NCBI RefSeq assembly: GCF_013184985.2
Contig: NZ_CP063418.1
Span: 1,798,001-1,862,000 of the forward strand
Reading direction: 5' to 3'
Length of the DNA: 64,000 nucleotides
From: Actinomyces faecalis
Lineage (GTDB): Bacteria; Actinomycetota; Actinomycetes; Actinomycetales; Actinomycetaceae
The translations under genes were made by a program, and so were the position numbers. The stretch's first letter is position 1, and each line of letters begins with the position of its first letter. Under the pieces are notes generated by a model. The model made no database searches. It saw nothing but the letters and a program-made list of their open reading frames with translations, and was not told the DNA's origin. Below are positions 1 through 64,000 of this stretch, piece by piece.

Positions 1-1275
1 CCGACCGTCGCTACCGCGGTTGTAGGCCGGGTTATTGGCGAAGACCCCCGAGTCGAAGCTCTGGACGTGAAAGTTGAAGACTGTCCCGGTGGTGGCATCG
101 ACCACGTAGGAGGGGTCAGAGAAGCCCAGTCGGTTGCGCTGGCTGCTGTCTCCTTGTGCCACGACGGTCTCGCGCTGCCAGGTCTTGCCGTTGTCGGTCG
201 AGCGGCGCTGAACGATCCAGTTGGCGTTCGGGGAGTCGCCACCACCTGTTCCACCGTCCAGCGGGCGGCGGTCGTAGGCGGCGAGCAGGTCCCCGTTGGG
301 TGCGACGGCGATCGCAGGGATACGAATGTTGTAGGCCTTGTCCCGTGCTACCGCCAGGGTGAGGGGATCAGACACGCCCGGTGCCAGTGCGGGGTCGGCG
401 TCAGGGCTCTTGAAGGCGCCCGCCGTGCTGAACTCGGTCGGGCCACCAACCTGGACGGTCTCACCCAGCGTTGGCTCGGCCGTTGTCAGGCTACCCTGGT
501 AATTCGGGCTAGACGTTGACGCCCATGTCACACTCGGGGTGAAGCTGCCTGCCTCGACGTCGGAGGCCGTGATGGTGTGCGAGGCGAAGAAGCAGTCCAG
601 AGGAACTCCTGCCGAGGCCCTTGACCAGCGGCAGTTCCAGGCATTGTCGAGGTTGGAGCTGCTCACGAGCAGCGATCGCTCAGCATTGGACGTGTTGGTC
701 ACCACGAGCCGGTAGTCAATGATCTGTCCCAGGGTGTACACACCGTCGGCTGGTGCAGGACTGAGCACCTCGATCGTTGATGACACCACCGGCGCATCCG
801 GATCCTGCGGCTCCTGGTGCGCCTCAACTGGCACCGACGAGGAGCCCGTGCCAATCACCGTGGCCTCACCCGAGTAGTTGTCCTCGGAGTAGGCGCTGTA
901 TGTGATGGACAGGTCGAGCGTGCCGTCCTCCACATCAGTCTCGGTCACCACGTACTGCGCCCTTCCGGCGCAGGTCTGGGGCGATGCTGGAGCCATCCAG
1001 TGCCAGCGACAGGCCTCATAGTTCATCAGGGTCGACGCGCTTGGACGCAGTCCTAGATGACGGCCGGAGGTGTTGGTCACCGTGATATCTACGGGAACCG
1101 TCTCCCCAGCCGTCCACGACGTGCCGTTAGCGGGCACGCCCGTGACAGACAGCTCGATCGTCACCTGGTCAGTGGGAACGGGTTCGGCCGCAGAGGTGGG
1201 CGCATGAGTGACTGGCAGACACAGTGCAAGTGCTGCGAGCGAGGACAGTAGGGCATAGGTTCTTCGTTGAGCCAT
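1..1275 (-). CDS. nanH: Exo-alpha-sialidase, N-terminal part (cut by window start)
   Basis: Secreted neuraminidase that would release sialic acid from host glycoproteins. The 425 residues visible begin with a signal peptide (about residues 1-29, MAQRR then a hydrophobic stretch ending THAPTSA). Two Ig-like domains of the extracellular repeat type follow (about 35-145 and 160-270), both with the phrase VTNTS. The catalytic beta-propeller then starts. It shows the sialidase RIP motif (YNIRIPA, Arg318) and the first Asp-box (STDNGKTW, about 359-366). The remaining Asp-boxes and any LPxTG anchor lie outside the window. The family is established in oral Actinomyces. The gene is on the minus strand and its ATG sits only 6 nt from a putative -10 box, so the mRNA may be leaderless. 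The catalytic half cannot be checked here. Confidence 0.9.
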   Translation of the reverse strand, partial: MAQRRTYALLSSLAALALCLPVTHAPTSAAEPVPTDQVTIELSVTGVPANGTSWTAGETVPVDITVTNTSGRHLGLRPSASTLMNYEACRWHWMAPASPQTCAGRAQYVVTETDVEDGTLDLSITYSAYSEDNYSGEATVIGTGSSSVPVEAHQEPQDPDAPVVSSTIEVLSPAPADGVYTLGQIIDYRLVVTNTSNAERSLLVSSSNLDNAWNCRWSRASAGVPLDCFFASHTITASDVEAGSFTPSVTWASTSSPNYQGSLTTAEPTLGETVQVGGPTEFSTAGAFKSPDADPALAPGVSDPLTLAVARDKAYNIRIPAIAVAPNGDLLAAYDRRPLDGGTGGGDSPNANWIVQRRSTDNGKTWQRETVVAQGDSSQRNRLGFSDPSYVVDATTGTVFNFHVQSFDSGVFANNPAYNRGSDGR

Positions 1276-1281
1276 ACCTGG

Positions 1282-1310
1282 ATCGTCCGACATCTGATGT
1301 CGCGTGTCAA
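1282..1310 (-). promoter_or_regulatory. Probable nanH promoter with operator palindrome in the spacer
   Basis: On the minus strand, TTGACA (1310-1305) is followed after 17 nt by GACGAT (1287-1282), and the nanH ATG lies 6 nt further on. The spacer contains the perfect inverted repeat cgacat-ctg-atgtcg (1288-1302), which is well placed for a repressor. Which regulator binds is unknown. Confidence 0.5.
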
Positions 1311-1327
1311 CTCAGTCACAACAAGGC

Positions 1328-1369
1328 GGTGGGGGTGCGGACAGAACTGAGTCTGTCCGCACCCCCACC
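1328..1369 (-). terminator. Terminator hairpin after tsf
   Basis: Perfect inverted repeat with 18-nt arms (1328-1345 and 1352-1369) and a 6-nt loop, 45 nt beyond the tsf stop codon. There is no clear U-run, as is common in high-GC actinobacteria. Confidence 0.8.
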
Positions 1370-1413
1370 AGCCACTGACCCGCTAAGAGGTCATCCTGGC
1401 AGGCCTGAGTCGA

Positions 1414-2253
1414 TCAGGCACCGACGCGGAAGCGGACGAAGCCGGTCAGCTCGCCGCCGGTAGCCTCGACGACTTTGCCGACCGTGGTCTTGGGGTCCTT
1501 GGCGTAGGCCTGCTCGAGGAGGCAGATCTCCTTGAAGAAGCCACCCAGACGGCCCTCGACGATCTTGGCGATCGCCTGCTCGGGCTTGCCCTCGGCGCGG
1601 GTGGTCTCCTCAGCGATCTTGCGCTCCTTCTCGACGACGTCGGCGGGGACGTCCTCGCGGCGCAGGTACTGCGGGGAGTAGGCAGCGATGTGCATCGCGA
1701 CGTCGTGGGCCACCTCAGCAGCCTTGGCGTCGGTGCCGACGAGCACGGCCACCTGGGCCGGCAGGTCGGGGTTGGTGCGGTGCAGGTAGAGGTCAACCTT
1801 CTCGGCGGCCAGACGCGCGACGCGACGGACCACGATCTTCTCGCCGATGACGGCCTGCATGCCGTCGGTCATGGCCTGGACGGTCTCGCCGTCGACCGTA
1901 GCCTCAGCCAGGGCCTCGGCGCTCTCGGCGCCCGAGGCGACGGCGGCGGCCAGGACCTTGTCAGCGAAGTCGATGAACTTCTGGTTCTTGGCCACGAAGT
2001 CGGTCTCGGCGTTGATCTCGACCAGGACACCGACCTGACCGGCCTCACCGTCGACGACGGTAGCGGCGATCAGGCCCGCGGAGGCGGAACGGCCCTCGCG
2101 CTTGGCGATGCCCTTGAGCCCCTTGACGCGGATGATCTCGACGGCCTTGTCCAGGTCGCCGTCGGCCTCGTCCAGGGCCTTCTTGACGTCCATCATGCCG
2201 GCGCCGGTCTTCTCGCGCAGGTTCTTGATGTCAGCGGTGGTGTAGTTCGCCAT
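1414..2253 (-). CDS. tsf: Translation elongation factor Ts
   Basis: Guanine-nucleotide exchange factor that regenerates EF-Tu-GTP in the cytoplasm. The N-terminal UBA-like domain reads MANYTTADIKNLREKTGAGM, followed by MDVKKAL. The next conserved block is the NAETDFVAKN signature near residues 80-89 that contacts EF-Tu. The length of 279 aa is normal for actinobacteria. It lies 45 nt downstream of rpsB and is expected to be co-transcribed with it. The ATG at 2253 is preceded by AAGGAGAG. A strong hairpin ends the operon. Confidence 0.97.
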   Translation of the reverse strand: MANYTTADIKNLREKTGAGMMDVKKALDEADGDLDKAVEIIRVKGLKGIAKREGRSASAGLIAATVVDGEAGQVGVLVEINAETDFVAKNQKFIDFADKVLAAAVASGAESAEALAEATVDGETVQAMTDGMQAVIGEKIVVRRVARLAAEKVDLYLHRTNPDLPAQVAVLVGTDAKAAEVAHDVAMHIAAYSPQYLRREDVPADVVEKERKIAEETTRAEGKPEQAIAKIVEGRLGGFFKEICLLEQAYAKDPKTTVGKVVEATGGELTGFVRFRVGA

Positions 2254-2298
2254 GGATTCTCTCCTTGGAAGCTGGGTAGGAACGGGCGTGGACCAGGC

Positions 2299-3147
2299 TC
2301 AGGCCTGCTCGGTGCCGGCCTCGGCGGTCGGTGCAGCCTCAGCGGGAGCGGCCTCGCCGGCCTCGGCGCCAGCCAGGAGCTGAGCCTCCCACTCGGGCAG
2401 CGGCTCGGCGTCGGCGGTACCGGCCTCGGCCTCCTCACCGGTGCGGGCGCGGCCGGCCGAGCGAGCCATCAGGCCCTCGGCGGCGGCGTCGGCGACGACG
2501 CGCGTCAGCAGGGAGACGGCGCGGATGGCGTCGTCGTTGCCTGGGACACCGTAGGTGACCTCGTCAGGGTCGCAGTTGGTGTCCAGGATCGCGATAACCG
2601 GGATGTTGAGCTTCTGGGCCTCGGCGATGGCCAGGTGCTCCTTCTTGGTGTCCACGACCCAGATGGCCGCGGGGAGCTTGGACATGTCGCGGATACCGCC
2701 AAGGGTCTTGGTCAGCTTGTCCTTCTCGCGACGCATCATGAGCAGCTCCTTCTTCGTGCGGCCGGAGCCGGCCACGTCGTCGAAGTCGATCTGCTCGAGC
2801 TCCTTCATGCGGTCCAGGCGGGCGCGCACGGTGGAGAAGTTGGTCAGCATGCCGCCCAGCCAGCGCTGGTTGACGTAGGGCATGCCCACGCGCTGGGCCT
2901 GCTCGGCCACAGCGGCCTGAGCCTGCTTCTTGGTGCCGACGAAGAGGATGCTGCCGCCGCGGGCGACGGTCTCCTTGACGAAGTCGTAGGCGGTGTTGAT
3001 GCCCTCGACGGTCTTGACCAGGTCGATGACGTAGATGCCGTTGCGCTCGGTGAGGATGAAGCGCTTCATCTTGGGGTTCCAGCGGCGGGTCTGGTGGCCG
3101 AAGTGGACGCCGGACTCCAGGAGCTGACGCATGGTAACGATGGCCAT
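2299..3147 (-). CDS. rpsB: 30S ribosomal protein S2
   Basis: Structural protein of the small ribosomal subunit. The start [19 protein letters not shown] is the standard S2 N-terminus, which fixes the ATG at 3147 (AAAGGA 6-7 nt upstream) even though the frame stays open further upstream. The S2 signatures [12 protein letters not shown] and FVGTKKQAQ are present. The 282-aa protein ends in an acidic, alanine-rich tail of about 40 residues (from about residue 245) typical of actinobacterial S2. It is first gene of the rpsB-tsf operon. Confidence 0.97.
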
Positions 3148-3595
3148 GACGGTCCTTTCGTTGGGGACGGAGAGGTTGCTCCGCACCCGTGTGTCGGGGG
3201 ACGCGCGACGGAAGGGCACGTCCCGGTGGGTGGTTCTTCCCTGTGACCGCGTCCGGAGGGACTCGGCTCCGCCGGTGAGGACGGATAGGGCCTGGTGCCC
3301 GTGACCCACGACCACCCGCTCCCCTGAGGCAGCGGGACCACGGCCGCGGTATCCGAAAGGATGGGCACGCGAAGTCAGCCACTGAGCACCCGTGAAGGGC
3401 ACGCAGACAGCCGCAGGCGAGACGCTACCACACGCCGAGGGCACCTTTCGGCGCCGAGACGGGAGAATCCCCTCCGTACGATGTCGTACGCGTCACCCTC
3501 CCCGGGGACACACAGGTGCTTGCCGCGACACCCTCCTCCACAGACCTCGGGCGGCCGCCTCGCTCTCGGCAGGGCCGCTACGCGAGCCTGGGGCC
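3148..3595. other. Intergenic region between divergent rpsB and the M23 gene
   Basis: These 448 nt hold no credible gene. They must carry the promoter and leader of rpsB-tsf (minus) and the promoter of the peptidase gene (plus). A TAGCGT stretch on the minus strand (3427-3422) could be a -10 box, but no convincing -35 partner was seen. Confidence 0.5.
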
Positions 3596-4243
3596 ATGTC
3601 CTCGTCGCAGCCGGTCTCCGCGGCCCTCTCCCGTGAGCAACACGTTCCCTCGCGCCTCCGCCTCCGTCTTCTGGCGACGGCGGTCGTGACCGTTCTCGCC
3701 GCTCCCTCGTCCTGCCTGTCAGCACCTGCTCCCGCCCTGCCACCGGACGCGGCAGGTCCAGCCGCCGCCAGCACGCCCTGGGCGCTCACGACGGTCGTCC
3801 TGAGCACCGCCCCGCAGGCTCCCGGTGCGGGTCAGGTCCGCTACCGCTGGCCGACCGGGGCGCGGGCACCCGTCCTGCGGCCCTTCGACCCTCCCGCTGT
3901 GCGCTGGGGCCCCGGGCACCGCGGCGTCGACCTGGCGCTGACCGCAGGGTCTCCGGTACTGGCCGCCGGCGAGGGGACCGTCGCCTTCGCCGGCACCGTG
4001 GCGGGGCGGGCAGTGGTCTCGGTCGACCACGCTGACGGGATCCGCACCACCTATGAGCCTGTGGACCCGGTGGTCAGCGCCGGGGACCACGTGCGGGCCG
4101 GAGACTGTCTCGGCCACCTTGCCCCGGGCCACCGCGACGACGGCGCGGACGCGCTGCACTGGGGCGCCCGCACCAGCCGCGACGTCTATGTCAGCCCCCT
4201 GCGCCTGGTCCAGCCGGCGGTCATCCGGCTCAAGCCTCTCTAG
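3596..4243 (+). CDS. M23 (LytM-like) peptidase-family protein, degenerate active site
   Basis: Exported protein of the peptidoglycan endopeptidase M23 fold. There is a basic N-terminus, a hydrophobic segment at about 21-40, a linker, then the LytM core from about 85 to 205. The first metal motif is intact (GHRGVD, His108 and Asp112). The second zinc ligand remains as His188 in ALHWGAR. The catalytic histidine that normally precedes it in HxH is Ala186, and the usual YxHL loop is YEPV. The protein may therefore bind zinc or peptidoglycan without cleaving it. The same family variation is, to my recollection, common in the actinobacterial protein encoded beside rpsB. ATG 3596 was chosen because it precedes the signal-like segment. 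The 3' end overlaps xerC by 4 nt, convergently. Confidence 0.75.
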
Positions 4244-5217
4244 GCGCGTGGGAAGGACTGCTCGTAGACCGCGCGCAGCCTCTCAGCGCTGACATGGGTG
4301 TAGCGCTGGGTCGTCGACAGCGAGGAGTGTCCCAGCAGCTCCTGGACACTGCGCAGGTCCGCCCCTCCGGACAGCACGTGCGTGGCGGCCGAGTGCCTGA
4401 GCCCGTGGGGTCCCAGGTCTGGGACCCCCGCCCGGGCGGCGAGGTCGTGGACGACCTGACGGACCGTCCGCGGGTCGACCCGTCCTCCTCGCGCGCCCAG
4501 GAACAGCGCCTGGCTGCTTCCTTGCCGCACCAGCCGGGGGCGCGTACCCAGCCAGCGCTCCAGCGCACGAGCCGCCGGGACGCCGTAGGGCACGACCCGC
4601 TCCTTGTTCCCCTTGCCCAGGACGCGGACCGTCCGCTCCCCGTGGTCAAGGTCATCGAGGTCCAGCGCGCACAGCTCCGAGACCCGCACCCCGGTGGCGT
4701 AGAGGAGCTCGGCCAGGGCCTGGTCACGGTGCGCCAGCGCCCGGCGTCCGGTGTCGTCACCTTCACCGTCGGCGTCTGCTTGCCGCGCCTCCTGGACCTG
4801 CTGGGCCGCCGCCTCCAGGAGCGCACCAGCCTGTGCGGGGGTCAGGACGGTAGGCAGACGGTTGTCGGCCCGCGGCGTGCGCAGCCGGGCCGCGACGTCG
4901 CCGGCCAGCAGACCCTGGCGCCAGGCCCACGTCGAGAAGCTGCGCAGCGCTGAGCCACGGCGGGCCAGCGTGGCGCGCGAGTGGCCGGTGGCTGACAGGT
5001 CAGCGAGCCACGCACGCAGGTCGGTCAGGTCCAGGCTCGCCAGGGCTGGCCCCACCGGTTCCTCGTCGGCGGCCCCGACGCCGAGAAAGGTGAGAAGGTC
5101 GTCAAGGTCGCCGGCATAGGCACGGACGGTGTGCTCCGAGCGGCCTCGTTGGAGGGTGAGGTACCGGCTCCAGGACTCACGCAGCTGGCCTCGGGTGGCG
5201 GGTCGGTCCTCGTTCAT
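4240..5217 (-). CDS. xerC: Tyrosine recombinase XerC
   Basis: Site-specific recombinase that with XerD resolves chromosome dimers at dif. An N-terminal SAM-like core-binding domain (about 10-100) precedes the catalytic domain. All catalytic residues are visible: Arg178 (GVRVSEL), Lys202 (GKGNKER), His271 and Arg274 (HGLRH), His297 (LLGHSS) and the nucleophile Tyr306 (QRYTHV). At 325 aa it is slightly long because of an insertion at about 140-158 rich in Gln, Asp and Gly. Its place between the M23 gene and dprA is the usual actinobacterial one, so it is the housekeeping XerC and not an integrase. Confidence 0.93.
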
Positions 5218-5286
5218 GCCCTTAAGGCTATGCGGCCCGCAGAACCTGTGAGGAGCAGCAGGGCCGCCAGGCGACGTCGTGCAGGC

Positions 5287-6633
5287 TCACCTGGTGACCC
5301 GTCTCCACCCGTCGTCCCCGCGTCGTACCTTCCCCGCCAGCTCCAGGAGCCCCAGGGCCGCGACGACCTCGTGCGGCGCCAGGCCCGCGCTGCGCGCCAC
5401 AGCCTCCACCCCCGCCGCGCCACGCGCCGGCATGGCGTCAAGCACGGCGGCGCTCGGGCGGTCCAGCCCGTCCAGCAGCCCCGAGCCTGCCAGCGCAGGG
5501 TCGGCGTCCTTCTCCTGGTCCGGGTCGGTAGCACCCAGGGGGACGAGAAGCTCAAGGACCTCAGCGGCGTCGCTCACGCACACCGCTCCCTCGCGGAGGA
5601 GGCGGTGGCAGCCCGCCGACTCCATCGAGGTGACCGGACCGGGCACCGCACCAAGGGGACGACCCAGGTCGGCTGCGTGCCGCGCCGTGGACAGCGCCCC
5701 TGAGCGCCAGGCCGCCTCGACCACGACCGTGGCCTGGCTCATCGCTGCGATGAGGCGGTTGCGTGACAGGAAGCGGTGCCTGCCGGGCTGGCAGCCTGGT
5801 GGCACCTCGGCAACGAGCGCTCCGTGAGCCACGACCTCCTCCAGGAGGACGGCGTTGCCGGCAGGGTAGAGACGGTCAACTCCACCTGCCGACACCGCGA
5901 TCGTGCGCCCAGAGCGCAGGGCGCCGCGGTGCGCTGCGGCATCGATCCCGTAGGCGCCTCCGGAGACCACCACCGCGCCCTGCCCCGCGACCTGGGAGGC
6001 GAGCTGGACCGCAACCGTCTCGCCGTACCTGGTGGAGGCTCGCGAACCCACCAGAGCGACGCTCGTGCCGGAGGCGACCCCGTCAGGAACCAGGTCCTCG
6101 CGGAAGCGGTCCGCCTGCGCAGACCTCGGTGCCGCACCCGCACCATCATCGCCGTCGTCGTCCCCGGCCTCATCCCGGTCCTTGCCCCCGTCCGGCACCG
6201 GTCTGGTGGCCAGCAGGGCCGGGTCGCCACGCACCCACAGGCACACAGGAGGCTGCGCCAGCTCGTCCGCCCCTGCTGGCCACCAGGCATCACCAGGTAT
6301 CACGAGGCTGCCTCCCATCCGTTCCAGGACCTCCACCTCCCGGCGGATGTCCAGACCTGGCAGCCGGGGCGCCCACCGGGCGGCCGCCTTGCTCCAGGCG
6401 GCGCTCGCCCGGGCCTGGTCGCCACGAGCGGGCACCGGAGGAGCAGGTGCAGGCCGGGCCTGTCCCTCCTCGTCCAGCGCCGTCCCGAGCAGCCACGCCA
6501 GCGCCTGGCTCGCGCCCAGGTGCTTGACGAGGAGGGAGGCCGCACGGTCAGCCGGCTCGGCCAGGCGCGACCAGGTGGCGCGCGCGAGCACCGGGTCGGT
6601 GAGGTCGTAAGGCAGCGTGGGCCGCGGGGTCAT
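5287..6633 (-). CDS. dprA: DNA-processing protein A (DprA/Smf)
   Basis: Loads RecA on incoming single-stranded DNA in natural transformation. The Rossmann-like core starts near VALVGSRAS and has the nucleotide-type loop VVVSGGAYGID. It also carries the conserved block FLSRNRLIAAMS and the GALSTARHA segment. A C-terminal winged helix (about 390-448) follows. The start is set at ATG 6633, where ATGA overlaps the yifB stop, giving 448 aa. That is longer than the usual 300-390 aa because of a low-complexity Asp/Gly-rich insertion at about 165-185. It sits with yifB (comM), another transformation-associated gene. Confidence 0.92.
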   Translation of the reverse strand: MTPRPTLPYDLTDPVLARATWSRLAEPADRAASLLVKHLGASQALAWLLGTALDEEGQARPAPAPPVPARGDQARASAAWSKAAARWAPRLPGLDIRREVEVLERMGGSLVIPGDAWWPAGADELAQPPVCLWVRGDPALLATRPVPDGGKDRDEAGDDDGDDGAGAAPRSAQADRFREDLVPDGVASGTSVALVGSRASTRYGETVAVQLASQVAGQGAVVVSGGAYGIDAAAHRGALRSGRTIAVSAGGVDRLYPAGNAVLLEEVVAHGALVAEVPPGCQPGRHRFLSRNRLIAAMSQATVVVEAAWRSGALSTARHAADLGRPLGAVPGPVTSMESAGCHRLLREGAVCVSDAAEVLELLVPLGATDPDQEKDADPALAGSGLLDGLDRPSAAVLDAMPARGAAGVEAVARSAGLAPHEVVAALGLLELAGKVRRGDDGWRRVTR

Positions 6634-8198
6634 GACCGTCCTCCCCGCGTGCGCAGCGCCAGGGCCGTCCCCATCTCGGCGCTTCCCGGCCCGTCGAGCC
6701 CGGCCAGGTCCGCCAGGGTCCACGCCAGGCGCAGCACCCGGTCGACGCCTCGTAGGGTGAGGTCCCCGCGGTCCAGCGCGTCCATGAGCATCCCGACCCC
6801 AGCCCGGTCCGTGCCAGAGCGTGGCGAGCGCAGCCACGATCCGGGGACCTGGCTCATGAGCCTCCACGGAGTGCCCTCCAGCCGCCGAGCGGCTCGCTCC
6901 CGCGCCGCGGCGACCCGCAAGGCCACGACGGCGCTGGGCTCCCCCGCGCCTGCGCCGGCCAGGTCGGCGGAGGAGACTGCCGCGACCTCGACCTGGATGT
7001 CGACCCGGTCCAGCAGCGGACCGGACAGCCGGGAGAAGTACCGGCGCCGCTGCAGGGACGTACAGGTGCAGTCCAGCCCACGGCCGCTGGCCCGGCCGCA
7101 CGGGCAGGGATTGGCAGCCAGGACGAGCTGGAAGGCCGCCGGGTAGGTGGCACGCCCACCGGAGCGGTCGATCGTGACGTGCCCGGTCTCCAGGGGCTGG
7201 CGCAGGCAGTCCAGCACGCCCGCTGGGAACTCAGGCGCCTCGTCGAGGAAGAGGACGCCACAGTGCGCCAGGGAGACGTCGCCGGGTCGAGGTAGGCCCG
7301 AGCCGCCTCCGATCACCGCGGCACGGGTCGCCGTGTGGTGCGGGCAGCGCAGCGGAGGGGTGCGGATCAGCCCGGCCTCGGCGTCGAAGGTGCCAGCCAC
7401 GGAGTGCAGGGAGGTGACGGTCACGGCGTCGCTCGTGGCCAGTGGCGGCAGGATCGAGGGCAGACGCTCAGCCATCATGGTCTTGCCCGCTCCCGGCGGC
7501 CCGACGAGGAGCAGGTGGTGCCCGCCGGCAGCGGCGACCTCCAGGGCGTGGCGAGCCTCGTGCTGCCCGACGACGTCGGTCAGGTCCGGCAACGGCGAGG
7601 GCTTGACCGCCCTCGCCGGCGGAGCCGGCCGTCCCTGGGACTGGCGGGCGGTGGCCAGGACGGCCTCGCTCACCGTCCCACCCAGGTGGGTGATGAGCTC
7701 GGCCAGGTGCGCGACCGGGTGGATCTGCACCCCGGGCACGAGCCGGGCCTCAGCCAGGCAGTCCTGAGGGACCACGACGTCGCGCACCCCTGCCTGGGCT
7801 GCGCAGGAGACGGCTGGCAGCACCCCGCGCACAGGCCTGACGGAGGCGTCCAGGCCGAGCTCGCCGATGAAGACCGTCCGGGCGATGACCTGGGTGGCAG
7901 ACCGCGAGAGCTCGCCACGCGCTCCCAGGACCGCCAGCGCGAGACTGAGGTCAAAGCCCGTGCCGGTCTTGGGCAGGTCCGCCGGGGACAGGTTCGCGGT
8001 CACGCGTCGCTCTCCCCAGGCGACGCCACAGGTGGACAGGGCCGAGCGCACACGCTCGCGTGACTCCCGCACGGCGGCGTCAGGCAGTCCCACGAGGGTG
8101 AAGCCGGGCAGGCCTGAGGAGGCGTGGGCCTCGACCTCGACAAGGTGGCCCTGCAGGCCGGTGAGCGTCACCGCCAGGGTGCGGGCCAGCGCGCTCAT
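6630..8198 (-). CDS. comM: YifB/ComM family Mg-chelatase-like AAA+ ATPase
   Basis: AAA+ helicase-like protein which in Vibrio and Haemophilus (ComM) promotes branch migration during transformation. The N-terminal Lon-protease-like domain (GLPGFTLVGLPDAAVRESRE) precedes an AAA+ module. The module has Walker A GPPGAGKTMMAERLP, Walker B LFLDEAPEF and the zinc-binding-type cluster CPCGRASGRGLDCTC. The C-terminal Mg-chelatase domain ends near VLRLAWTLADL. ATG 8198 overlaps the yraN stop (ATGA); a GTG two codons upstream (8204) is an alternative. It is translationally coupled to yraN before it and dprA after it. Confidence 0.93.
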   Translation of the reverse strand: MSALARTLAVTLTGLQGHLVEVEAHASSGLPGFTLVGLPDAAVRESRERVRSALSTCGVAWGERRVTANLSPADLPKTGTGFDLSLALAVLGARGELSRSATQVIARTVFIGELGLDASVRPVRGVLPAVSCAAQAGVRDVVVPQDCLAEARLVPGVQIHPVAHLAELITHLGGTVSEAVLATARQSQGRPAPPARAVKPSPLPDLTDVVGQHEARHALEVAAAGGHHLLLVGPPGAGKTMMAERLPSILPPLATSDAVTVTSLHSVAGTFDAEAGLIRTPPLRCPHHTATRAAVIGGGSGLPRPGDVSLAHCGVLFLDEAPEFPAGVLDCLRQPLETGHVTIDRSGGRATYPAAFQLVLAANPCPCGRASGRGLDCTCTSLQRRRYFSRLSGPLLDRVDIQVEVAAVSSADLAGAGAGEPSAVVALRVAAARERAARRLEGTPWRLMSQVPGSWLRSPRSGTDRAGVGMLMDALDRGDLTLRGVDRVLRLAWTLADLAGLDGPGSAEMGTALALRTRGGRS

Positions 8199-8656
8199 GA
8201 CCACACCCCGCGGTGGTGACGCAGCTGAGCAGGCTGTGAGCCCCGCAGCAGGACGGAGACGACGTCCAGACGCAGCCCACGGTGGTTGACCTCGTGCCGG
8301 GCCGCCCAGGCCGTGGCCAGCCGGGCCAGCCGCCGACGCTTGCCAGCGGTGACAGCCTGGGCTGGCTCACCTGCCGCCGTCGAGGTCCGGGTCTTGACCT
8401 CGACGACCACCAGCAGCGGTTCCTCGTCGTCGTGAGCCGGCTCGAGAGCCACGACGTCAAGCTCTCCTCGCAGGCCCGGCAGGCCTCGGGGCCTCCAGTT
8501 ACGCTCCAGGACGGTCCACCCCTGGTCCAGGAGGTAGACCACGGCCAGGTCCTCGCCCTCGCGGCCCGTCTGACGCCGGTCGGTACCGCTGCCTGCCCGG
8601 AGCACACCTGGCCCCTGCTCGTCCGTGTGGGTCACGTCGACCACCTCCGCCACCAC
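8195..8656 (-). CDS. yraN: YraN (UPF0102) nuclease-fold protein
   Basis: Small protein of the restriction-endonuclease-like fold, molecular role not settled. The family motif is complete: GREGEDLAVVYLLDQGW, then GELDVVAL and LLVVVEVKTRTS, giving the E..D..ExK active-site pattern. It has 153 aa, compared with about 120 for the family; the extra 30 residues are N-terminal and may not all be translated, since GTG 8656 is the furthest start in the frame. It overlaps yifB by 4 nt and belongs to the same minus-strand run. Confidence 0.88.
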   Translation of the reverse strand: MVAEVVDVTHTDEQGPGVLRAGSGTDRRQTGREGEDLAVVYLLDQGWTVLERNWRPRGLPGLRGELDVVALEPAHDDEEPLLVVVEVKTRTSTAAGEPAQAVTAGKRRRLARLATAWAARHEVNHRGLRLDVVSVLLRGSQPAQLRHHRGVWS

Positions 8657-8782
8657 TGTGGCCCACCGTGAGCTCCCAGCGCGATGCCGGCTGATGAGGC
8701 CTGTGGAGGAGGGGGTCAGGAAAGGTCGCTGTGGAGCCCGGGCGAGTACCTCTGGGGTGGCAGAGACGTGTGAGGCGAGCGG

Positions 8783-9085
8783 CTAGGGCAGCTCCATCTC
8801 GGGCTTCGTCAGCTCCTCGACGTTGACGTCCTTGAAGGTGACCACGTGCACTGACTTCACGAAGCGCGAGGACCTGTAGACGTCCCAGACCCAGGCGTCC
8901 TCCAGGGCCAGCTCGAAGAACACCTCACCGCCGTTGGTGCGTACCTGCACGTCCACGGCGTTGGCGAGGTAGAAACGGCGCTCGGTCTCCACCACGTAGG
9001 AGAAGAGCGACACGACGTCGCGGTACTCGCGGTAGAGCTCTAGCTCCAGGTCGTTCTCGTAGGACTCGAGGTCGTCAGCACTCAC
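8783..9085 (-). CDS. DUF2469 family protein
   Basis: Conserved actinobacterial protein of about 100 aa with unknown function, typically next to rnhB and yraN, as here. It reads SADDLESYENDLELELYREY and then a beta-rich C-terminal half ending in VVTFKDVNVEEL. The start is placed at GTG 9085 because family members begin M-S-A-E/D-DLE. An upstream start at 9121 would add 12 residues with no family support. Confidence 0.88.
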   Translation of the reverse strand: MSADDLESYENDLELELYREYRDVVSLFSYVVETERRFYLANAVDVQVRTNGGEVFFELALEDAWVWDVYRSSRFVKSVHVVTFKDVNVEELTKPEMELP

Positions 9086-9146
9086 CGTCCCATCATGCAC
9101 GCCGACGCCCCGGGCGCGCACGGCCCCTCCGGGCGCGTCGACCTCC

Positions 9147-9902
9147 TCAGCCGGTGGCGAAGGCCTCCAGGCCCGGCAGGTGCCAGGAGCGCCGGTGCTG
9201 CTCGCAGGCCCCCAGACGACGCAGCCCCTCCACGTGGGCGGGAGAGGCGTAGCCCTTGTTCGCGGCCCAGCCGTAACCAGGGTCCTCCAGGTACGTCATG
9301 ACCCGGTCCCGCTCGACCTTGGCCAGCACGCTGGCTGCGGCCACGACGGCACAGCGTGCGTCCGCCTTGACCTGCATGCGTACCGGCGGGGTCGTCAGGC
9401 CCAGGCGCCTCATCTGGTCGCCAAGCTCGGCTACCGCCGGGTGCCGGGGCTGGGACGCGCTCAGCCCGGAGAGCAGGTCGTCCGCCGGCTCGCTCAGCCA
9501 GTCGGCGACGCCGTCGAGGATGACGACCGCAGGCACAGGACCGCGTGAGGCGACCTCGACCAGGGCACGCAGACCAGCCAGCCGCAGCGCGCCCACGATG
9601 CCCAGCGCGTCGATCTCGGCGGGTGAGGCGTGCGCGACGGCGTGCCCCCTGGCCCAGCTGCGGCAGGGCTCGACCAGCGCCTCACGACGGGCAGGGCTCA
9701 GCTGCTTGGAGTCCGCCAGCCCCGGTGGGAGGTCCTGTGACGTGGAGGCGTCGACGACGGCCAGGCCGACGCTGACAGGCCCGGCCAGCGCCCCGCGACC
9801 GACCTCGTCCATGCCAGCCACCACCGGGTAGCGGCCAAGCAGCTCCGTCTCGAGCTCTCGGTCCGGGCGCAGGCGCGTGGAGGCCGGACGCCGTGGGCTC
9901 AC
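9147..9902 (-). CDS. rnhB: Ribonuclease HII
   Basis: Removes RNA and single ribonucleotides from RNA-DNA hybrids. The active site is visible: Asp32-Glu33 in AGMDEVGRGALAG, Asp130 in VVILDGV, and a later Asp in VKADARC followed by SVLAKVERD. The 251-aa protein has a short N-terminal extension. The GTG start at 9902 overlaps the lepB stop (GTGA), so the two are translationally coupled. Confidence 0.94.
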   Translation of the reverse strand: MSPRRPASTRLRPDRELETELLGRYPVVAGMDEVGRGALAGPVSVGLAVVDASTSQDLPPGLADSKQLSPARREALVEPCRSWARGHAVAHASPAEIDALGIVGALRLAGLRALVEVASRGPVPAVVILDGVADWLSEPADDLLSGLSASQPRHPAVAELGDQMRRLGLTTPPVRMQVKADARCAVVAAASVLAKVERDRVMTYLEDPGYGWAANKGYASPAHVEGLRRLGACEQHRRSWHLPGLEAFATG

Positions 9903-10726
9903 GCGCCGTCCCCGGGCTCGCCGGCCAGCTGGTCTGCCTCAGGCACAGTGGTGAAGACGTCCTCTCCTCCGCCCAGGGACCCCCACCGTCCGGCTGGCCA
10001 GACGATGGCCTTGGCCACGCCCACGACGTCGTCCAGGGGGACGAAGCCGTGGTGCGCGTCGTCCTGGTGGTAGCGCGAGTCGGCGGAGTTGGAGCGGTTG
10101 TCCCCCATGACCCACACACAGCCCTCCGGCACCGTCACGTCGAAGGCGATGGTCGAGGCGGAGACGCCTTCCTTGAGATAGGGCTCGTCCAGCTCGACGC
10201 CGTTGACGCTCAGGGATCCCTGCCCGTCAGCCACGACGTGGTCACCCGGCATCCCGATCACGCGCTTGATGAGGTGGTGCCCAGAGTCCTCGGGAAGCAG
10301 ACGGAGGAGCACGAGGGTGTCGCGGGCCAGACCTCGCAGGCCCGTAGGGTCGGTCACGGTCAGCCAGCTGTCAGGGTCCCGGAAGACGACGACGTCACCA
10401 CGGGAGACGCTGGTGGAGTCGTACATCGTGACCGCCACGCGGTCCCCCACCGTCAGGGTGTCCTCCATCGACCCGGAGGGGATCTCGAACCACTGCAGGA
10501 CAAAGCTCTTGAGTAGTGCCGCGGCTACCAGAGCCAGGACGAAGACGAGGAAGGTGGACCCGCGTTTTCTCTTTCGAGGAGCCTCAGGCTCCTCGTCGCT
10601 ACGCTGCGGCAGTCGCGCAGGAGGGTAGGAAGGAGGCAGCTCCTCGGGCTCCGCGACCTCCTCGTGCGGATCAGCCGCTGTGGGCTGGTCCGGCTCAGGC
10701 AGCGCCTCGTGCGGGCTGAGAGTCAT
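9899..10726 (-). CDS. lepB: Signal peptidase I
   Basis: Membrane-bound serine/lysine-dyad protease that removes Sec and Tat signal peptides. A long acidic, Pro-rich cytoplasmic head (1-50) is followed by RKRKR and a single membrane segment (58-80). The catalytic Ser86 is in IPSGSMEDTL, Lys154 in HLIKRVIGMPGD, and box E reads WVMGDNRSNSADSRYH. ATG 10726 has GAGAGGA 5 nt upstream. The gene is between rplS and rnhB, the common actinobacterial arrangement. Confidence 0.95.
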   Translation of the reverse strand: MTLSPHEALPEPDQPTAADPHEEVAEPEELPPSYPPARLPQRSDEEPEAPRKRKRGSTFLVFVLALVAAALLKSFVLQWFEIPSGSMEDTLTVGDRVAVTMYDSTSVSRGDVVVFRDPDSWLTVTDPTGLRGLARDTLVLLRLLPEDSGHHLIKRVIGMPGDHVVADGQGSLSVNGVELDEPYLKEGVSASTIAFDVTVPEGCVWVMGDNRSNSADSRYHQDDAHHGFVPLDDVVGVAKAIVWPAGRWGSLGGGEDVFTTVPEADQLAGEPGDGA

Positions 10727-10793
10727 GTGGTCCTCTCGACGGCGCCACGGCGCCGCGGTCGTCGTCCTCGGCTGCGGAAAGAAGTGTGGGTAA

Positions 10794-10831
10794 GGCGTTG
10801 CCCGGAGCCCGGACGGGCTCCGGGCAACGCC
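10794..10831 (-). terminator. Terminator hairpin after rplS
   Basis: Perfect 17-nt arms (10794-10810 and 10815-10831) with the loop ggac, 26 nt past the rplS stop and upstream of lepB. It separates ribosomal-protein transcription from the lepB run. Confidence 0.8.
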
Positions 10832-10856
10832 GATGAGCGCGGGGAGAGCCAGGCTC

Positions 10857-11207
10857 TCAGTCCTCGCGACGCTCCTTGATCTTGGCGGCCTTGCCGTGCA
10901 GGTTGCGCAGGTAGTACAGCTTGGCGCGGCGGACGTCACCACGGGTGACGACCTCGATCTTGTCGATGCTAGGGGTGTGCAGCGGGAAGGTACGCTCCAC
11001 GCCCACGCCGAAGGAGACCTTGCGGATGGTGAAGGTCTCGCCCACGCCAGAGCCCTGGCGACCGATGACGATGCCCTGGAAGACCTGGATACGGCTCCGG
11101 CTACCCTCGACGACCTTGACGTGCACCTTGAGGGTGTCACCGGCGCGGAAGGCGGGAACGTCGTCGCGCAGCGACGCGGCGTTGATCTCGTCGATCAGGT
11201 TGGTCAT
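10857..11207 (-). CDS. rplS: 50S ribosomal protein L19
   Basis: Large-subunit protein at the 30S-50S interface. The sequence contains the L19 blocks [30 protein letters not shown] and [17 protein letters not shown] 11207 ([13 protein letters not shown]) is favoured over an ATG two codons earlier (11213) because GGAG lies 7 nt from it. At 116 aa it has the normal length. A 221-nt spacer separates it from trmD upstream. No hairpin or clear promoter was recognised in that spacer. Confidence 0.96.
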
Positions 11208-11428
11208 GCTCATTCTCCACGCTCGTGCCACTGGTCATGGGCGCTTGGTTCATGGTGCCGCGCGGACGCTCGGCTCACACCGAGGCCCGGGCTGCACCGG
11301 TACGTGCGCTCCCAGCTCCCCTCACGGCGGCCTCCCCAGTGGCAGAGCCTCGCCAGGGCCTGGAAGCGCGACCAGTCTGTCACACCTCGTGGCCAGGCGG
11401 CGAGGCGGTCCTGCGTGACCTTGGTGAC

Positions 11429-12868
11429 CTACCCGGCCAGGGAGCGCGCCATGACCACGTCCCGGCAGCGGTGTCCGCCGACGTCGTAGGAACGCGTCCC
11501 GACCTTGGCGAAGCCTGCGCGCTTGTAGGACCTCTGGGCGCGCCTGTTTCCCTCGTGGGTGCCCAGCCACAAGAGCTCCACCCCCATGGTCCGGGCGTCA
11601 CAGGCTGCCTCCTCCAGCAGCAGGGACGCCAGCCCGGAGCCACGCAGCCGGTTGTCGACGTAGACCTTGGACAGCTCGGCGACCAGGTCCTGGGACCCGC
11701 CCTCCTCGGGCAGGGCGACACAGGACGGTCGAGCGTCCAGGCCCGGAGGCAGGGCGCCGTCGTCGTCCGCGCTCTCGGCGATGACGACGCTGTAGCCCAC
11801 CAGCTCCTCCCCGCGCACCGAGCCGTGCGGAAGATCGTCCTCCAGGTACGCGACGTTGACGACGACACGAGGATCAGCCACCCAGGTCGACAGGCGCTGC
11901 GGGCTCAGCGCCGTCGCGACGTGCTCGGCCACCTGGTCGGCGGAGAGGAAGGCCGGGCAGGCGTCAGGGAAGGTGCGCGCCGCCAGGGCGGCGAGCGCCG
12001 GTACGTCCTGCGCGAGCGCGGGACGCAGCACCACGCGCACCGGGTGCTCGGCCTCTGGCGGGACGACCCACCCGCACCGGGCCAGGGCGGCGTGGTCCGC
12101 GCTGTCGAGAGCGGAGGGGTCCAGGCGCTCGATCATGTCCGGGCGCCGCTGAGCGGTCCTGGCGATGGCCTGGTCCCGCCGCTGGCGCGCGATCAGGGCG
12201 TGGTTTCCTCCCAGCAGCTCCGGCCAGCTCTCGGCCAGGTCCAGGCCGCGCCAGGACACCGGCCGGGTGTAGACCGCGTACTCCAGCAGGCCGGCGCTGG
12301 AGTGGGACTCCTCGACAACCGAGTCAGGATTGCCCAGCACCCCGGGACGCAGACGGGTGACGGCCTCGATCATGACCAGGGAGGCGACCTCCCCGCCGTT
12401 GAGGACGTAGTCGCCTATGGACAGCTCTCGGACATCGAGGCCGGTCGAGCGATAGTGCTGGGCGACGCGGGCGTCGATCCCCTCGTAGCGTCCGCAGGCG
12501 AAGACGATCTGGTCGGCACCAGCCAGGTCCTCGGCTACCCGCTGGGTGAAGACCTCGCCGGAGGGTGTCGGGATGACGAGAACCTGGCGGGTCGGCCGCT
12601 CGGCCGGGGTCTGGCCGTCCTCGGGGCCGCCAAGCACCTCGTCCAGCGCCCTGCCCCACACGTCGGGCTTCATCACCATGCCTGCGCCGCCGCCCAGCGG
12701 AGTGTCGTCAACGGTGCGGTGGCGATCACGGGTCCAGGAGCGCAGGTCGTGCACCTTGAGGTCGAGCAGCCCCGTCTCCGCCGCCTTGCCGATCAGGGAC
12801 AGGTCCAGCACGCGCAGGTAGTCGGGGAAGATCGTCAGCACGTCCAGGCGCAGGGTCTCAGCGCTCAC
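11429..12868 (-). CDS. trmD: TrmD tRNA (guanine37-N1)-methyltransferase fused to GNAT acetyltransferase
   Basis: Residues 1-265 are a complete TrmD, which methylates G37 in tRNAs to prevent frameshifting. It has LDVLTIFPDYL, the knot-forming ACGRYEGIDARV, SIGDYVLNGGE, and EESHSSAGLLEYAVYTRP. Residues about 275-479 are a GNAT acetyltransferase domain: acetyl-CoA motif A reads VYVDNRLRGSGLASLLLEEA and the typical C-terminal GNAT segment LWLGTHEGNRRAQRSYKRAGF follows. The frame is continuous, with no start signal at the junction. The acceptor of the acetyl group is unknown. The trmD start overlaps the rimM stop by 4 nt. The usual TrmD length is 230-270 aa. Confidence 0.93.
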   Translation of the reverse strand: MSAETLRLDVLTIFPDYLRVLDLSLIGKAAETGLLDLKVHDLRSWTRDRHRTVDDTPLGGGAGMVMKPDVWGRALDEVLGGPEDGQTPAERPTRQVLVIPTPSGEVFTQRVAEDLAGADQIVFACGRYEGIDARVAQHYRSTGLDVRELSIGDYVLNGGEVASLVMIEAVTRLRPGVLGNPDSVVEESHSSAGLLEYAVYTRPVSWRGLDLAESWPELLGGNHALIARQRRDQAIARTAQRRPDMIERLDPSALDSADHAALARCGWVVPPEAEHPVRVVLRPALAQDVPALAALAARTFPDACPAFLSADQVAEHVATALSPQRLSTWVADPRVVVNVAYLEDDLPHGSVRGEELVGYSVVIAESADDDGALPPGLDARPSCVALPEEGGSQDLVAELSKVYVDNRLRGSGLASLLLEEAACDARTMGVELLWLGTHEGNRRAQRSYKRAGFAKVGTRSYDVGGHRCRDVVMARSLAG

Positions 12869-13458
12869 TCGGCGTCCTCCCTCTGGGCGCCACGGCTGCC
12901 AGTCTCCTCAGTCTGCTCGGCCTGCCCGAGCCCGGGGAACAGGCCACCAGGCGGGTCGATCGTCACGGTCCCGGCACCGAGGTCGATCTCAGGCACGAGC
13001 TCCTCGACGAAGGGGACGGCCACACGCGCACCCTCCGGGGTACGCACGACGAGCCGGTCCTGGGCGACACCGGGCTCAAGGTCGATGACCTCACCGAGAA
13101 CCATCTGGTCTCCGTCCTCGGCACCGTCCGGCACCTTCAGCGCCTGAAGGCCGACGAGCTCGTAGGCGTACCAGGACTCCTCGTCCTCGTCGCCCTCGTC
13201 CTCGTCGGTGTCCACCAGCAGGCGTACCCCGCGCAGCGCCTCGGCCGAGGTACGGTCCCGAACCTGCTCGAAGGCCGCGAACCAGCGCTGGCCGTCAAAG
13301 CGCAGACGGGAGACGGTCAGCGGCCCCACCTCTGACGGCTCGGTGGGCAGCGCCGTCCCCGGGGTGAGCCTGCCCTCCGGGTCGTCGGTTCGGATCTCAA
13401 GGCGGACCTCACCCTTGAGGGCGTGGGCGGGCCCGATGATGGCGACTGTCAGGAGCAC
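12865..13458 (-). CDS. rimM: 16S rRNA processing protein RimM
   Basis: Assembly factor for the 30S head that binds S19. The N-terminal RimM domain reads VAIIGPAHALKGEVRLEIRTDDPEGR. The C-terminal PRC-barrel contains WYAYELVGLQ, LGEVIDLEPG and VPFVEELVPEID. It carries an acidic insertion (DTDEDEGDEDEES) at the domain junction. The start is GTG 13458; a TTG two codons earlier (13464) is also possible. No good Shine-Dalgarno is seen, and a strong hairpin lies only 15 nt upstream. Confidence 0.93.
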   Translation of the reverse strand: MLLTVAIIGPAHALKGEVRLEIRTDDPEGRLTPGTALPTEPSEVGPLTVSRLRFDGQRWFAAFEQVRDRTSAEALRGVRLLVDTDEDEGDEDEESWYAYELVGLQALKVPDGAEDGDQMVLGEVIDLEPGVAQDRLVVRTPEGARVAVPFVEELVPEIDLGAGTVTIDPPGGLFPGLGQAEQTEETGSRGAQREDAE

Positions 13459-13473
13459 GCGCTCAAGATACAG

Positions 13474-13506
13474 CGTCGCCCGGCCCCTGTGCGGGGCCGG
13501 GCGACG
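13474..13506 (-). terminator. Hairpin between khpA and rimM
   Basis: Perfect 14-nt arms (13474-13487, 13493-13506) with a 5-nt loop. It lies 59 nt after the khpA stop and 15 nt before the rimM start. It could terminate or attenuate the rpsP-khpA transcript before rimM-trmD. Confidence 0.65.
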
Positions 13507-13565
13507 TGGGTGAGAGTCACCTGGCTGTGATCAGCCGGCTCGGTCGCGAGTCGTGCTCCGGGCTC

Positions 13566-13802
13566 TCAGCGCCGGTCGGTGTCGACGACGTCGACGCGGA
13601 CGGGCGAGTCTGCCAACGCACCGACGACCGTGCGCAGCGCACGGGCGGTGCGGCCGGAGCGGCCGATGACGCGTCCGAGGTCCTCGGGGTTGACGCGCAC
13701 CTCCAGCAGGTCGCCGCGTCGCAGCGAGCGGGAGGTGACGGTGACGTCGTCAGGGTTGTCGACGATGCCACGCACGAGGTGCTCGAGCGCGTCGGCCAGC
13801 AT
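13566..13802 (-). CDS. khpA: KH-domain RNA-binding protein KhpA
   Basis: Single type-II KH domain protein of 78 aa that binds RNA, in other bacteria as a KhpA-KhpB complex. The GxxG loop is in RVIGRSGRTARALRTVV. It starts 1 nt after the rpsP stop codon and so is probably coupled to it. The rpsP-khpA-rimM-trmD order is conserved in actinobacteria and firmicutes. Confidence 0.92.
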   Translation of the reverse strand: MLADALEHLVRGIVDNPDDVTVTSRSLRRGDLLEVRVNPEDLGRVIGRSGRTARALRTVVGALADSPVRVDVVDTDRR

Positions 13803-13803
13803 A

Positions 13804-14283
13804 TCAGGCCTCCTCGGCCGGAGCCTCAGCGGACTCCTCGGAGGGCTCCTCAGCCTTGGCCTCGGCGGCGGCCGCCTCAGCAGCCTCCTTCTCAGCCTTG
13901 GCCTTGGCCTCGGCAGCCGCGGCCTTGCGCTTCTCAGCGTCGGCGGCAGCAGCCTTGACAGCCTCCTCCTTCGCCGCGGCGGCGGCGTCGGCGTCCTTGA
14001 CCTTGAGCTTGCCCTCAGGGAGGGGCAGGCCCTTGAAGGCCTGGTAGTCGCCGGTGATCTTCAGCAGGTTGAAGACGGTGTCGGAGGGCTGGGCGCCCAC
14101 GCCGAGCCAGTACTTCACGCGCTCCGAGTCGATGCGGATGAGCGAGGGCTCCTGCATCGGGTCGTAGACGCCGATCTCCTCGATGACACGGCCGTCCCGC
14201 TTCTTACGGCCGTCCAGGACGACGACGCGGTAGAAGGGCTGGAACTTCTTGCCCATGCGCTTGAGGCGAATCTTGACTGCCAC
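13804..14283 (-). CDS. rpsP: 30S ribosomal protein S16 with long Ala/Glu/Lys tail
   Basis: The first 80-85 residues are canonical S16: [21 protein letters not shown], then GVYDPMQEP and [14 protein letters not shown], written here in separate pieces. The rest (about 95-159) is a low-complexity, helix-prone tail of Ala, Lys and Glu ending in [15 protein letters not shown]. Such tails occur on actinobacterial S16 but this one is long. GTG 14283 is the start because AGGAGTT lies 9 nt upstream and S16 begins M-A-V-K-I-R. The 282 nt upstream to the gntR start hold promoters of both divergent genes. Confidence 0.95.
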
Positions 14284-14501
14284 TTGGTTGAACTCCTGGT
14301 TCTGGTTGGTTGGCGCGCGCTGGTCCCCGGTGGGGTCAAGCAACGGTTTCCGGCGGGTGCCGAGACTGGGGCGAGGAGAGGGAGAGGGGCCGCTCCACGT
14401 CCGAGTACAGCCGGTCATTCTGCCAGAGCGGATAGCCAGGGGGCCAGCCCGAGCGGGCGCCGCCATCGTCCTGTTCGTGCGAGATCGCCCACAGCATCCT
14501 C

Positions 14502-14545
14502 TTGACATCCCCCCACCTCTCCTGGTTCATTAGTTAGGTAACTAA
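14502..14545 (+). promoter_or_regulatory. Promoter and probable autorepressor operator of the gntR-ABC operon
   Basis: TTGACA (14502-14507) is a perfect -35, with a -10 candidate GTTCAT or TTCATT about 17-18 nt downstream (14525-14531). A 16-nt palindrome ttagtta-gg-taactaa (14530-14545) begins at the -10 and ends 20 nt before the GTG start, an ideal site for the GntR product to block RNA polymerase. Confidence 0.65.
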
Positions 14546-14565
14546 CCAACGAGGAGGTGACCGTC

Positions 14566-14988
14566 GTGCCCCGTTCCTTCGACGACGCCACCCCGATCTA
14601 CCTCCAGATCGCTGAGGAGATCCGCCTCCAGATCCTCTCCGCCTCACTGGCGGACGGTGCCCGCCTGACCTCCACCACCGAGTACGCCACCCGCTACCGC
14701 ATCAACCCCGCCACTGCGAACAAGGCTGTCGCACTACTTGTGGACGAGGGCCTTGTGGTCAAGCACCGCGGCATCGGCATGTTCGTCGCCGACGGCGCAC
14801 GTGCGGCGCTACAGGCCACTCGCCGCCGTTCCTACACGGCCGAGGTCCTCGGGCCCGCACTCGCCACCGGCCAGGTTCTCGGCCTGACTGACGCCGAGAT
14901 CCTTCAGGCTGCCCGCGACTACCTCGCCAGCGCTCGGCCCACCCGCCTGCCCCAGTCCACCACTGCCGGTTCCCAGGAGGAGATATGA
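14566..14988 (+). CDS. GntR-family regulator, YtrA type
   Basis: Transcriptional repressor that probably controls its own operon and the exporter behind it. The winged HTH (about 8-70) contains PIYLQIAEEIRLQIL and INPATANKAVALLVDEGLV. Only a short helical C-terminal segment follows and no large effector domain, which defines the YtrA subfamily. GTG 14566 is preferred: the Shine-Dalgarno GAGGAGG (14551-14557) is 8 nt away, while the earlier GTG at 14557 is itself part of that Shine-Dalgarno. The stop overlaps the ATPase start by ATGA. YtrA-type regulators commonly respond to cell-envelope stress or antibiotics. Confidence 0.88.
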   Translation: MPRSFDDATPIYLQIAEEIRLQILSASLADGARLTSTTEYATRYRINPATANKAVALLVDEGLVVKHRGIGMFVADGARAALQATRRRSYTAEVLGPALATGQVLGLTDAEILQAARDYLASARPTRLPQSTTAGSQEEI

Positions 14989-15812
14989 CCACCATCGACG
15001 CCGAGGACCTCTTGAGCTCTCGCCGGGTCCTGGAGCAGATGGGATGCGGTCCCGAGCTGCGCCTGGAGGGCGTGGGCCACGCCTACGGCTGGCTCGCCCG
15101 GCACCTGCCCCACCAGGAATGGCCCCTGCGGGAGCTGAGCGTGACCTTCCGCCCCGGCGTCATCACCGGGCTCCTGGGGCGCAACGGCACGGGCAAGTCC
15201 ACGCTGTTGTCCGTGGCATCCGGCCTGCGTCGGCCTGTGACCGGACAGGTCACCCTCAACGGCCACCCCGTGTGGGACCATGCCGCACCACGAGCCGCGA
15301 TCACGCTACTGGGGACCCGGCGCTCGCTGATGGAGAGCCACAGCCTCACCGCTTCCTTCCGCATCTGGGAGCTCACTCGCCCCCTGTGGCAGACCCGCGA
15401 GGCCGAGCGGTACCTGCACCTGCTTGGGGTCGATCCTGACTCCATCCCTGCCCGGTTGTCCCAGGGGCAGCGCTCGGCCGTGGACGCTGCCTTCGCCCTG
15501 GCCTCCCACTCCCCCGTCCTGCTTTTAGACGAGGTGCACCTGGGTATGGACGCCGTCATACGACGCCGTTTCTGGGACACGCTGCTGGAGCAGTACACCT
15601 ACGAGCACCCCACCATCATCATCGCCTCCCACGAGGTCAGCGAGATCGAGAACCTGCTGGAGGACGTCGTCATTCTGGGCCGAGCCCAGGGTGGCAACCG
15701 GGTGGTCGCGTGCGGCGGAGCAGACGAGCTGCGTCAAGAGGTGACACCGCCAGGCATGCCACTGGCCAACCTCACCGACGTCCTGGAGCACGTGTCAAGG
15801 AGGACACCATGA
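14985..15812 (+). CDS. ABC transporter ATP-binding protein
   Basis: Nucleotide-binding subunit of an exporter regulated by the GntR protein. Walker A GRNGTGKST is at residues 65-73, the signature is a variant (LSQGQRSAV), and Walker B reads VLLLDEVHLGMD, followed by the H-loop IIASHEV. The 275-aa protein starts with about 25 extra residues before the first strand. It overlaps both neighbours by 4 nt (ATGA), so the three genes form one operon. Confidence 0.9.
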   Translation: MTTIDAEDLLSSRRVLEQMGCGPELRLEGVGHAYGWLARHLPHQEWPLRELSVTFRPGVITGLLGRNGTGKSTLLSVASGLRRPVTGQVTLNGHPVWDHAAPRAAITLLGTRRSLMESHSLTASFRIWELTRPLWQTREAERYLHLLGVDPDSIPARLSQGQRSAVDAAFALASHSPVLLLDEVHLGMDAVIRRRFWDTLLEQYTYEHPTIIIASHEVSEIENLLEDVVILGRAQGGNRVVACGGADELRQEVTPPGMPLANLTDVLEHVSRRTP

Positions 15813-16573
15813 CGCTGATCCCCCGCATCCTGCCTGCACGCACACCGCGGGAGCAGACCTGGCCCCGGCCACTGGCCACCTGGAGCCAGGTCACCCGTGA
15901 GCTGTGCGGTCGGGAGCTCATCACGGCCGGCGTTGTCGAGCTTGTCCTGGTCCTCATCAGCCTGGGCCTGGCCGCTGCCCGGCACACCCCGATGGCGCAG
16001 ACCCTGGTCGGCCTCTCGCACTGGCTGATGCTTCTCGGCTGCCTCCTGACCGGCAGGGCTGCCGGATTCTTGCGCACGGCCCTGGGCACGGGCCTGCCCC
16101 GCCGGACAGCGCTGGGCGCGGGCGCGGGCATCATCGTGTGCTACACGGTGGTGCAGCTGCCCTGGATCCTGCTGACCACGGTGACGGCACTGACCAGCCC
16201 AGGCACAGCTGACGCTGGCCCCCTGACACCGTGGTCCGTGCTTGGATGGGTCCTGGCCTGTGTGGGAGCCAATGCCTTTGTGCTGACCTTCATGATGCTC
16301 CACGGCGGAGTGCGCCATGCCTCCTGGTCCTGGGCCTTGCTGGGGCTGGTCATCCTCGTGGTCGCTGGCTCCATGCTCACCGGGCCCACTGAGCTTACCG
16401 TCGTTGGCCCGGGAGCCTCGACACGGGCTCTACTCGGCTTCCACACCTTCCTGCCCAGTCTCGCCCTCGTATTCGCCCCCTGGTCCGCCGGCCTGGTCAG
16501 CTGGGGCTGGTCCCTCCTGCTCGGCCCGTTACTGGCCTGGCGAGCCGTGCTGCGCTGGGAGCCACGCGGTTAG
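15809..16573 (+). CDS. Six-span membrane protein, partner of the preceding ATPase
   Basis: Likely permease subunit of the GntR-controlled exporter. The 254 aa contain about six hydrophobic segments (around 38-57, 67-85, 100-125, 145-168, 175-195 and 215-245). No family was recognised by sequence. ATG 15809 overlaps the ATPase stop. It ends 10 nt before the convergent symporter gene. The role is inferred from position and topology only. Confidence 0.7.
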   Translation: MTLIPRILPARTPREQTWPRPLATWSQVTRELCGRELITAGVVELVLVLISLGLAAARHTPMAQTLVGLSHWLMLLGCLLTGRAAGFLRTALGTGLPRRTALGAGAGIIVCYTVVQLPWILLTTVTALTSPGTADAGPLTPWSVLGWVLACVGANAFVLTFMMLHGGVRHASWSWALLGLVILVVAGSMLTGPTELTVVGPGASTRALLGFHTFLPSLALVFAPWSAGLVSWGWSLLLGPLLAWRAVLRWEPRG

Positions 16574-16583
16574 CTGCACCGCC

Positions 16584-18122
16584 TCAGCCCTCGTCCAGGG
16601 TCTGTACACGCTCACGCGCCCGCTGCGCGGTCCACACGTCCCCGGGCACGTCCCTGGGCAGCAACGGGTTACCCACGCCCACGAAGGCCGGTTCAGCCAC
16701 GCCGCGGCGGCGCTGGTCGTCGTAGTCGCGCAGGGCGGCAAAGACCCAGCGCCCCAACCACAGCACGGCCACGAGGTTGAGGATCGTCATCAGGGCCAGG
16801 GCCACGTCCGCCAGCACCCAGGCCAGGTCCAGGGCCACCACCGCCCCTAGGCCCGTGGCCGCCGTCATCGCCAGACGCAGCGCTATACCGGCCCGGCTGC
16901 CACCACCGAGGTAGCCGACGTTGATCTCAGCGAAGCTGGAGTAGCCCAGCACCGAGGAGTAGGCGAAGGTGATGACGAGGAAGCTCATGAACCACACCAC
17001 CCAGGCTCCCGGCAGCGCGTCGGCCAGCGCGTGCTGGACCAGCGTCGTCTCCGCCCAGTCCGGCTCCACCCCAGGGGTGTAGACCTGAGGCGAGGCCAGC
17101 AGGATCGTCAGGCCGGTAGCGGTACAGATGATGATGGTGTCGATGAAGACGCCGAGGGCCTGGATGAGCCCCTGGACCACCGGATGGGCGACGTCGGCAG
17201 TTGCGGCGCCGTTGGGCGAGGAGCCCTGACCGGCCTCGTTGGAGAACAGACCGCGCTTGACGCCGTTGAGGAAGGTGGCGAAGAGCCCTCCTCCGGTACC
17301 CGCCAGCCCCGCGCGCAGGTTGAGGGCACCAGCGACGACGTCGGCAAGCACGCCCGGCACGCGAGGGGCTGAGACGATGATGACCACGGCGACGACGGCG
17401 AGATAGGCCAGGGCCATGACCGGCACCAGCCACTCGGTCACCCTGGCGACCGCGCGCATGCCTGCCAGCAGGATCGGGGCCGTGACCGCCATGAGCACGA
17501 GCGCCGTGACCCAGGTAGCGACGCCGTGGGAGGACTGGACCGTCACGGCGATGGTGTTGGACTGCACCATAGGGAAGATGAGGCCGTAGGAGAACACCAG
17601 CATCGCGGCGAAGGTCAGGCCCGTCCAACGTCCCAGCCGCGCCAGGCCAGGCCTGCCGTAGAGGGCAAGTCCTCGTTCCATGTAGTAGGCCGGGCCTCCG
17701 CGAAAGATCCCGTCGGCCGCGCGCACCTTGAAGACCTGGGCCAGGGTGGACTCGGCGAAGGAGGTGGCCATGCCCAGCAGCGCCACCACCCACATCCACA
17801 GCAGGGCGCCCGGGCCACCGAGCGTCACCGCGAGCGCGACCCCGGCAATGTTGCCGGTCCCCACGCGCCCGCCCAGCCCGATCACGAAGGCCTGGAAGCT
17901 GGACAGGGAGCCGCGTTGACGACGTGAGCGGGCCACGAGCGCGACCGACCTGGCCAGCAGCCGCAGCTGGACCGCGCGCGTGCGGACAGTGAGGTATCCC
18001 CCGGTGGCGATCAGCAGCCAGATGAGGACCTTGCCGGAGACGAGGGACTCAAAGCCGGACAGCGAGTCGGTCAGGACCGAGGTCACGGAGGAGACGAGGA
18101 GGGTCGGCACGGTGGCGGGCAC
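16584..18122 (-). CDS. Alanine/glycine:cation symporter (AGCS) family
   Basis: Sodium-coupled uptake of alanine or glycine through the inner membrane. The AGCS signature GLGGRVGTGNIAGVALAVTLGG (written in pieces: GLGGRVGTGNIAG, then VALAVTLGG) lies near the N-terminus, followed by the blocks FRGGPAYYMERGL and KRGLFSNEAGQGSSPNGAA. About 10-11 membrane spans are visible. The start is put at GTG 18122 because GAGAGGAG lies 4 nt upstream; an in-frame GTG at 18215 would add 31 Pro-rich residues. Convergent with the membrane protein gene downstream, divergent from the ABC operon upstream. Confidence 0.9.
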   Translation of the reverse strand: MPATVPTLLVSSVTSVLTDSLSGFESLVSGKVLIWLLIATGGYLTVRTRAVQLRLLARSVALVARSRRQRGSLSSFQAFVIGLGGRVGTGNIAGVALAVTLGGPGALLWMWVVALLGMATSFAESTLAQVFKVRAADGIFRGGPAYYMERGLALYGRPGLARLGRWTGLTFAAMLVFSYGLIFPMVQSNTIAVTVQSSHGVATWVTALVLMAVTAPILLAGMRAVARVTEWLVPVMALAYLAVVAVVIIVSAPRVPGVLADVVAGALNLRAGLAGTGGGLFATFLNGVKRGLFSNEAGQGSSPNGAATADVAHPVVQGLIQALGVFIDTIIICTATGLTILLASPQVYTPGVEPDWAETTLVQHALADALPGAWVVWFMSFLVITFAYSSVLGYSSFAEINVGYLGGGSRAGIALRLAMTAATGLGAVVALDLAWVLADVALALMTILNLVAVLWLGRWVFAALRDYDDQRRRGVAEPAFVGVGNPLLPRDVPGDVWTAQRARERVQTLDEG

Positions 18123-18250
18123 AGTGCTCCTCTCGGGGTCGGGAACCGGCAGGAGGACCGGTGGGGCGGCGGTGAGGATACCTGTTGGCGCAGGCTGCGC
18201 CGTCGCCCGGTCCACGGACAGGACCGATCCGCAAGGCTCCGAGCCCTGCC

Positions 18251-18266
18251 CATGACACCTGTCATG
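18251..18266. promoter_or_regulatory. Candidate operator palindrome before the ABC/two-component operon
   Basis: catgaca-cc-tgtcatg is a perfect 7+2+7 palindrome, 57 nt before the ATPase start and 128 nt before the symporter start. It could be the site of the LuxR-type regulator encoded downstream. No promoter boxes were assigned. Confidence 0.35.
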
Positions 18267-18323
18267 CGCAGGCAGTGACAGCCACCAGTACCGCTCTTCC
18301 TGCTCCTCACTGACTCTTGAGGC

Positions 18324-19241
18324 ATGAGTACAACGACCGCCTCAGTACCCGCCATCGAGATCACGGACCTGCACAAGTCCTTCGGGCCGGTCCAGGCCGT
18401 GGACGGGCTGAGCCTGACCGTCCAGCCCGGTGAGGTCCTGGCCTTCCTCGGCCCCAACGGCGCCGGTAAGTCCACCACCCTCGACATCGTCATGGGCTTG
18501 ACCCAGCCCACCTCCGGCAGCGTGCGTGTGCTCGGCACCTCGCCTGCCGAGGCTGTCAGGCGCGGCCAGGTGGGAGCCGTTCTCCAGGACGGTGGACTCC
18601 TGCCTGATCTGTCCGTGCGCCAGACCCTGCAGGTCGTCGCCTCGCTCCAGGCCAGGCGCCCAGACGTCAGCGCCGTCGTCGAGCGAACGCGGCTCGACCA
18701 GCTGCTGTCGCGCAAGGTCAGCAGGCTCTCGGGCGGTGAGCGTCAGCGCCTGCGCCTGGCGCTCGCCCTCCTGGCCAACCCTGAGCTGCTCATCCTCGAC
18801 GAGCCCACCACCGGCATGGACGTCACGGCGCGCGCCGAGTTCTGGACCACCATGCGTCAGCAGACGCAGCAGCACAGTCTCTCCCTGGTCTTGGCCACCC
18901 ACTACCTGGCAGAGGCCTCGGAATTCGCCGACCGGATCGTCATCATCGACCGTGGCCGCCTCGTGGCTGACGGCACCGTTGACGAGCTACGCGGCAGCGC
19001 ACCAACCGCCACCGTGACGGCAACGTGGCCAGGCGCCACTGAGGCGCGCATCAAGGAGGCGCTGAGCGCTCTCGCCCAGACAGTCTCGTCCGTCGTCGTG
19101 CACGGCGAGCACGTCGAGATCCGCACGTCCTCCTCCGACGACGTCGCCCGCCTGCTGCTGACCTCGACGCCGGCTCAGCACCTGGGCGTCGAGACCGCCA
19201 GCCTCGACGACGTCTTTACCTCCCTCGTGTCCGCTCACTGA
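18324..19241 (+). CDS. ABC transporter ATP-binding protein (DrrA/NatA type)
   Basis: Drives an exporter with the following permease. Walker A GPNGAGKST is at 43-51, Q-loop VLQDGG, signature RLSGGERQRLRLAL, Walker B LLILDEPTTGMD and H-loop LATHYL. A C-terminal extension (about 225-305) ends in SLDDVFTSLVSAH, the terminal motif of drug-export ATPases. It begins a four-gene operon (ATPase, permease, histidine kinase, response regulator), suggesting export of an antimicrobial or lipid-linked stress response. Confidence 0.93.
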   Translation: MSTTTASVPAIEITDLHKSFGPVQAVDGLSLTVQPGEVLAFLGPNGAGKSTTLDIVMGLTQPTSGSVRVLGTSPAEAVRRGQVGAVLQDGGLLPDLSVRQTLQVVASLQARRPDVSAVVERTRLDQLLSRKVSRLSGGERQRLRLALALLANPELLILDEPTTGMDVTARAEFWTTMRQQTQQHSLSLVLATHYLAEASEFADRIVIIDRGRLVADGTVDELRGSAPTATVTATWPGATEARIKEALSALAQTVSSVVVHGEHVEIRTSSSDDVARLLLTSTPAQHLGVETASLDDVFTSLVSAH

Positions 19242-19255
19242 CCAGGAGTCCCACC

Positions 19256-20086
19256 ATGACCAGCACAGCCCCCGCCACAGATCCGGCCGTAGGGCCGGCC
19301 ACCACAGCCACGATCCCGGCAACAGGCTTCCCCTGGACCTACGCGCGTATCGAGATCACGACTACCCTCAGGCGTCTGGACACGGTCTTCTTCACCATCA
19401 TCATGCCGCTGGGTATGTACCTGCTGTTCGGGACGATCAACGCCTTCGAGTCAGCCTCCGTCGGTCACGGCAACATCACGGCCTCCGTCATGATCAACAT
19501 GGCGGCGTACTCGGTGGCGATCAGCGCCACTGCCCTTACCGCCTCCTCCGCCGTCGAGATGGCCGAGGGATGGGGCAGGCAGGTCTCCCTCACCAGCGGT
19601 GGCCTGCGAGCCTACCTGCTCGCCAAGCTTACGAGTGCCGCCGTGATCTCGGTCCTGCCAGTGCTTCTCATTTTCGGCGCTGGCGCCGCGACGGGCGCGC
19701 AGGTCGACTCCGCCGGGCGCTGGTTGGCTTCACTTGCGCTCGCCATGCTGCCGGCTGTCCCCTTCTCTGTATTCGGGCTGGCTGCTGGGCTGTGGGTCCC
19801 GTCCAGGACCGCGGTTGGCGTCGCCAGCTCCTCAGTAGCCGTCTTCGCTTTTCTTGCGGGGATCTTCATGCCGCTGAGCGGCGTCCTGTTCACCATCGCT
19901 CACTACACCCCGCTCTACGGAGCAGGGACCCTCGCGACCTGGGCGCTGCAGGGCGACGTCGTCGCCACGATGGACGGCATCGTCCACGAGCCCGTCTGGT
20001 ACACGCTCGCTAACCTGGTGGCGTGGACAGCTCTCTTCTCCCTGGTCTGCCTAGCAGCCCGCCGACGCACGGGAGCCCGGCGGTGA
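19256..20086 (+). CDS. ABC-2 type permease
   Basis: Six-span membrane subunit paired with the ATPase 14 nt upstream. A soluble N-terminus (1-30) leads to spans near 43-60, 80-102, 125-150, 155-178, 185-210 and 248-268. The last periplasmic region carries FMPLSGVLFTIAHYTPLYG, typical of the ABC-2 family. AGGAG lies 8 nt before the ATG. The stop overlaps the histidine kinase start (GTGA). Confidence 0.9.
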   Translation: MTSTAPATDPAVGPATTATIPATGFPWTYARIEITTTLRRLDTVFFTIIMPLGMYLLFGTINAFESASVGHGNITASVMINMAAYSVAISATALTASSAVEMAEGWGRQVSLTSGGLRAYLLAKLTSAAVISVLPVLLIFGAGAATGAQVDSAGRWLASLALAMLPAVPFSVFGLAAGLWVPSRTAVGVASSSVAVFAFLAGIFMPLSGVLFTIAHYTPLYGAGTLATWALQGDVVATMDGIVHEPVWYTLANLVAWTALFSLVCLAARRRTGARR

Positions 20087-21222
20087 GAAGCCCGATGGCC
20101 CGCGACCACCGGGCAGAGGAGGACGCCAGGCCCTGGTATCGCCAGGTTAACTGGAGCGCCTCCTTGTGGGTCGTCTTCCTGCTGTTCCTTCTGGGGATGA
20201 TCGTGGAGGCGGACACCTCCGTCGCTGTGCGGGCCACCACAGCCGGAGCCGTCGTCGCCTTCATCCTCCTCTACGGCTACACGGTCTCCACCATGCCCTC
20301 GTGGGACCTGCTGCCTCCCGAGACGAGCCCGGCACAACAGGTACGTCCGCTGCTGCGCTACCTGGCGCTCCTTGCTCTACCAGCTGCACTGTGCCTGCCG
20401 TTCCTGGGCTGGTGGTGCGTGTACTTCCTTCCCTACCTCTCGGCCGTCCTCCTCTTCGGAACCCGTCTGGCCACCGGCCTGAGCATCGTGACCACCCTGT
20501 GCGCCGGCAGCATCTTGGCAGCGGTGGCCTCCTCAGAGCCTCTGGAGACCACGTGGCTGGTGGCCGGCTGTAGCCTGTCGTGCCTCGTCGTCGTCATCGC
20601 CCGGATCGGAGACGAGACGACTGAGCGACGTCGGACTGCGGACCGTGAGCTCACGGCGGCCCGTGAACGTGAGGAGATCAGCCGGGACGTCCACGACATC
20701 CTCGGTCACTCGCTGACCGTCCTCACTCTCAAGGCTGAGGTCGCCCAGCGGCTCGTCAGCGTCGATCCTGCCGCCGCTCAGGTCGAGATGGATGAGATCG
20801 TGACGTTGTCCCGCACTGCCCTGGCTGATGTGCGCACCACGGTCACTCGCCTGCGTACCCCTGACCTGGCCAGCCAGTTAGAAGCCTCAGCCACCGCGTT
20901 CGCTGCGGCAGACATTGATGCTCAGATCCATGGGCGTGCTCGCGACATCCCGCTGCCTCAGCGTGAGGTGCTCTCCTGGGCGCTGCGGGAGGCGACGACG
21001 AACGTGCTGCGCCATGCCGGTGCGCGTCGCGTTGTCGTCAGGCTCGCGCCCGGTCGGCTCACGGTGGCCGATGACGGAGCGGGCCTGCGGGGTCACGGCC
21101 CCGGCAACGGCCTGAGCGGCCTGCGGGAGCGGGTGGAGGCCGTGGGTGGGCAGCTTCGGGTCGCCGGCCCAGGGCTGGCCGGCGGAACAGGTGAGGGAGC
21201 TACGGTGGAGGTCACGCTATGA
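20083..21222 (+). CDS. Sensor histidine kinase, DesK/HisKA_3 type
   Basis: Membrane sensor that phosphorylates the response regulator encoded next. About 5-6 membrane spans (25-160) have almost no extracellular loops, as in DesK-like membrane-stress sensors. The dimerisation helix carries the phospho-acceptor His204 (SRDVHDILGHS), and the HATPase domain has REATTNVLRHA, VADDGAGL and GNGLSGLRERV. GTG 20083 overlaps the permease stop and has GGGAG 7 nt upstream; ATG 20095 is an alternative. The pairing with an ABC exporter suggests it senses the exported substrate or membrane state. Confidence 0.92.
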   Translation: MRSPMARDHRAEEDARPWYRQVNWSASLWVVFLLFLLGMIVEADTSVAVRATTAGAVVAFILLYGYTVSTMPSWDLLPPETSPAQQVRPLLRYLALLALPAALCLPFLGWWCVYFLPYLSAVLLFGTRLATGLSIVTTLCAGSILAAVASSEPLETTWLVAGCSLSCLVVVIARIGDETTERRRTADRELTAAREREEISRDVHDILGHSLTVLTLKAEVAQRLVSVDPAAAQVEMDEIVTLSRTALADVRTTVTRLRTPDLASQLEASATAFAAADIDAQIHGRARDIPLPQREVLSWALREATTNVLRHAGARRVVVRLAPGRLTVADDGAGLRGHGPGNGLSGLRERVEAVGGQLRVAGPGLAGGTGEGATVEVTL

Positions 21223-21884
21223 CCACGACGCATCCAGGCTCAGCCGAGCGCCTACCGAGACAGGGCAGCATCCGTCTGCTCGTGGCCGATGATCAGGCAC
21301 TTGTGCGCGGGGCGCTGGCCACGCTGCTCGGTCTGGAGCACGACCTTGAGGTCGTGGCTCAGGTCGGCACGGGCCGTGAGGCTGTCGAGCGCGTGCGCTC
21401 GGGCGGGGTGGACGTGGCGCTGCTGGACATCGAGATGCCAGACGGCGACGGGCTATGGGCTGCCGAGCAGATCGCAGCGATGCGCAGCACTGGCTCCGTC
21501 CGCTGCCGCAGCATCATTGTCACGACCTTTGGTCGTCCTGGTTATCTCTCACGGGCGATTGAGGTGGGAGCGAGCGGTTTCCTTGTCAAGGACACTCCCC
21601 CGACCGAGCTCGCCGAGGCGGTGCGCAAGGTGCACGCAGGCCTGCGTGTCATCGACCCGATGCTGGCCCAGGAGTCGGTGCTGCTGGGCCCGAACCCCCT
21701 GACCGAGCGGGAGCGCGAGGTCCTGCGCCTGGCTGGGAAGGGTCTGGACGCACCCCACGTCGCGGTGCAGCTGAGCCTGGGTGAGGGCACGGTGCGCAAC
21801 TACCTGTCCTCGGCCATCGCGAAGACAGGCTCACGCAACCGGGTCGAGGCAGCCCGCGCCGCAGAGTCCAACGGGTGGCTCTGA
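21219..21884 (+). CDS. LuxR/NarL-type response regulator
   Basis: Receiver domain (18-140) with acidic pocket VADDQ, phospho-acceptor Asp70 (VALLDIEMPDG) and Lys in FLVKDTPP. A LuxR HTH (about 158-215) contains LTEREREVLRLAGKG and EGTVRNYLSSAIAKTG. It overlaps the kinase by 4 nt and probably autoregulates the exporter operon. It ends 25 nt before the orphan copy of the ffh 3' end, so it is the left neighbour of the toxin-antitoxin insertion. Confidence 0.94.
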   Translation: MTTTHPGSAERLPRQGSIRLLVADDQALVRGALATLLGLEHDLEVVAQVGTGREAVERVRSGGVDVALLDIEMPDGDGLWAAEQIAAMRSTGSVRCRSIIVTTFGRPGYLSRAIEVGASGFLVKDTPPTELAEAVRKVHAGLRVIDPMLAQESVLLGPNPLTEREREVLRLAGKGLDAPHVAVQLSLGEGTVRNYLSSAIAKTGSRNRVEAARAAESNGWL

Positions 21885-21909
21885 CGCGAGACCGGAGGCG
21901 CCCCTCGCC

Positions 21910-21946
21910 TCAGGCCAGGCCCAGGCGACGGCGCAGGTCCTCGGGC
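21910..21946. repeat. 37-bp direct repeat, distal copy (ffh 3'-end duplicate)
   Basis: Identical over 37 bp to 22817-22853. Read on the minus strand it encodes PEDLRRRLGLA and the stop codon of ffh, but the sequence before it is unrelated to ffh. Flanks diverge immediately on both sides. Confidence 0.9.
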
Positions 21947-21950
21947 GAGG

Positions 21951-22280
21951 TTACTGCGCGTGGTCCTGCATCCAGCAACGCACCTCGTGCTCGACCTGAG
22001 CAAGGTCCTGCTGGACGGTGACTGTGATCACTCGCGGGTCCACAGTCATGTAGCCATGGACAATCCTGTTCCTCATGCCCCAGATGTCGACCCACTCATC
22101 GCCGAAGCACTCCTGGCGGACCGAGTCCGGAAGCCGGTGAAGCACATCGATCATCGCCGCCATCCGCAGAGCGATGGCATCGACAACTACCGGATCTGAC
22201 AGGTCCCGCTCAGTGTACCTACGCGCCCGCTCGCAATGAAGCAGCGCTTCCTGGCACAGCTGGTAGGCAGTCAGTCTCAC
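21951..22280 (-). CDS. hepT: HepT-like HEPN ribonuclease toxin
   Basis: Toxin of an MntA-HepT system. HEPN toxins cleave RNA through an Rx4-6H motif, here Arg70 to His75 in RNRIVHGY. Tyr77 completes the RxxxxHxY form in which the tyrosine is AMPylated by the antitoxin in characterised systems. The 109 aa are all-helical and of normal family length. The GTG start at 22280 overlaps the antitoxin stop (GTGA), so the toxin depends on antitoxin translation. The function is inferred from motif and partner. Confidence 0.87.
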   Translation of the reverse strand: MRLTAYQLCQEALLHCERARRYTERDLSDPVVVDAIALRMAAMIDVLHRLPDSVRQECFGDEWVDIWGMRNRIVHGYMTVDPRVITVTVQQDLAQVEHEVRCWMQDHAQ

Positions 22281-22750
22281 AGCGGCACGGCCTCACGAAG
22301 GACTCTGTCCCTAAGGTCCGGACGCAGGGACTCCTCGAGGACGAGGTCGACCGGAAGGCCCACGCACTCGCTGAGGCGGCGCTCGATCCGCGCCTGCTCC
22401 AGCAGGCTGACAGCCCGAGCGCTGGTGACCAGCAGGTCGATGTCCGAGTCCTCACGGTCCTCACCGCGCGCGGTCGAACCAAAGACACGCGGCTTCAGGA
22501 GACCAGCCTGAGCCAGAATCTCCCGGACACGCGAACGGCTTCTTCTCAGCACACGGGCGTGCGGGCCCGTTCCGTGGAACCGGACCAGGCGGTTGACCTC
22601 AGACTGGCTACGTCCCACGCACTGAGCGATCTGCCGCTGCGTCAGGCCAGCCGCGTAGGCCTCGCGCACGGTCGACTCAAGCTCCCGCCGGCCGCGTGCG
22701 ATGAGCTCGTCTGCGTGACGGGCTCTGCTCGCGAGGGTGGTGGCGTCCAT
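22277..22750 (-). CDS. mntA: MntA-like nucleotidyltransferase antitoxin with N-terminal HTH
   Basis: Antitoxin that would neutralise HepT by adding AMP to its active-site tyrosine. The minimal nucleotidyltransferase domain (about 78-157) has the full motif GSTARGEDREDSDID (Gly91-Ser92, Asp103, Asp105). The first 75 residues are extra: a helix-turn-helix is visible at about 36-56 (LTQRQIAQCVGRSQSEVNRL). Typical MntA proteins are about 100-140 aa without a DNA-binding domain. The HTH fits with autoregulation through the inverted repeat just upstream of its ATG. Confidence 0.87.
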   Translation of the reverse strand: MDATTLASRARHADELIARGRRELESTVREAYAAGLTQRQIAQCVGRSQSEVNRLVRFHGTGPHARVLRRSRSRVREILAQAGLLKPRVFGSTARGEDREDSDIDLLVTSARAVSLLEQARIERRLSECVGLPVDLVLEESLRPDLRDRVLREAVPL

Positions 22751-22752
22751 GC

Positions 22753-22780
22753 ATCCATGATCGCATATCAGATCATGGAT
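22753..22780 (-). promoter_or_regulatory. Operator inverted repeat of the mntA-hepT operon
   Basis: Perfect 10-nt arms atccatgatc (22753-22762) and gatcatggat (22771-22780) with an AT-rich 8-nt spacer, starting 3 nt before the mntA ATG. The position suits autorepression by the HTH of the antitoxin. Confidence 0.65.
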
Positions 22781-22816
22781 GGAGCGGGATCCTGACGTCC
22801 TTGACCGGCAACAACG

Positions 22817-22853
22817 TCAGGCCAGGCCCAGGCGACGGCGCAGGTCCTCGGGC
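22817..22853. repeat. 37-bp direct repeat, copy forming the ffh 3' end
   Basis: Last 11 codons and stop of ffh; identical to 21910-21946. The repeat begins exactly at the stop codon. Confidence 0.9.
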
Positions 22854-24451
22854 AGGGCGTTCATGGCGTCGGCGACCTCGTCACCGGAGGGCTGAGCCGT
22901 AGGCGCAGCACCACCCAGGCCGAAGGAGGACCCCGCTGCCGGAGCCGCAGGCAGGCTCGGGACCTCGCCCTGCTCACGGCGAGCCGCGACCTCACGCGCC
23001 TGGCGCGCCGCCTTGGCAGGGTTGCCGGACCTGCCCTTCTTACCACCCTTACCGCTCCTGGCCTTGGGCGCCTGGCGGGCCTTGGCACGCTTGCCCATGC
23101 CAGGCAGAGACCCCATGCCCGGCATACCGCCGCCCATACCGCCCAGGCCGCCGCCGGCACTCATGGCCTCCATCATCTTCTTAGCCTGCTCGAAGCGCTC
23201 GACCAGCTGGTTGACGGCCTGGACCGTGGTTCCCGACCCCTTGGCGATACGGGTACGCCGAGAGCCGTTGAGAATGGAGAGGTCACGGCGCTCCGCCGGA
23301 GTCATCGAGCACACGATCGCCTCGATGCGGTCGACCTCGCGCTCGTCAAAGGCCTCGATCGCCTCACGCATCTGGCCCATGCCGGGCATCATGCCCAGCA
23401 GCTTCTTCATCGAGCCCAGCTTGCGGATCTGGCGCAGCTGGTCGAGGAAGTCCTCCAGGGTGAAGGTACCCGAGGCCATCTTGGCCGCGGCGGCCTCAGC
23501 CTCCTTCTCGTCGAAGGTGCGCTGGGCCTGCTCGATGAGGGTGAGCAGGTCGCCCATGTCCAGGATACGGCTGGCCATGCGGTCGGCGTGGAAGCGCTCG
23601 AAGTCCTCCAGGCCCTCACCGGTGGAGGAGAACAGCACCGGGGCACCGGTGACGCCTCGTACGGACAGGGCCGCGCCACCACGGGCGTCGCCGTCGAGCT
23701 TGGACAGGACCACGCCGGTGAAGCCCACGCCGTCGCGGAAGGCGACGGAGGTGTTGACCGCGTCCTGACCGACCATGGCGTCCAGGACGAAGAGGATCTC
23801 GTGGGGGTGGACAGCGTCGCGGATGCGGATGGCCTGGTCCATCATCTCCGCGTCCACACCCAGACGTCCGGCGGTGTCGACGACCACGACGTCGTAGCCG
23901 TAGGTGCGCGCCTGCTCCACGCCGGACGCGGCCACGGCCACCGGGTCACCCACGCCGTTGCCTGGCTCGGGGGCCCACACGTCCACGCCTGCCCGCTCGG
24001 CCACGACGCTGAGCTGGGTCACGGCGTTGGGGCGCTGGAGGTCGCAGGCCACGAGCAGGACGCGCCTGCCCTCGCCCTTCAGCCAGTGCCCGAGCTTACC
24101 CGCCAGGGTCGTCTTACCGGCACCCTGGAGGCCGGCGAGCATGATGACGGTCGGACCGCGGTCGGCCCACCTCAGCTCGCGGGTGGTGCCTCCGAGGACC
24201 TCGACGAGCTCGTCGTTGACGATCTTGATGATCTGCTGGGCGGGGTTGAGCGCCTGGGACCGCGCGGCCTCCTTGGCCTTCTCGCGCACGGCGGAGATGA
24301 AGGAGCGCACCACCGGCAGAGCGACGTCAGCCTCGAGCAGGGCGCGGCGGATCTCGGAGACGGTGGTGTCGATATCGGCGTCGGTGAGGCGGCCCTTGCC
24401 GCGCAGGCCCTTGAAGGAGGCGGTCAGCCGGTCGGAGAGGTTGCCGAACAC
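22817..24451 (-). CDS. ffh: Signal recognition particle protein Ffh
   Basis: GTPase that with 4.5S RNA targets nascent membrane proteins to FtsY. The N domain (1-90) is followed by a G domain with GLQGAGKTT (107-115), DTAGR and SKLDGDARGG. The methionine-rich M domain (about 325-435) carries GMMPGM and SRRTRIAKGSGT. The C-terminal tail (440-544) is Gly/Met then Lys/Arg/Ala-rich, a common actinobacterial feature. GTG 24451 gives FGNLSDRLTASF, the family N-terminus, with AAGGAAGGA upstream. The last 11 codons lie in a direct repeat that borders the toxin-antitoxin island. Confidence 0.96.
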   Translation of the reverse strand: MFGNLSDRLTASFKGLRGKGRLTDADIDTTVSEIRRALLEADVALPVVRSFISAVREKAKEAARSQALNPAQQIIKIVNDELVEVLGGTTRELRWADRGPTVIMLAGLQGAGKTTLAGKLGHWLKGEGRRVLLVACDLQRPNAVTQLSVVAERAGVDVWAPEPGNGVGDPVAVAASGVEQARTYGYDVVVVDTAGRLGVDAEMMDQAIRIRDAVHPHEILFVLDAMVGQDAVNTSVAFRDGVGFTGVVLSKLDGDARGGAALSVRGVTGAPVLFSSTGEGLEDFERFHADRMASRILDMGDLLTLIEQAQRTFDEKEAEAAAAKMASGTFTLEDFLDQLRQIRKLGSMKKLLGMMPGMGQMREAIEAFDEREVDRIEAIVCSMTPAERRDLSILNGSRRTRIAKGSGTTVQAVNQLVERFEQAKKMMEAMSAGGGLGGMGGGMPGMGSLPGMGKRAKARQAPKARSGKGGKKGRSGNPAKAARQAREVAARREQGEVPSLPAAPAAGSSFGLGGAAPTAQPSGDEVADAMNALPEDLRRRLGLA

Positions 24452-24560
24452 TCGGTGTCCTTCCTTGTACGCCGCAGGGGCGCGAGTTGCTGGGGCCCGG
24501 GAGGACGACGGCGGCGGCCTGCGTCCGGCCCTGGGCATGGCTAGGTCCAAGGATAGCGGA

Positions 24561-24597
24561 GGGCCCGCACCCTGCCCGGCTGGGAGGGTGCGGGCCC
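24561..24597 (-). terminator. Terminator hairpin 2 after ftsY
   Basis: Perfect 13-nt arms (24561-24573 and 24585-24597) around an 11-nt loop, between ftsY and ffh. Confidence 0.7.
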
Positions 24598-24606
24598 GGC
24601 TGGTGG

Positions 24607-24633
24607 CCGGTGCTCACCTGAGGTGAGCACCGG
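24607..24633 (-). terminator. Terminator hairpin 1 after ftsY
   Basis: Almost continuous palindrome, arms 24607-24619 and 24621-24633, 38 nt beyond the ftsY stop. Two hairpins in tandem suggest that ffh has its own promoter. Confidence 0.65.
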
Positions 24634-24671
24634 ACGTCGCGCGGCTGTGCGTGCCAGCAGGTCCTCCTCCC

Positions 24672-25850
24672 TCAGGCCAGCAGGGCGTCGACGAACCCTT
24701 CGGGGTCGAAGGGTGCCAGGTCGTCCGCACCCTCACCGAGTCCGACGAGCTTGACCGGCACTCCCAGCTCCCGCTGGACCGTGACCACGATCCCTCCCTT
24801 GGCGGTCCCGTCGAGCTTGGTGAGCACGATCCCGGTCACGCCTACGGCCTCGGAGAAGACCTGCGCCTGACGCATGCCGTTCTGACCGGTGGTGGCGTCC
24901 AGGACCAGCAGAATCTCTCCCACTGGTGCGATCTTGCCCATGACACGCTTGATCTTGCCCAGCTCGTCCATGAGCCCGGACTTGTTCTGCAGCCGGCCCG
25001 CGGTGTCGACCAGGACCACGTCCACGCCCTGGGCGGCGGCCTGGCGCGCGGCGTCGAAGGCCACGGAGGCAGGGTCGGCGCCCTCACGCTCAGAGCGCAC
25101 GACCTCCACGCCCACACGCTCGCCCCAGGTGCTCAGCTGCTCGGCCGCAGCCGCACGGAAGGTGTCAGCCGCGCCCATGAGGACGGTCCGGTCCTGGGCG
25201 ACCAGGACACGGGCGAGCTTGCCGCAGGTCGTGGTCTTCCCCGTGCCGTTGACCCCCACCATGAGCACCGCTGCGGCCGGAGTCCCCTCACCGGTGAAGT
25301 CCTTGGAGGCCGGCGGGGCCGCGAGGTTGAGGGAGCGGTCCATCGTGGGGTCGACGAGCCGCAGCAGCTCCTCGCGCAGCACGCCACGGACCGCAGCGGG
25401 GTCAGAGGTGTCCAGGACCTTGGCCTGCGTGCGCAGGGTGTCCATGAGCGCCGTCGTCACCTCGATGCCCAGGTCCGAGGTCAGCAGGGTGTCCTCGATC
25501 TCCTCCCAGTCGGCCTCCGTGAGGTCGCCGCGGGAGAGCACGGACAGAACAGCCTTGCCGAAGCCTCCCGATCCCGCCAGACGCGCGCGCAGACGCTGCA
25601 TGCGCCCGGGGATGGACTCAGGTGCCTCTACCCGGGACAGGACAGCACCAGGCTCGGCGAGCCCTGTGGCGCTGACGGGGGCCTCGCTGTCCTCGGCCGG
25701 CTCCTGCGACGTGGGCAGCTCGCGTTGGTCAGGGCGTGCGGGCAGCTGGCGCGAGCCGGAGCCACGCCGTCGTACGACGACGATACCTCCGACCACGGCG
25801 ACGGCCGCGACCAGGGCGAGGACGAGAAGAAGGAGCGTGGTGGAGTCCAT
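24672..25850 (-). CDS. ftsY: Signal recognition particle receptor FtsY
   Basis: Membrane receptor GTPase for the SRP. A single hydrophobic segment (5-27) followed by RRR anchors the N-terminus, as is usual in actinobacteria. An acidic linker (28-80) precedes the NG domain with GVNGTGKTT (199-207), [22 protein letters not shown] and [13 protein letters not shown] 25850 was chosen because the membrane segment starts at once. The gene belongs to a minus-strand run smc, small membrane protein, ftsY, ffh. Confidence 0.96.
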
Positions 25851-25936
25851 GCCCCTAATCATGGCCTATGACGGCGCAGGTGCGACCAAGCCCGCACCGT
25901 GTGACGTGACCGCGGCGCTGGGTGGGGCAGGGACGT

Positions 25937-26242
25937 TCAGCGTCGGCGCAGGCTCGCGGCGCGCGACTCGGCGCTGTCCATCGCCCGCTCGACGACGTCG
26001 ACCAGCCCGGAGAAGCTCTCAGTGCCGGTGTAGACCGAGGACTCGTCATGTGTCATGAGGTCCTCCAGGCGTGCCTCCTGGGGCACCACACGCACCGGGT
26101 CGTTCTTCTCGGCGGCGATCTCACGCAGGCGCTGCAGCTGGTCCTTCCAGGTGGAGATCGGGTAGCGCTCGGCGATCACCATGCCGAGGACCAACAGAGC
26201 AGCGACAAGGACGACAAGGAGGGGAAGGATCATCGAGCTCAT
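25937..26242 (-). CDS. Small membrane-anchored protein of unknown function
   Basis: 101 aa with one N-terminal membrane segment (4-23, ILPLLVVLVAALLVLGMVIA) and a charged cytoplasmic part of 78 residues ending in SRAASLRRR. No family was recognised. It lies between smc and ftsY, all in the same direction, so it is probably expressed with them. ATG 26242 directly precedes the membrane span; a longer start at 26299 is less likely. Confidence 0.65.
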   Translation of the reverse strand: MSSMILPLLVVLVAALLVLGMVIAERYPISTWKDQLQRLREIAAEKNDPVRVVPQEARLEDLMTHDESSVYTGTESFSGLVDVVERAMDSAESRAASLRRR

Positions 26243-26351
26243 GGCCCCATGATGGCCCGCACCTCCAGCGGTCACCAGCGTGACTCGCGACGTCACCAAA
26301 ACGTGATGCAGTCTTGGTCACGTCAGTCACCTCACAAGGTCGCGGCCGTGC

Positions 26352-29300
26352 TCAGTCCTCGGTCTTTCTGGCCAGCCGCTGGGAGACCACCTGGGTCACG
26401 CCCTCACGCATGGTGATGCCGTACAGGGCGTCAGCCACCTCCATGGTGCGCTTCTGGTGGGTGATGATGATGAGCTGGCTGTCGCGACGCAGCTCGGTGA
26501 AGATCTCCAGCAGCCGCCCCAGGTTCGTGTCGTCCAGGGCCGCCTCGACCTCGTCCATGACGTAGAAGGGCGAGGGACGCGCCTTGAAGATGGCGATCAG
26601 CAGGGCCACCGCCGCCAGCGAGCGCTCACCGCCGGAGAGCAGGGACAGCCGCGTGACCTTCTTGCCCGCCGGCCGCGCCTCGATCTCGATCCCCGTGGTC
26701 AGCATGTCCGAGGGGTCCGTCAGCACCAGGCGGCCCTGGCCACCGGGGAAGAGGCGGTCGAAGATGACCTCGAACTCACGTGCGGTGTCCTGCCAGGCGC
26801 TGGTGAAGACCTCCAGCACCCTGGCGTCGATCTCCTCGATGATGCGCAGCAGGTCCGCGCGCGAACGAGTCAGGTCCGCCAGCTGCTCGGCCAGGAACTG
26901 GTGACGCTGCTCCAGGGCCGCGTGCTCCTCCAGCGCCAGGGGGTTGACCTTGCCCAGCCGAGCCAGGTCCCGGCTGGCACGCGCCAGGCGCTTCTCCTGC
27001 TCGGCCCGCACGTAGGGGCGCGCTGCGCGCCTGTCCCCGCCCTCGCCGCTGGGTCCCTCCTGGCTGGCGTCCTGGCCGTCAGCGACGTCGTCGTCAGCCT
27101 GCACCGACAGGTCGGGCACGAGCATGTGAGGACCGTACTCCTCGACCAGGGGCTCCAGCCCCGTACCGAGCTCGCTCATCGCCCGGTCCGCCAGCGCCTG
27201 CAGACGCACCCGCTGCTCGGCGCGTGCCACCTCGTCGCGGTGGGCGGCGTCAGTCAGATGGGCGATCAGACGGGTCGCCTCGTCGATCTCCTCACGCGCC
27301 CGGGCGCTGGCCTCGGCCGAGCGCGCCCGCTCCTCCTCCAGGGCACGGCGCTCCTCCTGCGCCTGAGCGGCCCACGCTGAGGCCGCCTCGTGCGCAGCGC
27401 GCGCCTGGTCGCGCACGTGAGAGGCCAGGGCCGTCGCCGCGGCCCGACGACGCTGGGACCGCTCGGCGGCAGCCCGGGCCTCACGCTCGCGACGCGCCGC
27501 CGCCCGCAGGGACTCAGCCCGTCCTCGTCCCGAGCGCTCACGCTCCTCCGCGGTGCGCAGGGCGAGCCTCGCCTCGGTCTCGGCACCGCGCGCCTGACGG
27601 GCGTCCTGGGCCGCTTGCTCCCGCTGGTCACGGGCAGTGTGAAGACGGACACCCAGGTCCTCACCTGCGGCCTGGTCGCCCTCGACCTGGGCCAGAGCGG
27701 CGCTGGCTGCGGCCAGCTCGGCGGTGCGCTGCGTACTCTCCGCCTCAGCACGCTCCAGGACACGACGGGCTCGCCCGGTCTCCTCCTGCGCCGCGCGCAC
27801 CGCCGAGGTCAGCCGTGCCAGGGTCTCGGCAGCCTTGGCTGCCTCGGCGTCGGCGGCGCGCAGGGCCGTCAGGGCCTGGCTCACCCGGCGGCGTGCCTCG
27901 TCCTCCGCGACGCGAGCCTGCTCCAGAGCCGCCTGCGCCTGCGCCTCCGCCTGTCCCGCCGCACGTGCCTCGGTGGCTGCCTCCTCGTGGGCCGCAGCGA
28001 GCTCCAGGACCGAGCTCGTTCCCCGTCCCACGGCGCTGGCACGACCCGGAGCCAGGACCTCGCCGTCGCGAGTGGCGACGACGGCACCCGGCACGCGCTT
28101 CCGCAGCCGTGCTGCGGCCTCCAGGTCCTCCGCGACCCACGCCCCGCCGAGCAGGTGACCGACCAGCGCCTCCAGGTCCGGACGGCGGACTCCTACCAGG
28201 CTCAGCGCCGTCACCGGTCCTGCGTCACGGTCCCTGGGGCGTGCGTCGTCGGGCTGCTGGGTACCGCGAGAGTCAGCCACCACGAGCCGGAGGCTGGTGG
28301 AGCCGGTCGTGCGCGCCTGGACCAGGGCACGGGTGGCGGCGTCGTCGTCTGTCATGAGGGCCGCGGTGGCCAGCTCTCCCAGCAGCGCCGCGACGGCGTT
28401 CTCCCACCCTCGCTCGACGCTCAGCTGGTCCGCCAGCGGCCCGATGACGCCGGGCAGGTCTGAGCCGGCCAGCTCAGAGGTCGAGTCCTGGGCGGACAGC
28501 GACAGGGCGAGGGTGTCGCGCCGCGCGGTCCAGGTCGCACGGTCGGAGGCCGCCTCACGTCGGGCGTCGTTGGCGGCGGCGACGGCGTCACGGGCGGCCG
28601 CGAGCGCGGCGCTGGCTGCCTCGTGGTCGGCCGCGGCCTGCTCCTGGGCCGAGCCGGAGGTGACGGTGTCGGCCTCGCCCGTACCGCTGCCCGCACCGCC
28701 GTCCTCAGCGTCACGCTGTCCGGTCGACCCAGCCTGCTCGACCCCGGCCTCCTCCCGCGCGGTCCTGGCGGCCTGCTCACGCTCGACAGCCTGAGCCAAG
28801 GAGGTACGTGCCTGCTCGCAGGCTACCGACGCAGCCTCGTGGCGGGCCCGGGCCGAGGCCACCGCTCCCCCGGCCCGGGCCAGCTTCTCGCGGCGGTCAG
28901 CCTGCTCGCGGGCCAGCGCCTCGACGGCCTGGGAGGCCGCGGCCTCGGCACGCTCGGCCTCTCCACGCTGGTCAGTAGCCACGGACAGCGCCGTACGCGC
29001 AGCCTCGACGGCGTCAACGAGCTCGGTCTCCTCCTCGGCGGCCGCCTGGGCACGACGCTCCAGCTCCTGCGGGTCAGTGCCCAGGGCCGGGCGCGGGGCG
29101 GCAGCGAGACCGCGCACACGCTCGGTGGCGACGTCAGCCAGGGCTGAGAAGGACTGAGCGGCTGCGACGAGCTCCTCCCAGGTGGTCGTGGCGCGCGCAA
29201 GGCGCTGCCCCAGGGTCGCCTCGGCCCCGGCGAGCTCAGCCGCACGGGCGCGGGCGACACGCTCGGCCTCCTCAGCCTCCGCGCGCCTGCGCGCCAGGGC

Positions 29301-30047
29301 CGCCTGATCGGCGTCCCCCGCCTCCAGCAGCGCCTGGGTCTGGACCACCTCGTCGGCCAGCAGCCGGGCCGTAGCGTCACGTACCTCGACCTGGATCGTG
29401 CGGGCCCGCCGGGCCACGGCTGCCTGCCGGGCCAGGGGACCGAGCTGACGGCGCAGCTCAGCGGTCAGGTCCGTCAGGCGCGCCAGGTCCGCCGCCATGG
29501 AGTCGAGCTTGCGCAGGGCGCGCTCCTTGCGGCGCCTGTGCTTGAGGACCCCGGCCGCCTCCTCGATGAAGCCCCGGCGCTCCTCCGGGGTCGCCGACAG
29601 CACCGCGTCCAGGCGTCCCTGGCCCACGATGACGTGCATCTGCCGGCCCAGGCCTGTGTCTGAGAGCAGATCCTGGACGTCGAGCAGGCGGCACGGTGTG
29701 CCGTTGATCTGGTACTCCGAGCCACCACCTCGGAAGAGCGTGCGGGTGACGGTGACCTCGGTGTAGTCGATCGGGAGCACGCCGTCAGCGTTGTCGATCG
29801 TCAGGCTCACCTCGGCTCGTCCCAGCGCCGGGCGGGACCCGGCACCGGCGAAGATGACGTCCGCCATGGACCCGCCTCGCAGGTTCTTGGCCCCCTGCTC
29901 GCCCATGACCCAGGTCAGGGCGTCCACGACGTTGGACTTGCCTGAGCCGTTAGGGCCCACCACGGCGGTGATGCCGGGTTCCAGGCGAAGCGTGGTTGAC
30001 GAGGCGAAGGACTTGAATCCCTTGATCGTCAACGTCTTGAGGTGCAC
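26352..30047 (-). CDS. smc: Chromosome partition protein SMC
   Basis: Condensin ATPase that folds and segregates the chromosome with ScpA and ScpB. It has Walker A GPNGSGKSN at 31-39, a long coiled-coil arm rich in Ala, Glu and Arg, and a hinge at about 500-650 (GVIGPLADQL to GRGTSSVLEL). The returning coiled coil leads to the C-terminal head with signature LSLLSGGERSLAAVAL and Walker B FYVMDEVEAALDD. The length of 1231 aa is normal. GTG 30047 (HLKTLTIKGFKSF) matches the family N-terminus. The arm contains an extra Gly/Thr-rich insertion near residue 455. Confidence 0.96.
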   Translation of the reverse strand: MHLKTLTIKGFKSFASSTTLRLEPGITAVVGPNGSGKSNVVDALTWVMGEQGAKNLRGGSMADVIFAGAGSRPALGRAEVSLTIDNADGVLPIDYTEVTVTRTLFRGGGSEYQINGTPCRLLDVQDLLSDTGLGRQMHVIVGQGRLDAVLSATPEERRGFIEEAAGVLKHRRRKERALRKLDSMAADLARLTDLTAELRRQLGPLARQAAVARRARTIQVEVRDATARLLADEVVQTQALLEAGDADQAALARRRAEAEEAERVARARAAELAGAEATLGQRLARATTTWEELVAAAQSFSALADVATERVRGLAAAPRPALGTDPQELERRAQAAAEEETELVDAVEAARTALSVATDQRGEAERAEAAASQAVEALAREQADRREKLARAGGAVASARARHEAASVACEQARTSLAQAVEREQAARTAREEAGVEQAGSTGQRDAEDGGAGSGTGEADTVTSGSAQEQAAADHEAASAALAAARDAVAAANDARREAASDRATWTARRDTLALSLSAQDSTSELAGSDLPGVIGPLADQLSVERGWENAVAALLGELATAALMTDDDAATRALVQARTTGSTSLRLVVADSRGTQQPDDARPRDRDAGPVTALSLVGVRRPDLEALVGHLLGGAWVAEDLEAAARLRKRVPGAVVATRDGEVLAPGRASAVGRGTSSVLELAAAHEEAATEARAAGQAEAQAQAALEQARVAEDEARRRVSQALTALRAADAEAAKAAETLARLTSAVRAAQEETGRARRVLERAEAESTQRTAELAAASAALAQVEGDQAAGEDLGVRLHTARDQREQAAQDARQARGAETEARLALRTAEERERSGRGRAESLRAAARREREARAAAERSQRRRAAATALASHVRDQARAAHEAASAWAAQAQEERRALEEERARSAEASARAREEIDEATRLIAHLTDAAHRDEVARAEQRVRLQALADRAMSELGTGLEPLVEEYGPHMLVPDLSVQADDDVADGQDASQEGPSGEGGDRRAARPYVRAEQEKRLARASRDLARLGKVNPLALEEHAALEQRHQFLAEQLADLTRSRADLLRIIEEIDARVLEVFTSAWQDTAREFEVIFDRLFPGGQGRLVLTDPSDMLTTGIEIEARPAGKKVTRLSLLSGGERSLAAVALLIAIFKARPSPFYVMDEVEAALDDTNLGRLLEIFTELRRDSQLIIITHQKRTMEVADALYGITMREGVTQVVSQRLARKTED

Positions 30048-30098
30048 AGGCCCACGATACCGGGCCACAGCGTGCCCTGGTGGCCAGGCAGGCCCCGC

Positions 30099-31388
30099 TC
30101 ACCTGCCGGCTGCTCTCACCCCTGCTCGGGAGAGGAGCTCGATGGTCAGGGTGCGCCAGGTCTGGGAGACGACAGAGCCTGGGTTCAGGTCAAAGACGTG
30201 GTCAGTCAGGGGCGCGATCACGGTCGTGTGCGGAGCGCCCGCCGCGCTCAGGGAGGCCTCCAGGCTGCGCGTGCCCTTCACCGGCACCACGTGGTCCCGC
30301 TCCCCGTGGACGATCAGGGTGGGCGGCAGGTCCGGCGCCAGGCCCCGGGCGGCAAGGGCCTCCAGCTTGCGGCGCGGGTCGATGGCCTCGTACCGCTCAG
30401 GGACCTGCTCAGGCGTGCCACCGGTGTAGCGCCGGGCCCGCTCGGAGACAAAGGGTGCCATGACGAGGTCCGGGTTGTTGTGGAAGCCGACCGGGTCCGC
30501 GATGGGGTAGGTGGTGGAGACGGCGTCGACGTCCGGCACCTGGTCGCCGCAGGCCTCCTCCAACGGGTCCAGCAGGCCCAGCGCCTGCCGGTAGGTGGTC
30601 TCCAGGGCGAGGTTGCCGCCGGCCGAGTCGCCCACCAGTGCCAGGTGCTGCGCGTCCCCTCCGTAGCGGGCCGCGTGGCTCGCCACCCACGCCAGGCCGC
30701 ACGTCACCCGGGACTGCGCCAGCTGCCAGGTCGCCAGCCCCGGGGTGGACAACGGGTAGTCCAGGGCGATGGCGAGATAGCCCTGGGACGCCAGCCAGGC
30801 GGCCTGACCGCGGGTCATGGGGTTGAGCCGGTTGCCGTTGGACCACCCGCCTCCGTGCAGGAGGACGACGACGCCGGCCGCATCTCCTGAGCCGGCGCCC
30901 TGACGAGGCTGCCCGAGGCTCAGGAGGGAGCCGTCACGGTCGCGGGGCAGCCACACCCCGGCCTGCAGGAGCTGTCCGGTGTCGGTGTCGTCGAGCACCA
31001 CCGGCTGCAGGTCGGGAGAGGCCCCACCCTGCCCGATCCCGGTCAGTGCCCACAGGTCCAGCCTCACGCCCTGGGACCGGGCGAAGTCCACCTGCCGCCA
31101 GCCCGTCCCCGCGGTGACCACCAGGCTGAGGACCAGCAGGAGCGCGGCAAGGCTCACCGCCCGGTCCCGATGGCGACGTCGGACCACGAGCACTACCAGG
31201 GTGAGCACCGCCAGGAGCACGAGCCAGTCGATCCCCCAGGTTCCCAGCATGAGGACGTAGGAGAGCCCAGGAACCTCGATCAGCTCAGCCAGGCTCGTCA
31301 CGGCAGCCAGGACCGCCACGACGAGCAGGAGACAGGTGACCGTGCGCCTGCGGCGCGGTGGGCGGTCAGGGGCGTGCGGCACGGCCAC
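30099..31388 (-). CDS. Membrane-anchored alpha/beta-hydrolase (esterase)
   Basis: Three or four N-terminal membrane spans (about 17-35, 45-66, 75-93) precede an extracytoplasmic alpha/beta-hydrolase domain. The hormone-sensitive-lipase-like oxyanion motif LLHGGGWSNGN, nucleophile elbow GDSAGGN, and the Asp and His of VHGERDHVV and LTDHVFDL form a full catalytic set. Likely a carboxylesterase; the substrate is unknown. The GTG at 31388 is the furthest start; GTG 31382 is equally possible. Confidence 0.82.
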   Translation of the reverse strand: MAVPHAPDRPPRRRRTVTCLLLVVAVLAAVTSLAELIEVPGLSYVLMLGTWGIDWLVLLAVLTLVVLVVRRRHRDRAVSLAALLLVLSLVVTAGTGWRQVDFARSQGVRLDLWALTGIGQGGASPDLQPVVLDDTDTGQLLQAGVWLPRDRDGSLLSLGQPRQGAGSGDAAGVVVLLHGGGWSNGNRLNPMTRGQAAWLASQGYLAIALDYPLSTPGLATWQLAQSRVTCGLAWVASHAARYGGDAQHLALVGDSAGGNLALETTYRQALGLLDPLEEACGDQVPDVDAVSTTYPIADPVGFHNNPDLVMAPFVSERARRYTGGTPEQVPERYEAIDPRRKLEALAARGLAPDLPPTLIVHGERDHVVPVKGTRSLEASLSAAGAPHTTVIAPLTDHVFDLNPGSVVSQTWRTLTIELLSRAGVRAAGR

Positions 31389-31551
31389 ACCCTACCCAGA
31401 GGCGTGAGCGCCTCAGCTCCACCACGGGACGTGCGCACGCCGGCCCCTCTCCTCCTTGAGGAGGACTCCGTCAGCATCCCCCCCCCGAGGAGGAGGCCGG
31501 CACACGAGCCGGTCGTTAGGATCGCCCCTACGACCGACACCAGGAGGCCCC

Positions 31552-32526
31552 GTGCTCCAGATCTCTCACCTGTCCAAACGCTTCGGGTCGCTGCAGGCCC
31601 TGGACGAGATGTCCTTCCACGTCGGCGACGACGAGCTGGTCGGCTTCGTCGGAGCCAACGGCGCCGGCAAGTCGACCACGATGCGCATCGCCATGGGGGT
31701 GCTGGAGGCCGACTCGGGCACCGTGACCTGGGACGGGCGGCCGGTGGACGCCGACCTGCGCCGCCGCATCGGCTACATGCCGGAGGAACGCGGCCTCTAC
31801 CCCAAGATGAAGGTCGCGGCCCAGCTGACCTACCTTGCTCGTCTGCACGGCGTGAGCAAGGCCCGCGCGCAGGAGGCTGCCCTGGAGTGGACGCAGCGCC
31901 TGGGTATCGAGACCCGGCGCGGCGACGAGGTCCAGAAGCTCTCCCTCGGTAACCAGCAGCGTGTCCAGCTGGCTGCCGCCCTCGTGGCCGACCCGGCCCT
32001 GCTCATCCTGGACGAGCCCTTCTCAGGGCTCGACCCGGTGGCCGTGGACGTCATGAGCCAGGTCCTGCGCGAGCGGGCCGACGCCGGGGTCCCGACTCTC
32101 TTCTCCTCCCACCAGCTCGACGTCGTCGAGAGGCTGTGCGACCGGATCGTCATCATCCGCTCCGGGCGCCTTGTCGCGGACGGCACGATCGATCAGCTCG
32201 CTGCCACCGCCGCCCCGCGCTGGCGGGTCGTCGTCGACGACGGCGCCGCGGCCGCCGGGACACCGGATGCCACCAGCCAGACGACGCTGAGCCCCCACTT
32301 CCCCGCCCTGGCCGGCCTGCCGCAGGTCGAGGTCAGCCGGGACTCCCGCGGCCGCCTCGTCGTCACCGCGTCCGGCCAGGACGAGCAGGAGCTGCTGGCT
32401 GCGACCCGCCCCCTCGGCACCGTGCGCGAGCTGGGACCGGTGCGCAAGCCCCTGACCGAGATCTTCCGCGAGGCACTGACCGCTCCGGCTGACGACACCG
32501 ACGACACCCAGGAGGCCCAGGCATGA
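31552..32526 (+). CDS. ABC transporter ATP-binding protein (NatA type)
   Basis: Energises the permease encoded next. Walker A GANGAGKST is at 34-42, signature LSLGNQQRVQLAAALV (variant LSxGNQQ, typical of NatA/YhaQ), Walker B LLILDEPFSGLDP and H-loop SSHQLD. A C-terminal domain of about 100 residues ends in LTEIFREAL. GTG 31552 was chosen for AGGAGG 5 nt upstream. The upstream in-frame sequence is low-complexity Arg/Pro and non-coding in appearance. Confidence 0.92.
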   Translation: MLQISHLSKRFGSLQALDEMSFHVGDDELVGFVGANGAGKSTTMRIAMGVLEADSGTVTWDGRPVDADLRRRIGYMPEERGLYPKMKVAAQLTYLARLHGVSKARAQEAALEWTQRLGIETRRGDEVQKLSLGNQQRVQLAAALVADPALLILDEPFSGLDPVAVDVMSQVLRERADAGVPTLFSSHQLDVVERLCDRIVIIRSGRLVADGTIDQLAATAAPRWRVVVDDGAAAAGTPDATSQTTLSPHFPALAGLPQVEVSRDSRGRLVVTASGQDEQELLAATRPLGTVRELGPVRKPLTEIFREALTAPADDTDDTQEAQA

Positions 32527-33827
32527 GCACCGAGCCCACACGTACCTCCCACCCGGTTCCAGCGACAGGACACCAGCCATCTGCTGACTCCCAGGTCTCC
32601 GCCTGGGCCGAGATCCGACTCGTGGCCGGGCACGAGCTACGCACCCAGCTGCTCAAGAAGTCGGCGATCATCTCCCAGGTCATCATGATGGTGCTGGTCG
32701 TGGCCGGCATCGTCGCCTACGGCTACTTCTCTGGCGGGCAGGACGAGCCCTATCGGCTAGGCGTGGTCGGAGCCGAGGCCCAGCACGTTCAGGCCCTGGA
32801 GACGGAGGCAGATGGCGTCCTGGCCACCTCGGCCGGCCGCAGTGTGCAGGTGGTGGACCTGGGTGGTCAGGACGTGTCCGCCGCCCTGGCTGAGGACGGC
32901 CCCGAGGGCGCCCTCCACGTTGACATGGTCCTTGACCTGTCCGGTTCCCAGCCACAGCTGGTTGTCCGCGAGCAGGCGAACGACGCCGTCGTCGCCGCCC
33001 TGACTTCCCTGTTCCAGCGCCAGGCCCTGGCCGAGCAGGTCTCGCTCCTAGGCGGGGACCCGGCCTCGGTGAGCCAGGCCATGACGGACGCTGTGCCCAC
33101 GCCCACCGTCCTGGACCCGCCCGACCCCCGGCCTGCGGACTCCGGGGTTCGCTACGCGGCCCTCATGATCGTCAACATCCTGCTGTTCATTGTCATCATG
33201 GGCGGAGGCCAGGTCATCGCCATGGGGGTGGTGGAAGAGAAGTCCAGCCGCATCGTCGAGATCCTGCTGGCCTGCGTGCGCCCCACCTCCTTGCTGGCGG
33301 GCAAGGTCATTGGCACGGGCCTGGCGGTCATCTCCTCCTACGCGCTCATCGCCGTCGTGGCCGCGGTGACGGCCAGCGGCATGGACGTCCTGCCCGACAC
33401 GAACCTGCGCCTGGACTCCGTGGTGGCGGCGATGCTGGTGTGGATGGTGGTCGGTTTCGCCACCTTCGCGATCCTCTTTGGGGCAGCAGGCGCACTGGTC
33501 AGCCGCCAGGAGGACATGGGCAACGTCACCATGCCGATCATGATGCTGGCGATGGTGCCCTACATGATGTCCTTCTTCATGGTCGGCTCCCCACAGGCGG
33601 CCGTGTGGAAGGTGCTGGCCTACATCCCGCCCTTCTCTCCCTTCCTCATGCCGGCACGCCTGACCTTCGGCTACTCCTCCTGGGGTGAGCAGGCCGTGGC
33701 TCTTGCCATCGCCCTGGTGGCGCTGCCGCTGCTGGTCAAGGTCGCCGCCCGTGTCTACACCCGGGCCGTGACCAGGATGGGGGCACGTGTACCGCTCAAG
33801 GAGGTCCTGGGGCGCCGGGCCGCCTAG
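32523..33827 (+). CDS. ABC permease, NatB/YhaP type
   Basis: Membrane subunit of a sodium or drug efflux ABC exporter. One N-terminal span (50-70) is followed by a large extracytoplasmic domain (75-210). Five or six spans fill the second half, starting with AALMIVNILLFIVIMGGGQV. EEKSSRIVEILLACVRP is the characteristic cytoplasmic segment of this family. ATGA overlap with the ATPase gene shows coupling. It ends at a bidirectional terminator. Confidence 0.92.
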   Translation: MSTEPTRTSHPVPATGHQPSADSQVSAWAEIRLVAGHELRTQLLKKSAIISQVIMMVLVVAGIVAYGYFSGGQDEPYRLGVVGAEAQHVQALETEADGVLATSAGRSVQVVDLGGQDVSAALAEDGPEGALHVDMVLDLSGSQPQLVVREQANDAVVAALTSLFQRQALAEQVSLLGGDPASVSQAMTDAVPTPTVLDPPDPRPADSGVRYAALMIVNILLFIVIMGGGQVIAMGVVEEKSSRIVEILLACVRPTSLLAGKVIGTGLAVISSYALIAVVAAVTASGMDVLPDTNLRLDSVVAAMLVWMVVGFATFAILFGAAGALVSRQEDMGNVTMPIMMLAMVPYMMSFFMVGSPQAAVWKVLAYIPPFSPFLMPARLTFGYSSWGEQAVALAIALVALPLLVKVAARVYTRAVTRMGARVPLKEVLGRRAA

Positions 33828-33835
33828 GCCTGACC

Positions 33836-33878
33836 CTGCGGGGCCGCTGACGCACTCGCTGCGTCAGCGGCCCCGCAG
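33836..33878. terminator. Bidirectional terminator between ABC permease and ndk
   Basis: Perfect 19-nt arms (33836-33854, 33860-33878) with the loop ctcgc between two convergent genes. Confidence 0.85.
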
Positions 33879-33887
33879 CACGTGAGG

Positions 33888-34322
33888 TCACTCAGCCAGC
33901 TCAGGGAACCAGATCGCGATCTCGCGCTCGGCGGACTCGTCCGAGTCCGAGCCGTGGATGAGGTTCTCGATCGCCTCAGTCCCCCAGTCACGCCCGAGGT
34001 CGCCACGGATCGTCCCGGGCGGCGCCGTCGTCGGGTCGGTCGGGCCGATGAGAGAGCGCAGCCCCTCCACCACGCGGTGCCCGCGAGCCACCACGGCCAC
34101 GAGCGGGCCGGAGGTCATGTACTCCACGATCGAGGGGTAGAAGGGCTTGTCCACGTGCTCGGCGTAGTGGCGCCGGAGGATCTCAGGGGTGGCGATCTCA
34201 CGGCGCAGCGCGATCAGGTCGTAGCCCTTGGCGTCGATGCGGCGCAGGATCTCGCCAGTGAGGTGACGCTGGACCGCGTCAGGCTTGATGAGGATGAGAA
34301 TTCGGCCCGGGGCGTCAGCCAT
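33888..34322 (-). CDS. ndk: Nucleoside diphosphate kinase
   Basis: Transfers the terminal phosphate from ATP to other nucleoside diphosphates. The N-terminal signature RILILIKPDAVQRH and the active-site His123 in NLIHGSDS are present. The family block RGDLGRD lies between them. The length of 144 aa is standard. The ATG is at 34322. The gene stands alone on the minus strand. Confidence 0.96.
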   Translation of the reverse strand: MADAPGRILILIKPDAVQRHLTGEILRRIDAKGYDLIALRREIATPEILRRHYAEHVDKPFYPSIVEYMTSGPLVAVVARGHRVVEGLRSLIGPTDPTTAPPGTIRGDLGRDWGTEAIENLIHGSDSDESAEREIAIWFPELAE

Positions 34323-34453
34323 GGTACTCCTTCGGTATGCGGGTACTCACGCCCTGCTCCGGCCTTCCTCAGGGGAAGGGTCGAGCAAGGTCGTGCTGCA
34401 CGCTACACGAGGGGCACAGGGGCTGGGTAGCACCCGCGCGTTCCTCCTGCAGG

Positions 34454-35116
34454 TCAGTGAGCCTGGTCAGAGGCGGCCAGCGCGGCGTCAGCCGCCGCCT
34501 GGATGATCAGCGCCGTCGAGCAGGCACCGGGGTCCAGGTGACCGCGCGAGCGCTCCCCCAGGAAGGAGGCGCGACCCTTGCGCGCCTTGAGCGGAAGGGT
34601 CTGACGCGCTCCTTCATGGGCTGCTGCCGCCGCCGCCTGGAGAACCTCGACGACGTCCCCGCCACGCTCGGCAGCCGCCTGAGCCGCCGCAGCGGCCGGC
34701 TGCCAGGCGTCCAGCATGGTCTTGTCCCCTGCCTCGGCGCGGCCGCGCAGCCTCACGGCGTCGGCCGCGGCCTGCAGCATCCGCACGACCTGGAGCTCGT
34801 CAGCCTGGGTCTGCTCCATCGTGTGGGAGGCGCGCAGCATCGCCGTGCCCAGCAGCGGACCCGCTGCTCCGCCCACCGTCGTGATGAGGGAGGAGGCCAC
34901 GAGCTGGAGGACGGCACCGGGCGTCTGGGGGTCCTGTCCGGAGGCGACGGCCTCATCCAGACGCGCGACGGCTGCTGCGTACCCACGCTCCAGGTTCGTC
35001 CCGTGGTCACCGTCACCGATGGCTGTGTCCAGAGCGGTGAGCTCGTCACGGTGCTCACTCACTACGGCCGCGGTACGGCGCACCCACTGGGCTGCCCAGG
35101 CGGCGTCGAGGCTCAT
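34454..35116 (-). CDS. dhaL: DhaL-type dihydroxyacetone kinase subunit
   Basis: ADP-binding domain of PTS-dependent dihydroxyacetone kinase. The Mg-nucleotide site is complete: DTAIGDGDHGTNLERG with Asp35, Asp37 and His38, then GAAGPLLGTAML and the C-terminal YLGERS-like SFLGERSRGHLDPGA. ATG 35116 has AAGGAG 6 nt upstream; the length of 220 aa is normal. DhaK and DhaM, the usual partners, are not adjacent, so it may act with distant partners or as a stand-alone kinase domain. Confidence 0.88.
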   Translation of the reverse strand: MSLDAAWAAQWVRRTAAVVSEHRDELTALDTAIGDGDHGTNLERGYAAAVARLDEAVASGQDPQTPGAVLQLVASSLITTVGGAAGPLLGTAMLRASHTMEQTQADELQVVRMLQAAADAVRLRGRAEAGDKTMLDAWQPAAAAAQAAAERGGDVVEVLQAAAAAAHEGARQTLPLKARKGRASFLGERSRGHLDPGACSTALIIQAAADAALAASDQAH

Positions 35117-35233
35117 GCCGTCTCCTTCGTCGGTCCCGCTGAGGTCTCTCGGTGCCGGCACCCCAGGTACCGGCAGCCCTAGTGTCCCACGGCCTGGTGC
35201 CAGGTGCGAGGGCAGGCCCGGGCCGTCATGGGC

Positions 35234-37204
35234 TCAGGCCCTGCGGAACAGGGCACGCGCCTGCGCCACCAGCACCACCGAGCCCACGATGAGCACGCCC
35301 GAGGCCGCCATGGGAGCGTCAAAGCCCTCGGAGACGGAGACGGCCTGCTCGACCCCGGTCTCCAGGTCCTCCGCCACGATCACGCGGTCGCGGCCGTAGA
35401 CCTCTCTGGCCACCTCGGCCAGGTCCTCCACGTCCATGGCACGCGGGGAGTCCATGGGCACCACCACGACGGCGTCCGTCGCCGGCTCCAGGACCGACAG
35501 GATCCCCTCCACGTCCTTGTCCGCCATCGCGCCGACGACGGCGACCAGGTGCTGGAAGCCGAAGGCCTCCTGAACGGCCGGCACCAGGGCCGCCACGCCG
35601 TGGGGGTTGTGCCCGGCGTCGACGATGACCGTCGGCGAGGAGCGCAGCACCTCCAGGCGCCCGGGAGAGGTGGCCGAGGCGAAGCCGTCCTGGACGATCG
35701 CGGCCGGGAGCGCGCGTCCGGCGAAGACCGCCTCCGCCGCGGCCAGGGCCAGCAGGGCGTTGTGGGCCTGGTACTCCCCGTGCAGGGGGATGAAGACGTC
35801 CTCGTAGGTGGCAGCCGCCGTTCTGAGGGTCACCATCTGACCGCCCACGGCCAGGGTGCGGTCCACGACCTGCAGCACCCCGGCTCCGGGGTCTGCCGGG
35901 TCCTCGTCCTGGCCCAGCTCACGCCTCCGTACCACGCCGTGCTCAGCGGCCGCGGCGGCGATGACCTCCTCAGCCTCACTGGGCTGGACGGCGGTGACGA
36001 GGGTAGCGCCGTCCTTGATGATGCCGGCCTTGTTGGAGGCGATCTCCTCGATGGTGTCCCCGAGCCAGGCCTGGTGGTCGCGACCGATGGGGGTGATGAC
36101 CTCCACGGCGGAGTCCACCACGTTGGTCGAGTCCCAGGTGCCTCCCATACCGACCTCGATCACGGCCACGTCCACCGGATGGTCGGCGAAGACGGCCAGA
36201 GCCATGACGGTCAGGACCTCGAAGAAGGACATACGAGGGCCGCCGCTGGCCTGTGAGCGCTCGTCCACCATCGCGACGTACGGAGCCACGTCCTCCCACG
36301 CGGCGATGAAGCCCTCCTCACTGATGGGCTCGCCGTCCAGGCTGATGCGCTCACGGATCGTGGCCAGGTGAGGGCTGGTGAAGCGCCCGGTACGCATCCC
36401 GGTGGCTGCCAGCAGACGCTCGGTCATACGCGCCGTCGAGGTCTTGCCGTTGGTCCCGGTGACGTGAACCACCGTATAGGTGCGCTCGGGGTGTCCGATG
36501 ATGTCGAGCACCGCCTCGACACGCTCCAGGGAGGGCTGGACCTTGTGCTCGGGAGCGCGCGAGAGGATCTCGGCCTCGACCTCACGCATACGCGCCGAGA
36601 CCTCGACAGCCTGGGCCGCCGCCCGGAGACCCGCCTGGTGCTCGGCGATCTCGTCAGCCAGCTCCTCGCTCACGTCACGCGGGGAGTCAGGCAGCACCGG
36701 CTCCCACTCGTCCCAGTCGTCCGAGGAGTCCTCGTCGACCTCAGCCAGCAGGGCGTCGAGCTGCTCCAGGCCCGTCGTCCCCGCGCCTGCGAGCATGTTG
36801 CGCGCCACGAGCTCGCGCAGCGCCTCCAGGTCCTCTTCCTCCTGGGCGGCCTCACGCTCGGCCTGGGAGACGCCCGCCTCGCGTACCTCGGCCAGGGACA
36901 GGGACCCGTCGGGGCCGACCAGGGCCCCCCCGTCCTCCTGCACGGCGTCCAGGTAGGGCATGAGCCCGGGGTCGATCCCCTCGATGCCCGCGATACGGCC
37001 AGAGGCCTGCGCCGCCAGCTCCTCGCGCAGGGCGTCGAGCCCTGCGCGACGCACGCCGTCGCCGAAGACGGCGTCCACGACCTCCTCCCCGCTGGCCCCC
37101 TGCGGGATACCGAAGGCGGCCCCCGGGTGCTCGGAAGCAGGACCGTCCGGCCGGCCGGTGCCCTCGTCGGGACGGTCGACGACGTCGTCGTGCGTGGTGG
37201 ACAT
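35234..37204 (-). CDS. folC: Folylpolyglutamate/dihydrofolate synthase with long N-terminal extension
   Basis: Mur-ligase-family enzyme that adds glutamate to folates. The FolC domain starts near residue 205 and shows HVTGTNGKTSTARM (P-loop about 250-256), TSPHLATIRERI, the Mur-ligase block GMGGTWDSTNVV and the C-terminal VDAGHNPHG. Residues 1-203 are an acidic, low-complexity region with Glu-rich helices, no recognised domain and no membrane segment. The ATG at 37204 has AGGGGAG 7 nt upstream. A usual FolC has 420-500 aa; this has 656. Confidence 0.9.
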   Translation of the reverse strand: MSTTHDDVVDRPDEGTGRPDGPASEHPGAAFGIPQGASGEEVVDAVFGDGVRRAGLDALREELAAQASGRIAGIEGIDPGLMPYLDAVQEDGGALVGPDGSLSLAEVREAGVSQAEREAAQEEEDLEALRELVARNMLAGAGTTGLEQLDALLAEVDEDSSDDWDEWEPVLPDSPRDVSEELADEIAEHQAGLRAAAQAVEVSARMREVEAEILSRAPEHKVQPSLERVEAVLDIIGHPERTYTVVHVTGTNGKTSTARMTERLLAATGMRTGRFTSPHLATIRERISLDGEPISEEGFIAAWEDVAPYVAMVDERSQASGGPRMSFFEVLTVMALAVFADHPVDVAVIEVGMGGTWDSTNVVDSAVEVITPIGRDHQAWLGDTIEEIASNKAGIIKDGATLVTAVQPSEAEEVIAAAAAEHGVVRRRELGQDEDPADPGAGVLQVVDRTLAVGGQMVTLRTAAATYEDVFIPLHGEYQAHNALLALAAAEAVFAGRALPAAIVQDGFASATSPGRLEVLRSSPTVIVDAGHNPHGVAALVPAVQEAFGFQHLVAVVGAMADKDVEGILSVLEPATDAVVVVPMDSPRAMDVEDLAEVAREVYGRDRVIVAEDLETGVEQAVSVSEGFDAPMAASGVLIVGSVVLVAQARALFRRA

Positions 37205-37359
37205 GCTGCGCTCCCCTGCTCGTTGGCGGACCTGGGCCAGCCTAGCCACCGCGGCCCGCCCGGCGGGCCGGGTGCCGTCCGCTCACGGTGAGACGGGTGC
37301 GAGAGGGGTCACGCCGAGGACCGGCGGGAGGCTCTGGCCGTCTGCGCGGTCACGAGGCA

Positions 37360-37375
37360 GTCCGTATGATCGGAC
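37360..37375 (+). promoter_or_regulatory. Candidate -10 box inside a palindrome, upstream of the HAD phosphatase
   Basis: gtccg-tatgat-cggac: the -10-like TATGAT (37365-37370) is framed by 5-nt inverted arms. It is 90 nt before the start codon. No matching -35 was seen. Confidence 0.35.
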
Positions 37376-37464
37376 ATGGACCACGTCACGCCCGGGCACC
37401 GTACCCAGTGCGTCACCCACCCGTCAGCGGCCCGCGAGACCGCACCAGGCACAAGGAGTCACCC

Positions 37465-38289
37465 ATGGACACCAGCACCGCTCCCCTGACCGACCTTCCC
37501 CCCGTCGGGGCGTGGCTGAGCGACATGGACGGCGTGCTCGTACGGGAGCACCGCGCCCTTCCCGGGGCCCAGGAGTTCCTCGACGCGCTCAAGGAGCGGG
37601 GCCTGCCCTTCCTGGTGCTGACCAACAACTCGATCTTCACCAACCGCGACCTGTCCGCACGTCTGGAGCGCTCAGGCCTGGAGATCCCCGAGGACCGGAT
37701 CTGGACCTCGGCCAACGCCACAGCGGCCTTCCTCTCCCAGCAGTCGCCCCGCTCCTCCGCCTTCGTCATCGGTGAGGCCGGCCTGACCACCGCCCTGCAC
37801 AACGCGGGCTACATCATGACGGAGCAGGACCCGGAGTACGTGGTCCTGGGCGAGACCAGGAACTACTCCTTCAACGCGCTGACCCACGCCATCCGCCTCA
37901 TCGAGCACGGCGCGAAGTTCATCGCCACCAACCCTGACGTCACCGGGCCCTCCGACGAGGGCACGCTGCCGGCCACCGGGAGCGTGGCAGCGATGATCAA
38001 GGCCGCCACCGGCCGCTCACCCTACTTCGTGGGCAAGCCGAACCCGGTCATGATCCGTGCAGGACTCAACGCCATCGGCGCCCACTCCACCACCGCCGCC
38101 ATGGTCGGTGACCGTATGGACACTGACGTGCGTGCCGGTGTCGAGGCAGGCCTGCGCACCTACCTGGTCCTGTCCGGCTCGACCTCACGTGAGCAGGTCT
38201 CTCTCTACCCCTTCCGTCCCTACGCCATCCACGACGGCATCGGCGACCTCGTCGCCCACGTCGAGGCGGTGGACGAGCTCATCAGCTGA
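37465..38289 (+). CDS. NagD-like HAD-IIA hydrolase
   Basis: Cytoplasmic phosphatase of the HAD-IIA subfamily. Motif I is LSDMDGVL (Asp20, Asp22), motif II is FLVLTNNS, and motif III/IV is FVGKPNP with VGDRMDTDVRAG. The cap between them is of the NagD type. The substrate could be a sugar phosphate or nucleotide. ATG 37465 has AAGGAG 7-8 nt upstream. It ends before a strong bidirectional terminator. Confidence 0.92.
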   Translation: MDTSTAPLTDLPPVGAWLSDMDGVLVREHRALPGAQEFLDALKERGLPFLVLTNNSIFTNRDLSARLERSGLEIPEDRIWTSANATAAFLSQQSPRSSAFVIGEAGLTTALHNAGYIMTEQDPEYVVLGETRNYSFNALTHAIRLIEHGAKFIATNPDVTGPSDEGTLPATGSVAAMIKAATGRSPYFVGKPNPVMIRAGLNAIGAHSTTAAMVGDRMDTDVRAGVEAGLRTYLVLSGSTSREQVSLYPFRPYAIHDGIGDLVAHVEAVDELIS

Positions 38290-38300
38290 CCGCCCTCAAC

Positions 38301-38349
38301 GGACGACGGCGCCGCCACCTCCAGACGGAAGGTGGCGGCGCCGTCGTCC
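38301..38349. terminator. Bidirectional terminator between HAD phosphatase and ileS
   Basis: Perfect 20-nt arms (38301-38320, 38330-38349) with a 9-nt loop between convergent genes. Confidence 0.88.
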
Positions 38350-38367
38350 GTGCCCGGGCCAGGTGCC

Positions 38368-41300
38368 TCAGGCCGTGGCGACCTGCGCCGTCGGCTGGCT
38401 GCCCTCGGGCCCGGTGACGACGTCGATGGCCACACAGCTGGTCTCGGTCCTGATGAGGTCCAGATGGGCGCCGGTCCAGGCGTCCTTGTCCGCGGGGACG
38501 GTCAGTGTCAGGCGAGCCGGCGCACCGATCTCCAGGTCGGCGGCCTTACGCTCGTCCTGGACCAGGCGGATGAGGTCACGTGCCCAGCCCTCCGCCTCCA
38601 GCTGCTCGTCCAGGGCAGTGTCCAGGACGATGAAGGCGCCCGAGCCGAGCATCGTGGCCGACAGCGAGTCGTCCTCGACGTCGATCCGGTTGGCGAGGGT
38701 GAAGGCCGAGTCCTCGGCCTCCAGCACCACCGGGACCCCGTCAAGAACCACGGCGTCGAAACGCACGTCCCCGTCCTGGGTCAGCGTCCACTCCCCCGCC
38801 TTGACGGCAGCGAAGAGCCTGGAGGTGAGCCTGCGGACCTCAGGGGAGAAGGCACGCGGGTTGAGGGTCAGCACCTGCTCGACGTGGTAGCCGGCGTCGG
38901 CCGCGTCCACGACGCGCACCTCCTTGACGTTGACCTCCTCAGCGATGAGCGAGCGGAAGGGCGCCAGGCCCGCAGGCTCGGAGGTGGCGATAGTCAGGGT
39001 GCGCAGCGGCTGGCGTACGCGCAGCTTCTCGGCCTTGCGCAGGCTCAGCGCCGCCGAGACGGCGTCACGCGCCTCGTCCATGGCGGACACCAGCGCCTGG
39101 TCAGCCACGTGGGCGGGCAGGACGGGCCAGTCGGTCAGGTGCACCGAGCGTCCACCGGTCACCCCGCGCCAGATCTCCTCGCTCACCAGCGGCGTCAGCG
39201 GCGCCATGACCTCGGTGAGCACCCGCAGCACCGTGGCCAGGGTGTCAAAGGCCGGGCGCCAGACCTGCTCGTCAGCGTCAGAGAAGCGTGAGCGGGAGGT
39301 ACGCAGGTACCAGTTGGTCAGCACGTCGATGAACTCGCGCACGCTGGCCGTGGCCCCGGTGACGTCGTAGGCGCTCATCTGGGTGCGCACCGTGTCCGCC
39401 AGGTCCTTGACCCGTGCCAGCACGTAGCGGTCCATGACGGCCAGGCTCCCGCGCGGGCCGAACAGGGTGGGGTCCTGAAGATCCAGGCCGCCGCTGACGT
39501 AGCCCCGGCCCCCATCAGCCTTGCCGGCGTAGAGGGCGAAGAAGTACCAGGCGTTCCACAGCGGCAGCAGCACCTGGCGCACCGTGTCACGGATCGCCTG
39601 GTCCGTCACCGCGAGGTTGCCACCACGGACCACGGGGCTGGACAGCAGGAACCAGCGCATGGCGTCGGCGCCGTCACGGTCGAAGACCATGGAGACGTCG
39701 GGGTAGTTGCGCAGGGACTTGCTCATCTTCTGCCCGTCCTGGCCCAGCAGGATGCCGTGGGAGACCACGGAGGTGAAGGCCGGACGGTCGAACAGCGCGG
39801 TAGCCAGGACGTGGAGGGTGTAGAACCACCCGCGGGTCTGGCCGATGTACTCCACGATGAAGTCACCGGGGTTGTGGGACTCGAACCAGTCGACGTTCTC
39901 GAAGGGGTAGTGCACCTGGGCGTAGGGCATTGAGCCGGACTCGAACCAGCAGTCCATGACGTCAGGGATGCGACGCATCATCGACCTGCCGGTCGGGTCG
40001 TCCGGGTTGGGACGCACCAGCTCGTCGATGGCCGGACGGTGCAGGTCCGTGACCTTGACGCCGAAGTCACGCTCGAGCTCGGCGAAGGAGCCGTAGACGT
40101 CGCGGCGCGGGTAGGCCGGGTCGTCGGACTCCCACACGGGGATCGGGGCGCCCCAGAAGCGGTTGCGCGAGATCGACCAGTCGCGTGCTCCCGCCAGCCA
40201 GTTGCCGAAGATGCCGTCCTTGATGTGGGACGGGGTCCAGGTGATCTGCTGGTTGAGCTCGACCATGCGGTCGCGGAACCTGGTCACGGCCACGAACCAG
40301 GAGGACACGGCCTTGTAGATCAGCGGCTTGCGGCAGCGCCAGCAGTGCGGGTAGCTGTGGACGTAGCTCTTCTGCTGGACCAGGACCGCACGCTTGGCCT
40401 CCTCACGCCGGGCCATGGGCCCCGAGGCGTCACGCAGGTCCACCGTGATCGGCTTGTTGGCCTCGAAGACCTGCAGACCCTGGTAGTCGTGGACCTCGGA
40501 GGTGAAGCAGCCGCCGTCATCTACCGGCAGGACAGGAGCGATCCCGGCCTCCTGGCACACGAGCATGTCGTCCTCACCGAAGGCCGGGGCGATGTGGACC
40601 AGGCCGGTACCGTCGTCAGTGGTGACGTAGTCGCCGGAGATGATCGTCCAGCCCCTGGGGCCGGGGGCCGCCCCCTCGGCGCGGTGCTCGGCGTCGTCGT
40701 AGTAGTCGAAGATCGGGTGGTAGCGCCGCCCCACCAGCTCGCTGCCCTTGAGGCGTGCGAGGACCTGGGGATCCTCCCCCAGCTCCTTGGCGTAGGCACC
40801 CAGCCGCGCCTCGCCGAGCACCACGTCCTGCCCGGCCACCGGGGAGTCGAGGTCCTCAGCGACGTGGACGATGACGTAGTCGATGTCCGGGCCAGCGGCC
40901 ACAGCCTCGTTCGAGGGCAGGGTCCACGGCGTCGTCGTCCAGATCAGGGCGAGCTCGGGAGCCGTCGCGCCCTCGCGCAGCGGCTCCTCCAGGCGCAGGC
41001 CCACCGTGACCGTGTTGTCCTGGCGGTCCTGGTAGACGTCGTCGTCCATCTTGAGCTCGTGGTTGCTCAAGGGAGTGCGGTCGTGCCAGCAGTAGGGCAG
41101 GACGCGGTAGCCCTGGTAGGCCAGGCCCTTGTCGTAGAGGGTCTTGAATGCCCAGATGACCGACTCCATGTAGTCGGGGTTGAGGGTCTTGTAGTCGCCC
41201 TCAAAGTCGACCCAGCGCGCCTGGCGGGTGACGTAGTCCTCCCACTCGCGGGTGTAGCGCAGCACGGAGGAGCGGCAGGCCTCGTTGAAGGCCTTGATCC

Positions 41301-41730
41301 CGATGCCGCCGGGGCGGGTGATCTCCGAGACGTCGTCGATGCCGAGCTCGCGCTGGGCCTCCAGCTCGGCGGGCAGGCCGTGGGTGTCCCAGCCGAAGCG
41401 GCGCTCCACTCGCCTGCCCATCTGGGTCTGGAAGCGGCCGACGGCGTCCTTGACGTAGCCGGTCAGCAGGTGGCCGTAGTGGGGCAGCCCGTTGGCGAAG
41501 GGCGGTCCGTCGTAGAAGACGAACTCGTTGGAGTGGCCGTTGTCGTCGTAGGCGGGACGGAAGCTGACAGACTCCTTGAAGGTGCCGTCCTGCTTCCAGT
41601 AGGCCAGGACCTCCTCCTCCAGCGCCGGGAAGGAGGGAGAGGAGGCCACGCCTGCCCCCTCGCGGTGCAGGGGGTAGCCGGCGGGGTGGAAGGACTGCCC
41701 GGTACGGGCGGTGGGCTGGGTCTCGGCCAT
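38368..41730 (-). CDS. ileS: Isoleucyl-tRNA synthetase
   Basis: Charges tRNA-Ile. The class I signatures are HYGH (residues 84-87, in [14 protein letters not shown]) and KMSKS starting at Lys668 ([10 protein letters not shown]). The Trp- and Thr-rich CP1 editing domain and a C-terminal domain of the eukaryote-like long type are present, with no C-terminal zinc cysteine cluster noticed. At 1120 aa it fits the second bacterial IleRS class common in actinobacteria. ATG 41730 has GAGG 6 nt upstream and lies at the end of an isoleucine T-box leader that should control its translation. Confidence 0.96.
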
Positions 41731-42000
41731 AGGGTGCCTCGTGTCGTGCTCGTGAACAACCGTGTCTGACGAGGACGACGCCGCTCCTCCCCCGTGCCCT
41801 GGTGGGGCCGAGGGCGGGCGGTACCGCGGTACCACCTCGCTTGCCGCGCACGAGGCGCGACCGCTCCTTGGGAGGCTGTACGGGCCTCACCCGCCCGGGT
41901 CTAGTGAGGCTGGCGGCGGCGCGTGCGCGACGTCGTCGGCCCGTTCTTCCGGGAGGCTCGCCGGTGATACCCGCAGGCCGTGAGGCTGCGGCCGGGTCAG
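41731..42000 (-). promoter_or_regulatory. Isoleucine T-box riboswitch, ultrashort stem I, translational type
   Basis: On the minus strand the T-box sequence AGGTGGTACCGCGG is at 41837-41824. Further 5', an isoleucine specifier ATC (41968-41966, context GGGTATCACCGGCGAG) sits in a short stem-loop, followed by CCGGAAGAACGG (41952-41941), as in the short stem I of actinobacterial ileS leaders. There is no terminator with a U-run, and the ileS Shine-Dalgarno lies just past the core, so control is expected at ribosome binding. The 127 nt between this leader and the SDR gene hold nothing else recognised. Confidence 0.88.
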
Positions 42001-42127
42001 TGCCTGGTTGGCGCCGAGTGTATCTGGGCCGGTGTCGCAGGCACCAGCCTGCTTGCCGCGCCGGCTGCGTCAGCCTCGCCACACCGCTGAGCCTGACCCG
42101 TGCGGCGCGCAGGCGCACAGGCCGGCG

Positions 42128-42925
42128 TCATGGCTCCTGGCGGGCCACCACCGTGTTGGAGGCCTGCGCGCGCGGGCGCACGATGAGGGAATCGATGTTG
42201 ACATGGGACGGACGCTCCAAGGTCCACACTACGCACTCAGCCACGTCCTGGGCGCTCAACGGCGCCTCGACCCCGGCGTAGACCGCCTCCGCCCTGGCCT
42301 TGTCACCGTGAAAACGGTTGAGGGAGAACTCCTCGGTGGCCACCATGCCCGGGGCGACCTCGATCACGCGCACCGGCTCGCCCACCAGCTCCAGGCGCAG
42401 CGTGCTGGCGATGATGCGCTCAGCGTGCTTGGCCGCCACGTACCCGGCTCCTCCGGGGTAGGTGTCGTGGGCGGCGGTGGAGGTGAGGAACAAGACGTCT
42501 CCCCCACGCTCACGCAGGCCCGGGAGGAAGGCCTGGGTCACCGCGAGCGCGCCGAGCACGTTGCGCTCGTACATCGTGGCCCACTCCTCCGCCTTCCCCT
42601 CAGCCACCGGGTCGGTTCCCAGGGCCCCGCCGGCGTTGTTGACGACGGCGTCCACCGCTCCCCCGGCCAGGACCTCGCGCGCCAGGCGGGCGACGTCGTC
42701 GGGCTTCTGCAGGTCTGCCGCCACCCAGCCGCAGCCGGTCTCGTCAGCCAGCGCCTGGAGCCGCTCGGCCCGCCGGGCGGTAGCCACGACCTCCCACCCG
42801 TGGGAACGCAGGAGGCGAACCGTCGCCGCCCCGATGCCGGTGGAGGCGCCGGTGACGAGGGCGCGGCGGGCGCCAGTGGAGGAGGCGGAGGACACGGTGC
42901 GTGCTGTGGTCTCTGTGGTGCTCAT
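42128..42925 (-). CDS. Short-chain dehydrogenase/reductase
   Basis: NAD(P)-dependent oxidoreductase of the classical SDR type. The cofactor motif is ALVTGASTGIGAAT, followed by NNAGGALG, the active-site Ser in FLTSTAAH, and Tyr-Lys in GYVAAKHAE. TARRAERL after the second strand suggests NADP preference. The length of 265 aa is normal. ATG 42925 has GAGGAG about 10 nt upstream. It is divergent from the amylase gene across 47 nt. The substrate is unknown. Confidence 0.9.
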   Translation of the reverse strand: MSTTETTARTVSSASSTGARRALVTGASTGIGAATVRLLRSHGWEVVATARRAERLQALADETGCGWVAADLQKPDDVARLAREVLAGGAVDAVVNNAGGALGTDPVAEGKAEEWATMYERNVLGALAVTQAFLPGLRERGGDVLFLTSTAAHDTYPGGAGYVAAKHAERIIASTLRLELVGEPVRVIEVAPGMVATEEFSLNRFHGDKARAEAVYAGVEAPLSAQDVAECVVWTLERPSHVNIDSLIVRPRAQASNTVVARQEP

Positions 42926-42972
42926 GGAGGCATTCTCCTCGCTTCGACGGGCTGCGCGATACCGTGTGGGCC

Positions 42973-44457
42973 ATGCACGCCGACGACGCCGCGATCGCCT
43001 CACCCGGACCAGCTCAGCCCGCTGCGGGACACAGTCTGCGTGAGCCGAGCTGGGTCCGGCACGCGATCGCCTGGCACGTCTACCCGCTGGGTGCTGTCGG
43101 CGCGCCGGCCCTGTGCCCTTCCGGTGACCCTGATGACCCTGCCTCACCCGCCGGCCGGGCCGCCAGTGAGCACCGTCTACTCCACCTCGTGCCGTGGCTG
43201 GACCACCTCATTGAGCTCGGAGCCAACGTCCTGCTGCTCGGCCCCGTCTTCCACGCGATGTCCCACGGTTACGACACGGTCGACTACTACCGTGTGGACC
43301 CCAGGCTGGGCACCAACGAGGACCTGACCCACCTCATCGACGAGGCGCACGCCCGCGGCGTCAAGGTGGTCCTCGACGGCGTCTTCAACCACACCGGGAT
43401 CGCCCACCCGGGCTTTACCAGTCTGCCGCAGGCAGGCCCGGACTCTCCCCAGGCCCGCGGCTACCGCCTGACCTGGCCCGATGAGCCCTGGACCCCGGGG
43501 ACCCCACCGAGCGACTACGCCCGCTTCGAGGGCCAGGACTGGCTGCCGGAGCTGAACCACGACTGCCCCGAGGTCGCGCAGATGACCGGCGACGTCATGG
43601 AGCACTGGTGCGAGGCAGGTGCCGACGGCTGGCGCCTGGACGCTGCCTACGCAGTCCCACCCTCCTTCTGGACGCGGGTCCTGCCACGCCTGCGTTCGCG
43701 TTTCCCTGAGGTCTACGTCTTTGGGGAGGTCATCCACGGTGACTACTCACAGATCGTCACGGACTCGGGCATGGACTCGGTGACCCAGTACGAGCTGTGG
43801 CAGGCTGCCTGGCACGCCCTGGCCGAGGCCAACTTCTATGAGCTCGACTGGTGCCTGGGGCGCCATGCGGCGATGCTGGAGACCTTCGTTCCCTGGACCT
43901 TCCTGGGCAACCATGACACCACGCGGATCGCCAGTGCGGTGGGAGGCGGCCGTGAGGGTGGAGACCGGCTGCCTCATGCCGTCGCGCTGCTCATGATGCT
44001 GCCGGGCACACCTGCCGTCTACTACGGCGACGAGGTGGGGCTTGAGGGGGTCAAGGAGGAGCGCCTGGGTGGTGACGAGGCGATCCGGCCCGAGCTACCG
44101 AGGCTGCCGCGGGGCCACGGAGCGCATGAGTCCCTTCCCTCTGGAGACCAGGCGACGCGGACCGCGCGCCTGTACCGTCAGCTCATCGCCTTGCGCCGGC
44201 GTCTGCCCTGGCTCCATGACGCCGAGGTCACCACCCTGCACCTGGACAACCGTCTGCTGAGCCTGCGTCTGTGCCCGCGCGGCCAGGACCGTGGAGCCAG
44301 CTCCGTCGTGCTCGCCCTGTCTCTGGAGGAGCATGAGGCCTGGCTGCCCACCGGCGGCGCCCACACGGTCCTGGCCACGGGCGAGGGAGCGTGTGGTCCA
44401 CGGTCCGAGCGCGACGGCGTCGTCCTGCCGCCATGCGGCTGGGCAGTGCTGGGCTGA
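42973..44457 (+). CDS. GH13 alpha-amylase-family glycosidase
   Basis: Intracellular alpha-glucan-active enzyme with no signal peptide. Conserved regions are DGVFNHTG (region I), GWRLDAAY with nucleophile Asp223 (II), FGEVIH with acid/base Glu252 (III) and FLGNHDTTRI with Asp315 (IV). A C-terminal beta domain of about 90 residues follows. The 494-aa size fits an oligosaccharide-degrading enzyme such as a maltodextrin glucosidase. ATG 42973 lacks a strong Shine-Dalgarno; GTG 42964 is an alternative. Confidence 0.9.
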   Translation: MHADDAAIASPGPAQPAAGHSLREPSWVRHAIAWHVYPLGAVGAPALCPSGDPDDPASPAGRAASEHRLLHLVPWLDHLIELGANVLLLGPVFHAMSHGYDTVDYYRVDPRLGTNEDLTHLIDEAHARGVKVVLDGVFNHTGIAHPGFTSLPQAGPDSPQARGYRLTWPDEPWTPGTPPSDYARFEGQDWLPELNHDCPEVAQMTGDVMEHWCEAGADGWRLDAAYAVPPSFWTRVLPRLRSRFPEVYVFGEVIHGDYSQIVTDSGMDSVTQYELWQAAWHALAEANFYELDWCLGRHAAMLETFVPWTFLGNHDTTRIASAVGGGREGGDRLPHAVALLMMLPGTPAVYYGDEVGLEGVKEERLGGDEAIRPELPRLPRGHGAHESLPSGDQATRTARLYRQLIALRRRLPWLHDAEVTTLHLDNRLLSLRLCPRGQDRGASSVVLALSLEEHEAWLPTGGAHTVLATGEGACGPRSERDGVVLPPCGWAVLG

Positions 44458-44496
44458 CTGGTCCGGTTTGGCCGGCCGGGGCTGGTTGGGCTCAGC

Positions 44497-44535
44497 GGCC
44501 GGGGCTGCTGGATCGTTGGTCCAGCAGCCCCGGCC
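44497..44535. terminator. Bidirectional terminator after the GH13 gene and ocd
   Basis: Perfect 16-nt arms (44497-44512, 44520-44535) with a 7-nt loop between convergent genes. Confidence 0.85.
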
Positions 44536-44581
44536 ACCAGCGCGGTGTCAGGCCCGTCTCAGGCGGGCGCCGCCGTCGTCC

Positions 44582-45598
44582 TCAGTGCAGCAGTCCGAAC
44601 AGGTCCTTGGGGTCGGAGGGAGCGGCGATGAGGTCGATCTCCTCGTAGAAGCGCTCACCACCGGGCTGCTCCAGGCAGCTCTCCAGAAAAGTCAGGCTCG
44701 TGAAGTCCTCGACCGCGAATCCGACGCCGTCGTAGACCGTCACCTGCTCGGCGCTGGTGCGGCCGGGCTTGGTGCCAGCCAGCACCTCCCACAGCTCGGT
44801 GACCGGGTAGTCGGCCGGCTTGGCCTGAATCTCGCCCTCAATACGGGTCTGCGGGGTGTGCTCGGTGAAGACCGGACCCATGTCCAAGATCGTGGGATCG
44901 AGCTCGGTCTTGCCCGGGCAGTCCCCGCCGATGGCGTTGACGTGGACGCCGGGGCGGATGTCTGAGCGGCGCAGCACGATCGCGTTGCGCTTGTCCGCAG
45001 TACAGGTGGTGATGATGTCCGCCTCGGCCACGGCCTGGGCCGGTGAGCTGGCGATCTCCACCTCGATCCCGTAGGGAGCCAGGTTGTCGCGCAGCTTCTG
45101 GCTCGCCGCCAGATCGACGTCGTAGACGCTCACCCGCTCAATGGGCCGCACCGCCCGGTTAGCCAGCACCTGGAACTCCGACTGTGAGCCCGCGCCGATC
45201 AGGCCCAGGTGACGGGCGTCCTCGCGCGCCAGCAGGCGGGTGACCATGCCAGAGGCGGCCGCGGTGCGCAGGGCGGTCAGCAGGGTCATCTCCACCAGCA
45301 GACGCGGGTAGCCGTTGTGCACGTCGGCCAGCACACCGAAGGCCGTGACGGTCTGGTAGCCGCGGGCGGGGTTGGAGGGGTGTCCGTTGACGAACTTGAA
45401 GGCGTAGGTCTGGCCATCTGAGGTGGGCATCAGCTCAATGACGCCGATCTCGCAGTGGGAGGCCACACGCGGGCGCAGCTCAAAGCTGTCCCAGCACCGG
45501 AAGTCCTTCTCCATCGCGTCGATCATGCCTGTCAGCAGGTCCTGGGGCCCGCTGTCCTTCATCCAACGAACCATGTGGGGAACGTCGACGAATCGCAT
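44582..45598 (-). CDS. ocd: Ornithine cyclodeaminase/mu-crystallin family
   Basis: NAD-dependent deaminase that most likely turns ornithine into proline and ammonia. The N-terminal substrate part contains AFKFVNGHPSNPARG (catalytic Lys region), the Rossmann fold starts at LGLIGAGSQSEFQ, and GVHVNAIGGDCPGKTEL closes the active site. The 338 aa have normal length. AAGGAG lies 6 nt before ATG 45598. It is divergent from proC across 139 nt, so two proline-forming enzymes face each other. Confidence 0.9.
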   Translation of the reverse strand: MRFVDVPHMVRWMKDSGPQDLLTGMIDAMEKDFRCWDSFELRPRVASHCEIGVIELMPTSDGQTYAFKFVNGHPSNPARGYQTVTAFGVLADVHNGYPRLLVEMTLLTALRTAAASGMVTRLLAREDARHLGLIGAGSQSEFQVLANRAVRPIERVSVYDVDLAASQKLRDNLAPYGIEVEIASSPAQAVAEADIITTCTADKRNAIVLRRSDIRPGVHVNAIGGDCPGKTELDPTILDMGPVFTEHTPQTRIEGEIQAKPADYPVTELWEVLAGTKPGRTSAEQVTVYDGVGFAVEDFTSLTFLESCLEQPGGERFYEEIDLIAAPSDPKDLFGLLH

Positions 45599-45737
45599 CG
45601 TTACTCCTTGGAGCCACGGCCACCGCTGTCGCCCTTACCATCATTGATACAGGCGAGCTGACCGTCGTCACGACTGTACGGGCCGAACGACGACACTGGC
45701 AACGCGGTTGTCGGTCCCGATCTACTAGCCTGGCCGC

Positions 45738-46583
45738 ATGACGACCTATGGCTTCATCGGCGCAGGCAACATGGCGGGGGCGATCGTGCGCGGGGCGGTG
45801 TCGGCGGGTCTGACACGCAGCAAGGGCGGCGCCGGGCACCAGCTCCTGGTGACCTCCGCCCACGGCTCGGCGGCCCAGCTCGCTGAGCAGACCGGAGCCG
45901 AGCACGTGCCGCAGGCCGCTGAGGTCGTACGGCGCAGCGACGTCATCATCCTGGCGGTCAAGCCTCATGTGATCCCGGGAGTCCTGGAGGAGCTTGAGCA
46001 GGACATCGCCGGTCACAACCCACTGGTGGTCTCCGTCGCCGCGGGCCTGAGCCTGGAGCGGCTGGAGTCGATGCTGCCAGCACGCACCCGCGTGGTGCGG
46101 GCGATGCCCAACATGGCGGCGGCGGTGGGCGAGTCGATGACGGCGCTGGCGGCCGGAAGCACCGCCGGCGACCAGGACGTGGCTGTCACCCAGGAGCTCA
46201 TGGCGGCGGTGGGCCGCACCATCGTGCTCCCGGAGACAGACTTCTCCTCCTTCATCGGGTTGGCAGGTTCCTCCCCCGCCTTTGTCTTCACCTTCATCGA
46301 CGCCCTCGCCCGCGCCGGCGTGCTCGGTGGGATCGCCAAGGAGCAGGCGGTGGCGATCGTGGCGCAGGCGGTGGCGGGGGCGGCTCGCACGGTGCAGGTT
46401 GAGGCGCAGGCCCGCGCGGCTGGGGAGGGTGGCCGTACCCCGGCGGACCTGGTGGACGCCGTGTGCTCACCGGGCGGGACCACGGTGGCCGGAGTGGTCG
46501 CTATGGAGCAGGCGGGCTTCTCCTCAGCCGTCATTGAGGCCTTCCGTGCCACGGTGGCCCGCGACCGCGAGCTCGGCGCCTAG
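45738..46583 (+). CDS. proC: Pyrroline-5-carboxylate reductase
   Basis: Last step of proline synthesis with NADPH. The N-terminal Rossmann motif is GFIGAGNMAGAIV and LAVKPHVIP follows. The helical C-terminal domain has VRAMPNMAAAVG and the ProC signature CSPGGTTVAGVVAMEQAGF. The 281 aa are complete. It ends 27 nt before palindromic repeat copy A. Confidence 0.96.
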   Translation: MTTYGFIGAGNMAGAIVRGAVSAGLTRSKGGAGHQLLVTSAHGSAAQLAEQTGAEHVPQAAEVVRRSDVIILAVKPHVIPGVLEELEQDIAGHNPLVVSVAAGLSLERLESMLPARTRVVRAMPNMAAAVGESMTALAAGSTAGDQDVAVTQELMAAVGRTIVLPETDFSSFIGLAGSSPAFVFTFIDALARAGVLGGIAKEQAVAIVAQAVAGAARTVQVEAQARAAGEGGRTPADLVDAVCSPGGTTVAGVVAMEQAGFSSAVIEAFRATVARDRELGA

Positions 46584-46610
46584 CCCCCTCCCCCCCCCCT
46601 CCTCTCATCG

Positions 46611-46674
46611 CGGTTTTGCGTACGGGATCGGGGTATACGCGCTGTTGTATACCCCGATCCAGTACGCAAAACCG
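46611..46674. repeat. Palindromic intergenic repeat, copy A
   Basis: 28-nt arms (46611-46638, 46647-46674) with one mismatch and the 8-nt loop gcgctgtt. The arm begins cggttttgcgtac and ends ggggtatac. It belongs to the same family as 54620-54687 and 55883-55950. It lies between proC and the ROK operon and could also stop transcription from proC. Confidence 0.92.
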
Positions 46675-46729
46675 GGTGCCAGAAGAGGGAGCCTGCGTGA
46701 CACCCCGGTTCCTGGATCCTGAAACGGGC

Positions 46730-46794
46730 TTGCTTTATGAAGAGCTATTGCTAAACTCTCCTTCATTACTCGTGTGACGCACCCCACCTCGTCA
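46730..46794 (+). promoter_or_regulatory. Probable promoter of the ROK/sugar operon
   Basis: TTGCTT (46730-46735), a 16-nt spacer and TAAACT (46752-46757) in the only AT-rich stretch nearby. An inverted repeat TGACG-N10-CGTCA (46775-46794) downstream of the -10 could be the ROK operator. GGAGAGG lies before ATG 46818. Confidence 0.45.
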
Positions 46795-46817
46795 CGACCG
46801 GCAGGAGAGGCTCAAGG

Positions 46818-49157
46818 ATGAGCACAGCACGTTCCTCGTCCTCACGACGGGACCGACAGTCTCAGGACCGTTGCGACAAGGTCGACGCCGTCCTCGCCGT
46901 GCTGCGCCGCAACGACGCCGTCACCGTCTCCGCCCTGGCCAAAGAGACCGGCTACTCCCGTCCCACCGTCATCTCCATCCTTGAGGAGATGCGCGCCGTC
47001 GACCTCGCCCACGAGTCTGAGATCGCCGACCAGGGCGTCGGACGCCCAGCAGGTACCTGGGCGATCTCCCCTAGTGCCGGCATCGTCATCGGCCTGGACC
47101 TGCTGCCCACCTCCCTGCTCGCCGTCGCTGCCAGCCTGCGCGGCGAGGTCCTCACCGCCCGCCGTGCCCGCCTCGTTGCCGACGACGCCGAGGCCAGGCT
47201 CACACAGGCCGCCGACGTCGTGCGCACCCTGGCAGCCAGCCTCACCACTCACGGCCCGCTCCTCCACCTGGCCGTCTCTGCCACTGGACGGGTTGACGAC
47301 GCCGGCACGATCCTCCTGTCCGACCTCGTCCCCGCCTGGAACGGCTTCCCCCTAGCCGACCGACTCCGCCAGGAGCTGGACGTGCCCACCACGGTGGAGA
47401 ACGACATCAACATGGCAGCTCTCGGTGAGTTCGCCTCACGCCGCCAGGACGGGCGTATCAACGCCGACGGCGACCTCCTGTTCATCCAGCTTGCGCGCGG
47501 CCTGCACACCGGCTTGATCCTGGGTGGCGCAATCCACCGCGGACACGAGTGGAACGCTGGCGAGATCGCGGACCTGCTCGACCTGAGCCTGTCCGACCAC
47601 GGCGAGATCACCGACGACTGGGTCCGGCGCGCCGCCCTGACCATTGCCTCAGTGTGCGCCGTCGTCGATCCCGACGCCATCGTCCTGCCCACGCCCTCGC
47701 CCACCGCACGCACCACCGTCGCCCGCGTCGCCGGCGCCGTCACGGCCCTGCGACGTCCCTCCACCCCGTCCTTCGCCACCGAGCTCAGCAACCTGGACTG
47801 GGCCGCCGGCGTCGTCGGAGCCCTCCACTGCGCCCTGGACGCGGCCGACCGTCAGATCACCGGCGTCACTCACCCACGCCCTACCGCCCTGAGCGGCATC
47901 AGCGTTATCCAGCACCACCTGAAGAAAGGCCAGCACTCCACCATGTCCACTGCCACCTCCCCGGCCAGCTCCGACACCCTGCGTGTCGGCGTCGTCGGCG
48001 TCGGAGCCCGGTCCCGTTTCACGCTGGCCGCCGAGCTTCCGGAGAACAACGGCCGTATCACCGCCGTATGCGACCCTCACCACCTGGTCCGCGAGCGCGT
48101 GCGCTCCCGCCTGGACCGCGAGCCCGACGACGTCGTCATCACCAGCAGAGTTGAGGACCTCATCGCCTCCGGGATCGACGTGGCCTTCGTGACCTCCCCT
48201 GACGACACCCATGCCGAGGTCACCTGCACCCTGCTCGAGGCCGGGATCCCGGTCTATCTCGAGAAGCCCCTGGCCATCAACCTGGAGGATGCCACCCGGG
48301 TGCTCCAGACCGCCTACCGCACCCAGACCCGGCTGTACGTGGGGCACAACATGCGCCACATGAATGTGGTCCGCTCCATGCGTGACATCATCCGCTCCGG
48401 CCGCATCGGTGAGGTCAAGGCCATCTGGTGTCGCCACTTCGTGGGTCATGGCGGCGACTACTACTTCAAGGACTGGCACGCCGAGCGCGAGCATGCCAAC
48501 ACCCTGCTGCTGCAGAAGGCCGCCCATGACATCGACGTCATGCACTGGCTGGCCGACTCTCACACCACCGACGTGGTCGCCATGGGCGGGCTGACGGTCT
48601 ATGACAAGGTCACCAACCGGGCTGACAACTCCGACGACCTCATGAGCAACTGGTTCTCCACCAGCCACTGGCCTCCTCTGGCCCAGCAGCGCCTGAACCC
48701 CGTCATCGATGTCGAGGACCTGTCCATGATGCTCATGCGTATGGAGTCCGGGGTCTACGCCTCCTACCAGCAGTGCCACTACACCCCGGACTACTGGCGC
48801 AACTACACAGTCATCGGCACCGAGGGACGGATCGAGAACTTCGGCGACGGCGAGGGCGGGACCATTCGCTTGTGGGCCTCCCGCTCGGACTACTCCGCTG
48901 AAGGCGACGCCTCCTTCCCGATCCTGGGCGACGCCGGCGGCCACGGTGACGCCGATGTCCTCACGATCACCGAGTTCATGCGCTTCGCACGCCACGGTGT
49001 GCCCACTGACACCTCTCCGTTGGGTGCCTGGTACGCCGTCGCCGCCGGTATCCAGGCTGCTGACTCCCTGCGGCACGGCTCGCGCCCGGCACACGTGCCA
49101 CAGCTGGAGCAGGAGATCGTCCGTTACTTCACCAACAACCAGAACCCCCAGGGCTGA
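46818..49157 (+). CDS. ROK-family repressor fused in frame to Gfo/Idh/MocA oxidoreductase
   Basis: Residues 1-375 form a ROK regulator. Its winged HTH at about 22-75 includes VSALAKETGYSRPTVISILE, and the sugar-kinase-like domain includes VSATGRVDDAG and TVENDINMAALGEF. The ROK zinc cysteines are missing. Residues 389-779 form a Gfo/Idh/MocA dehydrogenase with RVGVVGVGARSRF, the catalytic Lys in YLEKPLAIN and TPDYWRNYTVIGTEGRIENFG. At the junction, ATG 47943 has AAGAAAGG about 10 nt upstream, so the enzyme may also be made separately (404 aa, 47943-49157). A stop in another frame (TGA in cacctgaag) suggests the fusion arose by a small indel, or that there is a sequencing error. Operon head for the ABC importer downstream. 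Confidence 0.85.
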   Translation: MSTARSSSSRRDRQSQDRCDKVDAVLAVLRRNDAVTVSALAKETGYSRPTVISILEEMRAVDLAHESEIADQGVGRPAGTWAISPSAGIVIGLDLLPTSLLAVAASLRGEVLTARRARLVADDAEARLTQAADVVRTLAASLTTHGPLLHLAVSATGRVDDAGTILLSDLVPAWNGFPLADRLRQELDVPTTVENDINMAALGEFASRRQDGRINADGDLLFIQLARGLHTGLILGGAIHRGHEWNAGEIADLLDLSLSDHGEITDDWVRRAALTIASVCAVVDPDAIVLPTPSPTARTTVARVAGAVTALRRPSTPSFATELSNLDWAAGVVGALHCALDAADRQITGVTHPRPTALSGISVIQHHLKKGQHSTMSTATSPASSDTLRVGVVGVGARSRFTLAAELPENNGRITAVCDPHHLVRERVRSRLDREPDDVVITSRVEDLIASGIDVAFVTSPDDTHAEVTCTLLEAGIPVYLEKPLAINLEDATRVLQTAYRTQTRLYVGHNMRHMNVVRSMRDIIRSGRIGEVKAIWCRHFVGHGGDYYFKDWHAEREHANTLLLQKAAHDIDVMHWLADSHTTDVVAMGGLTVYDKVTNRADNSDDLMSNWFSTSHWPPLAQQRLNPVIDVEDLSMMLMRMESGVYASYQQCHYTPDYWRNYTVIGTEGRIENFGDGEGGTIRLWASRSDYSAEGDASFPILGDAGGHGDADVLTITEFMRFARHGVPTDTSPLGAWYAVAAGIQAADSLRHGSRPAHVPQLEQEIVRYFTNNQNPQG

Positions 49158-49199
49158 GCCAGCGACGGCTCAGTTCAACAACACCCCAAGGAGAACACC

Positions 49200-50504
49200 A
49201 TGTCCGCTACTCGCAGGTCCTTCCTGTCTGGCGCGGCGATGGTCGCCGTCGCCGCGACGCTCGCTGCCTGCTCCGACTCAGGGTCCGATTCCAAGGGCTC
49301 AGGATCCTCGGACGAGGCGCTCAGCCCCGACACCTCAGCCGAGCTGACCCTGGCCTACTGGGACAAGAACCAGACCCCCACGGTCGAGGCCAACATCAAG
49401 TCCTTCAACGAGAAGTACCCCAACATCAAGATCACCACCAGCCTTGCCTCCTACAAGGACTACTGGACCAAGCTGCGCACCCAGGCCGAGGGCGGGACAA
49501 TGCCCGACGTGCTGTGGATGAACGGCCCCAACATCCAGCTCTACGCCACCAATGACATGCTCCTGCCCGTTGAGGACTCGTCAGTCGACTGGAGCATGTA
49601 CCCGCAGGCACTGGTCGACCTCTACACCGTGGACGGAAAGCACTACGGGATCCCGAAGGACTTCGACACCATCGGCGTGTTCTACAACAAGAAGATCTTC
49701 GCTGACGCAGGGGTTGAGGAGCCCACGAGCGACTGGACCTGGGACGACTTCCACGCCAAGGCCAAGGCCATCTCTGAGTGGGGCAAGGACCAGGGGATCT
49801 GGGGATGCGCCACCACGGTCAACGGTGACGGGCAGGGCACCTACTACAACACCATGCTCCAGGCTGGTGGGTTCGTCATCAAGGACGGTAAGTCCGGCTT
49901 CGACGACCCCAAGTCGATTGAGGGCCTGCAGTGCTGGGCCGACTGGATCGCTGACGGGTCAGTGGCCCCGCCACAGGTGGTCACCGACACCAAGCCGCTG
50001 CCGATGTTCAACAACGGCAAGTCGGCGATGTTCTGGTCCGGTGACTGGACCTGCCCCGAGGTCATGGCAGACTTCGACGGTGACCCCAAGACAGACATCG
50101 GGGTCGTCGAGCTGCCGAAGAAGGACACGCAGGCCACCGTCATTCACGGCCTGAGCTGGGTGGCCTCCTCCCAGACCAAGAACGCTGCCGCCGCCCAGGC
50201 CCTGGTGGCGCACATGGCCTCCAAGGAGTCCCAGGAGACCGAGGCGAAGAACGGCACCGCCATCCCCGCCTACACCGGCACGCAGCAGCCGTGGATCGAC
50301 ACCTATCCCGACTGGGACGTCAAGATCTTCGTCGAGGCCGCCGAGACCTACGCAGTGTCCTACCCGGTGTCCAAGAACACCGACGTGTGGGCCAACGCAG
50401 AGGCGGACTACGTCATCCCGGCGTTCGAGGGCAAGACGGACGTGAAGCAGGCAGCCACGGAGCTCGCCGCCTTCATGAATAACGCCCTGTCCGAGGAGGG
50501 ATGA
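49200..50504 (+). CDS. Sugar ABC transporter substrate-binding lipoprotein (family 1)
   Basis: Extracytoplasmic receptor for a carbohydrate importer. The N-terminus has a twin-arginine motif (TRRSFLSG) and a lipobox with Cys24 (LAAC), so it is probably a Tat-exported lipoprotein. A Ser/Gly/Asp linker follows. The fold shows LTLAYWDKN, PNIKITTS, GTMPDVLWMNG and the conserved KHYGIPKDFDTIGVFYNKK. The stop overlaps the first permease by 4 nt. The ligand is unknown; neighbouring dehydrogenases suggest a sugar or polyol. Confidence 0.93.
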   Translation: MSATRRSFLSGAAMVAVAATLAACSDSGSDSKGSGSSDEALSPDTSAELTLAYWDKNQTPTVEANIKSFNEKYPNIKITTSLASYKDYWTKLRTQAEGGTMPDVLWMNGPNIQLYATNDMLLPVEDSSVDWSMYPQALVDLYTVDGKHYGIPKDFDTIGVFYNKKIFADAGVEEPTSDWTWDDFHAKAKAISEWGKDQGIWGCATTVNGDGQGTYYNTMLQAGGFVIKDGKSGFDDPKSIEGLQCWADWIADGSVAPPQVVTDTKPLPMFNNGKSAMFWSGDWTCPEVMADFDGDPKTDIGVVELPKKDTQATVIHGLSWVASSQTKNAAAAQALVAHMASKESQETEAKNGTAIPAYTGTQQPWIDTYPDWDVKIFVEAAETYAVSYPVSKNTDVWANAEADYVIPAFEGKTDVKQAATELAAFMNNALSEEG

Positions 50505-51475
50505 TGTCCCACGCCTCCATCTCGGTGGTCCCAGCCGACGGGGGTGGAAGCACGCTTCGGGAGGGACGCGCCACCGGCACACGCCGTGGGCGTGGTCCCT
50601 CCCGGGCGGGGGCGTGGCCAGTGCTGTTCATTGGTCCGCTCATGCTGGGCGTGGCAGTCTTCTACTACTGGCCGATCGTCACCAACCTCGTCGTGTCCAT
50701 GCAGAAGACGGGCGCGTTCGGCAACAAGACCACATTCGTCGGTTTCGACAACTACATTGCCCTCTTCACCTCCCCCGACCTGGGCTCGGCCATCCGCAAC
50801 ACCCTCCTGTACACCGTGCTGGTACTGATGGGGATCCCACTGTCAGTGGGAATCGCGGCAATGATTGAGCTGCCAGGGCTGAGGCTCAAGAGCCTGTACC
50901 GCACGATGTACTTCATGCCCTACCTCGCCATGCCCATGGCTGTGGCACAGGTATGGAAGATCGTGTTCAACGGCGAGTTCGGCATCCTCAACCAGCTGCT
51001 TCGCTCACTGGGGATACAGCACACGCCGTACTGGCTGACGACCCCGGGCTGGGCGCTGCTGGCAGTGGCCCTGTTCGGCATCTGGGCCTCGATCGGGTTC
51101 AACGTCATCATCCTGTCCTCCGGGATCAAGGCGATCCCGCGTGAGCTGTATGAGGCGGCCTCTATTGACGGCGCCTCCGGGGTGAGGCAGTTCTTCTCGA
51201 TCACGGTCCCGCTGCTGACTCCGCAGATCTTCTTCCTCAGCATCATGACCACGATCGGTGGCTTCCAGCTCTTTGACGCCCTGTACGCCATGGTCTCCCA
51301 GGGCAACCCTGCCGAGCCACACACCCGGTCCCTGGTCTCCCTGTTCTACAGGTACGCCTTCGTCAACTCCGACCAGGGCGCTGGCGCCGCCGTCGCCGTC
51401 GTCATCTTCGCCTTCGTGGCCGTGGTGACTCTTGTCCAGTTCATCGGGCAGAAGAGGTGGGTCCACTATGCCTAA
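50501..51475 (+). CDS. Sugar ABC transporter permease, MalF type
   Basis: Six-span inner-membrane subunit. A basic N-terminus (1-38) is followed by spans near 40-62, 103-125, 138-158, 185-208, 240-262 and 293-315. The EAA loop that contacts the ATPase reads YEAASIDGASGVRQFFSITVP. It overlaps the binding-protein gene by 4 nt and the second permease by 8 nt. ATG 50501 or the adjacent ATG 50504 may be used. No ATPase gene is present in this operon, so a shared MsmK-like ATPase is expected. Confidence 0.93.
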   Translation: MMSHASISVVPADGGGSTLREGRATGTRRGRGPSRAGAWPVLFIGPLMLGVAVFYYWPIVTNLVVSMQKTGAFGNKTTFVGFDNYIALFTSPDLGSAIRNTLLYTVLVLMGIPLSVGIAAMIELPGLRLKSLYRTMYFMPYLAMPMAVAQVWKIVFNGEFGILNQLLRSLGIQHTPYWLTTPGWALLAVALFGIWASIGFNVIILSSGIKAIPRELYEAASIDGASGVRQFFSITVPLLTPQIFFLSIMTTIGGFQLFDALYAMVSQGNPAEPHTRSLVSLFYRYAFVNSDQGAGAAVAVVIFAFVAVVTLVQFIGQKRWVHYA

Positions 51476-52373
51476 GTCTCACTCATCGACGACGGCGAGC
51501 CCGAGGCCGGGCGCTCCAGGTTCCGCGCGGCCGTCCTCGCTGCGACGGGTCCTGCACTCCCAGCGGCCGTTTATCGGCGTGCACCTGGTGCTCCTGGCTG
51601 GTGGCATCATCATGGTCTTCCCCTTCGTGTACCAGATCCTCATGTCCGTGGCCACGGACCGGGAGGTCATGAGCGTCCCGCCCACCTTCATTCCCGAGGA
51701 ATTCCACTTCGAGAACTACGCCGAGGTCTTCCGCAAGCTGCCGTTCCTGGCCCAGTTCTGGAACTCGGTCATCATCACGCTCGGACGCCTTGCTGGACAG
51801 GTCATCCTGTGCTCGCTAGGTGGCTATGCCTTCGCACGTATGCACTTCCGCGGGCGGGGACTGCTCTTCGGGCTCCTGCTGGCCATCCTCATGGTGCCTG
51901 GACAGTCCTACCTCATCGGGCAGTACCGGATCGTGCGTGACCTGGGGCTGCTGGAGACGCCGTGGGGCGTCATCGCACCCGGCCTGTTCTCTGCCTTCGG
52001 TGTCTTCCTCATGCGCCAGGCGTTCATGGGGCTGCCTGGTGAGCTCGAGGAGGCGGCACGCCTCGATGGCGCTAACCAGTGGCAGGTGTTCTGGAAGATC
52101 ATGTTCCCTCTGGTACGTCCCACCCTGTTCGCGGTCATCATCACGACGATCCTGTGGTCGTGGAACGACCTGCTGTGGCCGCTGATCGTGACCAGCCGAG
52201 AGGAGAACATGCCGCTGAGCGTGGGAATCGCGACCTTGGCTGGTCAGCACTCCAGCGACTACACGCTCATGATGGCCGCCTCGGCGATGGCGATGGCCCC
52301 GATCTTCCTGCTCTTCTTCACGATGCAAAAGCGCGTTATCGAGGGACTGGCGTCCTCGGGGATCAAGGGATAA
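51468..52373 (+). CDS. Sugar ABC transporter permease, MalG type
   Basis: Partner permease. Six spans start near residue 38. The EAA loop is LEEAARLDGANQWQVFWKIMFP. The C-terminal segment ends with QKRVIEGLASSGIKG, a hallmark of MalG-type permeases. ATG 51468 was taken because GAGGTGG lies 8 nt upstream; the frame is open further up inside the previous gene. A perfect hairpin follows 22 nt after the stop. Confidence 0.93.
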   Translation: MPKSHSSTTASPRPGAPGSARPSSLRRVLHSQRPFIGVHLVLLAGGIIMVFPFVYQILMSVATDREVMSVPPTFIPEEFHFENYAEVFRKLPFLAQFWNSVIITLGRLAGQVILCSLGGYAFARMHFRGRGLLFGLLLAILMVPGQSYLIGQYRIVRDLGLLETPWGVIAPGLFSAFGVFLMRQAFMGLPGELEEAARLDGANQWQVFWKIMFPLVRPTLFAVIITTILWSWNDLLWPLIVTSREENMPLSVGIATLAGQHSSDYTLMMAASAMAMAPIFLLFFTMQKRVIEGLASSGIKG

Positions 52374-52375
52374 GG

Positions 52376-53365
52376 GTGTCCCGTTCCCGTCGGTACGCTG
52401 GTGGTCTCACAGGTGCTCTCACCTGTGAGACCACCAGCGCACTGGGACTCGTCCTGGGCCTGTCACTCACCTGGTTGGCTGTTCGGGTGGCCCTGGACGG
52501 GGCCAGTACCGGCATCGTGTCCGCTGGCCGGGTCGCCTTCACAGTCGCTGCGCTGTGGCTGCTCAGCCGCATTCCTCGACGCGGGGCCAGCGCTCCCCCT
52601 GGCGACAGCCCCCGCCGGTCTCCTCGGGCATCACACCCGGCGGTGATCAGGAGGCGTGACGCCGTCGTCCTGTCCCTCACAGGAGTCAGTGGCTACACGG
52701 CACTGTCCACCCTCGCAGTGAGCAACGGTGGCACCGTGCTTCCCTCACTCATTGTCTCCACCGGACCGCTATGGGTCCTGGCACTGACGTCGACGCTCGA
52801 CCGTAGCCGACCTAGACGGCTGGCTCTGGTGGGGACCGTGGTGTCGGTGGCAGGCACGATCGGCTTCCTGCTGCTGGGCGGCAGCGGCTTGATGTCGGTG
52901 TCCTGGTTGGCTGCCGCCCTAGCGACGGCAGCCGTGGTGTCGATGGCCTGCTATAGCGTCCACTTCGCGCACCTGACCCGCACCTACCACGGCCCTATGG
53001 CGCCAGTGATCCTGCCCATCTACGGCTGGGGCCTCGTGCCTCTGTCAGTCTGGGCTGCGCTGGAGCTGGCCCGCGGTCACCGGCTGACGCTGCAGGCCTT
53101 CATCGTGCTCGCGGCCCTCGGTCTGCTGGTCTACCTCCCCGTCTATCTCATCCAGCACCGGCTTCTAGCCAGCGTTGGCGCCCACACCGTGAGCCTGCTC
53201 GGTCTGACAGTCACCCCACTGGTGGCCCTGGAGACCGGGCTGCTCCGCCTCGGGCCATGGCCTGGGGGCAGTCAGTGGCTCATGGTGGGACTCACGGTCC
53301 TTGGCATGGCGATGGTCATTGGGCCCCGACGCCGCCAGACCGATACTCAGTCACGTAGAGCCTAG
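52376..53365 (+). CDS. EamA/DMT-superfamily transporter
   Basis: Ten-span metabolite exporter or importer. Two five-span halves are visible, with the internal repeat SAGRVAFTVAAL in the first and YGWGLVPLSVWAAL in the second. The substrate is unknown. GTG 52376 is the best start available, since the first span begins at residue 22 and no later start would keep it, but the 5' coding region then includes a 20-bp hairpin (52396-52439). It sits 2 nt after the second permease gene, so expression from the upstream operon would need readthrough of the hairpin. Confidence 0.8.
   Translation: MSRSRRYAGGLTGALTCETTSALGLVLGLSLTWLAVRVALDGASTGIVSAGRVAFTVAALWLLSRIPRRGASAPPGDSPRRSPRASHPAVIRRRDAVVLSLTGVSGYTALSTLAVSNGGTVLPSLIVSTGPLWVLALTSTLDRSRPRRLALVGTVVSVAGTIGFLLLGGSGLMSVSWLAAALATAAVVSMACYSVHFAHLTRTYHGPMAPVILPIYGWGLVPLSVWAALELARGHRLTLQAFIVLAALGLLVYLPVYLIQHRLLASVGAHTVSLLGLTVTPLVALETGLLRLGPWPGGSQWLMVGLTVLGMAMVIGPRRRQTDTQSRRA
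52396..52439 (+). terminator. Strong hairpin at the 5' end of the DMT gene
   Basis: Perfect 20-nt arms (52396-52415, 52420-52439) with the loop ctct, starting 22 nt after the MalG-type permease stop. It resembles a terminator of the importer operon but lies in the apparent coding start of the next gene. Confidence 0.65.
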
Positions 53366-53401
53366 GCGGCCAGTCCACCTGGATGCTTTGGAGGAGAGAT
53401 G

Positions 53402-54613
53402 ATGAAACCGCTGCGTACCGCCGTCGTCGGTGCAGGGCAACGCAGCCGGGAGTTGCTTGCTGCTGCACAGTCGGTGGCTGGGATGGAGATCGTGCTCGTC
53501 ATCGACCCCTCGGCCACAGCCCGCGAGCGCGTGCAGGAGCAGCACCCGGGTATGGTTGCGGCCTCAGGGCTGGAGGCCGCACTGGCCGATCACTCTATTG
53601 AAGCCGCTCTCGTCCTCACTCCTGATGACACCCATGCCTCAATCGGTGCGGCGCTGCTGGAGGCAGGCAAGCACGTCATGGTGGACAAGCCCCTCGCCAC
53701 CACGATCGAAGGGGCTGATGCGCTTCTGGCTGCCGCGGCGCGAGCGGACCGCCTGCTCTATCCTGGGCACAACATGCGTTTCATGCCCGTGGTCGAGATC
53801 CTGCGCCGCGTGGTGACTGAGGGGATGATCGGCACGCCGCAGGCGGTGTGGACCAGGCACTTCGTGGGCCGGGGCGGGGACTATTTCTTCCGTGACTGGC
53901 ACAGTGAGTCGGCACGCTCAGGTGGTCTGCTGGTGCACAAGGCCTGTCATGACCTGGACGCCATGTGCTACGTACTGGGCACGCAGATCAGTGCCGTCCA
54001 GGCAATCGGCACCAACGCCGTCTACCACCGGTGCCCGCCGCGGGCGGTGGACGAGCCCGCGCCCGCCGTCGTCAATGACGTCAGGCACTGGCCTCCCACG
54101 GCCTTGCCGGAGGTGAACCCAGCGATGGACGTTGAGGACCTGTCCATGGTCAATATCGTCTTCGAGGGCGGGATCATGGGCTCCTACGCGCAGTGCCACT
54201 TCACGCCTGACTACTGGCGCAATTACTGCGTGATCGGGGACGCAGGCCGGGTGGAGAACATCGGCGACGAAGCCGGCGGCGGGGTCCTCGTATGGAGCCG
54301 GCGACGTCATGGTTTTGATCCGCAGCCGGATCTGCGTCTGCCGATTCAGGAGCTGTCCGCATCTGGTACCGCGAAGCCGGCAGGGAGCGCCTGGAGCACA
54401 GGGAATCGCGGGGGCGCGGGCCACGATGGATCCGACCGGCGGCTGCTGGAGGACTTCGTGAGCGCGGTGCGCACGGGCAGCCAGCCGCGCACGGACGCGC
54501 TGACGGCACGCAACGTCGTTGCCGCCGGAGTCATGGCCCGGCGCTCCCTGCGAGGCGACGGCCGCCTCCTGGAGGTCCCAGCACCCTTATCCTTCCCCGC
54601 ACCTGCTCACTGA
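53402..54613 (+). CDS. Gfo/Idh/MocA family oxidoreductase
   Basis: NAD(P)-dependent sugar or polyol dehydrogenase. Rossmann start TAVVGAGQRSREL, catalytic-type Lys in VMVDKPLATT, then GHNMRFMPVVEILRRV and HFVGRGGDYFFRDWHSE. It is clearly related to the dehydrogenase half of the ROK fusion: both have HFVGxGGDYxFxDWH and FTPDYWRNY or YTPDYWRNY. A Gly/Ser-rich insertion (about 318-340) is unique to this copy. ATG 53402 is 5 nt from GGAGGAG; the ATG just before (53399) is too close. Probably the last gene of the sugar operon. Confidence 0.92.
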   Translation: MKPLRTAVVGAGQRSRELLAAAQSVAGMEIVLVIDPSATARERVQEQHPGMVAASGLEAALADHSIEAALVLTPDDTHASIGAALLEAGKHVMVDKPLATTIEGADALLAAAARADRLLYPGHNMRFMPVVEILRRVVTEGMIGTPQAVWTRHFVGRGGDYFFRDWHSESARSGGLLVHKACHDLDAMCYVLGTQISAVQAIGTNAVYHRCPPRAVDEPAPAVVNDVRHWPPTALPEVNPAMDVEDLSMVNIVFEGGIMGSYAQCHFTPDYWRNYCVIGDAGRVENIGDEAGGGVLVWSRRRHGFDPQPDLRLPIQELSASGTAKPAGSAWSTGNRGGAGHDGSDRRLLEDFVSAVRTGSQPRTDALTARNVVAAGVMARRSLRGDGRLLEVPAPLSFPAPAH

Positions 54614-54619
54614 CCATTC

Positions 54620-54687
54620 CGCGGTTTTGTGTACGGGATCGGGGTATACAACAGCACGTATACCCCGATCCCGTACACAAAACCGCG
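54620..54687. repeat. Palindromic intergenic repeat, copy B (inverted orientation)
   Basis: Perfect 30-nt arms (54620-54649, 54658-54687) with the loop aacagcac, whose complement gtgctgtt matches the loops of copies A and C, so this copy is inverted relative to them. It carries gtgtac in the left arm and gtacac in the right arm where A and C have gcgtac and gtacgc, a compensated change. It begins 7 nt after the dehydrogenase stop. Confidence 0.95.
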
Positions 54688-54823
54688 ATTCTGGTCGGGC
54701 GGGGCGCGGTGGGGTACGGGTGAGGGCTGGCCCGGGCTCCACAGGCCGCCTCCACGGCAGGCCGCAATCCGTCTGTCCACAGGCCACCAGGACCGGACCT
54801 GTCCCGTCCCTCATGCTGAGGTC

Positions 54824-55852
54824 ATGAACACGACGTCGCAGCCACCGGACCTTCCCCGCATGCGTTTTGCCTCCGAGACAACAGACATGCGCCGTCTGCT
54901 CACCGGCGAGGAGATCCGTGTGCTCCGGGGCGCCTACCTCCTGCCAGAACCTGGCCTGGTCGGCTGGCAACGGCGCCGGGAGGTCAGCCTGGCCCGCGCG
55001 GTAGCCGCTCTGCACTCCCACCCCTCAGCCATCTGCCTGACCCACGAGTCCGCGGCCCTCATCCACGGCTTTCCCGTGCTGCGCAGCGAGCCGGACATCC
55101 ATCTCGCCATGCGTCGGCATCCTCGTGAGAGTGGACGCCGGCTCACGCCCGTGTCCTATGAGGAGCCCGGCGGGCCCGTCACTGGTCGCAGTGTGTGGAT
55201 CCGCCGTCGTGTCCTTCCGCTCATGCCCGACGACGTCGAGGTCGTCTCCGGCCTCCCGGTCACCTCTCCCCTGCGCACCGCGATGGACTGTGCCTGTGAT
55301 CTTCCTGCGCGCCAGTCCCTGCCCATCATTGACGCGGTCTTCATGAGTCTGTGTCAACCGGATCGGTATACCCGCCGCTGCGACGGCCTGGGTGAGGAGG
55401 AGCTGCGTCGCCGGTTGATGGAGGGTATTGAGGCCCAGGGTCGGCGTCATGGGATCCGACGCGCACGTGCCGTCGTCACGATCGCTAGCGCCTTCGCCGA
55501 GTCTCCTGGGGAGTCTGTGCTGCGGTGGACGGCCTGCGCCGCAGGTCTGCCGAGCCCCGTGGCCCAGGCGCACGCACCTGACGAGTACAGCAACCGGAGC
55601 TACTTCCTGGACCTGGGGTGGCCGCAGTGGCGTGTGGGCGCGGAGTTCGACGGCTACCTCAAGTATGACGAGCCGTCAGCGGGCCGGGCTGAAAAGCACC
55701 GGGAGATGCGGCTGCGTGAGGAGGGCTGGCGGATTGAACGATTCGACTGGAAGCACCTGGGCGAGCCTGAGCGGTGCATCGAGCGGCTGAGGACCCTGTT
55801 CCCCGCCGACGTCATCGCCCACACCCGTCCCGTCCGGGACCTGTGGCTGTAA
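54824..55852 (+). CDS. Hypothetical protein, AbiEi-like N-terminus with DUF559-like nuclease fold
   Basis: 342 aa, no signal peptide. The N-terminal 90 residues resemble AbiEi-type winged-helix proteins (LTGEEIRVLRGAYLLP, then ALHSHPSAICLTHESAALIHG). The C-terminal 80 residues look like a Vsr/DUF559 endonuclease fold: YFLDLGWPQWRVGAEFDGY, KHREMRLREEGWRIERFDW, with Asp and Glu in the expected positions. Actinobacteria hold many such proteins, often of unknown role. ATG 54824 has only a weak GAGG. The gene is bracketed by palindrome copies B and C in opposite orientation. The assignment is from pattern only. Confidence 0.7.
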   Translation: MNTTSQPPDLPRMRFASETTDMRRLLTGEEIRVLRGAYLLPEPGLVGWQRRREVSLARAVAALHSHPSAICLTHESAALIHGFPVLRSEPDIHLAMRRHPRESGRRLTPVSYEEPGGPVTGRSVWIRRRVLPLMPDDVEVVSGLPVTSPLRTAMDCACDLPARQSLPIIDAVFMSLCQPDRYTRRCDGLGEEELRRRLMEGIEAQGRRHGIRRARAVVTIASAFAESPGESVLRWTACAAGLPSPVAQAHAPDEYSNRSYFLDLGWPQWRVGAEFDGYLKYDEPSAGRAEKHREMRLREEGWRIERFDWKHLGEPERCIERLRTLFPADVIAHTRPVRDLWL

Positions 55853-55882
55853 GCCCCTGTGCAGCCCCGTCGGCGTCTCAAC

Positions 55883-55950
55883 CGTGGTTTTGCGTACGGG
55901 ACCGGGGTATACATGCTGTTGTATACCCCGGTCCCGTACGCAAAACCACG
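55883..55950. repeat. Palindromic intergenic repeat, copy C
   Basis: Perfect 30-nt arms (55883-55912, 55921-55950) with the loop atgctgtt. Inner arms read gaccgggg and ccccggtc where A and B have gatcgggg and ccccgatc, and the outer base pair is also changed on both sides. It lies between convergent genes and ends 28 nt before the valS stop, so it may serve as a terminator. Confidence 0.95.
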
Positions 55951-55978
55951 ATTCTGATGGTGGGTTACTGGGTCATCG

Positions 55979-58798
55979 TCAGCGCTTGGCCGGTGGCTCC
56001 CCCAGCTCGACGGCGGTGACCACCACGGGCGCTGCGGCTACGGCAGTCTCCCCGCCCTGCGCCGTCGTCTCCTCACTGGCCGACGGCGCAGCCTCAGCTA
56101 CCTCGAAGGTGCCAGTGACCTTGGCAGCCTCCAGCAGGTCAGCGCGAACGGACTCCACCGCCGCGACCAGCTCCGGGGCGGCTGCCAGGCTCACCGAGAG
56201 GATCGGGGTCTTCTGGCTGACCTTGGCCTCGGACTTCACCTTGCGCAGCGCCGCCAGCGCCACACCAGCGTGCGCCACGAGCTCGGCGTCCGCCTCGCCG
56301 GCACCCTGACGCAGTCCCTCGCTCGTCGGCCAGGAGGCACGGTGCACCGAGCCGGTGCGGTACCAGGACCACACCTCCTCGGTCACGAAGGGCAGGAAGG
56401 GAGCGAAGAGGCGCACAAAGGTGTCCACGGCGATCGCCAGGGTCGTGCGGGCCGAGGCCACTGCGGCTGCGTCGTGCGTGCCCTCGACGTCGTTGGCACG
56501 GTCCTTGACGAGCTCGATGTAGTCGTCGCAGAAGGTCCAGAAGAAGGACTCTGTCGCCTCCAGCGCGCGAGCGTGCTCGTAGCGGTCGAAGGCGGCCGTC
56601 GCGGTGTCGACCACACCGGCCAGAGCGGCCAGCACGGCACGGTCGATCGGCTCGGTCACCTGAGAAGCGTCCAGGCTCGGGGCCGGCACAGCAGCCAGCG
56701 TCGCCTCGTCAGCGTCCCACGGCACGCCCATGGACAGGGCGAACTTCGAGGCGTTGAGGACCTTGATCGCCAGGCGGCGTCCCACCTTGATCTGGGCCTC
56801 CTCAAAGGCCGGGTCCAGTCCCAGGCGGGCCGAGGCCGCCCAGTAGCGCACGGCGTCGGAGCCGTACTTGTCCAGCAGGCTCATGGGGGTCACCACGTTG
56901 CCCTTGGACTTGGACATCTTCTTGTGGTCAGAGTCCAGGATCCACCCGGAGATGCCCGCGTGCTTCCACGGCAGGGCACCAAACTCCAGGTCCGCGCGCA
57001 CAACCGAGGAGAACAGCCAGGTGCGGATGATGTCCTGGCCCTGGGGGCGCAGGTCCATGGGGTAGACGCGGGCGAAGAGGTCCTCGTCCTCCAGCCAGCC
57101 CGACACCAGCTGCGGGGACAGGGAGGAGGTGGCCCAGGTGTCCATGATGTCGAGCTCGCCGACGAAGCCACCGGGCACCCCGCGCTGGTCCTCGGTGTAG
57201 CCGGGGGCCGGGTCAGAGGAGGGGTCCACAGGCAGGGCGGACTCGTCCGGGGTGATGATCGCGTCGTAGTCGACCTCACCGTCGGCGCCGACCTTGTACC
57301 ACAGCGGGAAGGGCACGCCGAAGAAGCGCTGGCGGGAGATGAGCCAGTCATTGTTCAGGCCCTTGACCCAGTTCTCGTAGCGCACCCGCATGAAGTCGGG
57401 GTGGAAGTCGAGCTCTCCGCCGCGCTCCAGCAGCTCGGCGCTGAGGTCCTTGCCCGAGGCCGGGTTCGTCCAGGCCTTGCCGCCGTTGCGGATGTACCAC
57501 TGGCGAGAGGTGACGATCTCCAGGGGCTTGTCGCCCTTCTCGAAGAAGTTCGTCTGGCGCACGGTCTTGGTGGGCTCACCGCGCATCTCACCGGTCGAGG
57601 TCAGCTCCTCCACCAGGACCTTGCGCGCGGTGAACGTGGTCTTGCCAGCCATGGCCTCATAGATCTCGCGCCCGTGGGCCTGTGTGATCCACTCCGGGGT
57701 CTCGGCCTCCAGGCGGCCGTCCTTGCGCAGGATCGCGCGTAGCGGCAGGTCCAGGTCACGCCACCAGTCGATGTCCGTGGTGTCACCAAAGGTGCAGCAC
57801 ATGGCGATACCAGCACCCTTGTCCATCTCCGCCTCGGGGTGGGGCAGGACGGGGACCTCGACCCCGAAGACCGGGGAGGCCACGGTGGTGCCGAACAGGG
57901 GCTTGAAGCGCTCGTCGTCGGGGTGGGCGATCAGCGCCACGCAAGCAGGCAGAAGCTCAGGGCGCGTGGTCTCGATGCAGATGTCGGCGGTGCCAGAGGG
58001 CCCCTCCTCGATCGGGGCACCGGCGTCCTTGGCGGCCTGGGCGGCAGCAGGGTCGACGACGTGGAAGGCCAGACGGTGGTAGAAGCCGGGGTACTCACGG
58101 CTCTCCAGCTCAGCCTGGGCGACGGCGGTCTGGAAGGTCACGTCCCACAGGCCAGGAGCGGCCGCCTGGTAGGCCTCGCCACGAGCGAGGTTGCGCAGGA
58201 AGGCGGCCTGAGCCACCTTGCGGGCGCGCACTCCGATGGTCTGGTAGTTCTGTCTCCAGTCCACGCTCAGGCCCAGGTGGCGCCACAGTGCCTCGAACTG
58301 GGCCTCGTCCTCGACGGTGAGGCGCTCGCACAGCTCCACGAAGTTACGGCGCGAGACCGGCACCTGGTCGGCCGCCTTGATCGACTTACCCTCACCGCCG
58401 GTGTGCGGGGGGACGAAGTCCGGGTCATAAGGCAGGGAGGGGTCGCAGCGCACGCCGAAGTAGTTCTGGACGCGGCGCTCGGTGGGCAGGCCGTTGTCGT
58501 CCCACCCCATGGGGTAGAAGACGGACTTGCCACGCATACGCTGGTAGCGGGCGACGGTGTCGGTGTGGGTGTAGGAGAAGACGTGGCCCACGTGCAGGGA
58601 GCCGGAGACCGTGGGGGGCGGGGTGTCGATGGAGTAGACCTCGTCACGCTCGGCGGATCGGTCGAAGGAGTAGGTGCCGTCCTCCTCCCAGCGCTTGCCC
58701 CAGGCAGCCTCCAGGCCTTCGGTACTGACCTTGGCAGGGACTCGGGGGCTGTGGAGCTCGGAGGGGAGGATCCGCGGAGAGGACTCAGTTCCAGACAT
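55979..58798 (-). CDS. valS: Valyl-tRNA synthetase
   Basis: Charges tRNA-Val. The class I motifs are HVGH (residues 69-72, in GSLHVGHVFSYTHTD) and KMSKS beginning at Lys627 (KKMSKSKGN). An editing domain lies between. The phrase MGWDDNGLPTERRVQNYFG places it with the archaeal-like ValRS type. The C-terminus ends in an Ala/Val/Glu-rich tail and not in the long coiled coil of the common bacterial type. ATG 58798 starts MSGTESSPRILP. No T-box was seen upstream. It is divergent from the AlkD-like gene. Confidence 0.95.
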   Translation of the reverse strand: MSGTESSPRILPSELHSPRVPAKVSTEGLEAAWGKRWEEDGTYSFDRSAERDEVYSIDTPPPTVSGSLHVGHVFSYTHTDTVARYQRMRGKSVFYPMGWDDNGLPTERRVQNYFGVRCDPSLPYDPDFVPPHTGGEGKSIKAADQVPVSRRNFVELCERLTVEDEAQFEALWRHLGLSVDWRQNYQTIGVRARKVAQAAFLRNLARGEAYQAAAPGLWDVTFQTAVAQAELESREYPGFYHRLAFHVVDPAAAQAAKDAGAPIEEGPSGTADICIETTRPELLPACVALIAHPDDERFKPLFGTTVASPVFGVEVPVLPHPEAEMDKGAGIAMCCTFGDTTDIDWWRDLDLPLRAILRKDGRLEAETPEWITQAHGREIYEAMAGKTTFTARKVLVEELTSTGEMRGEPTKTVRQTNFFEKGDKPLEIVTSRQWYIRNGGKAWTNPASGKDLSAELLERGGELDFHPDFMRVRYENWVKGLNNDWLISRQRFFGVPFPLWYKVGADGEVDYDAIITPDESALPVDPSSDPAPGYTEDQRGVPGGFVGELDIMDTWATSSLSPQLVSGWLEDEDLFARVYPMDLRPQGQDIIRTWLFSSVVRADLEFGALPWKHAGISGWILDSDHKKMSKSKGNVVTPMSLLDKYGSDAVRYWAASARLGLDPAFEEAQIKVGRRLAIKVLNASKFALSMGVPWDADEATLAAVPAPSLDASQVTEPIDRAVLAALAGVVDTATAAFDRYEHARALEATESFFWTFCDDYIELVKDRANDVEGTHDAAAVASARTTLAIAVDTFVRLFAPFLPFVTEEVWSWYRTGSVHRASWPTSEGLRQGAGEADAELVAHAGVALAALRKVKSEAKVSQKTPILSVSLAAAPELVAAVESVRADLLEAAKVTGTFEVAEAAPSASEETTAQGGETAVAAAPVVVTAVELGEPPAKR

Positions 58799-58918
58799 GC
58801 CCCTGATTCTGTCATGGTCGCGCGGACCACCCCCAGACGGGCCACTCTCCCACCCTGTGAGGTGGGCTACGACGTCGGCCCTCGGGACACGCCGCCACGG
58901 ATACGGCACGATGGGGCC

Positions 58919-59617
58919 GTGCTGAGCGTCACCCACCTCGCGGACCCCGACAACGCCACCTTTGTCGCCAGGCTGGTACCTGGTATCGACCCTGCCACCA
59001 TCATCGGTGCACGAGTCCCTGCGCTACGCGCCTACGCCAAGGAGTCCTGGCGGGAGCGTCCCGAGGAGGTGCTCTCCTTCCTCACCCGCCTTCCCCACCG
59101 GCTCTTCGACGAGAACATGCTCCACGGCCTGCTGCTCAGCCAGGCCAAGGACCCCGGGCAGTTTCTCGACGGCGCCGAGGCCTTCCTCCCCTGTGTCGAC
59201 AACTGGGCCGTGTGCGACTCGATGAGCGCCAAGCCCCTGCGCCGCGACCTGCCGACCCTGGAAGCCGCCGCCCGCCGGTGGATCGCGGCCGAGCACCTGT
59301 ACACCCGTCGCTTCGGCATCGGCGTCCTCATGGAGTTCTTCCTGGGTGACGCCTTCCGCCCCGACCTCCTGGAGCTGGTGGTCTCGGTCCGGTCGCAGGA
59401 GTACTACCTGGAGATGATGGTCGCCTGGTACCTGGCCACCGCCGTCACCAGGCAGCCGGGCACCGCGCTGCCGTGGCTGGCACAGGAGGAGCTGGCTGAC
59501 CGGCTCTCCGTGTCGGTTCGTCGCAAGGCGATCGCCAAGTGCCTGGACGCCACGAGGATCCCGCCCGAGACCAAGGACCTCCTGCGACAGGTACGTGCCG
59601 GGCTCCCCCGGCGCTGA
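58919..59617 (+). CDS. DNA alkylation repair enzyme (AlkD-like)
   Basis: Helical-repeat glycosylase-type protein of 232 aa. Typical segments are IIGARVPALRAYAKES, FDENMLHGLLLSQ, VDNWAVCDSM and EYYLEMMVAWYLATA; the DNW and WY residues are family markers. In AlkD this fold removes N3- and N7-alkylpurines. GTG 58919 was chosen because the sequence from there (LSVTHLADPDNATF) has family character and the upstream frame is antisense to valS. Confidence 0.85.
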   Translation: MLSVTHLADPDNATFVARLVPGIDPATIIGARVPALRAYAKESWRERPEEVLSFLTRLPHRLFDENMLHGLLLSQAKDPGQFLDGAEAFLPCVDNWAVCDSMSAKPLRRDLPTLEAAARRWIAAEHLYTRRFGIGVLMEFFLGDAFRPDLLELVVSVRSQEYYLEMMVAWYLATAVTRQPGTALPWLAQEELADRLSVSVRRKAIAKCLDATRIPPETKDLLRQVRAGLPRR

Positions 59618-59645
59618 CCCAGCGGCTGCCCGGCCGGCTCCTCGC

Positions 59646-59951
59646 TCAGTCGCGCACGAGCTCCAGGGGCCTGACGTCGTCACGGCGGGTGCGCCGGTAG
59701 AGGAGGAAGCGGCCGCCGATGACCTGGACGACCTGCGCCCCCAGCTCGGCCGCGAGCGCAGGCGCCGCCTCCTTGGCCTCGACAGGACTGGACTCCAGCA
59801 CCGAGCACTTGACGAGCTCACGCTGGTCGATCGTGGCCTCGGCCTGGGTGACCAGGGCCGGTGTCAGGCCGTTCTTGCCGATGATGACCTGCGGGTCGAG
59901 GTGGTGTCCCATCGACCGCAGCTGCTTGACCTGCTTCTTGGTCAGAGCCAT
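59646..59951 (-). CDS. yhbY: YhbY-type CRM-domain RNA-binding protein
   Basis: Ribosome-associated assembly factor of 101 aa. The CRM domain covers the whole chain: LTKKQVKQLRSMGHHLDPQV, IIGKNGLTPALV (GKNG replaces the usual GxxG loop) and the strand VQVIGGRFLLYR. The ATG at 59951 has AAGGAGAG 7 nt upstream. It is convergent with the AlkD-like gene across 28 nt. Confidence 0.92.
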   Translation of the reverse strand: MALTKKQVKQLRSMGHHLDPQVIIGKNGLTPALVTQAEATIDQRELVKCSVLESSPVEAKEAAPALAAELGAQVVQVIGGRFLLYRRTRRDDVRPLELVRD

Positions 59952-60071
59952 GTCTGCTCTCCTTGGCTGGGGCGCCCGCTGGCGCGCGACGGGCTGGCAG
60001 CACGCGCAGCCCCTGGCTGGGCCTCAGCCTACCCAGGTGTCCCTGGGACGACGTCGCAGCCCCGGCCTCGC

Positions 60072-61220
60072 TCAGCGCGTCAGGACCGTCGCGGTGCCGG
60101 TCAGGCGCGGCTCCCCCAGCGGCAGGGAGGTGTCCGAGGGCCAGAAGGTCTGAGAGGCAGGGTGGGAGACCGAGATGTGCTGACCGTCGTACTGGCTCCA
60201 CACCGAGGCCTGGTCCGCATAGCCCAGTAGCACCATGGAGGCGGTGCGCGAGGAGGTCCCCTGCCCGTCGCCGTTCGTCGCCACGACCTCCTGCGGCTGG
60301 TCGAGCACGAGCAGCGCGTAGGGGCCGGGAGAGTACTGGCCGGCCCCGGGATTCGGGTCCTGCTGGCCCTGCAGGGCCAGCACGCCGTCGTAGTCGGTCA
60401 TGCGCACGGTGCCGGTGTAGACCGGGGAGCCGTCGGGGCTGGTCGCCGCCGGCTGGTCCTTGGTCAGCTTTCCGCCCTGTCCGAGCGGGGTGCCCTGGCC
60501 GGTCTCTGCCTGCCCACCGGTCTGCGAGGCCGATGCGGAGGCCCCCGTGGAGGCACCAGGCTCCCACTCCCCGTTCTCCAGCGCATCAAGCACCGAGGTA
60601 TCTGAGGCGTCGGTCCAGGTGATCTCCTCACCCTGCTCACCGTCAGGGAGACAGCTCGTCTGCACGACCTGCCCCTCACACAGCTGCTCCTCCGTGAAGC
60701 CGTTGGCGTCCGCGGTGATCCTGGTGACCTCTCCCTCACCCGTGCCTGAGAGCCACCAGGTGTAGATCAGCCCCTCGCCCGTCGAGGAACGAGTCACCTG
60801 CCCCCGAAAACCGCCGGCGCTCGCCACGCCGACCATGTGGTCAGAGTCCAGGACCTCGACGTCCTCCCCCTGCGGCTGCACGCTGATGACGCGGAGGACT
60901 CCGAGGCTCTCCTGGTCCTGTCCCAGTCCCGTCGCCTGGAGCACGAGGCGAGGCGTGCTGGAGTCCCCGAGCGCGTCAAGGGCGTAGGAGACCTCCTGCG
61001 GGACCATACCGTCCTCAAGGCCAAGGTACTGGACCGGGTTCGCCAGGACCTGGCGGTAGACCTTGGCGGCCTTGACGAGTACCGGGTTGACAATCGGCTC
61101 GGCAGTGGCTGTCGGCGTGGCCTTGGTCAGGGCCACGGGCTCCTTGTCCGAGCACGCGCCCAGCGTCCCGGCCAGTGCCACGACGGCGACGGCGACGACG
61201 GTCAGAGGGGCTCTCCGCAT
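60072..61220 (-). CDS. Lipoprotein of unknown function
   Basis: Exported lipoprotein of 382 aa. The signal sequence MRRAPLTVVAVAVVALAGTL leads to a lipobox ending in GAC, with Cys24 as the lipidation site. The rest is beta-rich with a Ser/Gly/Gln-rich linker at about 215-260 between two domains. No family was recognised. It is divergent from the acyl-CoA synthetase gene. The upstream in-frame extension (to 61298) lacks signal-peptide character. Confidence 0.8.
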   Translation of the reverse strand: MRRAPLTVVAVAVVALAGTLGACSDKEPVALTKATPTATAEPIVNPVLVKAAKVYRQVLANPVQYLGLEDGMVPQEVSYALDALGDSSTPRLVLQATGLGQDQESLGVLRVISVQPQGEDVEVLDSDHMVGVASAGGFRGQVTRSSTGEGLIYTWWLSGTGEGEVTRITADANGFTEEQLCEGQVVQTSCLPDGEQGEEITWTDASDTSVLDALENGEWEPGASTGASASASQTGGQAETGQGTPLGQGGKLTKDQPAATSPDGSPVYTGTVRMTDYDGVLALQGQQDPNPGAGQYSPGPYALLVLDQPQEVVATNGDGQGTSSRTASMVLLGYADQASVWSQYDGQHISVSHPASQTFWPSDTSLPLGEPRLTGTATVLTR

Positions 61221-61408
61221 AGCTGGTCCTTCAGCGGGGGGGACGGGGAGGAGCGCCAGGCCGAGCAGCCGCGGCAGCTGGGGCGCTGAGTTTATCACGC
61301 GCTCACTCTCCTCACGCCCGGCTCACAGGCCCCGCCCCTTTTGGGGGATCCCTACAGGTCAAGGCTCCCGATCTGTCAGTCGTCACGGCGCCCGCTGCCG
61401 CCAGATCC

Positions 61409-61417
61409 TGACATAAT
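61409..61417 (+). promoter_or_regulatory. Extended -10 promoter, probably leaderless, of the acyl-CoA synthetase gene
   Basis: tg-a-cataat is an extended -10 element ending 6 nt before GTG 61424, with no Shine-Dalgarno between them. Transcription would start at or next to the start codon. Confidence 0.55.
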
Positions 61418-61423
61418 GCCGCG

Positions 61424-63334
61424 GTGAGCCCACGTACCCAGCAGATCGAGTCTCAAGCCACACCGTCGCTCTCCGGCTGCCCGTCACTGGTCGACGGCGT
61501 CGCGATCTCCCCGCTGACCAAGGAGCCAGAGCCGAGCTGGACGGTGCCCTGGCTGCTGGCCGACCGCATCGAGCGTCTGCCTGAGGCCACGCTCATTGAG
61601 CGCAAGTCCCGCCTGGGCAACACCTGGGTGCCGGTCAGTGCCCGCAGCTTCGGTGATGAGGTGGTCCGGGTCGCGGCTGGTCTGATTGCTCGGGGCCTGG
61701 AGCCCGGCCAGACCGTGGGCCTGATGGCCCACACCTCCTATGAGTGGACCCTGCTGGACATGGCGATCGCCCGGGCCGGCTTGGTCTCCGTGCCGATCTA
61801 TGAGACAGACTCCGCCGAGCAGATCGAGTGGATCCTCACCGACGCCGAGCTGCGCCTGGTCATCACCGAGTCCGTGGCCCTGGCCGAGATCGTGCGCCAG
61901 GCCGTATCCGCCCGTCGCGAGGCAGATCCGCAAGCACCGGTAGCCGAGATCCTCAGCCTGGACCATGACGCCCTGACGGCACTGACCGTCGCCGGCGCCC
62001 AGGTTCCCCGTCAGGAGGTCGAAGCACGCACGGCGGCGCTGCACGGCGAGAACCTGTACTCCATCATCTACACCTCCGGTACCACGGGCCGACCCAAAGG
62101 CGTGGAGCTGACGCACAGGAGCGCGGCCGGGCTGGCGTGGAACGGCGTGCGCTGGATGCCCGACCTGCTGTGGACCGCCTCCGCCCGTCTCCTGCTCTTC
62201 CTGCCGCTGGCCCACGCCTATGCGCGATTCCTCCAGCTGCTGGCCATCGGCGGCCAGGGGGTGCTCGGCCATACCCCCGATGCCAAGACCCTCCTGCCGG
62301 ACCTGCAGGGCTTTGCCCCCACCTACGTGCTGGCAGTGCCGCGCGTCATGGAGAAGATCTACAACGCCGCTGACGCTAAGGCTGGATCGGGGGCAAAGCT
62401 CAAGACCTTCCGCTGGGCCGCTAAGGTGGCCATCTCCTACTCCCGTGCCCTGGACACCGAGGCCGGTCCCTCTCCTGTCCTCAAAGCAGCCCACGCGCTG
62501 GCCGATCGCCTGGTCTACCACCAGCTGCGAGCGCTGCTGGGGCCCAACGCCCGTTACGCGATCTCTGGCGGCGGCCCGCTCGGCGATCGCCTGGGGCACT
62601 TTTACCGCGGGATCGGCCTGGTCATCCTTGAGGGCTACGGCCTGACCGAGACCATCGGTCCGGCCACGGTCAACCTCGACTCGCGCAACAAGATCGGCAC
62701 CGTCGGCCCACCCGTGCCGGGGATGCACATCCGCGTGGCCGATGACGGCGAGCTGCAGGTGCGCGGGCTGTCGGTCTTCCCCCGCTACCACCACAACCCC
62801 ACCGCCGACGCCGAGGCCTTCACCCCCGACGGATGGTTCCGCACCGGGGACATCGGCTCGATCGACTCCGACGGCTGGGTCCGGATCACCGGGCGCCGTA
62901 AGGAGCTCATCGTCACCGCCGGAGGCAAGAACGTCGCCCCCTCGATCCTGGAGGACCGTCTGCGCGGGCACCCACTGGTCAGCCAGGTCCTCGTGCTCGG
63001 CGACGGCGAACCCTTCATCTCGGCCCTCATCACCCTCGATGCCGAGATGCTGCCGCAGTGGCTGAGGAACCACGGCCTGCCGGAGATGGACGTCGTTAAC
63101 GCCGCCACGAACCCCGAGGTCCTGGCGGCCCTGGACCGTGCCGTGGCCCGCACCAACCGTGCGGTCTCACGCGCCGAGTCGATCCGTACCTACCGGGTCC
63201 TCACCACGGACTTCACGGAGGCCAACGGGCTACTCACCCCCTCGCTCAAGGTCAAGCGCGCAGCCGTCATGACAGCGCACGCCGACGTCGTCGCGGACAT
63301 CTACTCCACAACCAAGAAGGGCCCTCAGGACTAG
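61424..63334 (+). CDS. Long-chain fatty-acid-CoA ligase (AMP-binding)
   Basis: Activates fatty acids as acyl-AMP then acyl-CoA. The P-loop-like A3 motif is YTSGTTGRPKGVELTH, followed by GYGLTETIGPATVN (A5), DGWFRTGDIGSID (A7), GRRKELIVTAGGKNVAPS (A8) and the A10 Lys in TPSLKVKR. At 636 aa it matches the FadD15-type synthetases of actinobacteria. The GTG 61424 start is supported by the -10 box directly upstream. The next gene is a paralogue in the same direction. Confidence 0.93.
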   Translation: MSPRTQQIESQATPSLSGCPSLVDGVAISPLTKEPEPSWTVPWLLADRIERLPEATLIERKSRLGNTWVPVSARSFGDEVVRVAAGLIARGLEPGQTVGLMAHTSYEWTLLDMAIARAGLVSVPIYETDSAEQIEWILTDAELRLVITESVALAEIVRQAVSARREADPQAPVAEILSLDHDALTALTVAGAQVPRQEVEARTAALHGENLYSIIYTSGTTGRPKGVELTHRSAAGLAWNGVRWMPDLLWTASARLLLFLPLAHAYARFLQLLAIGGQGVLGHTPDAKTLLPDLQGFAPTYVLAVPRVMEKIYNAADAKAGSGAKLKTFRWAAKVAISYSRALDTEAGPSPVLKAAHALADRLVYHQLRALLGPNARYAISGGGPLGDRLGHFYRGIGLVILEGYGLTETIGPATVNLDSRNKIGTVGPPVPGMHIRVADDGELQVRGLSVFPRYHHNPTADAEAFTPDGWFRTGDIGSIDSDGWVRITGRRKELIVTAGGKNVAPSILEDRLRGHPLVSQVLVLGDGEPFISALITLDAEMLPQWLRNHGLPEMDVVNAATNPEVLAALDRAVARTNRAVSRAESIRTYRVLTTDFTEANGLLTPSLKVKRAAVMTAHADVVADIYSTTKKGPQD

Positions 63335-63367
63335 GAGCACCTCCTCAGCACTCCTCCCCCTCCGGGG

Positions 63368-63405
63368 CGACGGCGGTGCTCGCCACCGCGCGAGTCCCGC
63401 CGTCG
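63368..63405 (+). terminator. Possible terminator after the first acyl-CoA synthetase
   Basis: 9-nt arms cgacggcgg (63368-63376) and ccgccgtcg (63397-63405) enclose a 20-nt region with a smaller internal hairpin. Weak support. Confidence 0.35.
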
Positions 63406-63489
63406 TCCTGTGGTTTCCACAAGACGACGGCTCCAACACTGACACTGTCAGCAGGTCGGCGCAGGCTGACGACGGTCCACACTGGCCGC

Positions 63490-64000
63490 ATGAGCCTTGA
63501 TGCCTCCTCCGTCACCCCCGGCCAGACCACGAGGGCCCGCGAGTACTCCACCGCCCTGACGACCCCGGTCCACGCTGGCATGACCACGCCCTGGGCCCTG
63601 GCCGAGCGCGTGCGCCGCAACCCAGACGGCGCCCTCATCGCGCGCAAGTCCTCAGTCGGCGGGCGCTGGCGGGACATGCCGGCACGCTCCTTCCGCGCCC
63701 ACGTGCGCGAGGTAGCGGCCGGCCTGGTCGCCCAGGGGATGCAGGCCGGGGACGCCGTCGCCATCATGGCTCACACGTCCTACGAGTGGACCTTGCTGGA
63801 CTTCGCTATCTGGGAGGCCGGCTGCGTCGTCGTCCCCGTCTACGAGACCTCCTCCGCCGAGCAGACCTCCTGGATCCTCACTGACGCCTCAGTACGTCTC
63901 ATCGTCGTCGAGGACGAGGCGATGGAGGCCGTGGTGGTCTCGCTCAAGGCCCAGGACCCCGCGCTGGCCGACCTCCAGGTCCTCTGCCTGGCCAAGGAGG
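63490..64000 (+). CDS. Second long-chain acyl-CoA synthetase, N-terminal part (cut by window end)
   Basis: The 170 residues visible align with the preceding synthetase: TPWALAERVRRNPDGALIARKS, VAAGLVAQGMQAGD, IMAHTSYEWTLLD and VYETSSAEQTSWILTDA (pieces given separately). It starts at ATG 63490. The AMP-binding motifs lie outside the window. A tandem duplication followed by divergence is the simplest explanation for the pair. Confidence 0.88.
   Translation, partial: MSLDASSVTPGQTTRAREYSTALTTPVHAGMTTPWALAERVRRNPDGALIARKSSVGGRWRDMPARSFRAHVREVAAGLVAQGMQAGDAVAIMAHTSYEWTLLDFAIWEAGCVVVPVYETSSAEQTSWILTDASVRLIVVEDEAMEAVVVSLKAQDPALADLQVLCLAKE

Follow-up and report, generated by a model that had tools for sequence, protein, structure and literature searches.

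A horizontally acquired MntA-HepT module has probably inserted at the 3' end of ffh in Actinomyces faecalis, duplicating 37 bp of its target and being captured without a recombinase. The view that mntA-hepT was inserted where ffh and a response-regulator gene face each other is well supported by the 64,000-nucleotide stretch of the chromosome that was analysed (the window) and by related loci across the genus. In the window, two direct copies of a 37-bp sequence lie 907 bp apart (Table 1), identical throughout, and the flanks beyond them do not match. Read on the minus strand, each copy comprises one base, the last 11 codons of ffh (PEDLRRRLGLA) and the TGA stop, and the orphan copy lies 4 bp past the hepT stop. 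With up to 3 mismatches allowed, this sequence matches only twice in the window against an expectation of 0 (100 shuffles), and the whole genome (G000) holds it at the same two places only. The sole recognisable genes between the copies are hepT and mntA, accompanied by an 11-bp inverted repeat, and the GC content of the module is 64.6% compared to 69.5% for the window. No tRNA gene was found in the window. An earlier note on this DNA had described a perfect 37-bp repeat that begins at the ffh stop codon (22817) and recurs at 21910, an orphan copy consisting of the last 11 ffh codons plus stop, and an interval holding only hepT, mntA and their operator; each of these descriptions is borne out by the repeat comparison, the minus-strand reading, the open reading frames and Pfam matches, and the inverted repeat. 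The prospect it had raised, of a repeat spread widely through the genome, is answered by the two-copy count.

Table 1. Features of the ffh locus in the window.
Feature	Position	Strand	Evidence
Gene for a LuxR-type response regulator, convergent with ffh; outer border of the insertion	21219..21884	+	PF00072, PF00196
Putative ancestral junction of ffh and regulator: 25 bp from the orphan tail to the response-regulator stop	21885..21909	.	
Orphan repeat copy, read as the former ffh 3' end	21910..21946	-	identity to the ffh-joined copy
hepT: HEPN RNase with RX4HXY, putative toxin	21951..22280	-	PF01934, 54.7 bits
mntA: N-terminal HTH-like part and minimal nucleotidyltransferase with GSX10DXD, putative antitoxin	22277..22750	-	PF01909, 52.7 bits
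Probable mntA-hepT operator: 11-bp exact inverted repeat with 8-bp spacer	22752..22781	.	arms 22752-22762/22771-22781
ffh-joined repeat copy (last 11 codons, stop, one base)	22817..22853	-	100% identical to 21910-21946
ffh ORF (signal recognition particle GTPase), intact, 3' end duplicated	22817..24550	-	TIGR00959, 559.9 bits

The two module genes are adjacent with a 4-bp overlap, and their matches to NTP_transf_2 (MntA) and to the HepT-like family (HepT) both exceed the Pfam gathering scores. MntA carries the motif GSX10DXD (GSTARGEDREDSDID) and HepT carries RX4HXY (RNRIVHGY), the motifs given for this class of HEPN/MNT toxin-antitoxin pairs in the published MntA-HepT account (PMC7641770); overlapping genes are likewise common to the window pair and the pair described there. 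HepT would presumably act as the toxin and MntA as its antitoxin, which in MntA-HepT systems neutralises HepT by adenylylation. In contrast to the published MntA (PMC7641770), the window protein has an extra N-terminus of ~65 residues that is HTH-like (PF19575 and PF13384, both below cut-off). Both window proteins also fall below the NCBIfam equivalog cut-off of 60 (44.1 bits for MntA, 30 bits for HepT), which is a naming rule rather than a defining trait of MntA-HepT. In PADLOC, MntA matches the candidate defence family PDC-S09 at 91.2 bits, and no family there matches HepT. To judge from its position directly upstream of mntA and from the HTH-like part of MntA, the inverted repeat is probably the operator of the pair. 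MntA is closer to an MntA of another genus (57%, residues 2-157) than to its best full-length match in its own genus (50%); over the nucleotidyltransferase part only, matches within the genus reach 53%.

Relatives offer a view of the junction into which the module would have been placed. The ffh gene and its downstream region were taken from 48 loci of the genus, the A. faecalis locus included, and a regulator ortholog adjoins ffh in 33 of them. As the earlier note had proposed checking, genomes exist in which ffh directly faces the regulator: in five of the 47 other loci (G001, G019, G022, G026 and G045), the two stop codons are only 14-25 bp apart. The other loci among the 33 have gaps of 0.1 to 5.7 kb, and most of those listed contain varied ORFs. 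The orphan tail in A. faecalis ends 25 bp from the regulator stop, the very position where the end of ffh would be. Furthermore, the 28 bp after the orphan tail show a modest match to the G026 spacer (score 7, p = 0.013 against shuffled spacers, the best of five tested and uncorrected for these five comparisons), whereas the sequence after the ffh-joined copy aligns with it no better than shuffled spacers do (score -4). With a sequence behind it that resembles an ffh-regulator spacer, unlike that following the ffh-joined copy, the orphan copy most plausibly represents the old end of ffh and mntA-hepT the newcomer. Among the relatives, a clean single-copy allele of the ffh site is found in none: G026 offers the spacer match only, and the nearest relative, G044 (Ffh 95% over residues 3-530), has an assembly gap exactly at the ffh-regulator site. 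This gap and a broken ffh frame in G028 leave 45 other informative ffh loci, G018 having only 406 bases downstream, and in not one of them is the ffh tail duplicated. The earlier note had also suggested looking for other cargo between the two repeats; this was not seen at the ffh loci of the genus.

The ffh-regulator gap is a hotspot for cargo in the genus in its own right (L043-L090). In G005, it holds an AAA_21 and DUF4276 gene pair by Pfam, with look-alike ORFs in several other genomes; a FitA-like antitoxin gene is found in G042, and larger inserts occur elsewhere. In G010 (L065), a 241-aa ORF is enclosed by two 80-bp palindromic copies (82%; 2031-2110 and 2932-3011), which are perhaps an older target duplication or else two copies of a dispersed hairpin.

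Related modules in the genus are flanked by repeats at other genes. A search with MntA returned 63 matches, from which 14, mostly among the weakest, were left out of the flank comparison; this took 50 loci, representing 49 distinct places as L117 and L150 are the same. A locus was scored positive when comparison of both flanks gave a direct repeat of more than 46 bits touching the module. By this measure, eight of the 50 loci, at seven sites, carry flanking repeats, 37-222 bp long and unrelated in sequence. Besides ffh itself (G000; 37 bp, 100%), the duplicated targets are the region around the 5' end of a helicase gene of the PRK09751 type, which we take to encode Lhr (G003; 50 bp, 88%), the end of a uvrA-like gene (G036; 91 bp, 96%), the ROK glucokinase gene glk (G001; 114 and 97 bp, 97% and 90%), hemL (G006; 176 bp, 100%), an asparaginase gene (G010; 65 bp, 91%) and an AIM24 gene, the same site being used in G035 and G045 (175 and 222 bp, 97% and 94%). 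Repeats from different sites have at most 15 aligned bases in common (E up to 0.1). The module lies 3' of the duplicated gene and in the same direction in G000, G036, G001, G006 and G010, while in G035/G045 it faces the duplicated AIM24 gene; in G003 it is the 5' end of the gene that has been duplicated. The repeats in G036 and G006 include a palindromic intergenic element that has further copies elsewhere in those genomes.

Applied to controls, the same flank test was positive in one of 30 ffh loci, in none of 10 regulator loci and in two of 282 random cores. Three entries of that run (L227, L242 and L243) are coordinate artefacts, and the test was repeated with proper gene ends. Mismatched flank pairs stayed at or below 46.4 bits in 396 of 400 cases, and the four higher pairs were all loci sharing neighbouring sequence (L140 x L138, L110 x L141, and L093 x L096, drawn twice). 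The gene family of window positions 54824-55852, being itself flanked by palindromic repeats, is no neutral control and was kept apart. For a wider view, 13 direct-repeat pairs with a spacing of 300-3000 bp, the 37-bp pair included, were found in 7 sequences across 435 kb (47 ffh neighbourhoods and the window). It is highly improbable that the flanking repeats are unrelated to insertion, whether as a dispersed repeat or as a chance local duplication. Another gene in the window does have copies of a dispersed palindromic element on either side (54619-54693 and 55882-55956), and this element occurs at 12 places in the genome, but the 37 bp are ffh coding sequence confined to two places, both beside the module, and repeats accompany modules at a frequency well above that of the ffh, regulator and random controls.

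Repeat-flanked modules are a minority pattern, because 42 of the 50 genus loci, and all 14 family loci from outside the genus (11 plus L033-L035), have no repeat touching the module. Two candidates were dropped, namely L110, whose repeat (42.8 bits) is one of the tail of MntA, and L103, where the related sequence is ~1 kb off on each side. A 91-bp repeat in L215 (G021:C1; 72.5%, 52.7 bits) does not touch the module, and the flanks of L214 (G017:C13) contain no repeat. A separate observation concerns the AIM24 site, where at least three genomes (G039, G030 and G017) carry the gene tail twice and the interval holds other or decayed sequence (L138, L140, L211, L212 and L214), possibly one old insertion in which the module has been replaced.

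At two of the other sites, hemL-asd and glk, module-bearing and module-free alleles coexist among relatives. For hemL-asd, G015 and G007 match both flanks of the G006 module at 87-90% identity; 181-182 bp are shared by the two flank alignments, corresponding to one copy of the repeat and no module. Similarly, G019, G020 and G013 lack the module at the glk-transporter junction and have one repeat copy, with flank alignments that overlap by 88-112 bp. G021 has the same module beside glk as G001 but no second tail, and is also without an intergenic stretch common to G001, G019 and G020. Since this adjoining stretch is missing as well, it is simpler to suppose that G021 has lost the tail, although G001 may have gained its tail copy later. 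At uvrA-rarA, the module-free G026 has a gap of ~35 bp and is also without the hairpin that forms most of the G036 repeat; because of this, and because the hairpin recurs in the G036 genome, the uvrA-like case is kept as weak evidence. No clean module-free allele was found for G003, G010 or the AIM24 site of G035/G045. Empty sites could also be scars of later excision instead of the older state, as recombination between the repeats would restore an empty site.

Coexisting alleles would also be expected if a relative's DNA with a module beside ffh had entered through homology on one side and illegitimate joining on the other, leaving the recipient's last 37 bp of ffh in place. Such one-sided homology yields the exact structure with an arbitrary repeat length, but no genome of the genus set has a module beside ffh without a repeat, and the first insertion is left unexplained. 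The hemL-asd copies argue against it as well, being 100% identical in G006 whereas the far copy in G042 is 78% to G006 (L131, 1292-2872). In this G042 locus, the module occupies the hemL-asd site, yet the hemL end is different and ~0.7 kb of other sequence precedes the module. Given identical copies in G006 and 78% for G042, it would seem that repeat copies are homogenised by recombination or that the G006 event is recent. One-sided homology is considered an unlikely origin of the ffh locus.

The module itself is without a fixed end, terminal repeats or a recombinase. The hepT stop precedes the second repeat copy by 4 bp in G000, 10 bp in G036, 24 bp in G035 and 18 bp in G045. In G003 and G006, the HepT frame enters the repeat by ~30 bp and the repeat copy supplies the stop codon; the loci of G001 and G010 gave no HepT match. 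Ends that vary between genomes argue against a transposon or an integrative element, either of which would be expected to end at the same sequence each time. A transposon was further rejected on the grounds that none of the 7 inverted-repeat pairs of at least 10 bases in 21940-22830 joins the module ends. Among plasmids, 1456 records match MntA, but no match extends over 80% of the protein, and the 10 matches listed cover the nucleotidyltransferase part only; no plasmid matches the module DNA, and phages gave one weak MntA match. Plasmid or phage carriage was rejected in turn, as MntA over most of its length is found on neither.

A perfect repeat at the restored 3' end of a gene is the usual look of site-specific integration, and integrative elements at gene 3' ends employ such a direct repeat to restore the conserved gene, a trait common to the window locus. 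An integrase would in that case have joined the 37-bp ffh end, as attB, with the attP of an element, and would since have been lost or have acted in trans. Outside the genus, such a route may operate. In a Brooklawnia sp. MAG (L033), a related MntA-HepT pair and TOTE-system genes lie within 2.9 kb (5693-8680) bounded by a tRNA-Pro gene (8607-8680) and a 22-bp exact copy of part of it at 5693-5714; this may be a small defence island integrated at the tRNA gene. A scan of 23 other MntA loci with ARAGORN detected no tRNA. At ffh, unlike in integrative elements, the module amounts to 0.9 kb only, with no recombinase gene, shared attachment site or fixed ends to be seen. The missing second tails at the 45 other informative loci stand against integration too, as do the related modules at unrelated targets with other repeat lengths. 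Furthermore, two exact ffh-tail patterns had no match in viral contigs, and phage matches to the ffh tail, taking the best 10 of 24, do not exceed 40 bits (E 0.1 or worse). Integration into ffh by a site-specific recombinase is considered very unlikely. From the integration pattern put forward in the earlier note, insertion at a junction of facing genes thus stands, whereas a site-specific element at ffh, or its remnant, is not supported, given the other ffh loci and the modules that use other lengths, sequences and genes.

In the capture of the module with target duplication, ffh would at first have directly faced the response-regulator gene. After the event, the complete ffh 3' end would be followed by the module and then by the second tail copy at the old junction. 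Most likely, a module-bearing fragment would have been taken up at a break with a wide stagger, followed by filling-in of the single strands, or else a polymerase would have switched templates and re-entered the chromosome upstream of its exit point. Staggered-break fill-in, template switching and one-sided homology would all predict the observed structure. The ffh event is probably one of a class in the genus for which both the insertion point and the duplication length (37-222 bp) are variable. Selection would have retained those events that left the host gene whole and expressed antitoxin and toxin, and survivors would sit at gene ends because of the selection for an intact host gene. Recombination between the two copies would be expected to delete the module exactly and give back the empty site; toxin release upon loss would oppose this. 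It is a tentative and somewhat doubtful extension that the genus possesses a hitherto undescribed, recombinase-free form of DNA capture, by which short fragments with toxin-antitoxin genes enter next to conserved genes, duplicate tens to hundreds of bp of the target and are then kept in place by addiction. If true, toxin-antitoxin modules would be self-sufficient mobile genes without mobility genes, as proposed for restriction-modification systems.

Toxin-antitoxin genes are common in chromosomes and, to our knowledge, their arrival in cases without a visible mobile element is poorly understood. Insertion with long target duplication was reportedly described for restriction-modification systems in Helicobacter pylori by Nobusato et al. 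in 2000 and Furuta et al. in 2010. Accounts of this kind of insertion for restriction-modification systems of H. pylori deal with an addiction-type module, variable target-derived repeats of the order of ~100 bp and no known mobile element, traits shared with the module in the window (PMC3874152, PMC3031569, PMC1643837). The pattern around MntA-HepT appears to match the one known for restriction-modification systems, here applied to type VII toxin-antitoxin modules. It differs from those cases in the type of module, in repeats of 37-222 bp at several sites in one genus, and in HepT frames that sometimes end inside the duplicated target. The literature searched contained no account of target-duplicating insertion for MntA-HepT. 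The likeness links toxin-antitoxin modules to the long-target-duplication insertions of restriction-modification genes, and related modules may spread without an integrase of their own. As several insertions retain a readable scar and some have module-free relatives, the arrival route is testable in strain collections and capture assays.

Other repeats in the window are of a different kind. A gene for a 342-aa protein (54824-55852), presumably AbiEi/DUF559, lies between two copies of a 75-bp palindromic element (54619-55956); the protein has only a weak REase_MTES_1575 match (E 0.0028). In the window, the element is found at 54612-54700, 55880-55956 and 46607-46674, and it is dispersed through the genome (G000) with 23 matches at 12 places, 11 of them matched on both strands. 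Flank repeats of more than 46 bits surround members of the 342-aa gene family in 21 of 29 usable genus loci and differ between genomes, and at 12 of these 21 they are self-complementary at more than 40 bits. RAYT genes are tied to the spread of REP elements, and the 342-aa nuclease-like gene is possibly tied to the spread of hairpin elements in an analogous way. Finally, a 178-bp direct repeat, 74% identical, occupies 61669-61846 and 63711-63888 with a spacing of 2042.
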